Assembly: GCF_000002875.2 (NCBI RefSeq)
Contig: NC_009391.2
Coordinates: 62,001 to 126,000, forward strand
DNA length: 64,000 nucleotides
Source: Leishmania infantum JPCM5
Lineage: Eukaryota > Euglenozoa > Kinetoplastea > Trypanosomatida > Trypanosomatidae
Direction: 5' to 3'
The notes under the pieces were generated by a model. The model made no database searches and was not told where the DNA came from. It saw only the letters and a program-made list of their open reading frames with translations. Each line of letters begins with the position of its first letter. Position 1 is the stretch's first letter. Below are positions 1 to 64,000 of the stretch, piece by piece. The translations under genes were made by a program, and so were the position numbers.

Positions 1-9840: not shown

Positions 9841-10613
9841 CGCGACTGTCTCCATCATCCACCTTCTCTTTTCCCTGGTAACTGGTTGAGGTAGGAGGTG
9901 GATGGTAAAGGTCGCCGTGTGTTCCCTCTCCAGCGAAGGTATACCTATGTGCGTATTACTGTTGGTGTCGTGTGGGTGTTGAAGATGACGCGTGCGACAG
10001 CGTTGGCGGCGTGCCTGCATAAATCATATTGCATCGTCATCTCGTGTCTTCTCTGTGCCTCTGTTGATGCAACACCGCGAGGCTGTGCTAGCGCTTTCCT
10101 TTTTCATGATGGCTCCGAATCCTGGGTGCTCTTTCACACAAACACAGCCGCACAAGTGTGCCGGCTCGGCAGCGTGCCAAAGCGAAGAGCACGCGCTCTC
10201 CGGGCTGCGGAGGGTGTGAATTTCACGCGGTGCGCCGATATCGGTCTCGTATTGATGCATTCAGAACACTACGTATTGTCGGTGTCGTATGGATGGCCGC
10301 TCTGTCTAGCGCTGACGCGATGGTGCCGGCACCGTCGGCGTTGTGAGGGTGTGCTGCTCAGTCCCTTTTCTTCCGTCCCACACTTTGGCAGAAACTGCCG
10401 ACACCTTTCATCAAGGAAGCAGATGAAGGGGGGGGGGGCATATAACCGACTGCCGAGTACGTGTGCGCCTTTTCTTCACCGCTTCTCTTGCACTGCCTCA
10501 CCTGTTTGCGAGGCACACCGTTCGCCTTTCTACCTCTCTCACGCTACCACACCCACCCACCCCTTCTTCCTCCCTCTCCCTTTGCCTATTTGTTCGCTGA
10601 CCACTGGTGCACG

Positions 10614-10649
<36 letters not shown>

Positions 10650-12047
10650 CACGTTCGCACGTGCCCCCCTTCCCCCTCCTCCTCCTCTGCGATCCAATCT
10701 CCATCAAGGCATATGCGATCTGCTGTACGGCACGAGGGGATGTGCTATCGAATTTCTTCCCCTCTCTCCTTCCTTTCCTCCACGCCTTTGGCGCCTCATC
10801 TTCCTTCCATCGCCTCTATTCTCGTTGACTGAAGCTGTTTTGACTTGCCCACCCTTTCTTGCGATGAGGCACAAGCACCTATGCACATGGACGCCTAGTC
10901 GAGTGCACACGGCGGTGATGGCTCGCCTTGCACAGTGAATGCGGACGTTCGCCCATTGTCCTCTGGCTTCCTGTATCTTCTGCTTCAACACCTTGCTTCT
11001 CTTCCATAGCCAGCCAGCGCGCCTTTCTTGCCGTCTAAAGTACTTTCTTCCTTATCGTTTTCGTCAATGGATTTCCGTGCACGTCTTCCCTCCCCCTTTC
11101 CGTCAGTGTTCCCCAGGCGCTCAGAGCTGGCGAGAAGCACCGGTGTATCGTGCGCCATCGCCTACTTCCGCTGTGTGGATGCACCACGTAATGCCGCTTC
11201 GCTCTCAATTCTTATTTGAAGTCACGTTCTTCATGTGGTCACTCGAATCCCCGCTCAGGCCTTCTTTCCATCGTTGCCGGTGCGTTAGAGTCGGTCCCAC
11301 CCATCCAGCCCCAGTTCACCGCTTCACCAGGTGAGACAGGAGATCCGAAAAGATGGGTGGCCAGGCATTCTCGTGAGCCCCCAATGAAGGTGCACACACC
11401 GTCCCTAAGGATCACCTTGAGTGACAAGGCTCGGCCGAAGCTGTACGATGGCACGCACCCCTCATCTCGGGTTGCGCAACTGTATGTTTTCCTACAGGTC
11501 GCAGCGCTTGTTGTACTCCTCGATACGTCCCCCCTAATCCCCTTCCCCCTCTTCCCTTCCCCTCTCTCGCCTCCTACCTTCTTTCTCGTGCCGGCGAAGG
11601 AAAGCAAGCATTCACACAGACGCATCGACTGTGCGTGTTGGTCATTTTCATCCGTCCTCGCCTTTTCTCTTGTGAGGGGTTTCTGTGGTTGTGTGAGGGT
11701 CATTGCCGTCGCGCTGCCGTAGTTTATTCACGGCGTTCTCTAGGCTGCCACGGCTGTGCTCTGGCCGACGTGCACAAGGCCGTTGGATGCGTTGCGCCGC
11801 TCGCGTTTTTCTTTTGCTCAAGTGCCGAGGTGCTTTCGTGCCGTCACGAATTTTTGCACGAGCGCCTCATCTCAGGCCGCGCGTGCCATTGCCGGCGTTC
11901 TTTGTACATTTCAGCTCCTGGGGCACTGCTTCTGTGTCCACCATTGGCGCAGGCTCCAGTGCGTCTGAGAGCCCGAACACCAGATATACGGACACACACA
12001 CAGGCACGCAAACACGCTTCGGCGTGGCGGGTGTGAGGAGGTAGACA
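9841..12047. other. 2.2-kb intergenic region with AT microsatellite
   Basis: No convincing gene. It includes an (AT)n run at 10619-10643, a G run at about 10430-10438, and several pyrimidine tracts (10540-10600, 10650-10690, 11525-11590). A 346-codon open frame at 9898-10938 reads through the microsatellite and pyrimidine tracts and is not credible. Confidence 0.55.
10619..10643. repeat. (AT)n dinucleotide microsatellite
   Basis: Uninterrupted alternating A/T run of 25 nt, flanked by tac/cat steps. Likely polymorphic between strains. Confidence 0.9.
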
Positions 12048-13586
12048 ATGATGCGATGGGCCGTCGACGTGACGGGCATCGATGTCGCCGAGGACTTGGA
12101 GCGAGAGCAGAGAAAGTGTGTCTACAAGGTCCCACGCGCTGCTAATGGCGAATCGTGGCACGCGGTGGATGATTGGCGACCCAACGCGAGTGAATACAGC
12201 GACGAGCTAGGTAAAGTCTGGGCATTGACCCGGGACGAGGTGCAGGATGCGATTGCGGAGCGGGCGCTGACGGCCAACGCCCTCTTTCGTAATGTTGGGC
12301 GGACCTTAGCAGGCGCACTGCAGCGCCAAGGATCCATCGCCATTGCAGCCGGCTGCGCATCCCAACTGCGCGGCGGTTGCGGTCGAGGGCTGCAGTGGGA
12401 CGGGCTGCTGAGCAATACCCAGAGCATGGCCTCGAATGACTTTGCCTGCGACGCCGTTCCTTCCACGCGCGAAGTGCGCGTATTCAGCACGTTTCTCAAC
12501 GCTGAGGGCAAGCGCACGACTGTGACCGTGAATATGACGCAGCCGACCTACCGCGGTGTCGACGTCGTGGCAGCGTTCTTGCAGCAGGCCGTGGCGACCA
12601 ATGAATCGCTCTCGCAGCGCTACTCGACGAACCCGCGCCTGTACAAGCTGTTCATCGCTGACGAGGACACGGGTGAGGAAGAGATGGCGGCGCAGCTGGA
12701 CCTCGGTGCGCAGAATTTTTCGTGCTACGCCGTTAACCCGATGCCGGCGGCGAAGCTGTTTCTCTTTCCGCAGCGCACAGCCCTGCTGAATACGACAACG
12801 CGCGACGTCAACTTGACCGTGCAGGTGCGCCCATTAGATCCGCAGGCAAAGGCAGTGCAGCGACAGTGCGTCGTGCCGGCCGACATGCTCTCCGAGTCGT
12901 TGGAGGCTACCATCTGTAGCCGTCTGCCAGCCAGCGGGATCATTCAAGGGTCTCTGCGTATCATGCATGGGCCGATGGAACTGAACATTAACGAGTACTA
13001 CAATTTCGGCGCCGGCTGCGGTCAGCCAAACTGCCCCATCGCCGAGCGCACCGTTTTGTCCCTTTTCCGGTTCGGCGTTCGGGAAGTCGTGGTAAACGGG
13101 CGTGCCGTCGAGGAGGCCCCGACAGAGGTTCTGCGCGACTTGACAGAGGACATCATCATTGACATGGGCGTTGATGAGGCAGTATCCTTCCAGCAGTTCG
13201 AGGTGATTTGCATCAACAAGTACGGCGCACGACAGCAGCGGCTGCTCTGTGTGGATGGCGAGCACCTGTACACAATGCGCCCGAACGCGTCGGAGGCGCT
13301 GCCCAAGACGACGGAGCGGACGATCAAGGACATCGAGGAAGTGCGCATCTTCGCCGACAAACCCAAGTACATGGAGATCGCCTATACGAAGAGCTCCCAC
13401 TTTGAGGAGGACCGCTTCGAGTGCACGACGACGTACAACTGTGCGCTTCTAAATGAGAAGATCCGCATCGTGCGCCGCGAACTGCGCAAGCGCGAGGCAG
13501 AGGAGCAGGCGGCGAGTGTCAAGAACGAGACGGCCATGCAGCGCTTCATGACAGGGATTCGCAGTAGGTGGTTTGGTGGGGCGTGA
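12048..13586 (+). CDS. SIN1/AVO1-like protein (CRIM and PH domains), candidate TORC2 subunit
   Basis: 512 aa. SIN1/AVO1 proteins are scaffold subunits of TOR complex 2; their CRIM domain recruits AGC kinases and a C-terminal PH domain binds membranes. Here a ubiquitin-like CRIM candidate lies at about residues 141-215, with a helix (GVDVVAAFLQQAVATNES) followed by LYKLFIADEDTGEEEM, matching the W/Y-xLxIxxEDGEVDED signature, and then the LD...F.CYAV tail. A middle beta-rich region (about 235-375) could match the Ras-binding-like domain. A PH candidate at about 380-490 opens with FQQFEVICINKYGARQQRLL, like the start of the SIN1 PH domain, has a basic turn, and ends in a long helix (NEKIRIVRRELRKREAEE). 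The start is a doublet ATG (12048 and 12051). Identification rests on by-eye domain matching and is the chief uncertainty. Confidence 0.6.
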   Translation: MMRWAVDVTGIDVAEDLEREQRKCVYKVPRAANGESWHAVDDWRPNASEYSDELGKVWALTRDEVQDAIAERALTANALFRNVGRTLAGALQRQGSIAIAAGCASQLRGGCGRGLQWDGLLSNTQSMASNDFACDAVPSTREVRVFSTFLNAEGKRTTVTVNMTQPTYRGVDVVAAFLQQAVATNESLSQRYSTNPRLYKLFIADEDTGEEEMAAQLDLGAQNFSCYAVNPMPAAKLFLFPQRTALLNTTTRDVNLTVQVRPLDPQAKAVQRQCVVPADMLSESLEATICSRLPASGIIQGSLRIMHGPMELNINEYYNFGAGCGQPNCPIAERTVLSLFRFGVREVVVNGRAVEEAPTEVLRDLTEDIIIDMGVDEAVSFQQFEVICINKYGARQQRLLCVDGEHLYTMRPNASEALPKTTERTIKDIEEVRIFADKPKYMEIAYTKSSHFEEDRFECTTTYNCALLNEKIRIVRRELRKREAEEQAASVKNETAMQRFMTGIRSRWFGGA

Positions 13587-13954
13587 CAGAGGTAGACCTG
13601 CCGCCCTCCCAGGCTCGTCTGTCTCACACGCACGGCTGTCCAGTTTGTACGTGTTCGTTTGCGGGCGTGGGCTCTTGTCTATGGAGCCGCGAGCTCCTCG
13701 TAGCCACCTCCCTTTCCCTCTTCCTTCCGCGTTCTCAGCGCCCATGTGCACAAGCACGTGTGTTGGTTCTCTTGCTGAGGCACGTGCCGTTCTGCTACGG
13801 CGTGCGCGTGTGCAGGTGCGTTCAATTACAACGGTACATACCTCTTTTCGTGCTCCTGCCTCTCTCCATTCTTTTGTTTTCTTCACTGTTTCCTTGTTTC
13901 TTTCTCTGCTGTGGAGCTGCTCAGATGACGTCGGAGGAGGGGGGCACGCGCACC

Positions 13955-14453
13955 CCTCCGCGCGTGGCATCTCCGGGTCCGGTGTGTCCAGCTCGGTCTG
14001 GGTGGACGCCGAGCAGCCCCCTCTCCCCGCCCCCATCCCGGCCGAATGCCGAGCCACTTCTGGCGGTGCGCGTGCCAAGCGCCTACGACGTGGGCGAGTG
14101 AGAGCGAGTCGTCGCTGCGGATGTCGGCGGGCGGGTCCCGGACGGCGTGGCGCCGGGGCGAGCGGCGGCAGTGAACGCGTTTGTGGTTCTCATCGGATAG
14201 GCAAAAAGTGTCCGCGCGACTCGAGCGTATGCCACACCCGGCCCTCGCACCGCCTGCTGGTGTGGGGCGCCTGAGAGCCACCCTACGGTGCGCGGGGTGG
14301 GTGGGCGGCGCTTGAGGGCACGGGCCCTCCTCGGGCGACCGGGTCGGCGCACTGCTGCAACGCGTGTCTACCGGTGCTTCGCACCACACGGATGCGGCCT
14401 GCGACAGGGTCGGGGGTGGAGCGGCGTTGGACCTCACGTTGTGCGGCAGAGAA
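13955..14453 (+). mobile_element. SIDER2-like dispersed repeat, copy 1 (499 bp)
   Basis: This block recurs with identical length at 21103-21601 and 52880-53378. It begins cctccgcgcgtggcatctcc and ends gtgcggcagagaa. By eye it differs from copy 2 at three sites (cccgg/cctgg near 14142, atcgg/attgg near 14195, cacacgg/cacgcgg near 14390). Size, GC-richness and position in a probable 3' UTR fit Leishmania SIDER2 retroposons, which can destabilise mRNAs; I cannot verify the 79-bp family signature. No clear target-site duplication is visible. The left flank here includes gatgacgtcgg. Confidence 0.7.
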
Positions 14454-14865
14454 ATAGGCGTGTCGCAAAGAAGAAAAGTTTTTAGTGCGCGCCCTACGCG
14501 TGCAAGTCGTTCAGGGTACATTTTTTTGTCGCACGGACCAGCTTGTGGGGAAAGAGAAGTCGCGATGGATGTGCAGGTGCGTTGATGCGTGCGAGTGCGC
14601 GAAATGGAGAAGAGGCACCGATCCTCGCACGCCAGTGCTGTTGAGGTCCTGTGCCACCATACCTTCTCCTCCTCTCGCCCTTCCCTCCCTTCTCCTCGTC
14701 TGGCTCCATATGGAGGAGGATGACGCTGTCACGTGATGATGTTGCGGCATCTGCACCACTGCGCGAGACGCCACAAAGCATGCTGACGAGGGCGCACAGG
14801 CGCAGCACTTTTTCGTTCTCGGTCTCTCACCTCTCCGACTCTCCCCGAGCCTTACTTCCCACCTC

Positions 14866-14911
14866 CCGCCCTCTTCTTCCCCTCTCACCCTTGCGGTCTC
14901 CCTTGATGCAG
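14866..14911 (+). promoter_or_regulatory. Polypyrimidine tract and probable spliced-leader acceptor for cytochrome c1
   Basis: C/T-rich run followed by AG at 14910-14911. No ATG lies between it and 15078, so the first ATG of the predicted mRNA is the one expected from cytochrome c1 length. Confidence 0.5.
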
Positions 14912-15077
14912 TATAACTAAACCAGCGGCACCCCGCCCCGTCTCTTTCGCTGAGGAGTAGTAGGACAGTGGTTGAGCCTTTCTTGGTACACTTACGCAGG
15001 CCCCCTCGGTCATAGTGCTCCAGCACCACCACCCATCTTCACACGTAAACCCTTTATTGCACGTACTTAAAGCAGTA

Positions 15078-15854
15078 ATGGCGGGCAAGAAGGCGCACCC
15101 CATCAAGCGTGATTGGTATTGGAACCACAATGACCGCTTCGAGATTTGGCACAGCCTTGACTGGCCCTCGGTCCGCCGCGGCCGCCAGATCTACACAGAG
15201 GTATTCGCGCCGTGTCACTCACTGGGCCGCATGACCTTCACCCACTTCCAGGGTTTCATGACCCGCGAGGAGATCAAGCAGCTGGCCTCCCAGTACGAGA
15301 TGATCGACAGCGAGCCGGATGCAGAGGGCAACCTGAACCGCCGCCCCGGCAAGCCGACGGACACCCTACCCACCCCTTACCCGAACCAGCGCGCCGCGCA
15401 GTTCGCCAACAACGGTGCTGAGCCCCCGGATTTGCAGCACGCCGTCTTCGGCAAGGAGGGTGGCTCGGACTACATCTTCTCCCTGGTGACCGGCTACAAT
15501 TGGGGCAACGGTGAGCTGATGGAGATTCCACCGTTCGCGCCTGAGCTGAAGCCCGGCCAGTTCTGGAACCCCTACTTCAAGGGATGCGTGCTCTCCATGC
15601 CGCCGCCACTCTCGGATGGCCTGGTGGACTACGAAGATGGCACCCCTGCCACTATCAGCCAGATGGCCAAGGACGTCGTGAACTTCCTGCGCTGGTCCGC
15701 CGAGTCTGAGTACGATGACCGCCGTGTAGCCTTTTGGAAAGTGATCACCACCGTAGGGCTGGTCAACTGCCTGCTCCTACACTACGGCCAGAAGAACACA
15801 AACTGGCGTATCTACGGCCGCACTACGTTCCGCTATTGGAAGAAGGCATGGTAG
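15078..15854 (+). CDS. CYC1: Cytochrome c1, haem protein of complex III (single-cysteine haem type)
   Basis: 258 aa. Cytochrome c1 passes electrons from the Rieske protein to cytochrome c in the mitochondrial bc1 complex. The haem site is FAPCH at residues 43-47: Cys46 and His47 are present but the usual first Cys of CxxCH is Phe43, so haem is held by one thioether bond. This F/AxxCH form is known only from Euglenozoa. Other c1 landmarks are the Pro-rich segment after it, the VLSMPPPLSDG motif with the expected axial Met, and a single C-terminal membrane anchor (about 216-236, VAFWKVITTVGLVNCLLL) followed by a basic tail. There is no cleavable presequence, as in other trypanosomatid c1 proteins, where targeting is internal. 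An upstream in-frame stretch from 15015 lacks an ATG, which supports the start at 15078. Confidence 0.97.
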   Translation: MAGKKAHPIKRDWYWNHNDRFEIWHSLDWPSVRRGRQIYTEVFAPCHSLGRMTFTHFQGFMTREEIKQLASQYEMIDSEPDAEGNLNRRPGKPTDTLPTPYPNQRAAQFANNGAEPPDLQHAVFGKEGGSDYIFSLVTGYNWGNGELMEIPPFAPELKPGQFWNPYFKGCVLSMPPPLSDGLVDYEDGTPATISQMAKDVVNFLRWSAESEYDDRRVAFWKVITTVGLVNCLLLHYGQKNTNWRIYGRTTFRYWKKAW

Positions 15855-16938
15855 GCCTTTCATTACCAGTCGAGGATGTGATGCTGACGCGTGCGCCATG
15901 GCCACCCTCGCGACCCCCTCTATGAAACCTCCACAGCGCACTCCTCTGCCGCTGCCGTGCGCGTCGCCCTCTTCTCCTTCGCTCCTCTCGTGTTGGCTGG
16001 TTTCATTTTTTTCTGTATCTTGCCTCTTAGGAACTTAAGCATAGCCCCTTACACAATGTACACATGTTCGTCTGTGTGTGCGTGTGTCGGTGATGTTGTC
16101 GTTGTCGCTGTTTTTCTCTACATTTCTTTCTTTAGCCTCCTGAGGGGATGAGTGGAAGGGAGTTGTAAGCGGTGTCCGTTGTTGTCGCTGTGGGATCGAA
16201 GTGGTCCGTTACTCTTCTCTCTCTCTTCGGCTCACCCCGTCTCAACGCCTTCTCCTTCCTCTGTCCCACAAGCTGTAGTAGCACTGACTTCAAGACAACC
16301 TAAAAGAAAAAGGGGAATAGCAAGACATTAGTCACAGCCCCCTCCCCCTTCCTTACTCTTGCCAGTCTGTAACGACGGGAAGGCGACCTGCAAAGTAGCG
16401 AGAGAGAGCGAAAGGGAGGGATGCACCCGGGGCAACAGGCGCACTGGAGCACGTTGAAAGCATGCCAGTGCACCCCCACCCTCCGCCCTGCTCGCTTGCT
16501 CCCTCTCCTTGGTGGTGTCTCTCTGCGGATATCCTCATGTTTGTATTTATGCCTGTTTGGCCAGTTGAGGTGATATGATGTGTAGCTGCAGTTGGCTCCC
16601 GCGTGCATTCTGGCCTGTTGCACAATGCAATGGAGAGGAGAGCAGCACCGTGGCTCGGTGAGACAATGCCACTGCTCGTGGTCCACCTTCCTCCCCTCCA
16701 TCTTCCCTTTTCTGGAGCTGTGAGGTACAGCCAATGCGCTTTGGACGCGCTTCCTCCCCTTCCCTGCTCTTCCGCGTCTTTCTTCTGTATCGCTTTGTGT
16801 GTCGCTCCGTCCACTCTCACCACACCACACCACACCTCTGTCTTTTTCGCCTCCCATCCCGGCGGCCACCGCATGTGAGCTCTTGACACACGCACGCACA
16901 CACATCTGCTCGAGCTTTAGCAGCGAGGGGGGAGTGAC
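15855..16938. other. Intergenic region, no gene seen
   Basis: Mixed T/C-rich and purine-rich sequence. Antisense open frames around 16300-16905 are Cys/Arg/His-rich chance frames. A pyrimidine tract at about 16750-16870 precedes the next gene. Confidence 0.55.
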
Positions 16939-17517
16939 ATGTTTCGGAGAACTTGCACGCCCAGGCTGCTCGCGTGCACTTCAGCGCTGCTGAAGCGCAG
17001 TGGCAAGCCAGGCGACTTGCCTGACTACAAGCAAGTCTATCTACCGTACGACACGGCGCCGACGAAGATGGAGCTTGACAGAGAGCGGCGGAAGTTCATG
17101 CACGCGTACTCTGGTCGCATGGAGCACCGGAAGATGGTAGAGGTGAAGGATGTGCCGCAGAACATGTACACATACGGCAAAGAGGGCATGTCCGTTCCCA
17201 TCTCTATCTTCAAGGATCAAGCGGACCCTGTCATCGGTCCCGAGTGGACCTATCCGGGCATTTTCGAGAACAAAATCGTGGCACAGCAATGGTACATGGA
17301 AGAGCTCTTTGACCGCGAAAAGAGCAACACGTTCGAGTCACCGTGGCAGCGGCAGGTGCTGGACAACCAAGTGAAGCGCCGCCTCGGTAAGGTTGCTTGG
17401 CGAATGTCGATGCTTAACATAAAGACCATCGACATTTTCCATAAGGAGCGGGGCGCGTCAAAAAGACCGGGCGCAGGGGATACGAAGGCCCCAGCAACGC
17501 CGGCAGGAAAGAAGTAG
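16939..17517 (+). CDS. Probable mitochondrial protein, 192 aa, function unknown
   Basis: The N-terminus (MFRRTCTPRLLACTSALLKR) is a typical amphipathic mitochondrial presequence. The body is soluble and charged, with a Tyr/Pro-rich part (about 30-45), a conserved-looking core ADPVIGPEWTYPGIFE (about 94-109) and helices QQWYMEELFDREKSNTF and KRRLGKVAWRMSMLNIK, ending in a Lys/Pro/Ala tail. The PEWTYPGIF core faintly resembles the xEYPxWL motif of mitoribosomal protein mL54, which would make this a large-subunit mitoribosome protein; that likeness is weak and is offered only as a lead. The gene sits next to cytochrome c1 in the same polycistronic direction. Confidence 0.75.
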   Translation: MFRRTCTPRLLACTSALLKRSGKPGDLPDYKQVYLPYDTAPTKMELDRERRKFMHAYSGRMEHRKMVEVKDVPQNMYTYGKEGMSVPISIFKDQADPVIGPEWTYPGIFENKIVAQQWYMEELFDREKSNTFESPWQRQVLDNQVKRRLGKVAWRMSMLNIKTIDIFHKERGASKRPGAGDTKAPATPAGKK

Positions 17518-18495
17518 TGGGCTGCCGCTCCTCTTTTTCGTCATTTTGGGGGATGCGACGGAGCCGCACCACGCTTCGTTCACGCTCGGCCACGCCTCTG
17601 TGCACTCCACGGTGTCTTTTGTGTGTCATGTGCATATGAAGGTGCAGAGATGTTGACGTTGTACTGTCCTGTCACAGCTATGTGTTTGTGTTTGTGTTAC
17701 AGGGAGAAGCAGGAAGTCTCATAACGGATCTCTCGATGCCCGCGGCTTCGGCCAGCTTTTCCACGCATGTGCACGAGACAGCGGGCGCCCTCTGCTCCGG
17801 CATTCACCTGCATTGATGATGAATGAAGTTGTGAAGCGCTGCTTTCTTCTCTCCCCCTCTCTGTATCACACGCGTCTGTGCATGCGTAAAGACTTGCAGC
17901 TGTGCGGATGCCCTCCGTCAACACTGTCTACACACGCAATAGCCTCAGTGTGCGGGCCACCATCCTGCATGTTCGCTGCACCACCATCATAGAAACGTAA
18001 TCATCTCTCCTCTTCTCATCCGCCCTTACTGACTTTCTCTTGCCCCCCCCGCTCCTCCCCTCTCTCCATCTCTCTCTGTCCCCGTGTCTCTGCGGAAGTG
18101 AAGCAGGGTCCATCAACGCATTCCTTTTATCGCCTCGCCGTGTCTTATCCCCATTCTGCAGCTTATACGTTCCTTCTGACCTCCTTTGTCTAGTTTTTTC
18201 TTCGTGGGATAGCGCTCCATGTTACCCTGGCATCGTCGGACTCCCCTCCCTCCCTGCTCTTTCCCCTTGACAGCGCATCCGCCCAGCGAGACCACACACA
18301 CACACACACACAGGCCGAGCAGGAGCTAGCTGTGTTTTGACTTTCTTTCCTTTCTTCCTGGTTGCGTAGTCGTTGCTATTGTCGCTGCGCGTTTTCGCCC
18401 CTCCTTACTTTCGCCCTTTCGTTCGGCTGCTGCGCCCCCCCCCTCCCTCTTCGTCCCTCCGCGTGGGCGCACGGAAACACGTTTCACTTGTGCCG
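17518..18495. other. Intergenic region with CA repeat and pyrimidine tract
   Basis: No gene seen. Pyrimidine tracts lie at 18006-18085 and 18330-18460, with a CA repeat at about 18293-18312. The second tract is immediately upstream of the next start codon, so the in-frame extension upstream of 18496 (Pro/Ser/Leu-rich) is most likely untranslated. Confidence 0.55.
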
Positions 18496-20370
18496 ATGTT
18501 CCGAATGAAGTCTCTGAAGCTTCTGGTGGTCATCGGTCTGTCGCTGGCCCTCTGCTCCACTTTTTCCCTGGCTGCCGAAAATGGTAAGAGGCTCTATCCC
18601 GCGTGCGGAGTCATAGAGCACACCACCTCGGCCAGCTCGCAGGTGACATCAACCCTGCACAGCTTCTCGGGCCGCACGCACAGCTTGACAATGACCTGCC
18701 TGGCGTACGAGGTTGTGTCTGTGAAAAACGATCACACAGACAAGGACTACTGCCTTGTTGAGCACCAGACCGAGTACATGTACGCCCTCACCATCCACGC
18801 CGTCTACACCACGGGCAACGGCGCTACCGTGGAGCGCAATTTCTCGATTCGCGACATGAGGGGCGGCTCCCTGACAGAGTTGAAAGTGGCAATGCCCACT
18901 CGCAGTCAATTCTCCGTCATGTTCACCAACCTAGCGACAGACACCCGATGCAACCTGCAAGTACGCGCACTCCTTTCGTACGAGATGGCGGACAAGGCTA
19001 GGGTGGGGAACAACACACCGACTGTGGTAGCAGTGTCACCACGCACAGTATACTCGAAGAGCGCCGATCGAAGCGTTCTTGTGCTCGACCACGGCGTTGG
19101 TCAGGTGCCACAGAGCACCGATATTGTCTCGCTTGTCGACTTCTCGCAGGGTACGTGCGCGCAGCCGGATGGCGACGTGCTCTACATGGACTACTTCACC
19201 GCGATACCCGACACAGTTCATGTCTACGGCAACCGGGCCCAGTTCAGCGTGCGCGCCATCACCTTCCGCGAGCCTAACACATACCGCGTGTGCTATCGCG
19301 CGCAAAACAGCCACGTGGCGACGCAGATAGGTGTCATCACCGTGTATGCCGGGAACCCGGCGTACTACGACGTCGTCGGTGGTGCCAACGAGAAGGGCGA
19401 GGTGCTGGTCGGCACTGAGACGACCATCAAGTTCTATGGCTACGGCCTTGACACCCGCAAGAACGGCGACGAAGCCAAGTTTGTGGAGTTCACGAAAGAG
19501 TGCGATACGGGCAGACCCGCCGGTGGCGTCCCTCTTGCCGACGACTTGGAGCCAGAAGACAACTACGGACCGAATACCACCTACTCCCTGTGGAAGTCGA
19601 CCATAACTGAGGGTGGCTCCTACAAGGTGTGCTACAAGCGCAAAGCAGCCAATGCGTGGACCGAGGTGCCGTTCATCGAGGACGTCGCCATCGCTGATAG
19701 GCCCGGGGAGTCCACCACCAAGGCGCCTGCTCCCACACCGACGCATCCCTCCACACACGAGGAGTGTCCCATGGCGACCGAAACGGTGGAGCGCCCGTGG
19801 TCCAAGTTTAAGAGTGCCAAGATCGTGCTCACGACGAAGAAGCTGCCCAGCGACTTCCTGAGCACGCTGAGCAGCCTCCTCTGTCTGAGGCGGTCCATGT
19901 TCACACTGGCGTACCTGAAGCACAACAGCGAGGGCAAACAAGTTGTCTTCCTGGTGCTGAACTGCGAGGAGAACGAGAACGCAGCGGTGCGCGAGTGCAG
20001 CTCGATCGAGCGCCTCAATTACTTTGTATCCTTGTCGAAGAAGCAACTCGAGGACCACGGGATCGAATCGGTGCAGGGTAGCACCCACATGCTGGCGTTC
20101 GACGAGGACGAGGGGAGCAGCGGCAATGTATTCGGGCTCATTTTACTCTGTGTGAGCATATTGGCAGCAGGCGGCATGGTAGTCTTCGCCGTGGGCCGCT
20201 ATATGGAGCGGCGCCACCACTTTGTTCAGTTCGGCCTGGACGACGACGACATTGACGACATGTACGACTTCAACGCCGCACCGAGGTCTGCCATGCGCAA
20301 CGAGTACGATGTGGCGCCTCAGGCAGAGCCGACATGCATCGTCAACTCTGTCATCGAGATTGAAGACTAG
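18496..20370 (+). CDS. Type I membrane protein with repeated beta-rich ectodomain modules, unknown function
   Basis: 624 aa from the ATG at 18496. A clear signal peptide (KLLVVIGLSLALCSTFSLA, about residues 8-26) is followed by a long Cys-containing ectodomain, a Thr/Pro stalk (TKAPAPTPTHPST, about 410-422), a second lumenal domain, one membrane span (about 545-568, GLILLCVSILAAGGMVVFAV) and an acidic cytoplasmic tail with a DDDDIDDMYDF cluster. Two successive ectodomain units end in near-identical strands, YRVCYRAQN and YKVCYKRKA, about 105 residues apart, which suggests duplicated Ig-like or IPT-like beta sandwiches. I do not recognise a named family. The topology fits a surface, flagellar-pocket or endosomal receptor, and the acidic tail could be a sorting signal. 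A longer reading from 18373 would put about 40 Pro/Arg-rich residues before the signal peptide and is unlikely. Confidence 0.8.
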   Translation: MFRMKSLKLLVVIGLSLALCSTFSLAAENGKRLYPACGVIEHTTSASSQVTSTLHSFSGRTHSLTMTCLAYEVVSVKNDHTDKDYCLVEHQTEYMYALTIHAVYTTGNGATVERNFSIRDMRGGSLTELKVAMPTRSQFSVMFTNLATDTRCNLQVRALLSYEMADKARVGNNTPTVVAVSPRTVYSKSADRSVLVLDHGVGQVPQSTDIVSLVDFSQGTCAQPDGDVLYMDYFTAIPDTVHVYGNRAQFSVRAITFREPNTYRVCYRAQNSHVATQIGVITVYAGNPAYYDVVGGANEKGEVLVGTETTIKFYGYGLDTRKNGDEAKFVEFTKECDTGRPAGGVPLADDLEPEDNYGPNTTYSLWKSTITEGGSYKVCYKRKAANAWTEVPFIEDVAIADRPGESTTKAPAPTPTHPSTHEECPMATETVERPWSKFKSAKIVLTTKKLPSDFLSTLSSLLCLRRSMFTLAYLKHNSEGKQVVFLVLNCEENENAAVRECSSIERLNYFVSLSKKQLEDHGIESVQGSTHMLAFDEDEGSSGNVFGLILLCVSILAAGGMVVFAVGRYMERRHHFVQFGLDDDDIDDMYDFNAAPRSAMRNEYDVAPQAEPTCIVNSVIEIED

Positions 20371-21102
20371 TGGGTGCACAGGGTCGAAGGGGGTAGCCTG
20401 GAGGCTCATCGCTCACACCTGTCCCCTCTGCGCGCCTCTCTCCTAAGCATCTCTTCGTTCTTTTCCTGGCTTAGGCACAGCGGCGTGGCGCACACGGAAG
20501 TGAACACAAAGTGCGTGTGTGTCCCCTTCAGCGCCGTTGCCGATATTATCACGGCTGCTTCCATCGCTCGCTTGCCCTCTCTCTATGTGCCACGCGGCGC
20601 TCGGTCAGCAGCTCCTCCACAGCTGACGCGGATTATGGGCGCACCTGGAGACTAGTGTGGGTCGTCTCCACCGCAACCGCTGCTGGTGTCAATACCCCGG
20701 TTGCACCTGGCACTCTCTCTTCCTCCCCGGTACCTCTCCTCCCTTTAGGTGTTGTTTCTGTGCTCTCCCACCCTTTGTGCTTGGAATGACCGCTTTTGCG
20801 GGGCCCTTCTTTGCTTCCCTTCCCCTCTCCTCCCTCCCTCCCGGACACACGCCCGCACTTCACAACGGCCGCATCCAGCGCAGGTGCTGTGGGCATAAGC
20901 CCACACACAACTGCCATAGATGAGAGGCAGTGAAGGCGCTATAGAGGGCGGCTTGCTCGTGTGGGCAGTACGGAGGGCGTGCTTCGATCATGTACGTACT
21001 TGAACATAATGGGCACTGTTGCTGTCGCTCCCTTGCCCATCTTCCGTATTTTTCTTGCTGCTGTCTCTAGTTCACGCCGCCCTCATGACGTGGGCACAAA
21101 CA

Positions 21103-21601
21103 CCTCCGCGCGTGGCATCTCCGGGTCCGGTGTGTCCAGCTCGGTCTGGGTGGACGCCGAGCAGCCCCCTCTCCCCGCCCCCATCCCGGCCGAATGCCGA
21201 GCCACTTCTGGCGGTGCGCGTGCCAAGCGCCTACGACGTGGGCGAGTGAGAGCGAGTCGTCGCTGCGGATGTCGGCGGGCGGGTCCTGGACGGCGTGGCG
21301 CCGGGGCGAGCGGCGGCAGTGAACGCGTTTGTGGTTCTCATTGGATAGGCAAAAAGTGTCCGCGCGACTCGAGCGTATGCCACACCCGGCCCTCGCACCG
21401 CCTGCTGGTGTGGGGCGCCTGAGAGCCACCCTACGGTGCGCGGGGTGGGTGGGCGGCGCTTGAGGGCACGGGCCCTCCTCGGGCGACCGGGTCGGCGCAC
21501 TGCTGCAACGCGTGTCTACCGGTGCTTCGCACCACGCGGATGCGGCCTGCGACAGGGTCGGGGGTGGAGCGGCGTTGGACCTCACGTTGTGCGGCAGAGA
21601 A
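21103..21601 (+). mobile_element. SIDER2-like dispersed repeat, copy 2 (499 bp)
   Basis: Same boundaries and length as copy 1. By eye it differs from copy 3 at a single site (ttggacctc here, ttggatctc in copy 3). Left flank atgacgtgggcacaaaca, right flank gtggacgcgg. It sits in the probable 3' UTR of the membrane-protein gene, in the sense direction. Confidence 0.7.
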
Positions 21602-21884
21602 GTGGACGCGGTCATAACAACAACAAAACGAGGCTGCTCTCTCTCTTTCTCTGCGTATGTTCCTCTCCGTGCAGTGCACAAAGGTCAACAGAGCGCATGC
21701 GCACAGAAGAAGCGCAATCGTGCTACAGTCCTTCACACTGCACCGCGATTGTGTGCCAGTCCTCATGTGTCGCCTCCGGTGGCGTGCATGTAGAGGGGGA
21801 CCGGGTTGACGCAACGAAGCATCTTTGAAGCTGAATGCACGTGCTCGTTCGTTGTTTGATGTGCTGCTATATTGGTCATCTTAT

Positions 21885-21923
21885 TACCACTGATCTTCTT
21901 TCACGCACCCTCTCCCCGCGCAG
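21885..21923 (+). promoter_or_regulatory. Polypyrimidine tract and probable spliced-leader acceptor for methionine synthase
   Basis: T/C-rich tract ending ccccgcgcag, with AG at 21922-21923. The first ATG is only 7 nt further at 21930, giving an unusually short leader if this AG is used. Confidence 0.5.
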
Positions 21924-21929
21924 CTGCAC

Positions 21930-24900
21930 ATGTCAGCCATGCATGGCGAACGAAGCCCCGTCTTCGAGGAACTGGAGGAGATCTTCCAGAAGCGCATCCT
22001 CGTGCTGGACGGTGGCATGGGCACTATGCTGCAGCGCTACAAGCTCGAGGAAAAGGACTTCCGCGGCGAGGAGTTCAAGAATGCCACGAAGGATCTCAAG
22101 GGCAACAACGACCTGCTCTGTCTCACGCAGCCGGCGAAGGTGCAGGATGTGCACTACAAGTATGCCATCGCCGGCGCCGACGTCATGGAGACGAACACGT
22201 TCAACTCGCAGGCGGTGAGTCAGTCCGACTACGAGACACAGCACCTTGTTCGTCGCATCAACCTCGCCGCTGCGAAAATCTGCCGCGACGCGGCGGAGCA
22301 AGCAAGCCGCGAGACGGGGCGGCGCATCTTCGTCGCCGGTGTTTTGGGCCCGCTGAACCGAACGGCTTCCATCTCGCCCTCCGTCGAGCGCCCCGACTAC
22401 CGCAACATCACATATGACGAAATTGTAGCCGCTTACACGGAGCAGGCGACGGCCCTGCTGGACGGAGGCGTAGATGTGCTGCTGATCGAGACCATCTTCG
22501 ACTCCCTCAACGCCAAGGCGGCCCTCTTCGCAGTGAACACACTCTTCGAGGACAAGGGCTACACACGCGTTCCGATCATGGTGAGCGGCACCATTACAGA
22601 CCTGTCCGGTCGCACTCTCAGCGGCCAGACAGTGGACGCCTTCTACTCGTCGATGCGGCACGGCAACATTATCTCGATCGGTCTCAACTGTGCCCTGGGC
22701 TGTCGCGAAATGCGCCCGTACGTCGAACGCCTTGCAGAGATCAGCGAGGCCTACGTGACGTGCCACCCCAACGCGGGGCTGCCGAACGCGATGGGTGAAT
22801 ACGACGAGCTGCCGGAGGACATGGCCCGTGACATCCGCGACTTTGCAGTGAACGGGTGGGTCAACCTCGTCGGCGGCTGCTGTGGTACAACCCCAGATCA
22901 CATCCGTGCCATTGCCACAGCCGTGAAGGGCATCCCGCCGCGTCTGAGGGGGCAGCCGAGTGAGACAATGGTCATCAGCGGGCTCGAGGCGCTGTACTTC
23001 ACCCACCACATCGGCTTCTGCAACATCGGAGAGCGATGCAACATCAGCGGCTCGCTAAAGTTTAAGCGCCTCGTCAAGGAGGGGAAGTGGGAGGAGTGCC
23101 TGGCGGTGGCCCGCCAGCAGGTCGAGGAGGGGGCCATGGTGTTGGACGTGAACATGGACGATGGCCTCATCGACGGCGTAACCGCCATGACGCGCTTCCT
23201 GAACATGATTGCCTCTGACCCGGAGGTAGCGCGAGTGCCGGTGATGATCGACTCGTCCAAGTTCCATGTCATCGAGGCGGGTTTGAAGTGCACCCAGGGA
23301 ACACCGATCGTCAACTCGATCTCGCTGAAGGTTGGTGAGGAGGAGTTCCTGCGCCAGGCTCGCCTAATCCGGCGCTACGGTGCCGCCGTGGTGGTGATGG
23401 CCTTTGATGAAAATGGTCAGGCGGCAGACTATGCCAGCAAGACCCGCATCTGTAAGCGTGCGTACGACATGCTGGTGGCGGACGGCTTCCCACCGGAGAA
23501 CATCGTCTTCGACCCGAACGTGCTGACGATCTGCACCGGCATGGAGGAACACAACAACTACGCCATAGACTTCATGAATGCGGCGGCGTGGATCAAGGCA
23601 AATCTGCCCCGCGCCAAGGTGAGCGGCGGAATTTCGAACCTCAGCTTTTCCTTCCGCGGTTTCGAGGCCATTCGCATGGCGATGCACTCCGCCTTCTTGA
23701 AGAAAATGATCGCTGATGGAAGTCTCGACATGGCGATCGTGAACGCGGGTGCTCTGCCGGTGTACACCGACATCGAGCCCGATCTGCTGCAGCTGGTCGA
23801 GGATGCCATCTACAACCGCACCCCCCACTCCTCGGAGCGCATTCTTGAGTACGCAGAGCGACTCAAGGCGGAGAAAGCGTCCGGCGGTGGCGCCGAGGAG
23901 GCGAAGGTGTCTAAGGTGGACGAATGGCGCAACGCCTCAGTGGAGGAGCGTCTCTCGCACGCCTTGATCAAGGGCATCGTCGAGTTCATCGAGGATGACG
24001 TTGAGGAGGCTCGAACTTGTGGCAAGTACGAGCGGCCGCTGCACATCATCGAGGGTCCACTGATGGATGGCATGGGGAAGGTTGGCGAGCTATTCGGTAG
24101 TGGCAAGATGTTCCTGCCCCAGGTCATCAAGTCGGCACGTGTCATGAAGAAGGCGGTGGCGGTGCTGGTGCCGTACATGGAGGCTGAGAAGGCGGCTCTT
24201 ATGGCGGATACGAACGGCGCGTCGACCTCGCGAGCGAAGCGGGTGCTCATGGCGACCGTAAAGGGCGACGTGCACGATATCGGCAAGAACATCGTTGGCG
24301 TCGTCCTGGGTTGCAACAGCTACGAGGTGATCGATCTCGGTGTGATGGTCTCGTGTGAAAAGATCTTGGCGGCTGCGAAGGAGCACGACGTACACGTCAT
24401 CGGGCTCTCCGGCCTCATCACGCCCTCACTGGACGAGATGGTGCACGTGGCGAAGGAGATGAAGAGGATGGGCTTCGGTATCCCGCTGATGGTGGGTGGG
24501 GCGACAACGTCGAAGCAGCACACGGCGGTTAAGATTCAGCCGCACTACAACAAGACGGTGCACGTGCTGGACGCCAGCAAGGCCGTGGTCACGGTATCTA
24601 ACATGCTCGGGAGCAGCGAGGAGGAGTTCTGGGAGGAGGTGCGCGAGACCTACCAAGAGATCGCGGAGGACTACCTGGCGAACCTGAAGGACCGTGTCTA
24701 CAAGCCCCTCGCCTTCTGCCGTGAGAACGCGCTGAAGATCGACTTCGTCGCCAACCCGCCGGCGCCGCGGCCGAGGAAGCTCGGCACCATCACCATCAGC
24801 GACTACTCGCTCGAGATGATCGCCACCCGTATCGACTGGAACCCGTTTTTCTCCGTCTGGCAGGTGCGCGGCACGTACCCCAACCGTGGCTTTCCGAAGC

Positions 24901-25688
24901 TCTTCAACTGCCCCACCGTCGGCGCGGAGGCGAAGCGGCTATTCGACGACGCGCAGGAGATGCTGAAGGACATCATTGCCACCCGTAGCTTCCGCGCCAA
25001 GGCTGTTGTCACGCTGATGCCCGTGAACAGTGTCGGCGACGATATCGAGGTGTACAAGGATGACACACGTAACGAGAAGATCGCCACCTTCTTTGGGCTG
25101 CGCCAGCAATCGGAGAAAGAGCGAGGCGAGCCGTACCTGTGCATCTCCGACTTCATTGCCCCGAAAGGGGTGGCGCCAGACTACCTCGGCAGTCTCGCTG
25201 TCGGCATCTTTGGAGCGGACAAGATGAGCGAGCAGTACGAGAAAGACAACGACAGCTACCGCTCTATCATGATCAAGGCTCTGGCAGACCGCTTCGCCGA
25301 GGCCTTCACGGAGGAGATGCACCGCATCATTCGCACAGACTTGTGGGGCTACGCGGAGAAGGAGACAGCCGAGACGGTCGACCTGATCCGGATGCAGTAC
25401 CAAGGTATTCGACCTGCCCCTGGGTACCCCTCGCAGCCGGACCACACGGAGATGGACACAATGTGGCGCATCGGCGAGGTGGAGGAGCGCACGGGGGTAA
25501 GGCTGTCTGAGTCGTACGCAATGATGCCGGCGGCATCTGTCAGCGCACTCGTCTTCGCGCATGCGCAGTCCAAGTACTTTGCAGTGGGCAAGATCCAGAA
25601 GGACCAAGTAAAGGACTACGCCGAGCGCAAGGGCTGGAATCTAGACCGGGCTGAGAGCCAGCTCAGCTCGTCCTTGGCCTACAACTGA
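21930..25688 (+). CDS. MTR: Cobalamin-dependent methionine synthase (5-methyltetrahydrofolate-homocysteine methyltransferase)
   Basis: 1252 aa, the full four-module MetH layout. Residues about 15-330 form the homocysteine barrel with the zinc ligands Cys254, Cys317 and Cys318 (GLNCALG and GGCCGTT). About 350-640 is the methyltetrahydrofolate (pterin) barrel. About 670-905 is the B12-binding cap and Rossmann module with DVHDIGKN, His782 being the lower cobalt ligand. About 920-1240 is the AdoMet reactivation domain with [12 protein letters not shown] near 1160. Nothing is missing, so the enzyme should make methionine from homocysteine using methylcobalamin and be reactivated by AdoMet. This implies that the organism imports or salvages cobalamin. 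Length matches human MTR (1265 aa) and E. coli MetH (1227 aa). A second ATG nine bases downstream would change only three residues. Confidence 0.97.
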
Positions 25689-28098
25689 GCCGCGTGATCT
25701 TCGATAGAGTGTGATGACTGTGTGGTGCTGTTGCCGTGGGCGCGCCTGCGTGCCCCTCTGGAGGCGCCACCCCTTCGCGTTCTTCGTCACTATTTACTGA
25801 TTCCTTCCCTCGACGTTCTCCCCTCTCCCATGTCCGCCTCGCCTTTTCCATACCCGTCGCCTCAAACGCGCCGGCTGCTTCGCCTGTGCGTGCGTGCGCG
25901 CGCGCATGTTCGCCTCTCCGCTGCATGCTTCGCACTGAAGAATAAAAGTTAAAGCACTGAATGCACTACACATGGAGTGGAGAGGAGAGTAGTGGCAGCG
26001 TCGAGGCATGCGCTTCCGTGCACGTGCAGACATCACCATCACCGCTGTTTTGTTTCTTGGCGTGTAGCTGCGCCTCTCTCTCCGTACGGATGTGTCTGTG
26101 CTTCCTCCTTTGCGTGTATGTGTTGCTCTGGCGACGGCTGCAGTAGGCGAGACGCACGCAACCCGCTGGTGCAGCGCTCTGTGCGTGTGCGTGTGTGCAT
26201 GTTCTTGTTGCCGCCTCCTCTTCTCTTTGTTTCACCCACCTTTATAGAATCCCTTTGCAGCCACCTCCGCGTGCTTACCATCCACGCTCCTGCCCTCCCC
26301 TCTCTGCCCTTCGCCTCTTCTCCGTCTCCAAGCCGGAGGGAGGAAGGGCCACAGGGGCGTGGTAGCTGTGCGCAGCACGTGGAGAGGTGGTAGAGGCTAG
26401 TGAGAGATGGCTGTGGGGGGAGGGAGGGGATGAGCTGCCTGGGCGCGTCGCCTTTCTAAATGAAACGAATACGATCAACCTTACTCGGGATGCATCCTGT
26501 TTCCAACTCGGCTGCGCTGCACCAACACACTCGTACATGCAGGGGCAGCCCCTTTTGGGGTATGATACTGACTTGCACGTTGGGAATATCTGAAGCTGTT
26601 TGTGGCGGTGTCTGTGTACGTGCGTGCGGTTCCGTTTCTTTCGCTTGGATCTCCCCTCTCTCTTTCTGGCGTAGTTGGGTGCTTTCCTGCTTCTACGCGC
26701 ATGCCGTCGTGGTGGGCTGGCGAAACCCCCGCTGACCCGTACTTGGCCCATCTCATCTTCGTGTTTTCGCTCTTCCTTGCACTTATTGCTCCCATTTTTG
26801 GCATCTGTGTGGGTCTGTATCTGTTAAGGTCCTGCTGCGCGTTGGTTAGGGGGGTAACACCCTCCAACGCCACAGCAATGTATGGCAGCACGAGGACAAG
26901 AAGATGGGAGACAACTCTCCCTCCTCTCCTCGCACGCACACGCACACGAGCGGCACTTGTCTATGTCTATCTTTTCCTTCAACGCGGAAATCAACGAAGC
27001 CGCCAACAGGTCTTCTAACGTGGCAGCGAAACAGCGAAAATAAAACGAAGAAGGCAGGCGTCGTCACCCATGTCACTGATGACGCGCCACGTACCTGCGG
27101 GCGACTGTGGAGAGGAGCACTTGGTAAAGCGGAGGAGCGTATGCCGCCGCGCACGTGGACCTGTGCGAACCCTCCACCACATCCCTCAACCTCTCGCTGA
27201 AGCCACTTGTCCCACGCAAACGCGTGGCACTCTTTGTGGCAAAGCCGAGTTATGTTCTCGGAAAGCCCCCACCCCTTCTCCCTCTGCATGCCTTTTCGCA
27301 CTCCACGCCACACCTCTCTTCCGCTATCGCCCACAGCACAAGGCACGCTGCACGCGCGTGTTCAGGCGCACACAACTGTTTCTTCATATCACCCGCCGCT
27401 CTGCTCCGGGTGCCGGCACGCCGCTGCCCCCCTCTCGTCCGTCTTCTGCTCCTCTGGCGTGCGCTTTGCTCCTCTTCTCTCGTCAGTGCCCACCGCCGTC
27501 ACGGGCACGGCCACGCGCATGCACGCACTCTTTTCAGCATGGCCAACTCTTCATCCCTTCTATTCTGGTGCGCATACCACCTCGTCGTGTCACCGCCACG
27601 TGCGTGAGCTCCCGATTCTCTGGCTTGTCGCCGACCACCTCCTCGTCGTGCCTCTCCTCGCTATCGAACCGGGGGCCACCGGTGCTGATTTTGGCCGCAT
27701 GCAGCTCTACAAGCGCCCCTCCTTCTCCTCCAACATCTCTTGCTCATCTCTCTTCTGCTTTCCTCTTACCCCCTCCCCTCATCCACTCCCCACCCTCTGC
27801 GAGCGCGTGTGTATTGGGGAACTGGCATCGGCTGCCACCCTCACCAGTCATCACTTCGTCTCGTTCCTTCATTAGGCGACACACAGGTACGCCTACGTTC
27901 GCCTATACAAACCCCTCCCCACAGAGTGCACCAGCAGCTGGAGGGCGAACGCCGTGCACAACGTGTGTGCTTCCGTCATCGTCGCCGCCGCCACTGCCGC
28001 TTCCTCTTCCAGGCCTTTGTTATTCTCCCTTCCCATTCGGGTGTGCTCCCTGTGACAGCTGCTCGCGTGTGTCGGTATATATCGTCCTCTTCGGTAGT
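25689..28098. other. 2.4-kb intergenic region, pyrimidine-rich
   Basis: No gene seen. The second half (about 27150-28030) is almost uninterrupted C/T-rich sequence. That keeps a plus frame open from 27070 into the next gene, but the encoded stretch is low-complexity Ser/Pro/His/Leu and is not believable protein. Confidence 0.6.
27990..28012 (+). promoter_or_regulatory. Probable spliced-leader acceptor for the pitrilysin-like protease
   Basis: The tract ccgcttcctcttcc is followed by AG at 28011-28012. No ATG occurs between this AG and 28099, supporting that start codon. Confidence 0.4.
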
Positions 28099-31000
28099 AT
28101 GCTGCGCAGATCGGTACGATGTCTGTCGCTGCGCACGAGCAGGCGCGAAGACCTCGTCTTCAGAAGCATGCACGGCTTCACGCTGCTCAAGATCCGGCGC
28201 ATCGATGACCTGCACCTCGTGGCGTACGAAATGGAGCACGTCCGCACCGGCGCTCTCTACTACCACATCGACGTGGAGGACAATAACAATACCTTTTGCA
28301 TCGGCTTCCGAACACCGGCGGAGAACAACAAGGGCACCTCCCACGTGCTGGAGCACACAACACTATGCGGCAGCAAGAAGTATCCGGTGCGGGATCCGTT
28401 CTTCATGATGCTCAAGCGCTCCCTTAGCTCTTTTATGAACGCCATGACCGGGTCCGACTACACGCTGTACCCCTTCTCGACTACCAATCGCAAGGACTTC
28501 CAAAACCTTCTCGACGTCTACCTCGACGCCGTCCTCCACCCATTGCTGCGAGAGGAGGACTTCAAGCAGGAGGGTCACCGAGTGGAACTCGAGGACAAGT
28601 CGGGGGACAGCGAAGACGCCGCTGCGCAGCCGGCGAAGCGCACTCGCCGGCTTATCAACAACGGCGTCGTTTTCAACGAGATGCGCGGCGTTGTGTCGGA
28701 TCCCAGCAACCACTTTGTGCACTCGCTGATGCGCGCCATGCTGCCGCACACACACTACACCTACATATCCGGCGGCTACCCGCCCGACATTCTGGGTCTC
28801 AGCTACGACGAGCTCCTGTCCTTCCAGAGGCGCCACTACCACCCAAGCAACAGCATCACCTTCACATACGGCAACCTGCACCCTGAGTCTCACATGGAAG
28901 CGTTAGACTCGTACTTCGCGGACTTCGAGCGCGCGGCGCCGGTCATAGTGCCGACACTGGCGGACGAGCACCGTTTCACGGAGCCCCAGCTCGTGCACCT
29001 GGAGGGGCCGCTGGACGCCATGGGCAACCCGCGGCGGCAGAAGCGAGTTGCCGTTTCCTACGCGGTACCAAAGGAAAATAATAAGTTGGAGGATGTCGTG
29101 GCTCTCAGCGTGCTGGACAGCCTTCTCTCTAGCGGTCCCAGCTCCCCCATGTTCAAGAACCTGATCGAGTCACAGATTGGCAGCAAGTACGCCCCGATGC
29201 AAGGGTACGCCTTCTATCTGTCCTCCCCGATCATCACCTATGGTGTGGCTGGCATGGATGAGGACCGGGCAGACGCAGAGGCTGACGTGCTGCAGGCTGT
29301 GGAGTCTGCGCTCCGCACGGTGCAGAGGGACGGCTTCGACGAGCGACGCGTGCGCTCCGTTATCTTCCAGGAGGAGCTGCAGCACCGTCACCGATCTGCC
29401 GACTACGGGCTCAACACGTGCACAGGCCTGTGTGCGATGGGTCTGTGCCGGGCGCAGAACAACCCGCTGGACTTCATCAACTGGCTGCCACACCTCCGGC
29501 GGCTGGCGGACGACAATGCGGCCTCGCTGCTGCCGCGCATTGAGACGCACCTGCTGAGCAACCCCCACCGCGCCGTCGTGTCCGTGTCAGCCAAGAAGGA
29601 GTATCTGAACAGGCTGCAGGACCAACTGAAGGAAGCGGATGAGGCGGTGAACGCGTCGGCGACGGAGGCCGACAAAGACCGGGTGGAGAAGGAGACGAAG
29701 GAGGGGCTCCAACGCCTCCGCGCGCCGCAGCCGCACGACGTGCTGCCCACACTGCGCATCGAGGACATCCCCACCGAGTCGCTTGCGGAGCCCGTGCCGT
29801 GTCGCAGCTCTCTCTCGAGCGCCAACGGCCAGGTGTACACAATCACGCACCAAACGAATGGCCTCGTGTACGTGCATGGGCTCATCCCCTTCAACACTTC
29901 TCTTACCAGCGCCATGGAGCACGGGGAGCTGGGGCAGGTGCCGCAGAGCGTGATGCTGCTCGAGTCGCTGATCGGTCGCACCGGTGCCGGAAAGCTCTCC
30001 TACAAAGATCACTCCATTGCAGTGAAGCTGGCGTGCAGCGGGTTCGGCTTTGAGCCGCTGCTTAACGAGTCGTACTCGCACAAGAGCACCACCATCACCG
30101 GCACTAGCTACAGCTTCTACACCACCAAGGAAAAGCTGGAGGAGGCGCTGGACTTATTGAGCGTGACACTGCTGGAGCCGCGCTTCAGCGCCGACGACGC
30201 CGATGTCTACTCCCGTGCGCTGTCGAATCTCAAGATGGCATGCTCGTCGGTGATCCAGTCTCTGCAGGCAGAGGGCAACCGCTACGCCGTCATCCGCGCC
30301 GTGGGGGAGCTCACCCGGCGCGGCGAGCTGCGCGAACACTGGTGGGGGTTGTCCCAGTCCGCGCATGCGTCGGAGATGCTCGAGAAGCTTCAGGGAAGCC
30401 CGGAAGTGAGCCGGGAGACCGTGAGCGCGCTGCTGGCCAACTACGCTGTCTTTGCGCAGGAGATGGCGGCTGATATGTCGCGCAGTCTCGTTTGGGCGAC
30501 GTGCGAGGATGCACACCGCGAGGAGGTTGAGCGGATGCTAAAGGAGTTCCTCGACGCGTTCCCGCGGACGGACTCTGCCGCGCGCACGCACCTGTTCCTG
30601 CCACCACGCTCCACGGAGAAGGGGGTCCAGCAGATCATCAAGAAGCTGCCTATCGACACGTCCTTTGTGGGCCTGGCCATGCCGAACAAGTTGAAGTGGG
30701 AGAGTCCCGACCAGGCACGGGTGCGGGTGGGCTGCACCCTGCTCTGCAACGAGTACTTGCACCGCCGTGTGCGAGAGGAGGGTGGCGCGTACGGCTCCAA
30801 CTGCACCGCCACGCTCCACGGCGAGGTGGGCGGCGTCTCGATGTCAAGCTACCGCGACCCCAGCCCGGAGCTCACCGCCAAAGCCTTCCTCGAGGCTGGC
30901 GATTGGCTCAGCGACCGGAAGAACGTCACGGCGGAGCGCGTAAGCGAGGCGAAGCTGCGCCTCTTCTCCTCCATCGACTCCCCGTATGCGGCGGACTCGT

Positions 31001-31197
31001 ACGGTGAGGCATACTTCTATAATGATCTGCGGCAGGACACGAAGCAGGCCTTGCGCGATGCCCTGCTTTCCGTGACAGCAGAGGACGTTGTGAATGTGGC
31101 CCACTACTTCACGCCTCAATCCACCACCATCATCAGCATTCTCCGACCCGCCGGCGAGTCGAGCGATCCGGCCGCGGTGTCACCCGAGGTCTCGTAG
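28099..31197 (+). CDS. PreP: Presequence protease PreP/Cym1-type pitrilysin metalloprotease (M16C), mitochondrial
   Basis: 1032 aa. M16C peptidases degrade cleaved targeting presequences and other short peptides in the mitochondrial matrix. The inverted zinc motif HxxEH is at residues 82-86 (HVLEH: His82, Glu85, His86), within the family block GTSHVLEHTTLCGS and followed by YPVRDPF and MNAMTGSDYTLYPFST. The C-terminal half keeps the paired Arg/Tyr substrate-binding segment (RVREEGGAYGSN, about 893-904) near the expected place. The N-terminus (MLRRSVRCLSLRTSRRED) is a good mitochondrial presequence. Length matches human PITRM1 (1037 aa). The start at 28099 is the first ATG after the likely splice acceptor; the longer open frame upstream is pyrimidine-tract translation. 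Confidence 0.95.
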   Translation: MLRRSVRCLSLRTSRREDLVFRSMHGFTLLKIRRIDDLHLVAYEMEHVRTGALYYHIDVEDNNNTFCIGFRTPAENNKGTSHVLEHTTLCGSKKYPVRDPFFMMLKRSLSSFMNAMTGSDYTLYPFSTTNRKDFQNLLDVYLDAVLHPLLREEDFKQEGHRVELEDKSGDSEDAAAQPAKRTRRLINNGVVFNEMRGVVSDPSNHFVHSLMRAMLPHTHYTYISGGYPPDILGLSYDELLSFQRRHYHPSNSITFTYGNLHPESHMEALDSYFADFERAAPVIVPTLADEHRFTEPQLVHLEGPLDAMGNPRRQKRVAVSYAVPKENNKLEDVVALSVLDSLLSSGPSSPMFKNLIESQIGSKYAPMQGYAFYLSSPIITYGVAGMDEDRADAEADVLQAVESALRTVQRDGFDERRVRSVIFQEELQHRHRSADYGLNTCTGLCAMGLCRAQNNPLDFINWLPHLRRLADDNAASLLPRIETHLLSNPHRAVVSVSAKKEYLNRLQDQLKEADEAVNASATEADKDRVEKETKEGLQRLRAPQPHDVLPTLRIEDIPTESLAEPVPCRSSLSSANGQVYTITHQTNGLVYVHGLIPFNTSLTSAMEHGELGQVPQSVMLLESLIGRTGAGKLSYKDHSIAVKLACSGFGFEPLLNESYSHKSTTITGTSYSFYTTKEKLEEALDLLSVTLLEPRFSADDADVYSRALSNLKMACSSVIQSLQAEGNRYAVIRAVGELTRRGELREHWWGLSQSAHASEMLEKLQGSPEVSRETVSALLANYAVFAQEMAADMSRSLVWATCEDAHREEVERMLKEFLDAFPRTDSAARTHLFLPPRSTEKGVQQIIKKLPIDTSFVGLAMPNKLKWESPDQARVRVGCTLLCNEYLHRRVREEGGAYGSNCTATLHGEVGGVSMSSYRDPSPELTAKAFLEAGDWLSDRKNVTAERVSEAKLRLFSSIDSPYAADSYGEAYFYNDLRQDTKQALRDALLSVTAEDVVNVAHYFTPQSTTIISILRPAGESSDPAAVSPEVS

Positions 31198-32285
31198 AGC
31201 TGCCTGATCGTGTGCGTGTGTGTGTGTGTGTGTGCTCTAAAGCAGAGGTGCCGAGCTGCGCCTCTCTCCCGTTCGAGCGAAGCGTGTGTGCAACCCCTAA
31301 TCCGATGTTCTTTGTCGTGTGAAGCCTTCAAGCAGAGAGGGTGTCGTGAGTGCGTTCGTGCGAACGAATTTAGTTAGGAGAGCGTTGTAGCCGCCTGCGC
31401 GCGTGCCTCTGCGCGTACATGCATGCATGTGTCTTCTCGGGTGAGTCTGCGCCTGGGCCTTTTCCCCTTTCTCATGCGGCGGGCTGTTGACCCAAGGAAA
31501 GGAGAGCCACTGCCGCTGCCGACACTGTGCGTCCGTGACGTCGGTGCGTGAGAGGGTGGGGCAGTCTTCAGCGCACTTCGCCAACCACTTTCTCCTCACC
31601 GTTGCTGACGCGGACAACAACACGCAACCCTGCGCATCTCCTCTGCACCTATAGCGCGCCCACACGCACGTTTGTGCGTATTGCGCGTTTCGGCGTGTGT
31701 ACATCCGTTTTTCGTCACATTGGTCTGATGATGATCACACCACACCGCGGCCCACCCACCTCCCGCCCAACGTACCTTTAGCAGCCCTCCCGCAGCCCCC
31801 TCTCTCCCCGCCTCCGTGTCTGCGTGTGGGGGTTGCCCGCGTCTCTCTGGACCCGCGCCGGATGCCGGCACACATACTGCGTGGCTAGAGGGCGAGTGCT
31901 TTCCGATACTCTGTCGCCAAGGGATGCCTGTACGTATTTGCACCCCCATCACACACACACACACACACACATCCCTCCTCTTCTTCTTCCTACGAGCCGA
32001 GCACTACACATGTGCACACACGCACACATTCATGCAGGTCGAGCTCAACGACGGGCCGCCCTCCTCCCCATTCGCCACAGCCCATCTTGTTGTCAATGTT
32101 CAACTGTGCGTGTCTGTCTGCGTGTCGAGATGTGACACGGACCCCTTCCTGCGTGCCAAAGGACAAAGGAAATAGGCACCGGTGGCGGCAGCGACAAGAA
32201 ACGAACTGCCTTCGCCATCACTGGGCCAGCTGAGAAGACACAGCTGCTGTGGCCGAGGTGGCGCAGTTCTCACAGGGCAGCCAGC
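31198..32285. other. Intergenic region with GT and CA repeats
   Basis: No gene seen. A GT run lies at about 31208-31233 and a CA run at about 31950-31972. A pyrimidine tract at about 31780-31815 may serve the decayed gene that follows or be part of the preceding 3' UTR. Confidence 0.55.
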
Positions 32286-33450
32286 ATGGATCGCAGTGCA
32301 ACAACAGCCGCCCGCAAAACCAGCAGCAGCAGTAGCAGCGCCCGCAAGCGTAGCGCCGACGACTATTCGGCGAATAGGAGAGACAAGGCGCCGGAGCATA
32401 TCACTCTCACGGGCTTCATGAGATGCGCCCCAGCAATGACTCTGGTGACGCGGCTGTCCGCTTCTTTTCGGTCGCCGACGAGTCGGTGGACGTTGTGGCG
32501 AAGGCAGCAATCAATTCTTTTGGCGGCTGCGTCGTCCGTAGCCGCCACTCGCGCCTGAGCATGCGCCCACTCGTCCCGGGTCAGGCCCTGCCGTAGAGAG
32601 ACAGCAACGGCGACGACGCTGGCAACACCCCGCTGGTGGTGAAGACGGGGCGGGATGTGAAGGAAGAGGGGTACAGCTACAAGCACCTCTGGCGAGTGCG
32701 GTATAGCATCCCTCCTTACATCTGGATCGACAGCAAGAGGGCGTCGCTGGTGATGCTGAACCCGTGCATATTGACCTTCAGTGACTGCATCAAGTCGCGT
32801 TTGAAGGCTGGCTCGCTGCTAGGAGTCACTGGCATCTCAAGCACGAAGGTATTCCTGGGTCACCAGCTGTGCGGCAGCATCATAGTCGGGCAAGGCGCTG
32901 TTTGGATGACCACCTGGGGCATGCTCGTGTCCTTCTTCACTGACTTCCGCTCCCTCCCGCTTATGATAGCCCACATTACCATTGATCAGTTGAGGTGTCC
33001 GCACTCCTCGCCGTCTGTGTGAGCATGACCGCCAACTTTGGCACTGACTTCGTGTTCACCTCGTTCTTTGCGCTGTCCCAAGGCGTGTGTGCCGTACCCG
33101 CTGTTGAGGTCGTGCCGCACCGGCGAGCTCTTCGAGCGGGCGTGGCAGCAGGTAGCGACTATCCGCACGAATCACCGCGCTGGTGTGTGGTCGGATCGCA
33201 CCTCCCCCCTGCCAGCGTGGCAGGCCGCCGAAGTCGCCTGCGACGACCTCGAGGGCGGTGCTGCCTAGCATCCGTGGGCTTCTCTTCTTTACCGTAAGAG
33301 GCCTGTGGCGTCTGCGCAACGAGCTGCACAACGACTGGCTGTCGCTGCAGGAGCAGCTGTTGGTCCTTCTGAGCGCCACAGGCACAGGCAGGCGCCGCTT
33401 TTCTCGTCTTCTGCTGCCAAGCGACGAAGCGAGTGTGAGCAGGGAAAGAT
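32286..33450 (+). pseudogene. Decayed protein gene, probably a membrane protein
   Basis: Coding-like sequence is spread over all three plus frames. Frame one starts at ATG 32286 (MDRSATTAARKTSSSS, ...DKAPEHITLTG). At about 32411 sense continues in another frame (EMRPSNDSGDAAVRFFSV), hits a TAG near 32594, then carries on in the same frame (KTGRDVKEEGYSYKHLWRV, GAVWMTTWGMLVSFFTDF). Near 32990 it moves to a third frame (VSALLAVCVSMTANFGTDF) and later shifts again (GELFERAWQQVATIRTNH; LWRLRNELHNDWLSLQEQ). At least three frameshifts and one stop are needed. Two or three hydrophobic stretches suggest a membrane protein. I do not recognise the family. Sequencing error is less likely than decay because a stop and several shifts occur together. 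Confidence 0.55.
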
Positions 33451-33934
33451 AAACGCGTCTCGGTCTTCGTCGTGCCCGTCCCCGGACCTCCTCTTCCTCA
33501 CAGATGGTGTGGATGCTGCTCGTGTCTGTGTGTGTGTGTGTGTGTCATGGCTGCTGGCCGGCGCTTCACCGCTGTCACCGTGGGACCCTCTTCTCCCAGC
33601 CTGTCCAACCCTCACTCGCTCGCCGCCACTCGCACCAGCTGCGCTTGCTGCAGCGACGCAGCTCTCTCTCTCTCTGGGTGCACGTACGCGTCACGGCTTC
33701 ACCACCCCCATCAACGGCACTCCTCCTCCACCCTCGACATCCACGCACACAAACAACTGCTCCTTCTCTTTGTCGTTTTTGGTGCGTCACACCTGTTTCG
33801 CTCCTGCAACGCTGTGCGCCGACATCCCCCGCTCTGCCTCGCATCCCTCTCTTCGGTCTTCTCTGTCGCCCTCTGGCCTCGACGTTGCTGAGGGTTCACG
33901 CAGCACCGCCCCCACCCCTCTCTCTTTGGGATTG

Positions 33935-35281
33935 ATGAGGCGAAAGCTCTCCGCTGTGGTGCAGCGGCGTCTGTACGCGGTACCAAGAGTCGTCACGGTG
34001 GCTCAGCGCAGAGGCACTGAAGGCAGCGCGGACAGCAGCAGCAACTGCAGTCGTGGCCTTGCGTCGTCGTCATCTATGCCGTTGTCGTGCTCATTCAAGG
34101 GCGCCATCTGCGATGAGGCGCGTGATGTCCATCTGGTGCCCGCCCTCGTGGCATCGTCATCATACCCCGGCGGACGACAGCGCCTTCTGTGGGCCACGTT
34201 GGCTGGCTGGTGTGTCGGGGTGGCGCTGTGTGTTTCGGCAGGTATGACGGTGGTGCTGTGCCGCTCGTACGAAACGCCGACGTATCTGATCCCGTACTAT
34301 CTGCGCGACGTGCGCTCGCGATTCCTGCACTATGCATCGGTGCGGAAGCGCAAGGGTGGTCCCATGTACATGACCGTGGAGGACTTTGTGCTCGCGCTGC
34401 TGGCCTCGCCGGAGAAGGTGCTGCCGAACCCGGACATTGTGCAGGACCTCCAGCGCCTCTTCGAGTCCATGGACGCGAACGGGGATGGCTACATAAGCTT
34501 CCCAGAGTTCCGCTTCCTCATGAGCCTCCTCACAAGCGACCCGCATGAGGTGGAAGCGCTCTTCTACATCGTGGGCACCGACAAGTCGGGCACCCTCTCC
34601 TTGGAGGAGTTCGCCAACGTGCTGCGCGGGACCACGAAGGACGAGGCAGTCGTGCGCTCGCTTCTGAAGCCTTCGACGCGCCGCAACGGCATCGTTCGGG
34701 CACTCTTCGGCGACGAAACAGCACCGCGCAGGTGCTCCTTCAGAGAGCTGGAGGCGTTGATCCACAGCGTGCGCACGGAGGTGTGGAAGGCCGAGTTCCG
34801 CCAATATGATGTGGAGAAGCGCAACCGCATCACCGCCGAGGAGTTCGCGGCGCTCATTGCCAGGCAGGTGCTCGGCTCTCACTTGCCGTACTACCTGGTG
34901 GGTAACATACGCCGCCTGCACGGCAGCGGCGACGTTGTGACGCTCGACATGTGGCTAGGCCTGAACGAAGTGATGCTCTACGCAGAGCAGCTGGCGGCCA
35001 ACGTGGAGATGTTCTCGAGCAGCGGCATGTCGGTGACGAAGCGGGACTTTCGCCGGCTTATGTCTATGGCCGGCGTGCCGGCGCTGCCTCAGGCCACTAT
35101 GGACATCATCTTTGCCGTCTTCGACAAGAACGGCGACGGGTCGATGGAGATGGACGAGTTCCTATTCATTATGCGCAAGAAGGTCAAATACCACTACAGC
35201 GCGCCTCCGCATGAGCGCAAGAGTCTGCCGAGGCGTTTTCTGGAGTGCTCCAGCGATGTGCTGGCGGGTTTCGGCCGGTAG
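33935..35281 (+). CDS. MICU1: MICU1-type EF-hand protein, regulator of mitochondrial calcium uptake
   Basis: 448 aa from ATG 33935. MICU proteins gate the mitochondrial calcium uniporter from the intermembrane space. An Arg-rich N-terminus (MRRKLSAVVQRRLYAVPR) is followed by one hydrophobic segment (about 80-107, ATLAGWCVGVALCVSAGM) and then the MICU core: RFLHYASV...MYMTVEDF, a canonical EF-hand loop at 180-191 (DANGDGYISFPE), a divergent loop near 213-224 that begins with Gly, the family-typical middle part (FRQYDVEKRNRITAEEFAALI), and a second canonical loop at 397-408 (DKNGDGSMEMDE) followed by FLFIMRKK. Length is close to human MICU1 (476 aa). Upstream in-frame sequence from 33305 is Ser/Pro-rich and contains the pyrimidine tract, so it is unlikely to be translated. 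Confidence 0.88.
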   Translation: MRRKLSAVVQRRLYAVPRVVTVAQRRGTEGSADSSSNCSRGLASSSSMPLSCSFKGAICDEARDVHLVPALVASSSYPGGRQRLLWATLAGWCVGVALCVSAGMTVVLCRSYETPTYLIPYYLRDVRSRFLHYASVRKRKGGPMYMTVEDFVLALLASPEKVLPNPDIVQDLQRLFESMDANGDGYISFPEFRFLMSLLTSDPHEVEALFYIVGTDKSGTLSLEEFANVLRGTTKDEAVVRSLLKPSTRRNGIVRALFGDETAPRRCSFRELEALIHSVRTEVWKAEFRQYDVEKRNRITAEEFAALIARQVLGSHLPYYLVGNIRRLHGSGDVVTLDMWLGLNEVMLYAEQLAANVEMFSSSGMSVTKRDFRRLMSMAGVPALPQATMDIIFAVFDKNGDGSMEMDEFLFIMRKKVKYHYSAPPHERKSLPRRFLECSSDVLAGFGR

Positions 35282-36742
35282 TGAAAGGGGCAGGCGCAGA
35301 GGCAGGGCGAGATCATCAGTAGCATCCAACCTCTTACATGGTGCTACAAAAGGAAAGGAAGGGGAGTTACCCGCAGCAGCGGCGGTGTCAAGGGTCCGCA
35401 TACCAATGGTAAGCACGCACGCACGCACATCGGGCGCTGCAGTACACGCATAGCTCTCCCTCTCTCGGGGTACCCCGACCCCTCCCTTTTGTGTCTTCGT
35501 TCTGCCTTTGGCTGCACCCTCATGTACGGGCAACCCCTCCGTGTCCAATATCTGTGCGCGCCCAAGTTCGACCACGCTGGTATGTATGTTCAAGTGTACG
35601 CACAACCGATTCGAAATACGTCGGCAGAAAAGCAGAAAGACGCTCTTCAGCGGTACTATTCACGCTAGAATCCACAAGCGCACATCCCCGCGGCGGCGTG
35701 GGGTGAAGACGCAGACGGTGACAGCCCTGTGTGAGCGGTGCAGAATGATCTGAACGGGTGCGTGGACGCCAAGGGTGTGCGATGCCCTCCACAGAGTGTG
35801 CGCTCTTGTGCATTGCCCTCTCCCTACTTTCCTGCTCATCCTCCTCCGCTCCCTCTGAAACACGGCATCCACGCATCCCTCGCGACTCCACACACACTGG
35901 CACGCCAGCCCCCACCCACGACTCCCGTATTGTCGAGGTACGCGTTGATCGGTCACTTGCGATTTGCATTTGGGGGTGCGAGCGACTGTCTCTCCCCCTC
36001 TGCAGCAACGTTACTGTGGCGCGTGTCGTGGCTAGCCCGCTTTCCATCCCCCCCCCTTCCCTCTCATCAGCCCATATACTGTTCCTCAGCGCCGCCTCTC
36101 CCCCTTGCCAGTGTATTATTGTCTTCACGTGCGTGAACCTGGCACCCATCTGGTGCTTCTGTTGGCATTGCCGTGCCCAGCGGTGAGCCTGTTGGTGCTG
36201 CTGCCCCCTCCCCACCTCACTCACCCCCCCCATCTCATCCTCCCTTCGTATCGTCCATCCTCAACCTCCTTGCCACACATCCAGTGCGTAGTAGTCCCCC
36301 ATATATATATACACCGTACACGTACATATATATATATATATATTTGCTTGACCTTCTCCCCACCCCCTCATCATTCACCTCCCCTTCCCCGTGCACCTCC
36401 CCTCGCACCTCTCGGCACGCACGCGCGTGGGCTTCCTTCTTTTTCGCTTGCGTCTTGCGCATCCCCCCTTTTTCTTCGCTCTCCCTGCGCCGCCACGTAA
36501 AACCACGGCGGGGAGGGTCCGGAGGTGCACAGGTGTCGTGTGCACACACGCTCATCTACGCAGTCGCAGAGGTCCGGTCGTCTTCGGCTCTCGCGTATTT
36601 GAGTAGGGAGTGCGCCAAACACACACACACACCAAATAGGCTCTCGTAGATCATCGTGTGCGGGGAATCTGCAGTCGGTGCTCTAGCACCGGTCTCCTTC
36701 ATCTTTCCTCACTACCACCCGTGTACCATCTTGCCGTCGACG
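35282..36742. other. Intergenic region with AT microsatellite
   Basis: No gene seen. It holds two AT stretches (about 36299-36311 and 36325-36343) and long pyrimidine tracts (35800-35860, 36040-36090, 36345-36490) leading to the large Sec7 gene. Confidence 0.55.
36325..36343. repeat. (AT)n dinucleotide microsatellite
   Basis: Alternating A/T run preceded by a shorter one at 36299-36311; the two are separated by acaccgtacacgtac. Confidence 0.85.
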
Positions 36743-39700
36743 ATGGCGCATCATCAGCCCACAAATGTGGAGGTGGAAAACAAGGTAGCCTTCTTCGTTC
36801 AGCTCAACGCCTTGCTCACGCGGATCAGCTCCGTGGTGAGCAGCGATGCCCTCAGCAGTGCGCAGAAGGCAAAACTGAGCGACGTGCGTAGCGCCACCGA
36901 GGCATGGCTAAAGGACGTCGGCGTTATTAGTGCACCACGCCCCTTCATCGCCGCCGCACCACCACCACCACCACCACCGACGCCGCTGCGCTCATCCGTA
37001 ACGGAGACCCCTGCAGCAGCAGCGCCCCTGTCGGAAACGGTGGCAGCCAGCAAGCAGCAAGACGAAGAGCAGGCAGAGGCAGCACTGACCCAGGCACCCG
37101 AAGCACCAGCGGCAGAGCAAGCGACGGCAACAACGTCATCGGCTGCAGACGGCCCTGCGCGTGCATCGGCGTCGCCGGCTACGCCTGGAGGATCCAGCAC
37201 CGCCACCGCGGCAGTCACCTCGACGCATGAGCGGGCAGATGCGCGCAAGTTGGTAGGCCTTGTGAGCTACCTGCGACTGCTCTTCGATAGTGACGTACCG
37301 GAGAGGGCGAAACTGCAGGAGTTTGGTAAAAGTCTTGTGCGCCTGTTGATGGTGCGGTGCTGCTCGACGATTATGGCCTCTCTCCAGCACGTCGTGCACC
37401 ACACGTATATCGGCACCACCACCGCCGCCGAGGAGGAGGGCGACGCAGAGGCAGCTCTGTCGGCGCTCTTCGTGCAGCTTGCAAAGGAAATCGACGTGGC
37501 CACGAAGGCTCTGCTCGGCTGTGTTCGACTCATCACCTCCAGCGCCGTCCTGTCAGAAGCGGCCAGTGCCCGTTTTCCTGTGCAGCTGTGTGTCGACGTG
37601 GTGAAGCAGACCCGTCGCGCACAGGTGTACTTCCAGTCACGCGTAGAGAGGGAGGAGTATCATCTGCTGCGCACGTTCGTCACGTCCTCCGATACCGCGG
37701 CAAAATCGGCGGAGGGGTCATTGGAGGACGTGGACGCGGTGCACGACGCCCTTGAGAGCGTATCACCGGAGCGTGTGGCGGCACACGTGCTGCGCCGCGT
37801 TGAAGCGCTGCGGCGGCGATGGGGCCCATCTCTGGTGCACAGCGTCCGCAACATCGGTGACGTCATTGAGCCATCTGTGAAGTTTCTGGCGACAGTTGCC
37901 GCCGTCCGTGCCGAGGTAGCACCGGCGCCGCTTGTGGCACTCAAAAAGGACGCCGCCCACGACCTCTTTTCGCTCTGCGAGCCTGTGACGGTGGCGACTA
38001 CGGCGGCGGGCGGGCAGCCCTGTCTTGCCAAGTCGCTCTCCACATGTGACTCGCCATCTGTCGTGGCGGCGCCCGTTAGTGCGAGCAGCGCTACCCCACT
38101 GGCGTGGCGAGCAGCGGCGGGCGAGGTGCTCATCCGCCTCGGCAGCAGCTTCTCCGCCGACTACCTCGCTGCCGTGGCGGCGTGCTGCGGGGACAGCAAC
38201 GAAGGCGAGCTTCTCGCTACTCGGCTTCTCACGGACATGTTGAAGTGCGTCGCGGCCCACGATTTGCCGCTTCTGCGGTGTGTGCTGCTAGACGGTCGGT
38301 GGTACCGGGCCTTGTACGGCGGCATCCTCAACTGCGTCTCCTCAAGCCAGCCGGCAGTGTTGGCTGCCGGGCTGGATGCGCTCGGGCTGCTAACCACCGC
38401 CTGCCCAGTGGTGATTGGCCGGGAGGTGGGTCTCCTTTACAGCAACGTTGTACTGCGCCTGCTGGAGTCCTCGAACACCCCGCAGTATGTGAAGCGCACT
38501 ATCGTGCTTCACTTTGTCACAACGTTCATGGGCAGCGGCAGCACCCTCCCCGCCGACGGCGGCGGCGGCGCCATTCCTCTCATCCTCCACTTGTACCGCC
38601 TGTACGACCTCAATGTGCACGCCCATCAGCTGAACATCATGCAGCAGCTCACCAGCGCCCTCTCCCGCATCGTGCGGGCCGCGCCAAAGGAAGAGCTCAT
38701 GCAGGACGCCGTGGTGCGGGAACAACTGCAAATCCAGCAAGAGGCGGCGCCAAGTGCAGTGATGACGGCGCCTGCGGCTCAGTTGGACGGGGCACAGCAT
38801 CGTGCTGAAGTTGCGAACGGCACCACGTCCTCGGAGCCGTCCTCGCTGGTCGCGGCCGCCCTCAACCCGGCCTCACTCTCACTCCCTGCCATGGCGCTAC
38901 ACGGACTCGTCCGGATCGTCGAACTCCTGACGACGCAGACGCCTCCCGAGGAGGAGAGCGGCAAGGATGTGCTCGCCTCACTGCCTGCCATGACGTGTCG
39001 CGAGTCTAAGCTCAAGGAGCAGCAGGAGGTCGACCGCTTCAACGCTGCTCCCAAGAAGGCGATCTACAAGCTCTTCAACGTAACTGCCGAGGAGAACGCG
39101 ATTCCTGCCTCGCACGCCGACTTCAGCAGCCAGTGGGAGCACACGCTGCTCCCACCGCTTACGTCTGCTGCCGCAGCGAAGGTGGAGGCCGTCGCCGACT
39201 TTCTCAACCAAGTCAGCTCCCTCAACCCTGAGGCGGTGTCGGAGTTCCTGACGACGCCGGAGGTGTTTCCGCTGCAAGTCTGCAGAACCTACCTGCGGCG
39301 CCTGCCACTGGCCGGGTTCAGTGTGCTGGAGGCCATCAGCGAGCTCCTCATGCGTGTGCAGCTGCCCAAAGAGGGGCAGCGCATCGAACGACTGCTCGAG
39401 TACTTCTCCGCCGCTTACTATGAGGCAAACCGCGGGCACGGCATCGACAGCGACATCTTCCCGTTTAAAAGCGACACGGCGGTGTTCATTGTCGTGGTCG
39501 CTACGGTGATGCTCAACACCAACATCCACAACCCTTCCGCAGGGATGCGGTTAGATGTGAAGGCGTTTCGCGGCCAGCTGCGCCGCTGCAACGACGACGA
39601 GAGCTTCGCCGACAGCTTCGTGGACGATATTTTCGACCGCATCAGCACGCACCCGCTCGAGAGCATCAAGAGCGTTGCCGCTGACGCGAACGCGAGCACC

Positions 39701-42700
39701 GACAGCACCAGCCGCGGGCCCTTCGACATGTTCTTTGTATCGCAGGAGGAGAAGCGGCAGCTGGCGTTTGGGGTGGAGCGGCAGCGCATGGTGAGCGAGA
39801 CGCGGCAGCTGCTGAAGCTGCGAACCCAGCAGGAGCCGCTCGCGCCTGCCCCGGAGGGGTGGTGGTGCGCTGTAGCGAAAGATTTCTTCCTCAGCACCTG
39901 GTCCTCAGTGTGCGCCGTCTTCGGCCCTGCCATGTACGAGGGCACCACTGCGGCGCCGTCGGATGTCCTGCTGCAGTGTGTGCGAGGGCTGCAGTCGCTG
40001 CTGTGCATGGCAGCCGCGTTCGACCTGCCAACGGAGTGCACCGTTACGCTGCTTACCCTGCTGCGCATGGCGGATGCGACGCCGGTGAGGGAGCATTGCC
40101 GGCGAGCGGTGTTGGTCGTGGCCGCCACCACATACGCCGTGAACTTTCCGGTAAGATGCTGGGTTGCGGTGTGCCAGATCATTCTGGAGGTGCGCCGCAC
40201 CGCGGCGGCGGCGACCCCGCCCCTCGTCGAAGACGTCTTCACACGGATCGAGGGCATCACGCGTCTTAGCGTCGAGACTGAAGAGAGGCGAGCGGCTGAC
40301 GACTCCGCGCCGAAGACTGACCGGCCTACGGAGGCAATCCACCGCGCCATGGAAGGAGTCATGACCACCATCAGCGGCTACGCTGTCGGCGACGTCGCGA
40401 ACCTCTCCTCCGCGCTGGCGGTGCTGCGTCGGGCCCTCGAGTACACGCGCATTGTGCACGCGAATCGCAGAACGGACATTGTGTACTTCGTAAATGTGCG
40501 CGACTTCACTGCGGTGGTGGCGCCGGCCTACGTGGAGCTCATGAAGAAGCACAGCTCCAGCGACGACGGACTGCAGGTGCTCTTTGAGTGCCTGGTGGAC
40601 TTGCTGTGCACAATGTGGGTGTCCTACTCGACTAGCCGGGTCATGGTCCCGGCACCGGCGGCGGCGGCGGCGGGGAAGGCGGAGACGGCGGAGACGCCGA
40701 CGGTGGATACCGCTCCAGCCGAATTCGTGCAAAGCTTCCGCTTCCTGCGCAGCGTCTATGACGTGACGCTCGCGTCCGCCTCTGAGGGGGCCGCGACGCT
40801 GCTGCAGATGCACACGCTACAAGCCATCAAGGAGGTGCTGTCGCGCACGGTACGCACGGCAGAGATGACGGCCGCTGGCCAGCACCTCTCCCTCTACACC
40901 ATGATGGCGTCGTGGCAAGAGGTGCTGTACCCGCTCGCCGTCGCGTTGTGCGACCGTAACAGCACCGCCGTCGAGGCAGGCAGTCTCGCCCTGTTGGTGC
41001 TGCGCAAGTTGGTCGCACTCTGCGGCGGCACCGGCACCGCATCCTCCGATCGACTTCCAGGGCCGGTGCGCGCCGCACTGCTGTGGTTGCTGGCTCAGCT
41101 CGCCTACATGGGCGGTATGTGCGGAGACGCGGACAGCGCTCAAGTGTGTGTGGCACTCCTGAGCAGCATCTGCACGACCACGGTAGCAATGTCCGTGACG
41201 GCCGCGTCGTCATCATCGCCGGGGTGTAGTACGGCCGGTCCGGCCTCTCCGGTGACCGCCGTGGCGGACCCGAGCACCGCTGCGCGGCTGATGGAACAGC
41301 GCAACGCGCTAACACAGCAAGTGGTGACGTCCATTGAAGAGAACCCGCACTATGTCGTCCAGTGCACGCTAGCGCGGCTGTGCTTGCTGCTGCAGTGCGA
41401 GCGAGAACAGACGCGTGCGGAGGTGATGCACCAGCTGCGCACCCTCTCGCTGCAGATGCGGCCGGCGCAGCTGTGCCCCATGGCGTTGGACTTGGCGGAG
41501 GTCGTGTTAGAGGGCACCATCGGGCACGCCGCACACCACCGCCAGGCGCCACGCACGCAGTCGAGTCTTATCCCCTTTCTCTTCTTCCAGATGCCGGTGC
41601 CGGCGTCGATGCGGCGGTGCTCGCGGACGTCATTCCGGGCCACCGTGCCAGCAGCGCTCGGGTTCCTGGCCAACGAGCTGCTCACCGGCCTCAGTGGGGA
41701 CGACCTGGCGATGGCCGCCGAGTCGGTCATGCGCCGCTGCCTCCTGCCGATCCTCCTGAGCCCCAATAGCCCCCATCAATGCCGCTTCATCGCCGTCCGC
41801 TCCCTCTCCCAATGCGTCTCCGTCTGCCTACCGCAGAACAGCGCTGCGCGGTCCCCGCAGCTGGCGCAGTGCGTGCTCGACTGCCTGGCGATGGCACTGT
41901 ATGCGGTGCGCGTCCCGCTCACCTCCGTGGTGTCGCCCGACACCAGCTTCGTGGGCCGGCGCTGGCTGGACGCGCCGGCGATCAGCTCTGCGTCAGGATG
42001 GGCAGCGTACTGTGCTCAGGCTACTCACACGGTGGAGCTGATGGACCGGGCAGAGCCGCAGTGGCTCGTGCGCGGGGCGGCTGCAGCAGCGGCGCAAGTG
42101 GCGCTAAGTACATTGGCAGCAACGGCAACCGAAGAGCGGGATGGCGCGGCCGCTACCCCGACATCGAGTCGCGGGGGTTGCGCCACCAGCGAAGAGACAC
42201 ATCGCGCCGACGGCGCCGCCTTCGTCCCGGACGAGGCGCTCATCGAGTATGTGAACCTGCTCGCCCAAATGTTGGCCGGTGTGCCGAAAGAGCTGCAGGG
42301 TGTTGTGGCGAGCGCCGCCGCCGCTGCTGGCAGCGCCACGCCGTCTGCCGGCGCGGTGGCGGTGCCGGACATGAATACAGATGACTGGAAGCTGCCCCGA
42401 GCCTCTGTCACGGTGCTGCTGCAGTTGTGCCTTCAGGCGGGCGGCACGCTCTTCGCCGTGTTGTGGCGCGTTAACCACCCGCACGAGGTGGAGCAGTACG
42501 CGATGCAGTCGGTGGAGTCGAGACGGGAGGCGCTAGCGTTCACCAGAAACAGCGGCCTGTTGCCGCACGCGGCGATACGCAGCGTCCTACAGTGCTACCT
42601 GAAATTGGCCGTTCTGTCCACCGAGTACCCCTCTGCCGAGCTGCTGGAGGTTACCACGGACATCATCGAGGGAATTCGGCAGGTGCAGGCTGCCACCCAC

Positions 42701-43420
42701 GCCGCCGCGCCGTCGCCCTCGCCGCCGTCCTTGGCAGTCGGCGGCGGCGCCGGGGCTGTGACGGCGGGGGCGAGCAGCACCTCCCTCGCTGCCGACGGCG
42801 CCTCGCTCCAGCGACTGCCGCCGCAAGAGCAGCAACACGTGCGCACCTGCAACTCAGGCATGTACCAGCAGCTGTCTGTTGTCCTGGGGTATCTGGTGCG
42901 GTTGCTGACGGGGCAATCCACGTCGATGGCGTCGGTGGCCGGTTGGGCAAGACGGCAGGAGGCCTTCGAGGCAATGGCGCTGCACCCGCAGTTCTTCTCG
43001 TCCCTGGTCTCGCTGCTGACGCCGACGGCCGGTATGCTGATCATCACGGTGCGCGACTATTTCGCATGGTACATCGCTCACGCACAGCTGCCGCATCAGG
43101 CAAGCGAAATCGCCGGGCCTGTCACGGTTAGCGGTGGCGCTGCCTGCTCGGGCGAGGCTACCTCAACCTGGGCAGCGGAGAGCGACGAGGAAGGCCCGTC
43201 ATCTTCGCAGCTGACGGCCTTGAACGGCACGCACGACGGCAAAGGCAGCGCTTTCGGCAGCTACAGTGTCAACGGTGGCGGGTCGGTGAAGCTCAGTTAT
43301 GTGAAGGCAGCTCGCACACTCTCGCCGAAGCCCTCAACGGTGGGCATGGAAAGGATGTGCATGACGGAAGTGGTCAGCGATGTGGCCGCGAAGAGCACCC
43401 GCAACTTCAATAGTGAATGA
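36743..43420 (+). CDS. Large Sec7-domain Arf guanine-nucleotide exchange factor (BIG/Sec7-like)
   Basis: 2225 aa, the largest gene in the window. Sec7 domains load GTP onto Arf GTPases to start coat assembly at Golgi or endosomes. The Sec7 domain lies at about residues 763-965: it opens with VDRFNAAPKKAIYKLF, contains the glutamic-finger region VQLPKEGQRIERLLEYF with the catalytic Glu877, and the second motif VVATVMLNTNIHNP. Gly before the finger in the usual LPGE is Lys here. Before it is a Pro/Ala low-complexity stretch (about 70-160) and a helical DCB/HUS-like half; after it come over 1200 residues of helical-repeat sequence (HDS-like), broken by Ala/Ser/Thr-rich linkers. This order is that of BIG1/BIG2/yeast Sec7. 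The start is the ATG at 36743; frame upstream to 36656 has no ATG. GC content is very high throughout. Confidence 0.93.
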   Translation: MAHHQPTNVEVENKVAFFVQLNALLTRISSVVSSDALSSAQKAKLSDVRSATEAWLKDVGVISAPRPFIAAAPPPPPPPTPLRSSVTETPAAAAPLSETVAASKQQDEEQAEAALTQAPEAPAAEQATATTSSAADGPARASASPATPGGSSTATAAVTSTHERADARKLVGLVSYLRLLFDSDVPERAKLQEFGKSLVRLLMVRCCSTIMASLQHVVHHTYIGTTTAAEEEGDAEAALSALFVQLAKEIDVATKALLGCVRLITSSAVLSEAASARFPVQLCVDVVKQTRRAQVYFQSRVEREEYHLLRTFVTSSDTAAKSAEGSLEDVDAVHDALESVSPERVAAHVLRRVEALRRRWGPSLVHSVRNIGDVIEPSVKFLATVAAVRAEVAPAPLVALKKDAAHDLFSLCEPVTVATTAAGGQPCLAKSLSTCDSPSVVAAPVSASSATPLAWRAAAGEVLIRLGSSFSADYLAAVAACCGDSNEGELLATRLLTDMLKCVAAHDLPLLRCVLLDGRWYRALYGGILNCVSSSQPAVLAAGLDALGLLTTACPVVIGREVGLLYSNVVLRLLESSNTPQYVKRTIVLHFVTTFMGSGSTLPADGGGGAIPLILHLYRLYDLNVHAHQLNIMQQLTSALSRIVRAAPKEELMQDAVVREQLQIQQEAAPSAVMTAPAAQLDGAQHRAEVANGTTSSEPSSLVAAALNPASLSLPAMALHGLVRIVELLTTQTPPEEESGKDVLASLPAMTCRESKLKEQQEVDRFNAAPKKAIYKLFNVTAEENAIPASHADFSSQWEHTLLPPLTSAAAAKVEAVADFLNQVSSLNPEAVSEFLTTPEVFPLQVCRTYLRRLPLAGFSVLEAISELLMRVQLPKEGQRIERLLEYFSAAYYEANRGHGIDSDIFPFKSDTAVFIVVVATVMLNTNIHNPSAGMRLDVKAFRGQLRRCNDDESFADSFVDDIFDRISTHPLESIKSVAADANASTDSTSRGPFDMFFVSQEEKRQLAFGVERQRMVSETRQLLKLRTQQEPLAPAPEGWWCAVAKDFFLSTWSSVCAVFGPAMYEGTTAAPSDVLLQCVRGLQSLLCMAAAFDLPTECTVTLLTLLRMADATPVREHCRRAVLVVAATTYAVNFPVRCWVAVCQIILEVRRTAAAATPPLVEDVFTRIEGITRLSVETEERRAADDSAPKTDRPTEAIHRAMEGVMTTISGYAVGDVANLSSALAVLRRALEYTRIVHANRRTDIVYFVNVRDFTAVVAPAYVELMKKHSSSDDGLQVLFECLVDLLCTMWVSYSTSRVMVPAPAAAAAGKAETAETPTVDTAPAEFVQSFRFLRSVYDVTLASASEGAATLLQMHTLQAIKEVLSRTVRTAEMTAAGQHLSLYTMMASWQEVLYPLAVALCDRNSTAVEAGSLALLVLRKLVALCGGTGTASSDRLPGPVRAALLWLLAQLAYMGGMCGDADSAQVCVALLSSICTTTVAMSVTAASSSSPGCSTAGPASPVTAVADPSTAARLMEQRNALTQQVVTSIEENPHYVVQCTLARLCLLLQCEREQTRAEVMHQLRTLSLQMRPAQLCPMALDLAEVVLEGTIGHAAHHRQAPRTQSSLIPFLFFQMPVPASMRRCSRTSFRATVPAALGFLANELLTGLSGDDLAMAAESVMRRCLLPILLSPNSPHQCRFIAVRSLSQCVSVCLPQNSAARSPQLAQCVLDCLAMALYAVRVPLTSVVSPDTSFVGRRWLDAPAISSASGWAAYCAQATHTVELMDRAEPQWLVRGAAAAAAQVALSTLAATATEERDGAAATPTSSRGGCATSEETHRADGAAFVPDEALIEYVNLLAQMLAGVPKELQGVVASAAAAAGSATPSAGAVAVPDMNTDDWKLPRASVTVLLQLCLQAGGTLFAVLWRVNHPHEVEQYAMQSVESRREALAFTRNSGLLPHAAIRSVLQCYLKLAVLSTEYPSAELLEVTTDIIEGIRQVQAATHAAAPSPSPPSLAVGGGAGAVTAGASSTSLAADGASLQRLPPQEQQHVRTCNSGMYQQLSVVLGYLVRLLTGQSTSMASVAGWARRQEAFEAMALHPQFFSSLVSLLTPTAGMLIITVRDYFAWYIAHAQLPHQASEIAGPVTVSGGAACSGEATSTWAAESDEEGPSSSQLTALNGTHDGKGSAFGSYSVNGGGSVKLSYVKAARTLSPKPSTVGMERMCMTEVVSDVAAKSTRNFNSE

Positions 43421-44188
43421 CGGCAGGGATGACGACGACGAGTCGCTGCTGAGTGCGCCCTCTCTACACCGCACCGTCAACGCCGTGGCAGGAAGTCCCG
43501 CGAAGGAGCACTGCTTCACAAGTCCATTGAGGAGAGAAAGCGGTGGAGCGAAAGGCAGCACCACTGCATGCCTGGGTGTCCCTCGTTGCGCGCATGCGGT
43601 GGCGTGTGATGTATGAGGTGTGTGTTGGCCACAACGGTGGCGGCTGTTGTCTGGTCAGGTGCAATAAGGAAAGGGATCGAAAGCAAGGAAAGTCGAGAGG
43701 CAGCGCTCAGGGGTGCGCGGTCTGGCGGTTCTGCGGAAACACAGTGGGAGGGGGCAGACACACTGGTGTGTGCTCACACCTACACGCACGCCCCTCGCCC
43801 CTTCCCAGCGCGCTCACAGAGACGCAGGTGAAGAACAGAGAGTCCGCGTATGTGTCGCAGTGCCCTTCCCGCGTCGTTGAAAGGTGTAGAGAGGACGGCA
43901 ACGGATGCAACCGCTTCTTACGAATGGGAAGATCAGCAACAGCGGAGCGCCCGACTCACATCTATGCATGCTGTGCGTGAATCTGTGTCTGCGTCAAGGG
44001 AAGGGGAGGACCACAGCGAGTACGCGCACATTCTACGGATCTACCCGAGCGCGCGATCACACGCTCTCAACCTCACTCTCCGCCCAATCAGCACCTCTTC
44101 TCTCTCTCTCACGCACATCTTTGTTCTTCCCACATCTGCTACGGCCCTACTCCTCAGGCTGCCCACGAGAAGCGCATTCAAGCTTCAT
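43421..44188. other. Intergenic region
   Basis: No gene seen. The frame of the next gene stays open upstream to 43850, but that stretch contains the pyrimidine tract and splice acceptor at 44090-44157 and is likely untranslated. Confidence 0.55.
44090..44157 (+). promoter_or_regulatory. Polypyrimidine tract and probable spliced-leader acceptor for the tRNA thiouridylase
   Basis: A run of tctctctctc followed by further T/C-rich sequence ends at AG 44156-44157 (tactcctcag). The first ATG afterwards is 44189, which decides the start of the downstream gene. Confidence 0.5.
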
Positions 44189-46030
44189 ATGAGTGTGGCC
44201 ACGACGCGCTCGCAGCTGCGCATCGCCATCGGCCTCTCCGGCGGTGTCGACAGCGCCGTCACCGCCCTCGTGCTGCAACGCTGTGTTCACACCACACTCG
44301 ACGTCGCCGCGCTTCGCTGCTTTGGCGGCCCACGCGCTCCGCCTCCGCCACTGCGCGCACTACGAGCGGCGGTTGACGCACATGTACCGCTCCACGAGCT
44401 GCTCGGCAAGCTGGTCACCGCAGGCGAGCCGGGCATTGCGGCTGCAGGCTACGATGCTGCTCCTGTGCAGTACACCCCCTTTTTCATGCGCAACTGGCAC
44501 GATGACAACGCGGCCTCTGGATGGTGTGAGCGAGCCCAGGTCGACTACGACGATGCGCAGCAAGTGGCAAGGGCGCTAGACCTCCTTCCCCGCGACGGCA
44601 CGCCTCTGCCGATGTACGACCTCTCCAGCGAGTACGTTGGGCAGTGTTTTGAGCGCATGCTGGCCGCCTACGCCGCAGGACACACGCTCAACGTGGACGT
44701 GCTGTGCAACAGCAAGATCAAATTCGGCGCCTTGACGCGTGCGCTGCGTCGCACGGGATCGGCGTTCAGTGAAACACTCCTCGCCACCGGTCACTACGCG
44801 CGCACGTGGGACCTTCCGCGCGGTGTCCACGGTGGCGATAATGCTAAGAGACGACTGGTGCTGCTCGTGCGGCCGTGCTCTGCGGGGCGGGACCTCAACG
44901 ATCAGACCGTCTTTCTATCCCGGGTGCCGCCATCTGCCCTGGCCACGGCGATTTTCCCTCTCGGGCACCTCTTCACCTGCAAGGCGGATGTGCGTGCACT
45001 GGCGAGGCACAGCTTCGGGCACAGCGGTGGCACGGCGGCGGTGGCGAGCTCAGATGGCGAGCCGCAGCGTACGGTGGCGCACATCTCCCGAAAGAAGACC
45101 AGCACGGGTATCTGCTTCGTCGGGCCGCCCTCCGCTGCCACGTGCGCCGGCGATACATCGTGTAGCTCGCGCTTCCCTCCCTTCTTGAACGAGTACCTCC
45201 CGCCACCGCCACCGCCGCCCTTGCCATCGACCCGCACGGTGTTCTGCGACGCGGTGACGGGGGAAGAGCTGCTCGTGCCTGGAGACACAGCTGAGCACTT
45301 CGCCGGGGCGCCATTGCAGCCTTTTGCGTGCCGTCTACATCGTGGTCCCATGTTTGGTGCCCTCCGGGCAGACTACCCGGGCCTCCTGCCGGCCTACGCC
45401 TTTACTCTCGGCCAGCGTGTGCGTCTCTGCCGCCGCACCGTTGACGGGCGAGTGCGCGAGGCGGCCTACTACGTTGCTGACAAGGTGCTGGCACCTCTGC
45501 CGTCGTCGGATATGAGTGACGACAAAGCCGTGCCTGTGCGTCTGCTGGCAGAGGTGCGGGTGGTTGCCCAGTGGAACCACGCGCTGCTGTACGCCTCTCA
45601 AGCCACGGTCGCGTCACTGCACTGGTGGCTACCGCCGCCTGTGCTGCATCAGCGCGCTGTGGCCTACCATGAGCGTGGCGTGTATGGGCTGCGGTGTCAT
45701 TGCTGCACGCGGCATCAAGAAGCACTGCAGCCAGCGACAGTGGAATGGGAAGCGGCGGACGAAGAGCTCAGCGCGGATGCGGAGGTGCGCGTTCGGCGTG
45801 CTCGCGTACACTTCGATGCCCCTCTTCGTGCCGTTACGCCGGGACAGGCGCTCGTGGCATACATGCCCCTCTTGGAGCTCGAAGGAGGGTGGAAGAAGGG
45901 CCGTGACGCCTCTCGCGGTGATGCCGAGCCGTCGCCGCCTGAGGCAATGGCTGTGATCGGGTCTGGCTGGGTTGTGTCGCCTGACTCCCCGCCGCCTGGA
46001 GGGCTCGCTCTCTCTCAGCTGACAGTCTAG
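44189..46030 (+). CDS. MTU1: tRNA-specific 2-thiouridylase, MnmA/MTU1 family
   Basis: 613 aa. MnmA/MTU1 enzymes activate U34 of Lys, Glu and Gln tRNAs with ATP and transfer sulfur, in mitochondria of eukaryotes. The PP-loop SGGVDS is at residues 17-22. The two catalytic cysteines are kept: Cys173 in LCNSKIKF and Cys309 in STGICFVG. Other family blocks are present in order: LATGHYAR, NDQTVFLSRV, FPLGHL, a YT-type FTLGQRVRL block and a beta-barrel end. The protein is much longer than bacterial MnmA (about 370 aa): extra sequence follows the P-loop (a Pro/Ala-rich insert), lies before KKTSTGICF (GGTAAVASSDGEP) and before the TGEEL segment (a Pro run). A mitochondrial presequence is not obvious from this start; a longer form from an upstream ATG (43967) would cross the splice tract. 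Cellular location is therefore open. Confidence 0.9.
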   Translation: MSVATTRSQLRIAIGLSGGVDSAVTALVLQRCVHTTLDVAALRCFGGPRAPPPPLRALRAAVDAHVPLHELLGKLVTAGEPGIAAAGYDAAPVQYTPFFMRNWHDDNAASGWCERAQVDYDDAQQVARALDLLPRDGTPLPMYDLSSEYVGQCFERMLAAYAAGHTLNVDVLCNSKIKFGALTRALRRTGSAFSETLLATGHYARTWDLPRGVHGGDNAKRRLVLLVRPCSAGRDLNDQTVFLSRVPPSALATAIFPLGHLFTCKADVRALARHSFGHSGGTAAVASSDGEPQRTVAHISRKKTSTGICFVGPPSAATCAGDTSCSSRFPPFLNEYLPPPPPPPLPSTRTVFCDAVTGEELLVPGDTAEHFAGAPLQPFACRLHRGPMFGALRADYPGLLPAYAFTLGQRVRLCRRTVDGRVREAAYYVADKVLAPLPSSDMSDDKAVPVRLLAEVRVVAQWNHALLYASQATVASLHWWLPPPVLHQRAVAYHERGVYGLRCHCCTRHQEALQPATVEWEAADEELSADAEVRVRRARVHFDAPLRAVTPGQALVAYMPLLELEGGWKKGRDASRGDAEPSPPEAMAVIGSGWVVSPDSPPPGGLALSQLTV

Positions 46031-46579
46031 CCCCCCTTCCCTCTCCTCTCCAGCGGTGCGCACCACGCCTGCAGATGACGACTCTGTCGTCATTTCGTCG
46101 CTTGTCTTCGTGCCGTGTTGACCTCTTCACAGAACTTGTCGTTGTCTCTTTATGCCACCGCCCAGTGCGACGTCGAAGCCGCCGCCTCCCCACCCCCTCC
46201 CTCTTCTCCGAAGAGGGTGGCTGGGAGAGAGAAGAGAGGAGAGGAGAACGGCGCGGTGGCATATGTTGCCGCCTTCGCTGTCGCTGCCCAATCCATCTCT
46301 CAACGTCAGCACGACCCCAGCAGCCCCACCCCCTCCATCAGTCGGCCCACACTCATCTTGCACCGTCCAGCCCTCGTCCGCCCTTCCCACCTTGTCCTGC
46401 TTTTCCTTGACGCATATGCGCACGCGCACGCTTGCATGTGAGCGAGAGAGCGCGCTGCTGATGAGTGCAGCCACACACGCATACGCTTCATATCCCTTTC
46501 TTCGTTCCTGAGCCCTTCGTGGCGCTCTCTTAGAGACCCACCCTCCTCCCGTGTTCGAGTGCGTCTGTGTGCCACCCCA
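46031..46579. other. Intergenic region
   Basis: No gene seen. Pyrimidine-rich patches around 46185-46205 and 46320-46400 precede the next gene. Confidence 0.5.
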
Positions 46580-47638
46580 ATGCTGCTCTCTTCACCGGTG
46601 GCGCGTGCAGCGCAGAAGGCGCCGGTGACCGCAGGCTTATTGGTGTTCATGTGTCTCATGCTGCTGCTGAGCTCTTCCAAAGATTTGACGTGCATGCATA
46701 GCGCCCTCTATGAGCTGTTTCCGTGGCGGTTCGTCACGTACCCGCTTGCGATGACGACGCGGCAGCCCTGGCGTGTCGCCGTGAACACCGCTGTTGTCCT
46801 CGCCGGGGCGTCTGCTGAGGCATCCACAGGCAGCAGCGAGTACGCCACCTTCCTGCTCTTCACCGCCGTGGCGACAGGCGTTCTGGTGCTCCTCACAGAC
46901 CTCGTCATGTTCGATCCGCTACGGCTTGCTGTTTGGGGCGGCAACGACAGCCACAACCGGCCGTACGGTTACACGGGCGTGTGGCCGGTGGCGGAGGTGG
47001 TTGGGTTCTCTCTGTGCCGCGTGCGGGGGGTGTCGGCGTTGGTCGGTCCGCGACTGCGCTGCGGTCAGCTGACGCTCCAACGACTCCCACTCGCTATTGT
47101 CTGGGCCGCCTTCGGCTGTGATGTGGTCTCGCTGGTGGTGGGCCGCAGTGCTGAGGATTATAATGAGCACCGTGAAGGTTGGCAGGTTATGGTGGCGTCC
47201 ATCGCCTTGCTTGTGAGCTGGCTATACGAACGCCGCGTCACCGGAGCTGCGAACAGCGCCTTCGCCTTAGAAGCCTTCATGTATCCGGACCCGCTCAGGG
47301 ATGGCGCGCGCTGGGTGTGCGGACGCGTGCAGAGGCGTCTGCAAGCGTCGCCACTGCGCTTTCTACTTCCACCTGAGGGAGGAGTCGGTGGTGGGGCGGC
47401 AGCACTGCCCACGCCGTTGTTCTCCCGCGCCGCCGTGGGCAACGCCTTTCCTGGCAGCCCAAACACCGCGACAACGACGACGACCACGGCGCTACTGCCC
47501 GGTACAACCGCAGAGGAGGCGGAAAGGCACCGCCTCATCGCACGAGAGGCCCTCGCCCGCCGACTTCAGCAGCAGCAGTCAAGTGCATCTACGCCATCCG
47601 CTGCGGAGGCGGTCGACTTGGCGACGAAGACAGCGTAG
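46580..47638 (+). CDS. TMEM115: TMEM115-family multi-pass membrane protein (rhomboid-like, probably Golgi)
   Basis: 352 aa. TMEM115 proteins are Golgi membrane proteins related to rhomboids but without protease activity; they are linked to COG-dependent retrograde traffic. Matches to the family are spread along the protein: TM1 at about 14-33, then the PWRFVTYPLAMTTRQPWRV block (LWTLxT...W in relatives), TM segments near 88-111, 171-188 and 203-218 (ending SWLYERR, like SWVYLRF in human TMEM115), an AFALEAFMYPD segment (AFATFFPE in relatives), and near the C-terminus PGTTAEEAERHR followed by REALARRLQQQ, which closely follows the human PGTDPQDAERRR...KALNERL. No Ser/His dyad typical of active rhomboids is seen. 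The start is the first ATG (46580). Golgi role is inferred from the family. Confidence 0.85.
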   Translation: MLLSSPVARAAQKAPVTAGLLVFMCLMLLLSSSKDLTCMHSALYELFPWRFVTYPLAMTTRQPWRVAVNTAVVLAGASAEASTGSSEYATFLLFTAVATGVLVLLTDLVMFDPLRLAVWGGNDSHNRPYGYTGVWPVAEVVGFSLCRVRGVSALVGPRLRCGQLTLQRLPLAIVWAAFGCDVVSLVVGRSAEDYNEHREGWQVMVASIALLVSWLYERRVTGAANSAFALEAFMYPDPLRDGARWVCGRVQRRLQASPLRFLLPPEGGVGGGAAALPTPLFSRAAVGNAFPGSPNTATTTTTTALLPGTTAEEAERHRLIAREALARRLQQQQSSASTPSAAEAVDLATKTA

Positions 47639-48461
47639 CGGCCCCTGACTGCACGCCGACGTTGTTTGGCTGGACAGGGAGGGAAGAGGCGGAGGCGCCG
47701 ATGGCGGCGGCAATGTCGGGCACCTGACGTGGTGTGCCTTCTCTCATGGCAGAACGCGCCTGGAGCTGTTGCGCCTTCGCATCTCCTCCTCCTCCTGGCT
47801 CCTTGATATTAGTGAGCCGCGTGCTGCATCTACCCTCGGCACACACGAAGCGATTCGCACATGAGGCTCACACGCGTGCGCGCCTCTGTCTGCCTGTCTG
47901 TCTGCGCATGTGAGTGAGGGACGAGACGAAGAGACTTGCACAGAACGTCTTAGTCGCCCTCCCCTCCCCCACCTTCTCCATCTTCTTCTCGTGAAACCCG
48001 TGACGCTCTCACCGACCGCTTCCTTCGCTCTGCGTGAAGTCGACGGAGCCGCTGAGCCGGCCCTCCTCCTCCCCCCCCCCATCCTTCACTGCGCCGGCTG
48101 CCATGCGCCTCAGTCTCACTTGTGTGGCTGTCTTTCCTGCGAGCCAGCAATGCATGCCTTCTGCCGTCGTCCTCGAGTGGGAGGTGATACCTTGGTAGCG
48201 TGGCACCACACACATGCGCTCAAACCTCCAACCCTCTCCTTCTTGTGATTCTACGAGTCGTAAGGTGTGCACGCGCGCGCCTCCTGTGTGCGTGCCCGGA
48301 CCCGTCGCTGCTTCAGAGAGCAGGCGCACAGCCTGGCCTCCCTTTGCCCTCGACACACCAAGCCAGCAAGACGCGGAGAGACACACACGCAGAGAAGCGC
48401 GGAGCGACCACCACCACCACAACTCATCTGTACAGACCTAACCACACATCGAGAGCCAAGC
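47639..48461. other. Intergenic region
   Basis: No gene seen. A pyrimidine tract (47955-48000) and a C run (about 48072-48080) lie here. The next gene's frame is open upstream to 48267 but has no ATG before 48462. Confidence 0.5.
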
Positions 48462-50315
48462 ATGAAGTGGGACTGGGGTGTTCTGCGGCGGCAGACGCTG
48501 GAGTTGATGTACGGTGCCACCGCCGAGCAGCGGCACCATCAGTCGCAGCACCGAGATCAGAAGCAGGCGTACGAGGCCTTCATGGCGATGTCCGCCAGCG
48601 CCGCGGGTGAACCGCATTGCAGTGGGGGCAGCGCGGCTCCTAGCGCTTTCCCGCCTGCCGCTGGGAGGCGGCACCGCGACCACGGATACGCCGCTGTCCG
48701 AAAACACTTCCAGCGCATCCCAGATATGTTTCTCGACATAGAGTTTTACTTTGCCATCACTGGCGTGGGCCTCTTCGACCATCTCGTCGGGCTGCTGCTG
48801 CTGCCGCTGAAGGTGCTCACACAGTGGCGACGGTGCGAACTACGGGACATTATTACACTGCTTGTTCTCACCATGACACTGGGTAGCTACTGGGTTGCGG
48901 GTCTGGCGACAACGCAGCTGTACCCCTACCTCTACCACGCCGTACGACGCACGTCGTTCATCAAGGTCGTCATGATCTTCAGCATCCTCGATGTGGCGGA
49001 CAAGATCCTCTCATCCCTCTCGCAGGACTCGCTCGAGGTGCTCTACGCCGCCGTCGAAGATGAGTACGCCTACCGCTGCTCTCGCCGCCGCCAGACCAAG
49101 CCAGCTGCGGCAGACACACCGACGAAGAGGGCTGCTTTTGGGAGTGCGTGTGCAGGTCGCGACGACGCCGGATCCGCCAGCGCCCGACAGCACACGCCTC
49201 CATCGCGGTGGCTCCTCGCCGGCAGCGCGATCGCCGCCTGCATCAGCACCTCCTGCCACTCCCTCTCTCTCCTGCTGCACGTCGTCACGTTGAACGTCAC
49301 GATAAACGCGGAGGGAAACTCGTTGCTGGCGCTGCTGGTCGGCAATAACCTCACGGAGCTGAAGAGCGTCGTGCTCAAGAAGAGCACGCCGGAGTCGCTG
49401 CACAGCGTGTGCGCCCTCGACGCGCTGGAGCGCATGCAGTACGTCGTCTTCTTCTTTGTTATGCTGCTGCACCACATGCACGAGCGCTTCACAGACTTCG
49501 CCGTCGCAGACGTCTTCGTCATCCTCTGCGTCGAGGTGGCTATCGACTTTGTTAAGCATCTCTTCGTCGTTCGCTTCAATGGCATTCCGCCTTCGATGTT
49601 CCGGGCCTACTCGCAGCTGGCGTTGCTAGACTTGAGCTGCGAGGCGGTGCTGTGGCGGCTGCCGTCGCTGGAGGTAGTGGCGAGCGGGCCCGGCAGCGGC
49701 GTCGCAACGCGCATGGAAGAAGCGGCCGAGCTGCTCACGCCTGCTTTCGGCTTTGCCCCCAAGAACGTTAAGCGGAATGGCTTCGACGCCATCGCGTATG
49801 CGGCGCTGCTGCTGTGGAGCTGCGAGCGAGTGGCGGGGTACCTCCTGTGGCAAGCGCCTTTGGTGTGCGTCTTGCTCGTGCTAATCCTCGCGCTTCTGAA
49901 GCTCATGTTGTCCAGTGTCGTCCACGGCGTGTGCGCGCGCTTCACTCTTCGGACGTTAGTGGTATCCCCACCGTCGTGGCCGCCGCTGCCACAGCCAAGC
50001 GCTGTCTCTGCGCCTCTCGACGGCGGCAGCTGCAGTGAAAGCGGCGCCAGCCAGCGAAGGAGCGCGTCTCTGACGAGCTCGCTGGTCTGCACGTGGGGTG
50101 TTCGGATGGGTGTCTCACCGATCAGCACGCCGCGCGCGACGCCCGTCGGCGGCAGCGGCCACGCACACATCAGTGCGGCAACGTCTTCCTCTGTGAAGAG
50201 CAAGAGTAGCCCAGCAGCAGTGCGCACGTTGGTGCGGCTGACGCCGCTTCTACTGGCTCTGCTGAAGGCAGATCGCTTCGACCTACAGGCTGGCAAGGCG
50301 AAGCGCACCTACTGA
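48462..50315 (+). CDS. TAPT1: TAPT1/EMP65-family multi-pass membrane protein
   Basis: 617 aa. The TAPT1 family (DUF747) comprises ER or ciliary-base membrane proteins; the yeast member EMP65 works in ER quality control with a SUN-like partner. The family core is clear: a first hydrophobic block (about 95-117), the hallmark SFIKVVMIFSILDVADK followed by SLSQDSLEVLY (about 165-196; relatives have SVIKLYIIYNMLEVADRL and QDILDALY), then LHVVTLNVTIN, LLVGNNLTELKSVVLKK and CVEVAIDFVKHLFVVRFN (about 355-373). A lumenal/cytosolic insert of low complexity (about 205-250) interrupts the core, and the last 110 residues are Ser/Pro-rich and basic. It is the last plus-strand gene before the strand switch. 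Start is the first ATG (48462). Molecular role here is unknown. Confidence 0.9.
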   Translation: MKWDWGVLRRQTLELMYGATAEQRHHQSQHRDQKQAYEAFMAMSASAAGEPHCSGGSAAPSAFPPAAGRRHRDHGYAAVRKHFQRIPDMFLDIEFYFAITGVGLFDHLVGLLLLPLKVLTQWRRCELRDIITLLVLTMTLGSYWVAGLATTQLYPYLYHAVRRTSFIKVVMIFSILDVADKILSSLSQDSLEVLYAAVEDEYAYRCSRRRQTKPAAADTPTKRAAFGSACAGRDDAGSASARQHTPPSRWLLAGSAIAACISTSCHSLSLLLHVVTLNVTINAEGNSLLALLVGNNLTELKSVVLKKSTPESLHSVCALDALERMQYVVFFFVMLLHHMHERFTDFAVADVFVILCVEVAIDFVKHLFVVRFNGIPPSMFRAYSQLALLDLSCEAVLWRLPSLEVVASGPGSGVATRMEEAAELLTPAFGFAPKNVKRNGFDAIAYAALLLWSCERVAGYLLWQAPLVCVLLVLILALLKLMLSSVVHGVCARFTLRTLVVSPPSWPPLPQPSAVSAPLDGGSCSESGASQRRSASLTSSLVCTWGVRMGVSPISTPRATPVGGSGHAHISAATSSSVKSKSSPAAVRTLVRLTPLLLALLKADRFDLQAGKAKRTY

Positions 50316-50839
50316 CGTCATATCCTCATCTGTCGTTTTGTAGGTGGGTGGCCGTGTGTGCCTCGCGCGCGCAGGCTGGCATAGCGCGCCCCTCCACTCC
50401 TCCTCCTTCTCTGCTGCGCACCTAGCACCTCTTGGCCCTTGGCCAGCGGAGCTCTTGTGCGTGTGTGTGCAGCTGCAGCGGCGCAGAGAGCCCACGTGCG
50501 TACAGGCCCATGTACTTCTGTGAGCGCACCGCATGGCATCTGACCCACGCGTACGTGCACCACTCGCGCAGCCCCTACCCCCTCCTTCGGCTTCGACGTC
50601 CCTCTCTCCGCACTGCTCCCCTGTCTCAGCCGCTGTGCATCTGTCGCCGTTCACGCTCTGTCCTTCCGTGGGTGTGTCACCGACGCGATGTCATAGCACG
50701 CACGTGCACGTGCACGACACAGGCGCCGTTCTCGTCGAACGAAATCGTGGGGCCGCTCGCCAGCAGCGCGTGTCAGTCGAGTCTCAGCAACCGCGGCAGC
50801 CACCGCGCCACCGGCAACGCACGGTGAGAGGAAGACACC

Positions 50840-51910
50840 AGGCGCCGTCCCGGTGGCGGTGGAGACGCGCTGGTGGGCATGTCCTTGAAACCGTGGCACT
50901 ACGTGCCGCTGCCTCTCTCACAGGTGGTGCTTCTCCCTGCGACACAAGCAGCGCATGGCGGATAAGGTGCAACAGCAATGCTGGTTTCCGCCCTTCTGTG
51001 TGACGATGATCGCGGTGGTGCTTCTCGGGTCCAGGTCCGAGAAGCACCCGCTTTTGCGCCGAGCGTGTGCGTCGTCCATCACGTGAATGGTGCGCAGCCC
51101 GTTCCCCTCTCGGAGATGCGGGGCGTACTTTTCCTGAGCGCCTTCCGTATCGACGCGGAGGCTGCCACCCCGCGAAGTGCGACGGTCTCCGCCAGTACGC
51201 CTGTGAAGGGCAACAGCGCCCGCTGCCCGTGGGCGAGCAGCTGGTAGAACAGCAGTGTCAACGCGTGGGCGCCGGTCCTGTCCAACAAGAGAGCAACCCC
51301 CGCTGAGCATCCCCAGCCGCATCTGTGGGCACGCAAACCCAGCCGCCGCACCCGCAATGGTGTTTGACTACGACGCCGACACAGGAAGCTACACCGTCTT
51401 CTGGCCCCTAGCAGCCTCCTGCACGGCGGTGAGCTCCGTGCTGGGCGTAATGAAGACGCCGAAGAGACGCGTGGCGTACAAGGGGTCGGCGGTGACGCAG
51501 GAACTGTGGATTGCAGTGCACCGAAACGGACCTCACCCGACACGGCGAGAACGCCTCAGCGGCGGCGGCGGCGAGTACAGCACGTCGTGCGCCGCATCAA
51601 GACGCGTCGCTAAACCGTCGCAGAGGTGCAGCCCCCCACTGCCGCCGCCGGGGCGGTGGTGCAAACGCTTTGGAAACGTTCTGGCGGTGCTCGCACACGC
51701 ACAGGACCGGACACACACAACGGGCGCTGGTGCTGGCGGCGTACCTGGCCCACGCCACTGACTGCGGCTACGTGAAGGACGTGCCGCGAGACAACCCCAT
51801 CGAGGAGTATGCGGCTCGCGTTGGTGCGCGGCTGGAAGCGCTGCCGAACAGCATCGTCAAGTGCATCGAGGGGCAATCGGTGTCGAGAGTTCGGAGGGGG
51901 AGCAGGCTGC
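50840..51910 (+). pseudogene. Decayed protein gene, family not recognised
   Basis: Protein-like stretches alternate between plus frames: KQRMADKVQQQCWFPPF and VLLGSRSEKHPLLRRA near 50945-51065, then PLSEMRGVLFLSAFRIDAE near 51105, QYACEGQQRPLPVGEQLV near 51195, FDYDADTGSYTVFWP from 51363 and LGVMKTPKRRVAYKG near 51440, then LAAYLAHATDCGYVKDV and EEYAARVGARLEAL near 51735-51840. Stops and frame changes separate them, so no intact frame exists. Composition resembles soluble trypanosomatid protein. The extent is approximate and the identity unknown. Confidence 0.45.
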
Positions 51911-52158
51911 TGTCCAATGTTAATAACTCTCCCTGTGTCTGTATATGCGTCGCTGCGCACGAGCAGCTGAATCTCTCTGTTGGTCTCTTTCTATTCTGTG
52001 AGCTGTCGAGGCTCGCTTGCCCATTCCACAGCACACGCGCTGGCTCTCCATCGCGACACCGAAGAGCCAACTAGGTGTGAGAAGTCACGTAAGTGGGTCT
52101 GAGAGCCGCACGTCGTGGCAGCCCTGCTGCTCTCCTGTTCCCCGCGACGCCTTGTACG

Positions 52159-52159
<1 letters not shown>

Positions 52160-52194
<35 letters not shown>
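52160..52194. repeat. (CA)n dinucleotide microsatellite
   Basis: Uninterrupted CA run of 35 nt. It lies within the convergent strand-switch region. Confidence 0.95.
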
Positions 52195-52195
<1 letters not shown>

Positions 52196-52879
52196 ACTCT
52201 TCTCCAATCTTGCGTCCGTTGTGCCCCTTACACCTGCCTATCTCCCACTCTCTCTATCTCGCACCCTGCCTGTCTCAAAACTCCATGCTGCCTCCGTCAG
52301 ACAACGCCCTGCAAGCACCACTGACATTGTCATGACCTGGAGCACGCTACGCGCACACACTCACTGGCCTTCTCCCCGTTATCTTGATCTGTACGCATCA
52401 TCATTGATCAGCAAGTCTCTGAGTGCAAGGCTGGCAACCAACCCCTCTGGCTGCTGGGTCTTGACGAGATCCACTGGGGCCGTCAGGTTCAGCGTCTTCT
52501 GCAAGTGTTGGCACTTGCCCCCGTGCAGTGGCTCGCCGGAGTTGATGGGGTGCCTCCCTCTCTGTTCAGCGTGTAAGCCCTATGCCACCTCTCAATCAAA
52601 GCCTCCGTCTCGCATGCGATGTGGGCAAGCCGTCGGTAGAGACACTCACGCGGGTGTGCAGGCGTGCGCACAGGCTCAGAAGGCCACTTCATGGCGCGGC
52701 ACGTGACGTGGGCAGTGAGACGTGCTCATACATGTCTGCACGTACTTGTGTCTCCGTGTGTCTGTCTGTCTGCATATGCGTGCGTGAGTCGTGCTTCTCC
52801 TTTCGCGTTTTCCGTTGTTGGTTCTCTCATGGTTTGCACACCCCTCATGTCGAGGGCGGCGCACACATACGCACACACA

Positions 52880-53378
52880 CCTCCGCGCGTGGCATCTCCG
52901 GGTCCGGTGTGTCCAGCTCGGTCTGGGTGGACGCCGAGCAGCCCCCTCTCCCCGCCCCCATCCCGGCCGAATGCCGAGCCACTTCTGGCGGTGCGCGTGC
53001 CAAGCGCCTACGACGTGGGCGAGTGAGAGCGAGTCGTCGCTGCGGATGTCGGCGGGCGGGTCCTGGACGGCGTGGCGCCGGGGCGAGCGGCGGCAGTGAA
53101 CGCGTTTGTGGTTCTCATTGGATAGGCAAAAAGTGTCCGCGCGACTCGAGCGTATGCCACACCCGGCCCTCGCACCGCCTGCTGGTGTGGGGCGCCTGAG
53201 AGCCACCCTACGGTGCGCGGGGTGGGTGGGCGGCGCTTGAGGGCACGGGCCCTCCTCGGGCGACCGGGTCGGCGCACTGCTGCAACGCGTGTCTACCGGT
53301 GCTTCGCACCACGCGGATGCGGCCTGCGACAGGGTCGGGGGTGGAGCGGCGTTGGATCTCACGTTGTGCGGCAGAGAA
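52880..53378 (+). mobile_element. SIDER2-like dispersed repeat, copy 3 (499 bp)
   Basis: Same 499-bp unit as copies 1 and 2. It differs from copy 2 by one base (ttggatctc) and from copy 1 by about four, by eye. It follows a CA-rich stretch (gcacacatacgcacacacac) and ends gcagagaaa before tgaggcgagc. Unlike the others it lies in the strand-switch region, about 2.6 kb beyond the last plus-strand gene. Confidence 0.7.
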
Positions 53379-53720
53379 ATGAGGCGAGCTGATGAGCATG
53401 GTTTGCAAGCAGCCACCCCTTCACCGACGCACACGCAGAGACACGCTTGGGGCTGGGGGCGTATGCTGAGCATGTGCGTTGACGGGCGCGTGTTTGTCCG
53501 GCGTTCGTGGGTGCAGCTGGCGGCGTGGCGGCTGCCCTTTTCCCAGCGTTTGGGGACGTCTCTCTGCTCGTTGTCGTGTTCTCTCCGCCGCCGCGTGGCG
53601 AGGTCGTTTCCCCCTTCCTTTGCCGCGCGCGGCCTCGCACCCGCCGCCAGCATGCGGGGGCGGGGTGGGGGTGGGGGGCCGGGCCTTTTCGCCGGGCGCC
53701 CCACGCAAGGGGGGCGGGGG

Positions 53721-53868
53721 CGAACCTGGCGGCGCCGGGGAGGGGGGGCGAACCTGGCGGCGCCGGGGAGGGGGGGCGAACCTGGCGGCGCCGGGGAGGG
53801 GGGGCGAACCTGGCGGCGCCGGGGAGGGGGGGCGAACCTGGCGGCGCCGGGGAGGGGGGGGGCGAACC
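53721..53868. repeat. G-rich 28-bp tandem repeat, five units plus a partial one
   Basis: Unit cgaacctggcggcgcc followed by gggg, a and 7 g. Units start at 53721, 53749, 53777, 53805 and 53833; a sixth begins at 53863 after a two-G expansion and breaks off into ttcccaatggg. Each unit contains the palindrome ggcgcc and two G runs, so the strand can form G-quadruplexes. Upstream sequence (53650-53720) is also strongly G-rich. The run of N begins a few bases later, so the true array may be longer. Confidence 0.95.
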
Positions 53869-53879
53869 TTCCCAATGGG

Positions 53880-53980
53880 NNNNNNNNNNNNNNNNNNNNN
53901 NNNNNNNNNNNNNNNNNNNNNNNNNNNNNNNNNNNNNNNNNNNNNNNNNNNNNNNNNNNNNNNNNNNNNNNNNNNNNNNN
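53880..53980. other. Assembly gap (101 N)
   Basis: 101 unresolved bases directly after the G-rich tandem repeat and directly before an inverted fragment of the dispersed repeat. The length near 100 suggests a placeholder of unknown true size. Confidence 0.98.
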
Positions 53981-54012
53981 CACAAACGCGTTCACTGCCG
54001 CCGCTCGCCCCG
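53981..54012 (-). mobile_element. Inverted fragment of the SIDER2-like repeat
   Basis: 32 bases (cacaaacgcgttcactgccg and on to cgccccg) are the exact reverse complement of an internal part of the 499-bp element (14156-14187 in copy 1). Homology stops at 54013, where sequence reads acgtcatcgg; in element orientation this is gatgacgt, which also occurs in the left flanks of copies 1 and 2. The other end is cut by the gap. Confidence 0.75.
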
Positions 54013-54196
54013 ACGTCATCGGGGTAGGAGGAGAATATGTGGGGTCGACGAAGAGAAAACGATACGAACACTCACGCGCAAGAGTGGTATGATACATAAC
54101 TGCGGCTTGCGCATCTTTGCCACAGGAGCAGCTCTCACGAGAGGGCGGCCTGGAGCGCATGTCTGTGCCCACTCCCGGCCCTCGCTCTCGTCTCGC

Positions 54197-56743
54197 CTAG
54201 TCCGCCGGCACGGCGGAGTCGGGGGCGTAGTGCAGGCGGTCGGGCAAGACGATCTGGACGTCGACGGCGTCGTCCTTCCTGGCCTTCCGTTTTTGCTGCT
54301 TTGCGGCGGCGCGCTGTGCGCTGATGAGCTCCTTCATCCGCTGCCGCTCCGCCTCGCGCTTCTCGCGCGCGATCACGCGCCCCTCCTCGTTCTTCAGCTG
54401 CTCCTCCAGCGACACGCGCGCCCGCGCCCGGGCGTTGCTCGCCTGGCGGCCGTTGAACGTGGATGAAAGACTACTCTGCCTCGATTCGGAGCGGCAGGCG
54501 GGATGCAATCCCTGACAAACGTACGACGCTTGTCTCACGAAGGGCGAGGCCGCGCCAGGCCGCTGTTGTCGCTGCTGCTGCTGTTGCGCAGCGGGCAGTG
54601 CAGGTGGAGCGGGGATACCTTCTGACAGGTGGCGATGGCGCGGTGGCGTCATGACAAGCACACCGGGTGGCTGTGCCGGACTGGCAAACTTCGTCGCAGG
54701 GCTGCGGCGGCGCGCCGCCGGGGGCCTCCCTGCTGCACGCGTCCCTGGGGTCGCCGACTCGCACTGCTGCTCCTCCTTGTGCCGTCGTGCATCGTATGTC
54801 TGCAGCACCTTGTCATCATCCACGCGGTGCTGGTGGAGGTAGTTCTCCATGGCGCACAGGTCACGCATCCGCTGATCAAACCACTGGTCTGCCGGCGCGG
54901 CGTCGGAGGGCGGGGCGGCGGGCTTGGGAGGCAGCTGTAGCGCCGGCTTCAGTGGCGCTTTCTGGAGCGCTCGCGCCTCCCGCGTCGGCGACTCCTTCGG
55001 CACACGCGGTGGGTTCTCCCGGTTGCCCGCCACGGCCAAGGCGCGCTTCGCCACGTGCGCCGGCGGCACCGCCTTCACCACCACCTTTGTGGGCCCACTG
55101 CTTCCGCGCGAGGGTGCGAACAGCTCCGCGGCACGACGGCTGGACAGCGAGTCTGTGCTGAGCTGCCGCACAAACTTTGGTGCCTCGGTTGGTGGTGAGG
55201 TCGGTGCCGGGACGCTCGGCACTCGCTGCCGCAGTGGCAGCGGGCCTGCCTTGTGCGTCGCCACGTTCTTGCGCTTCGGAGCCGCTTTCTTGCGCTGCGC
55301 CGGCTTGCTGAAACCCGTGGTGGAGATCTGCAGCACCATCTGCTGCGGCACGCGGAGTTGTGCATCCACCACCGGTGACGCCGCCGGCGCCCCCTTGTCT
55401 CGCACTGTTGCTTCCTTCTTCGCTGCGGGGGCTGGCGGTGCGGCCGCTACCACAAGCACCGCCGGCGGCTGCATTGACGCGGGAGCCCCCCCCACAGGCG
55501 GCTGCGGCGTGGGGGAAGCTGTCGGTTCTTCCAAAATCGACGCAGGCGACGACGCGCCGGGGCGTTGCTTCACTACGGCCGCTTGCGACGAGAATTCGGG
55601 TGCGGCTGCACTGGGAGGGGATCCGTGTGGCGTCGGATCCTCGCCGGCCTTCGCCTCCGACGCGACAACCAACAGCGGGTCGCTTACGGTGCTGGAGGCC
55701 GGCGGCGTTGAATCCGATGGGGTCGGCACCGGCGGGGCCGCCGTCTGCGTGAGGCCCCCCTTTCGAGGCGGTGTGGTGCTGCTGGCAGACGGGCACGAAG
55801 AGTAGGGTTGCGACGGCGGAGGCGACGGCGGCGGTGGGGTCTGCCGCGGCTGGTGCGCGACCACCTCTGGCGGCGACGTCAGTCGGGGTGGCAAGGACGT
55901 CGCAGAGGACTTAGACGGCATCCCTGCAGGGCGCAGTGGAGACGGCGACGCTTGGCGGAGCTCCTCAGCGCGGCCAAGGGCGCCTCGCGCCACCTCCAGC
56001 GCCGCCTTGGCAGTCACGCGTTGCGCGGGGTCGAGCACGAGCATGGAGTGGATGATCGATCTCACCTCCTGCGCTACGTGTGCCGGGAGAGGTGTGATGT
56101 GGCCCCACGTGATCTGCTGCACCAGGTGCGCGAAGCTCGGGGCCGAGAACGGCTTGCGCAGCGTTGCCATCTCGTAGAAAACACAGCCCATCGACCACAC
56201 GTCGGCGGCGTAGCCGTAGCTAGTGCCCAGCAGCACCTCCGGCGAGATCCACATCGGCGATCCGACAAACGTGGAGGTGACGTTGGAGGTGCTGAGGGTC
56301 TTGGCAGAGCCGAAGTCGCCTAGGTACAGCACCTTCGTGTCCTCGGAGACGAGGATGTTGCTCGGCTTGATGTCGCGGTGGATGACGTGGCTATCGTGGC
56401 AGTACGCAAGGGCCTCCAGCAGCTGCACAAACCACAGCAGCAGTGTATGCGTCGTCGGCGTCCTGTGGCTCTGCGTGAGGTAGTGGAAGAGCCCGTCGAG
56501 GTCGCCACCGGACTCGTACGACATGACGACGAACAGGCTACCGTTATATACAAAGGACTCGAGGAAGCGGACAATGTGCGGGTGCCGCAGCCGCAGCGAC
56601 GCGTTGAGCTCCTCGATTCCTTGAGTGCCATCCGCCAGCCGCTTGATGACGACAAGCCGGTCCGGCTGCTGCCGGTCACGCGCGAGGAAGGCGCCGTTGG
56701 TGCCACCGAGGTCCTTGACCTTGGTGTAGTGTTCCATGCCCAT
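54197..56743 (-). CDS. NEK-like serine/threonine protein kinase with long Pro-rich tail
   Basis: 848 aa from the ATG at 56743 (MGMEHYTKVKDLGG). The kinase domain covers about residues 3-262. Present are a divergent Gly loop (LGGTNGAF), VVIKRL with the ATP Lys, HRDIKPSNIL at 122-131 (catalytic Asp124), LGDFGSAK (Asp143), SPMWISPEVL as APE equivalent, and DVWSMGCVFYEMATLRKPF, a NEK-type subdomain IX. This arrangement makes an active kinase likely. The C-terminal 580 residues are Pro/Ala/Ser-rich and disordered, ending in a basic coiled-coil candidate (about 770-835, LEEQLKNEEGRVIAREKREAER). NEK kinases are expanded in trypanosomatids and act at basal bodies, flagella and in the cell cycle; the role of this one is unknown. 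An in-frame extension to 57076 contains the splice tract, so 56743 is preferred. Confidence 0.9.
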   Translation of the reverse strand: MGMEHYTKVKDLGGTNGAFLARDRQQPDRLVVIKRLADGTQGIEELNASLRLRHPHIVRFLESFVYNGSLFVVMSYESGGDLDGLFHYLTQSHRTPTTHTLLLWFVQLLEALAYCHDSHVIHRDIKPSNILVSEDTKVLYLGDFGSAKTLSTSNVTSTFVGSPMWISPEVLLGTSYGYAADVWSMGCVFYEMATLRKPFSAPSFAHLVQQITWGHITPLPAHVAQEVRSIIHSMLVLDPAQRVTAKAALEVARGALGRAEELRQASPSPLRPAGMPSKSSATSLPPRLTSPPEVVAHQPRQTPPPPSPPPSQPYSSCPSASSTTPPRKGGLTQTAAPPVPTPSDSTPPASSTVSDPLLVVASEAKAGEDPTPHGSPPSAAAPEFSSQAAVVKQRPGASSPASILEEPTASPTPQPPVGGAPASMQPPAVLVVAAAPPAPAAKKEATVRDKGAPAASPVVDAQLRVPQQMVLQISTTGFSKPAQRKKAAPKRKNVATHKAGPLPLRQRVPSVPAPTSPPTEAPKFVRQLSTDSLSSRRAAELFAPSRGSSGPTKVVVKAVPPAHVAKRALAVAGNRENPPRVPKESPTREARALQKAPLKPALQLPPKPAAPPSDAAPADQWFDQRMRDLCAMENYLHQHRVDDDKVLQTYDARRHKEEQQCESATPGTRAAGRPPAARRRSPATKFASPAQPPGVLVMTPPRHRHLSEGIPAPPALPAAQQQQQRQQRPGAASPFVRQASYVCQGLHPACRSESRQSSLSSTFNGRQASNARARARVSLEEQLKNEEGRVIAREKREAERQRMKELISAQRAAAKQQKRKARKDDAVDVQIVLPDRLHYAPDSAVPAD

Positions 56744-59700
56744 CTTGCCGAACAGTGCGTTCGACTGGTATAGGAAGTCAGGATGGAGACACGCTATTCT
56801 GCCGAGCGGGTGTGGGGATGGATGGAGGGTCAACACCACCGGCAGCCACGCAAGTGCGCGCGGAGTGGAGGTGGGGATGCACGCAGGCGGCGAAGATGCA
56901 AAGGAAGAGAGAGAGCGGCAGCAGTGAAAGGGATCAAGGACGGAGGACCAAGAACGCACGCAGGCACACACACACACAGTGAAGTACCGGTGTCGGCAAG
57001 GCCAGTGAGAGCAAGCACGAGCGGTGCCGGCGGCCACGGCAGCGCCGCGGCGGTGGCGGATATCACCGGAAAGCATATATAGTGGAAAGGAAGGTAGAAG
57101 AGAGAGGGAGAGATGCCGAGGCGGTTGAGCGGGTCAGCACAGTCGGCTCAGTCGATCCGACCTCTGGGGGCGGTGTGTGCGTGTGTGTGGGGGGGGGGGG
57201 GAGGCGGTCTGGCCGCCGACGCACCGAGGGGCCACACCGGCAGACATGGAAGCGCGTCGCTTAGCGTACAAGAGCATCAATACGCGCATACGCCTGTGCT
57301 GGCGTGCACGGATGGGAGCGCTGAGCCAACCGGCGCTCCGCAGCCTTCCGGTCTCACGGGGGTGGAGAGACGTGAAAAGGGGGTGGGGTCCCGGGTGGGC
57401 GAGGAGACTTGCTCGGAGGGCACGAACAGCGGAAGCAACGAGAGAGAAAGAGAAGGGGTCCATGGTATCACTGGAGGGCCTTCTCAGAGATAGCGTAAAC
57501 GAGAGGAAACGCTAACAGCCGGAACGCTGGATTGCGCGCCTGCACGGGACACAATGAAAGCCGCCGCCCCTCCCGATCACGCCGCAATTGCTGTGCTCAG
57601 AGACATGCGCACAAGCAAAATGTCGTAAGCAGCGGAACGTCCCCCGCCCCCTCCGCCGCCGGGAGAGGCGCGCACTCGCCTGCCGGCTGAGGAAGGCGGG
57701 AGAGTTAGCGATCAGCCCTCACTGCTCACAGCACGCTTTCACCATGCAATACACGTCACCGTACGAAGCAACTGCAAACACACATGCACACGTAGACAGA
57801 CAGAGAGACGGGCAGGGCACAGATGAAAGCAGCCACGGTCGATGCGCAGCGCAGCACCGCCCACGGAGAGACGAAAAGCCGATGAGCCCGAGCGCGGGTA
57901 GTGGCGACAACGAGAGAGGGGGGCGCTCCTGAAGATGAAGGTGGAAGGTCGGTTCAATGGCGGCACCCACGCAGCCAGGTGCGTGTCAGTCTGTTGCCGC
58001 CTCGATGATTGAGGAGGGGATTCAGACGCGACTCGTGTGACGTGGAGAGCTGCTGTGCAGCGTGCATGGGACGCAGATGGGTGTGCAACCTCGCACGTGC
58101 GTCTCTCGTGAGAGGCGAGGCCGGGGTGGGGAAGGTGTACGCGTTCCACCTCAGCGGGGCACGGGCGCAAAGAACTGCGGGCACAGCGAGGTGACGTCGT
58201 CGTCGTCGAGCACGCCAACACACGTCGAAACGGAAGCGCGGAGGGAGCACGACGCGGAAGAGAAAGAAAGAGGCTGGAGCAAGCGCTGCAGAGCGCGTGC
58301 AGAGAATGTATAGAGAGAGCCTCGAGTTACCATACACGGCATCCCTCAACCATGCGTGCGCAGGAGCGCCGCTCGTACACACTCGAGAAGAGACGGGGCA
58401 ACAGCTGACGGCCCCCCTCACCCCTCCCTCTGCCTCGACGGATCGCCGTGATAGTGGCGGAGAAGGAGCGGTGGTGATGCGGGCCTGGCATGCGCGCCGT
58501 CTTCGCCACGTCGAGAAGGGGAGCACGCGCAGCACAGGGTCGCTGAGACTAAAGGGAGAGAAGAGAGAAAGAGGGCGACAAGAGCGACGAGCACGCCGGG
58601 CACGGCATCCGCACCTGCATATCATCCAGCCCACATGCGTCCACCCCATCACGCTGTCTCGTTGTACCGCACCTCCACGTTGCAGAAGGCTACCAACGTC
58701 TTGCGTCGCACGCGAACGTCGACGGGGGCGAGACCCCTCCCCACGCTGGCGCCGTCGAGCGTCCCAAAACTCGTCCTCAAAGCACGCGGCGCCGGTGGCG
58801 ACGCGAGGAGCGTCCACTCCCCCTCGCGTGCCGGACGATGGCGGAGTTCGGCCCCACGGCGACGCTGCGACCACCTCCGCTGTTATTCCACACCTGCACA
58901 AGGCGCCGCGTCTAGCCCAGGAAGAAGGCAACGACGTACCACCACGCGGGAGTGCAGCCCCCCCCCTTTCCCTCCACACGACGCATGCGGCGCTGCAACG
59001 GCGCCGCATCATCTTCCTCCGCAGCTGCTTGGGAGAAAGGGGTGTCTCGCCCGCGGCGCGCCCAGCGACGCCTTCGTCGACGGCTGCGCAGGTGCGTGCG
59101 CCGCTGGACCCCATGGCAAGCTCTCCGTTGGTGGCCCCACTGCACTAGAGGACGAGATCCTGCGTAGGAAGGAAAACGCCACGCTGCCCTTCCTCTGAGG
59201 TCGTCCTCGGCATCGCAGCTGGGGTGCAACGTGTTGCACGGTCGGCAACCCGCTAGCGCGCCGTCGAAGTCCTCTGCGGGCGTCGACCGGCTGATGCCGT
59301 CTCGCTGCCCAAGACGTGGAAAACGACATGTGTCAGCTTGATGGCGACAGCCCAGCGTCCCTCCGCATCTCGCACAGTGAGCCGCTCAGCCGGTGAGGGT
59401 GCCGCTGCCGCCGCCGAAGGCCCTCTGCTCCACACCACTACCGTAGCCGAAGCCTACCGCAACCTTGCTGTCCCTCTGCGCTCGGCGGCCGCGACACAGG
59501 TAAAAGCTGAAGCAGAGCTCTCTGGGCAAGCGCCGCGGTTAACGGAGGTTGCGGTGGTGGGGCAGCGGCGGTACACAGCACAAAAAAGAGCCGGGTCACG
59601 CAATACGCGTCAGTGCGGCGCGTTCCGCTCCCGACGCGTGGCGAAGTACGCGCAGATCTTGAGGTTGGCAAGGCATCGACGCAGCCTCTCCGGTGCACAC

Positions 59701-60159
59701 GGGAATGAGCTCCGCCGCGGCACGTCGTGTGTGCCATCCAGCGTGAGCGGCGTTGACGGAGACGCTGCAGCACCCACTAGAGCGTCACCCTTCTGCACCT
59801 CGCTTGGGCCGCGGGTGGGGAGCACTCAGCGTAGCCGGCTGTGGGACGGGGGGAAGGGGGAGGGGGGTCGCCGACATCGGCGGTGCTACACGTTTTCGAA
59901 CTCCCCTTGCCGCGGAGGGGGGATGCTCTGCCGGCTGGAACTGCGCCGCCGCAGCCACCGCGCCCCCAGCGCCGGCAGCCGTCTTGTCTTGCGCCTGCTT
60001 CAGACGCTACGTCAGAGGTACACCTGCGCCCGCTCATTGAAGTCGCCTCCGCTGGTCGGATCGGCAGCCACGAAGTGCGCGACCGGCCGGGGAAGATGCG
60101 TGTGGTGCTGCGACAGAGCGTGCCAGACGCGGCTGTCATGCTGCGGCCACCCTCTACAG
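56744..60159. other. Long non-coding stretch upstream of the kinase gene
   Basis: No intact gene seen on either strand. Purine-rich blocks on the plus strand (57080-57120, 57360-57500, 58540-58600) are pyrimidine tracts of the minus transcripts. Open frames on both strands are Arg/Ala/Pro/Cys-rich chance frames. Minus-strand sequence from about 59000 to 60159 may still hold remnants of the decayed gene to its right, but too weakly to delimit. Confidence 0.5.
56799..56945 (-). promoter_or_regulatory. Polypyrimidine tract and probable spliced-leader acceptor for the NEK-like kinase
   Basis: On the minus strand, a T/C-rich tract (gctctctctcttcctttgc and neighbours, about 56890-56940) precedes an AG at 56799-56800. 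The first in-frame ATG afterwards is at 56743. Confidence 0.45.
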
Positions 60160-61499
60160 CGCCGCAGTTGCCTTGCCGAGGATGGCACACATCGCATGTA
60201 GTGCAGGGCATCGGTGAAGGGAAGCGCGCAGCTTAGCTGCGTCTGGCAGGGAGGCGAACACGTCTCAGCTGAACAGCGGCTGCAGGGCACCAAGCTCCGT
60301 GCCGATCCCCTGCATAAAGATCTCCAGTGCCACAATACACAGCCCCGCCTCGCTCAGCGTATACTTCAGGCACACCACAGCTCGACTGCATCAAAGTCGC
60401 TCACCACCGGTGGCTGCGCCGCCACAGCAGCAGCGACCTCCGGCAGCAGCGCAGGAGGACACGTGACGGCAAGGCCGAGAGGTGCGGCGTCGGTGCTCGT
60501 GCGGGTAACGGCGACATCCGCACACCCCACCTCCTTGGCTTGCTGGGCAGGCTGGCACCTCCTCGCTATCACTCCCCTCACTGGCAGCAGCACAGTCGTG
60601 GCGGCTGGCGTGGCATCCGCCATCGACAGCATCATCTTGTCATAGGCCCCCTTCTCGCACCGTCAGCAGGGCTGTCCGCAGAGCGACTGTCGCGGGCCCC
60701 ACCGAGAGCGTCACCACTACCGCAAAACCACGTGCATACAGAAGCAGCCAGCAGTTCTCCATCCACGCCTCCAGCAACGGTACAGGCGGCGCTGAGGTTG
60801 TCCGCAGCGCTGCCGCCTGCCTCGGCATCCTCTGCTGGAGGCGTGGATCGAGCTTGCGACGAGTGAACCGCGGAGGAGAGATACCCGCTGGAGCTGCCTA
60901 CATGGCCCATCCTGTGCGGAGGAGCCGCTCAGCTGCAGGGAGGTCATCGCCACTCGTCATCCGTTCTGCAACGGCTGACTACCCGCCATCAGCGACGGGG
61001 CTTCCTCGAGCGGACCTCACCAAACGAGGCGGGGATGCCACCAACCCATGCACTGCCGCCAACGGGAAATCCACCGTACCTCCCGCTGCTGCAGATAACG
61101 CGCTGCCACCACCCCGCCGTGTCACAGCACCCGATGCTGTCAGCACCTGCCGCACTGACAAAAGCGCGCGCAGCTCAGGAGGTGCTGAGGAGTGTCCGCG
61201 ACAACACTTTCAGGCTCCCCCACCCAAGCCAGAAGGAGCACTGGCAGGCGGCTCTTGGTCGCTGCGCCGCCCGCCAAATCCAGCGGGCTCGCGACGGGGT
61301 TAGCGACGGAGGGCGCCGTGCCGCTCGACTGCAGCTGTTCGCCGGGCACCTCAGACACCGCCACGGTGAAGACCCTGACCGGGGCCGGTTGGAAGGCGGT
61401 GGGTGTTCTGTGACCACTTGGGTGGCACGGCGACGGCACGGTGCCGCTACCATTCACGGAGAAGGTGGAGCTGTGCCGATCCCGACGGAGCGCCGACAT
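60160..61499 (-). pseudogene. Decayed protein gene on the minus strand, family not recognised
   Basis: Reading right to left, coherent protein-like stretches follow one another in different frames: from 61499 a Ser/Thr/Pro-rich part (VRVFTVAVSEVPGEQLQ, LPVLLLAWVGEPESVV); near 60790 LLEAWMENCWLLLYARGF and VALRTALLTVREGG; after a frameshift near 60650 KMMLSMADATPAATTVLLPV to VVSDFDAVELWCA; then past a stop near 60367 KYTLSEAGLCIVALEIFMQG and GTELGALQPLFS; then after another stop DVFASLPDAAKLRASLH. The residue order runs smoothly across each break, which is what a once-intact gene would give. Several stops and at least two frameshifts rule out expression as one protein. The start may lie near 61499. 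Confidence 0.55.
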
Positions 61500-62061
61500 G
61501 CCAGTCTACGCGAAGATCACGCGGATATGCGCGTGTCTGTGAGAGTTCGTTGCTCTTCGGCCGCCCTCCGCGTCCGGTGAGAGAAACGTGGCGGGGAGAA
61601 GACGCCAGTACACGGCGATGCATGTGTCCCAGGAAGAGGAGAGGGGACACACAGTGTGAGAGACGCGGGGCATGAGGACGGTGGAGCAGCAGGGCTGCCG
61701 CCATCACAACACGCACGCACAGACGGGCGCGCGTGTACGTGTTGAGAGAAGGTCTGAGCAGGGGGGGATGCCGGGAAGGAGCTGCCGTGAGGCGCTTCAC
61801 CGGACGCAGGCGGCGGTGGTACGTGTGCGCGCTCGTTCTTCGTGAAAGGAGTGTGCGTGTGCAAGCACCTGAAGGGGAAGAAAGGAGGAAGGGAGGGAGA
61901 GGGGACGGAGAAGCCCGAGACGCGTGGGCCGGGCACAAGCGGCGGCGGCGGCGGCGGCAGTCGATGAGAAAGTGGCAGAGGGCGAAGGAGGCAGCTCACA
62001 GCTGCCGTGCCGGCTCTCTTTCTCTCTGGCAAAGAGGCGGAGAGGCAGCCACACAAGCAGG
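61500..62061. other. Intergenic region on the minus-strand array
   Basis: No gene seen. Purine-rich plus strand at 61870-61990 corresponds to a pyrimidine tract of the minus-strand transcript, lying downstream of the 62062 stop and upstream of the decayed gene. Confidence 0.5.
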
Positions 62062-64000
62062 TCATGCACCCTGCCTCCCATCCCAACTCGGCCGATCCTC
62101 AAACATTACCTCTAGCCGTCGGTCGAGCACCGCCAGCTCCTCAATCGACGGCAGCGCCGACCACTGCTGCCGGTCCGGCACGAGTCGGCGCACTACCGCG
62201 GCGTCCCGCTGCAGCAGTGCGCAGGTGCGGTAGTAGGAGTACACCGCTCGCAGCGTGGTGGCGTCGAAGACGCGGGTGAGCGCGGCGGAGAGGCGGTTGC
62301 GGCGCTCGAGGTAGGGGCGCCACCGGCGCAGTTCCATTGCGGTGGCCAGTGAAGACGACCGGCCGCCGCCTGTCGAGGATGCCATCAGGGGAGCAGCTGG
62401 ATCTGCAAACTGCATCGACACCGCAGCAGAGAAGGAGACGCCGCGTTTGGTGGTGGATGACGACCTGTCTTTCGACCTTCTCGGAAGGAGCCGTGAACGA
62501 CGGCGTGCCTCTTCGCTCGCCGCTACCTGCGCCAGTGCGGCGGACTCACGCAGCTGTCGGATGCGCGGCGGCATTGGACGGCCCACCGGCAGCTGCCCCA
62601 AGTGCAAGATGCTGACCACCTTCTCCGCATTGTCGGGGTCGAGCTGGTGCTGCTCATGCCCGCTGCGTTGCTCATCGATCTGCTGCACCATGCGCGCGTA
62701 CGCCTCCTCTGGCGACATGGTAGACTGGGCACCACCGGACCTGCCAGGGGGCCCCTCCGCGCCGTCCTCGGCTGCCGCGGCCGCCTCGAACACGTTTAAG
62801 ACGTGCGGCATGCTGCGGAGGAGGGCAGAGCCGTGCCGCTCATGTAGAACCTCTATGTCCGTAAGCAGGCGCTGGTGCCGCATGCGCTGCTGCACGCGCT
62901 GGCGCAGATCTACGACACTCTGGGCGATCTCGTCGAGGGAGGCGAAGCGCATGTCGGCGACGTTCTCGTAGGCTTGAAAGAACAGCGCATCCTCATCAAT
63001 GGAGCCGCACCGAGTGGCGCCACGCTTGTGCATCAGCGGCGGCGATGTCGGGAGGCCCGGCTTCAGTGGAAAGTTCGACGACGGCACCGGTGGTGTGGTC
63101 GATTGGGCCTCAGCAGCGCCATCGATCGTCGGCGACGCCACTCCAGTCAACGGCTTACGCTCCGGCTCAGTCGTGTCGTCGTGACGCGACGACTCACCTC
63201 TCTGCTGAGGAGCGGCGGGCTCGAGCTGCCGTGCCTGCGGGTGCCGGCGTTTCCTCGCCGCAGCGCTCATCATCGGGGAGTCCTCGCTACGAGCCGCATT
63301 AGCCGCCTGCGGCAGCGAACCGACGCGAGCGCCACCCTTGCCGATGTTGTGTCCGGTGACAGTCAAGTCTTCACCTTGGACCGGATGCGGCGGGGGCGAC
63401 CCCGACGGACGGCGCGATGGCCTTGGAGGACGGCCGTTCAGCGCCTTGTTTGCTGCAGATTCAGCGCAGGACGGTCCTGCCCCTTCGGCAGCAGCAGTGG
63501 CGGCTATCTCTGGTGCAACGTCGTAGACCATGTAGGGACGCATGCTGTCCGAGGGCCCCATGTTCATACCCTCCCTGGCGGAGGGTAAGCTGGACAGCTC
63601 GCTGCTGCGGCGGCCAGCCGCGCCGGTGAGACATTCACCAGTGGCCCCGAAGAAGAAGGTGCCGTCGTGGACGCCACCGTCGCCTTGGATGGCGCCGCTG
63701 ATGGCGGCCGAAGAGATGCTGCAGGTCAGCCCAGATGGTTGCGCTGTGAGAAGAGCCGTGCGCGCTGCTTCGACCGCTCGCCGCTCCACCTTCTCGCGCT
63801 CCTCGGCCGGCGCGCAGGCGGGGCTTAGCAGCTGGCGCTTCAGCTCGGTGTAATGCACTGACTTGCTGCGCGGGTCGTCAGGGTGGCGTGCGTTCCACGC
63901 TGCGACGTTCGCCTGCCACGCTTGCAGCTGTCGCATCAGTGCAGACTCGCCAGGTGAGGCGGGGACGTCGAGAGGGGTGCGCAGACTGCGCCACAGGTCT
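62062..64000 (-). CDS. Unrecognised protein, 5' end beyond the window
   Basis: At least 645 codons; the stop (TGA) is at 62062-62064 and the frame is still open at the right edge. An ATG at 63934-63936 gives 624 aa, but the codons before it (DLWRSLRTPLDVPASPGES) look like protein, so the gene probably starts outside. I do not recognise a family. Visible parts: a charged N-terminal segment with HYTELKRQLL and EEREKVERRAVEAAR; a long disordered Pro/Ser/Ala middle; a helical region with FFQAYENVADMRFASLDEI and QSVVDLRQRVQQRMRHQR; a KVVSILHLGQLPVG motif; and a basic C-terminal helical part with RRWRPYLERRNRLSAALTRV and RAVYSYYRTCALLQRDAAVV. There is no membrane segment. The mix of disorder and coiled coil suggests a cytoskeletal or scaffold protein, but that is a guess. 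Confidence 0.8.
   Translation of the reverse strand, partial: DLWRSLRTPLDVPASPGESALMRQLQAWQANVAAWNARHPDDPRSKSVHYTELKRQLLSPACAPAEEREKVERRAVEAARTALLTAQPSGLTCSISSAAISGAIQGDGGVHDGTFFFGATGECLTGAAGRRSSELSSLPSAREGMNMGPSDSMRPYMVYDVAPEIAATAAAEGAGPSCAESAANKALNGRPPRPSRRPSGSPPPHPVQGEDLTVTGHNIGKGGARVGSLPQAANAARSEDSPMMSAAARKRRHPQARQLEPAAPQQRGESSRHDDTTEPERKPLTGVASPTIDGAAEAQSTTPPVPSSNFPLKPGLPTSPPLMHKRGATRCGSIDEDALFFQAYENVADMRFASLDEIAQSVVDLRQRVQQRMRHQRLLTDIEVLHERHGSALLRSMPHVLNVFEAAAAAEDGAEGPPGRSGGAQSTMSPEEAYARMVQQIDEQRSGHEQHQLDPDNAEKVVSILHLGQLPVGRPMPPRIRQLRESAALAQVAASEEARRRSRLLPRRSKDRSSSTTKRGVSFSAAVSMQFADPAAPLMASSTGGGRSSSLATAMELRRWRPYLERRNRLSAALTRVFDATTLRAVYSYYRTCALLQRDAAVVRRLVPDRQQWSALPSIEELAVLDRRLEVMFEDRPSWDGRQGA

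Follow-up and report, generated by a model that had tools for sequence, protein, structure and literature searches.

A putative SIN1 subunit of TORC2 encoded by a conserved trypanosomatid gene in Leishmania infantum

The gene and its relatives

The window, a stretch of 64,000 nucleotides from Leishmania infantum JPCM5, carries at positions 12048-13586 of its forward strand an uninterrupted open reading frame whose translation is 512 amino acids long. In a protein search that scored the 7998 candidates sharing most with the query, we recovered 31 relatives with 36-89% identity, covering 80-100% of the query, and a second-round profile search with this family returned the same 32 proteins. An organism name is attached to 21 of the 31 relatives, every one of them a trypanosomatid, from the genera Leishmania, Novymonas, Porcisia, Lotmaria, Leptomonas, Phytomonas, Strigomonas, Angomonas and Trypanosoma; identity to the four named Leishmania species is 84-89%. 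The frame is a conserved gene. Among the visible source names, the automatic names of 14/31 relatives contain SIN1-type PH or SAPK-interacting protein 1, and the SIN1-type PH label is therefore already public.

Conservation across the 32 sequences falls into three blocks, with a mean commonest-residue frequency of 0.75 (residues 138-240), 0.78 (250-352) and 0.76 (375-480), together with a short N-terminal motif (mean 0.70) in which R3, W4, V6, G10, D16 and L17 are nearly invariant (at least 90% of the sequences). Outside the blocks and the motif the means are 0.28-0.61, and the stretches that follow the motif have values of 0.45, 0.43 and 0.28. A helix is predicted in this variable part by AlphaFold2, with pLDDT of 75 for the first and 64 for the second block of residues 61-80 and lower values beyond. 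Two stretches noted earlier were placed in the protein, LYKLFIADEDTGEEEM at residues 198-213 and FQQFEVICINKYG at residues 381-393.

Table 1 Features of the 512-residue protein and its gene, in window coordinates
Feature	Residues	Position	Strand	Basis
SIN1-like gene	512 aa	12048..13586	+	ORF, 31 relatives, Pfam
Conserved N-terminal motif (MMRWAVDVTGIDVAEDL...)	1-22	12048..12113	+	conservation, 32 sequences
Predicted helix	62-83	12231..12296	+	AlphaFold2 model
CRIM-like ubiquitin-fold domain	138-240	12459..12767	+	fold prediction of residues 136-245 alone, Foldseek
Acidic loop DEDTGEEEMA	205-214	12660..12689	+	32-sequence alignment
Second beta-grasp domain (RBD-like)	250-352	12795..13103	+	AlphaFold2, Foldseek
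SIN1-type PH domain	375-480 (Pfam match 381-473)	13170..13487	+	
Long C-terminal helix, extending the PH helix	462-509	13431..13574	+	AlphaFold2 model

Predicted domains and their likeness to SIN1

The clearest sequence signal lies in the C-terminal domain, which matched the Pfam family SIN1_PH (PF16979) with an E value of 7.2e-11 and 42.8 bits against a cut-off of 27. The same family was matched by 30/32 family members at E<=10, and four of the 32 also matched Myosin_TH1 (best 0.0012); in the 512-residue protein itself, Pfam gave no family besides SIN1_PH at E<=10. Across the 32-Mb genome, SIN1_PH had a single match at E<=0.001, located at this gene. Judged by its sequence, the C-terminal domain belongs to the SIN1 type of PH domain.

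In the AlphaFold2 prediction, a ubiquitin-like domain is followed by a second beta-grasp domain and then by a PH barrel, which bears out the order of CRIM-like segment, middle beta domain and PH-like domain that had been read from the sequence in the earlier note. The pTM of the full-length model was 0.31, so the orientations of its domains relative to one another are unreliable. Strands and a helix at residues 254-351 make up the second beta-grasp domain, which by its position between CRIM and PH and its predicted fold is RBD-like, with Ras binding putative. A Foldseek search with the whole model aligned 233 columns with the RBD-PH structure of human SIN1 (7lc1_D, 214 residues; E 5.4e-9), which was outranked by four talin FERM heads and was the best non-FERM match, ahead of the RA-PH structures of RIAM and lamellipodin (1.7e-5 and 2.7e-5, respectively). 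Together with the SIN1_PH match, this comparison supports the original identification of the protein as SIN1.

Folded in isolation, residues 136-245 gave a ubiquitin-like fold with a pLDDT of 88.4. In a Foldseek search with this domain alone, the CRIM of Schizosaccharomyces pombe Sin1 ranked fourth of 543 (2rvk, E 2.7e-3) and 11th of 543 (2ruj, E 7.2e-3); none of the 543 matches reached E 0.001, CRIM did not stand above other ubiquitin folds, and it was absent among the 50 VIA rows listed for the first-domain fold comparison. The acidic loop in this domain holds four to six acidic and no basic residues in 32/32 sequences, flanked by the invariant leucines L201 and L217. The first domain is thereby of CRIM type as far as the model goes, a predicted ubiquitin-like fold with a protruding acidic loop, and it contains the segment that the earlier note had singled out as CRIM-like.

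Outside the PH domain, profile comparisons gave no significant match. The Pfam CRIM family (PF16978) matched none of the 32 family members at E<=10 and nothing in the genome at E<=1, a search in which the controls were silent too; of the structure and profile check that had been proposed, the ubiquitin-like fold, the PH barrel and the SIN1_PH match were thus obtained and the CRIM profile match was not. With hhalign, the whole protein gave no significant alignment to 13 vertebrate SIN1s, and the CRIM, RBD and PH slices each stayed within 60 column-shuffled controls, a comparison of little power because the PH domain, secure by Pfam, fails there as well. BLASTP with a mammalian-type SIN1 detected no significant pairwise similarity (best E 14). 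PDB sequence searches, with the single protein and with the profile, returned no SIN1 and weak unrelated matches only, the best being coatomer epsilon at 0.012 (best stretch alone, E 1.2), and the bacterial and archaeal library NCBIfam gave nothing.

Set against human SIN1/MAPKAP1 (7lc1 for RBD-PH, 3voq for PH), the protein shares the order of ubiquitin-like CRIM, ubiquitin-like RBD and PH, and its overall layout is similar: the N-terminal motif, a variable linker, the CRIM-like domain with its acidic loop, the RBD-like domain, the PH domain and a helix. A CRIM stretch of the form YxLxIA-acidic-LD recurs with equal spacing at residues 230-249 of the human and 199-218 of the Leishmania protein, and the PH domains are alike by fold and by the SIN1_PH family, whereas the N-terminal regions bear no resemblance that we could see. 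Saccharomyces cerevisiae Avo1 is presumably the same subunit. With S. pombe Sin1 (2rvk, 2ruj), the CRIM fold and the acidic loop are held in common, and in our own alignment L348 and L364 of Sin1 meet leucines at matching positions. In an ungapped register, the hydrophobic loop residues L357 and F361 of S. pombe Sin1 correspond to E210 and A214, and those of human SIN1 likewise lie at other places than in the Leishmania protein. This register is not forced, since the non-significant hhalign alignment of the CRIM domain places a one-residue gap inside the loop; the Sin1 residue positions are those given in a published paper.

TORC2 partners and the proposed role

In the same genome, one open frame on contig 23 (L003, 588474-591818) contains the Pfam domains RICTOR_N, RICTOR_M and RasGEF_N_2 and a sub-threshold RICTOR_V, and on this domain content it is the RICTOR/AVO3 orthologue. 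Profile searching found three FRB domains, so that SIN1_PH, RICTOR domains and FRB domains coexist in one genome. The count of three agrees with a review whose relevant passage describes four TORs with distinct partners in Trypanosoma brucei, TOR4 being without FRB (PMC5461346), and four TOR kinases are reported for Leishmania in a passage of a second paper (PMC10933368). The earlier note's placing of TOR1 in trypanosome TORC2 has to be corrected, since the passages of two reviews that treat the complex pair AVO3 with TOR2 and name these as its TORC2-specific parts in T. brucei (PMC3901119, PMC5461346). Loss of TbTOR2 is reported in the review literature to give a phenotype in endocytosis and cytokinesis. 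A protein of 510 residues on contig 30 (L014:1501-3033) has an N-terminal PH domain and a kinase domain according to Pfam, followed downstream by LAGYTY about 100 residues before its end. We read this hexapeptide as a probable degenerate AGC hydrophobic motif, making the protein an Akt/RAC-like candidate substrate of TORC2.

Given the predicted folds, the SIN1-type PH sequence with its single match in the genome, the conserved acidic loop and the RICTOR and TOR genes, we consider it very probable that the product of this gene is SIN1 (Avo1/MAPKAP1) of trypanosomatids, a putative subunit of TORC2. In human TORC2, as described in parts of two papers, the N-terminal region of SIN1 ties RICTOR to LST8, CRIM recruits AGC kinases, and the flexible RBD and PH domains bind Ras and phosphoinositides (PMC9583166, PMC10903481). 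Every binding step that follows is transferred by homology. The N-terminal motif, a proposed anchor for RICTOR and LST8, would together with helices pin Leishmania SIN1 to RICTOR/AVO3 and LST8. The CRIM domain would lie near the active site of TOR2, and there the acidic loop may hold the substrate AGC kinase, for which the contig 30 protein is the candidate. The RBD-like domain would receive regulatory input, perhaps from a small GTPase, and the PH domain and the long C-terminal helix would bring the complex to phosphoinositide membranes, with a possible further part in gating the active site. The most likely role on this analysis is the docking of AGC kinases and membranes on TOR2-AVO3.

A bolder form of this reading, which we regard as unlikely, takes the protein to be a SIN1 remodelled to serve a rapamycin-accessible TORC2, such as excerpts of reviews describe for T. 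brucei (PMC3901119, PMC5461346). Its CRIM would keep the acid and move the hydrophobics (M213 for L357/F361) and so recruit other AGC kinases, and its RBD-like domain would read a non-Ras GTPase.

We also weighed, and hold to be very improbable, a SIN1 descendant that kept its PH and ubiquitin domains by descent and serves a TOR3 or TOR4 complex, or another kinase, outside TORC2. The distinct partners of the four T. brucei TOR kinases and the presence of four in Leishmania, in the passages already cited, would leave room for such a protein, as would the two hydrophobic residues of the loop in CRIM, which in the ungapped register are not kept in place. Against this, RICTOR is encoded in the same genome, the acidic loop is kept in 32/32 sequences, and SIN1 was never found without RICTOR according to the text available from a 2025 survey (PMC12467227).

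The talin heads at the top of the whole-model comparison bring up a FERM-like or RA-PH adaptor of the talin, kindlin or RIAM type, unrelated to TOR, in which ubiquitin-like modules and a PH/PTB lobe link membranes to the cytoskeleton. In FERM domains, a helical lobe, F2, separates the ubiquitin lobe from F3, the PH/PTB lobe. In the AlphaFold2 model only about 22 residues (353-374) separate the second beta-grasp domain from the PH domain, and at E<=10 Pfam matched SIN1_PH but neither a FERM nor an RA family. Since the model lacks the helical F2 lobe and the protein matches no FERM family, we rejected a FERM identity; with SIN1 RBD-PH also ranking above both RA-PH structures in Foldseek, the adaptor reading as a whole is very improbable. 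Chance resemblance of a lineage-specific protein that shares common folds only would fit the lack of any significant profile match outside PH, but has next to no likelihood given a SIN1_PH match that lies well over its cut-off and has no second in the genome, preceded in the protein by the SIN1 domain order with an acidic loop.

Literature context and surroundings in the window

The expectation that a SIN1 homologue would fill a gap in trypanosome TORC2 holds in part: the review passages name AVO3 and TOR2 as the TORC2-specific parts, whereas 14/31 relatives already bear a SIN1-type label and the 2025 survey, in its available text, records SIN1 for a small subset of Discoba and Metamonada, finding RICTOR and, less often, SIN1 (PMC12467227). 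The terms SIN1, AVO and RICTOR, when searched for, were absent from the main text of a 2024 paper on Leishmania TORC1 (PMC10933368). Table 1 of a 2017 review (PMC5745459) devotes a column to SIN1 and includes L. major and T. brucei among its rows, and the Leishmania SIN1 gene may already be listed there. Among the papers listed in literature searches, none was seen to have a trypanosomatid SIN1 as the subject of its title or displayed abstract. If the identification of the gene as SIN1 is true, trypanosome TORC2 would gain the part so far missing for docking substrates and membranes, and the complex a bait for its purification. It would also speak for a TORC2 with all its parts in a deeply branching eukaryotic lineage, and would hint that surveys of this kind sometimes score SIN1 as absent when it has escaped detection.

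Elsewhere in the window, long open reading frames to which Pfam assigned no family at E<=0.01 lie at positions 9985-10938 and 18496-20370 and, on the reverse strand, at 52676-54160, 57954-59114 and 62062-63936. Between 50315 and 52676 the coding strand, as judged from long open reading frames, appears to change from a DUF747 (TAPT1-like) gene on the forward strand to genes on the reverse strand, perhaps a convergent strand-switch region. Positions 3103-31197 hold, close together, genes that Pfam names as an acyl-CoA dehydrogenase, a MaoC dehydratase, cytochrome c1, a PreP-like M16 peptidase and a B12-dependent methionine synthase, several of whose products would be mitochondrial, and a large Sec7-domain protein of 2225 amino acids, likely an Arf GEF, is encoded at 36743-43420.
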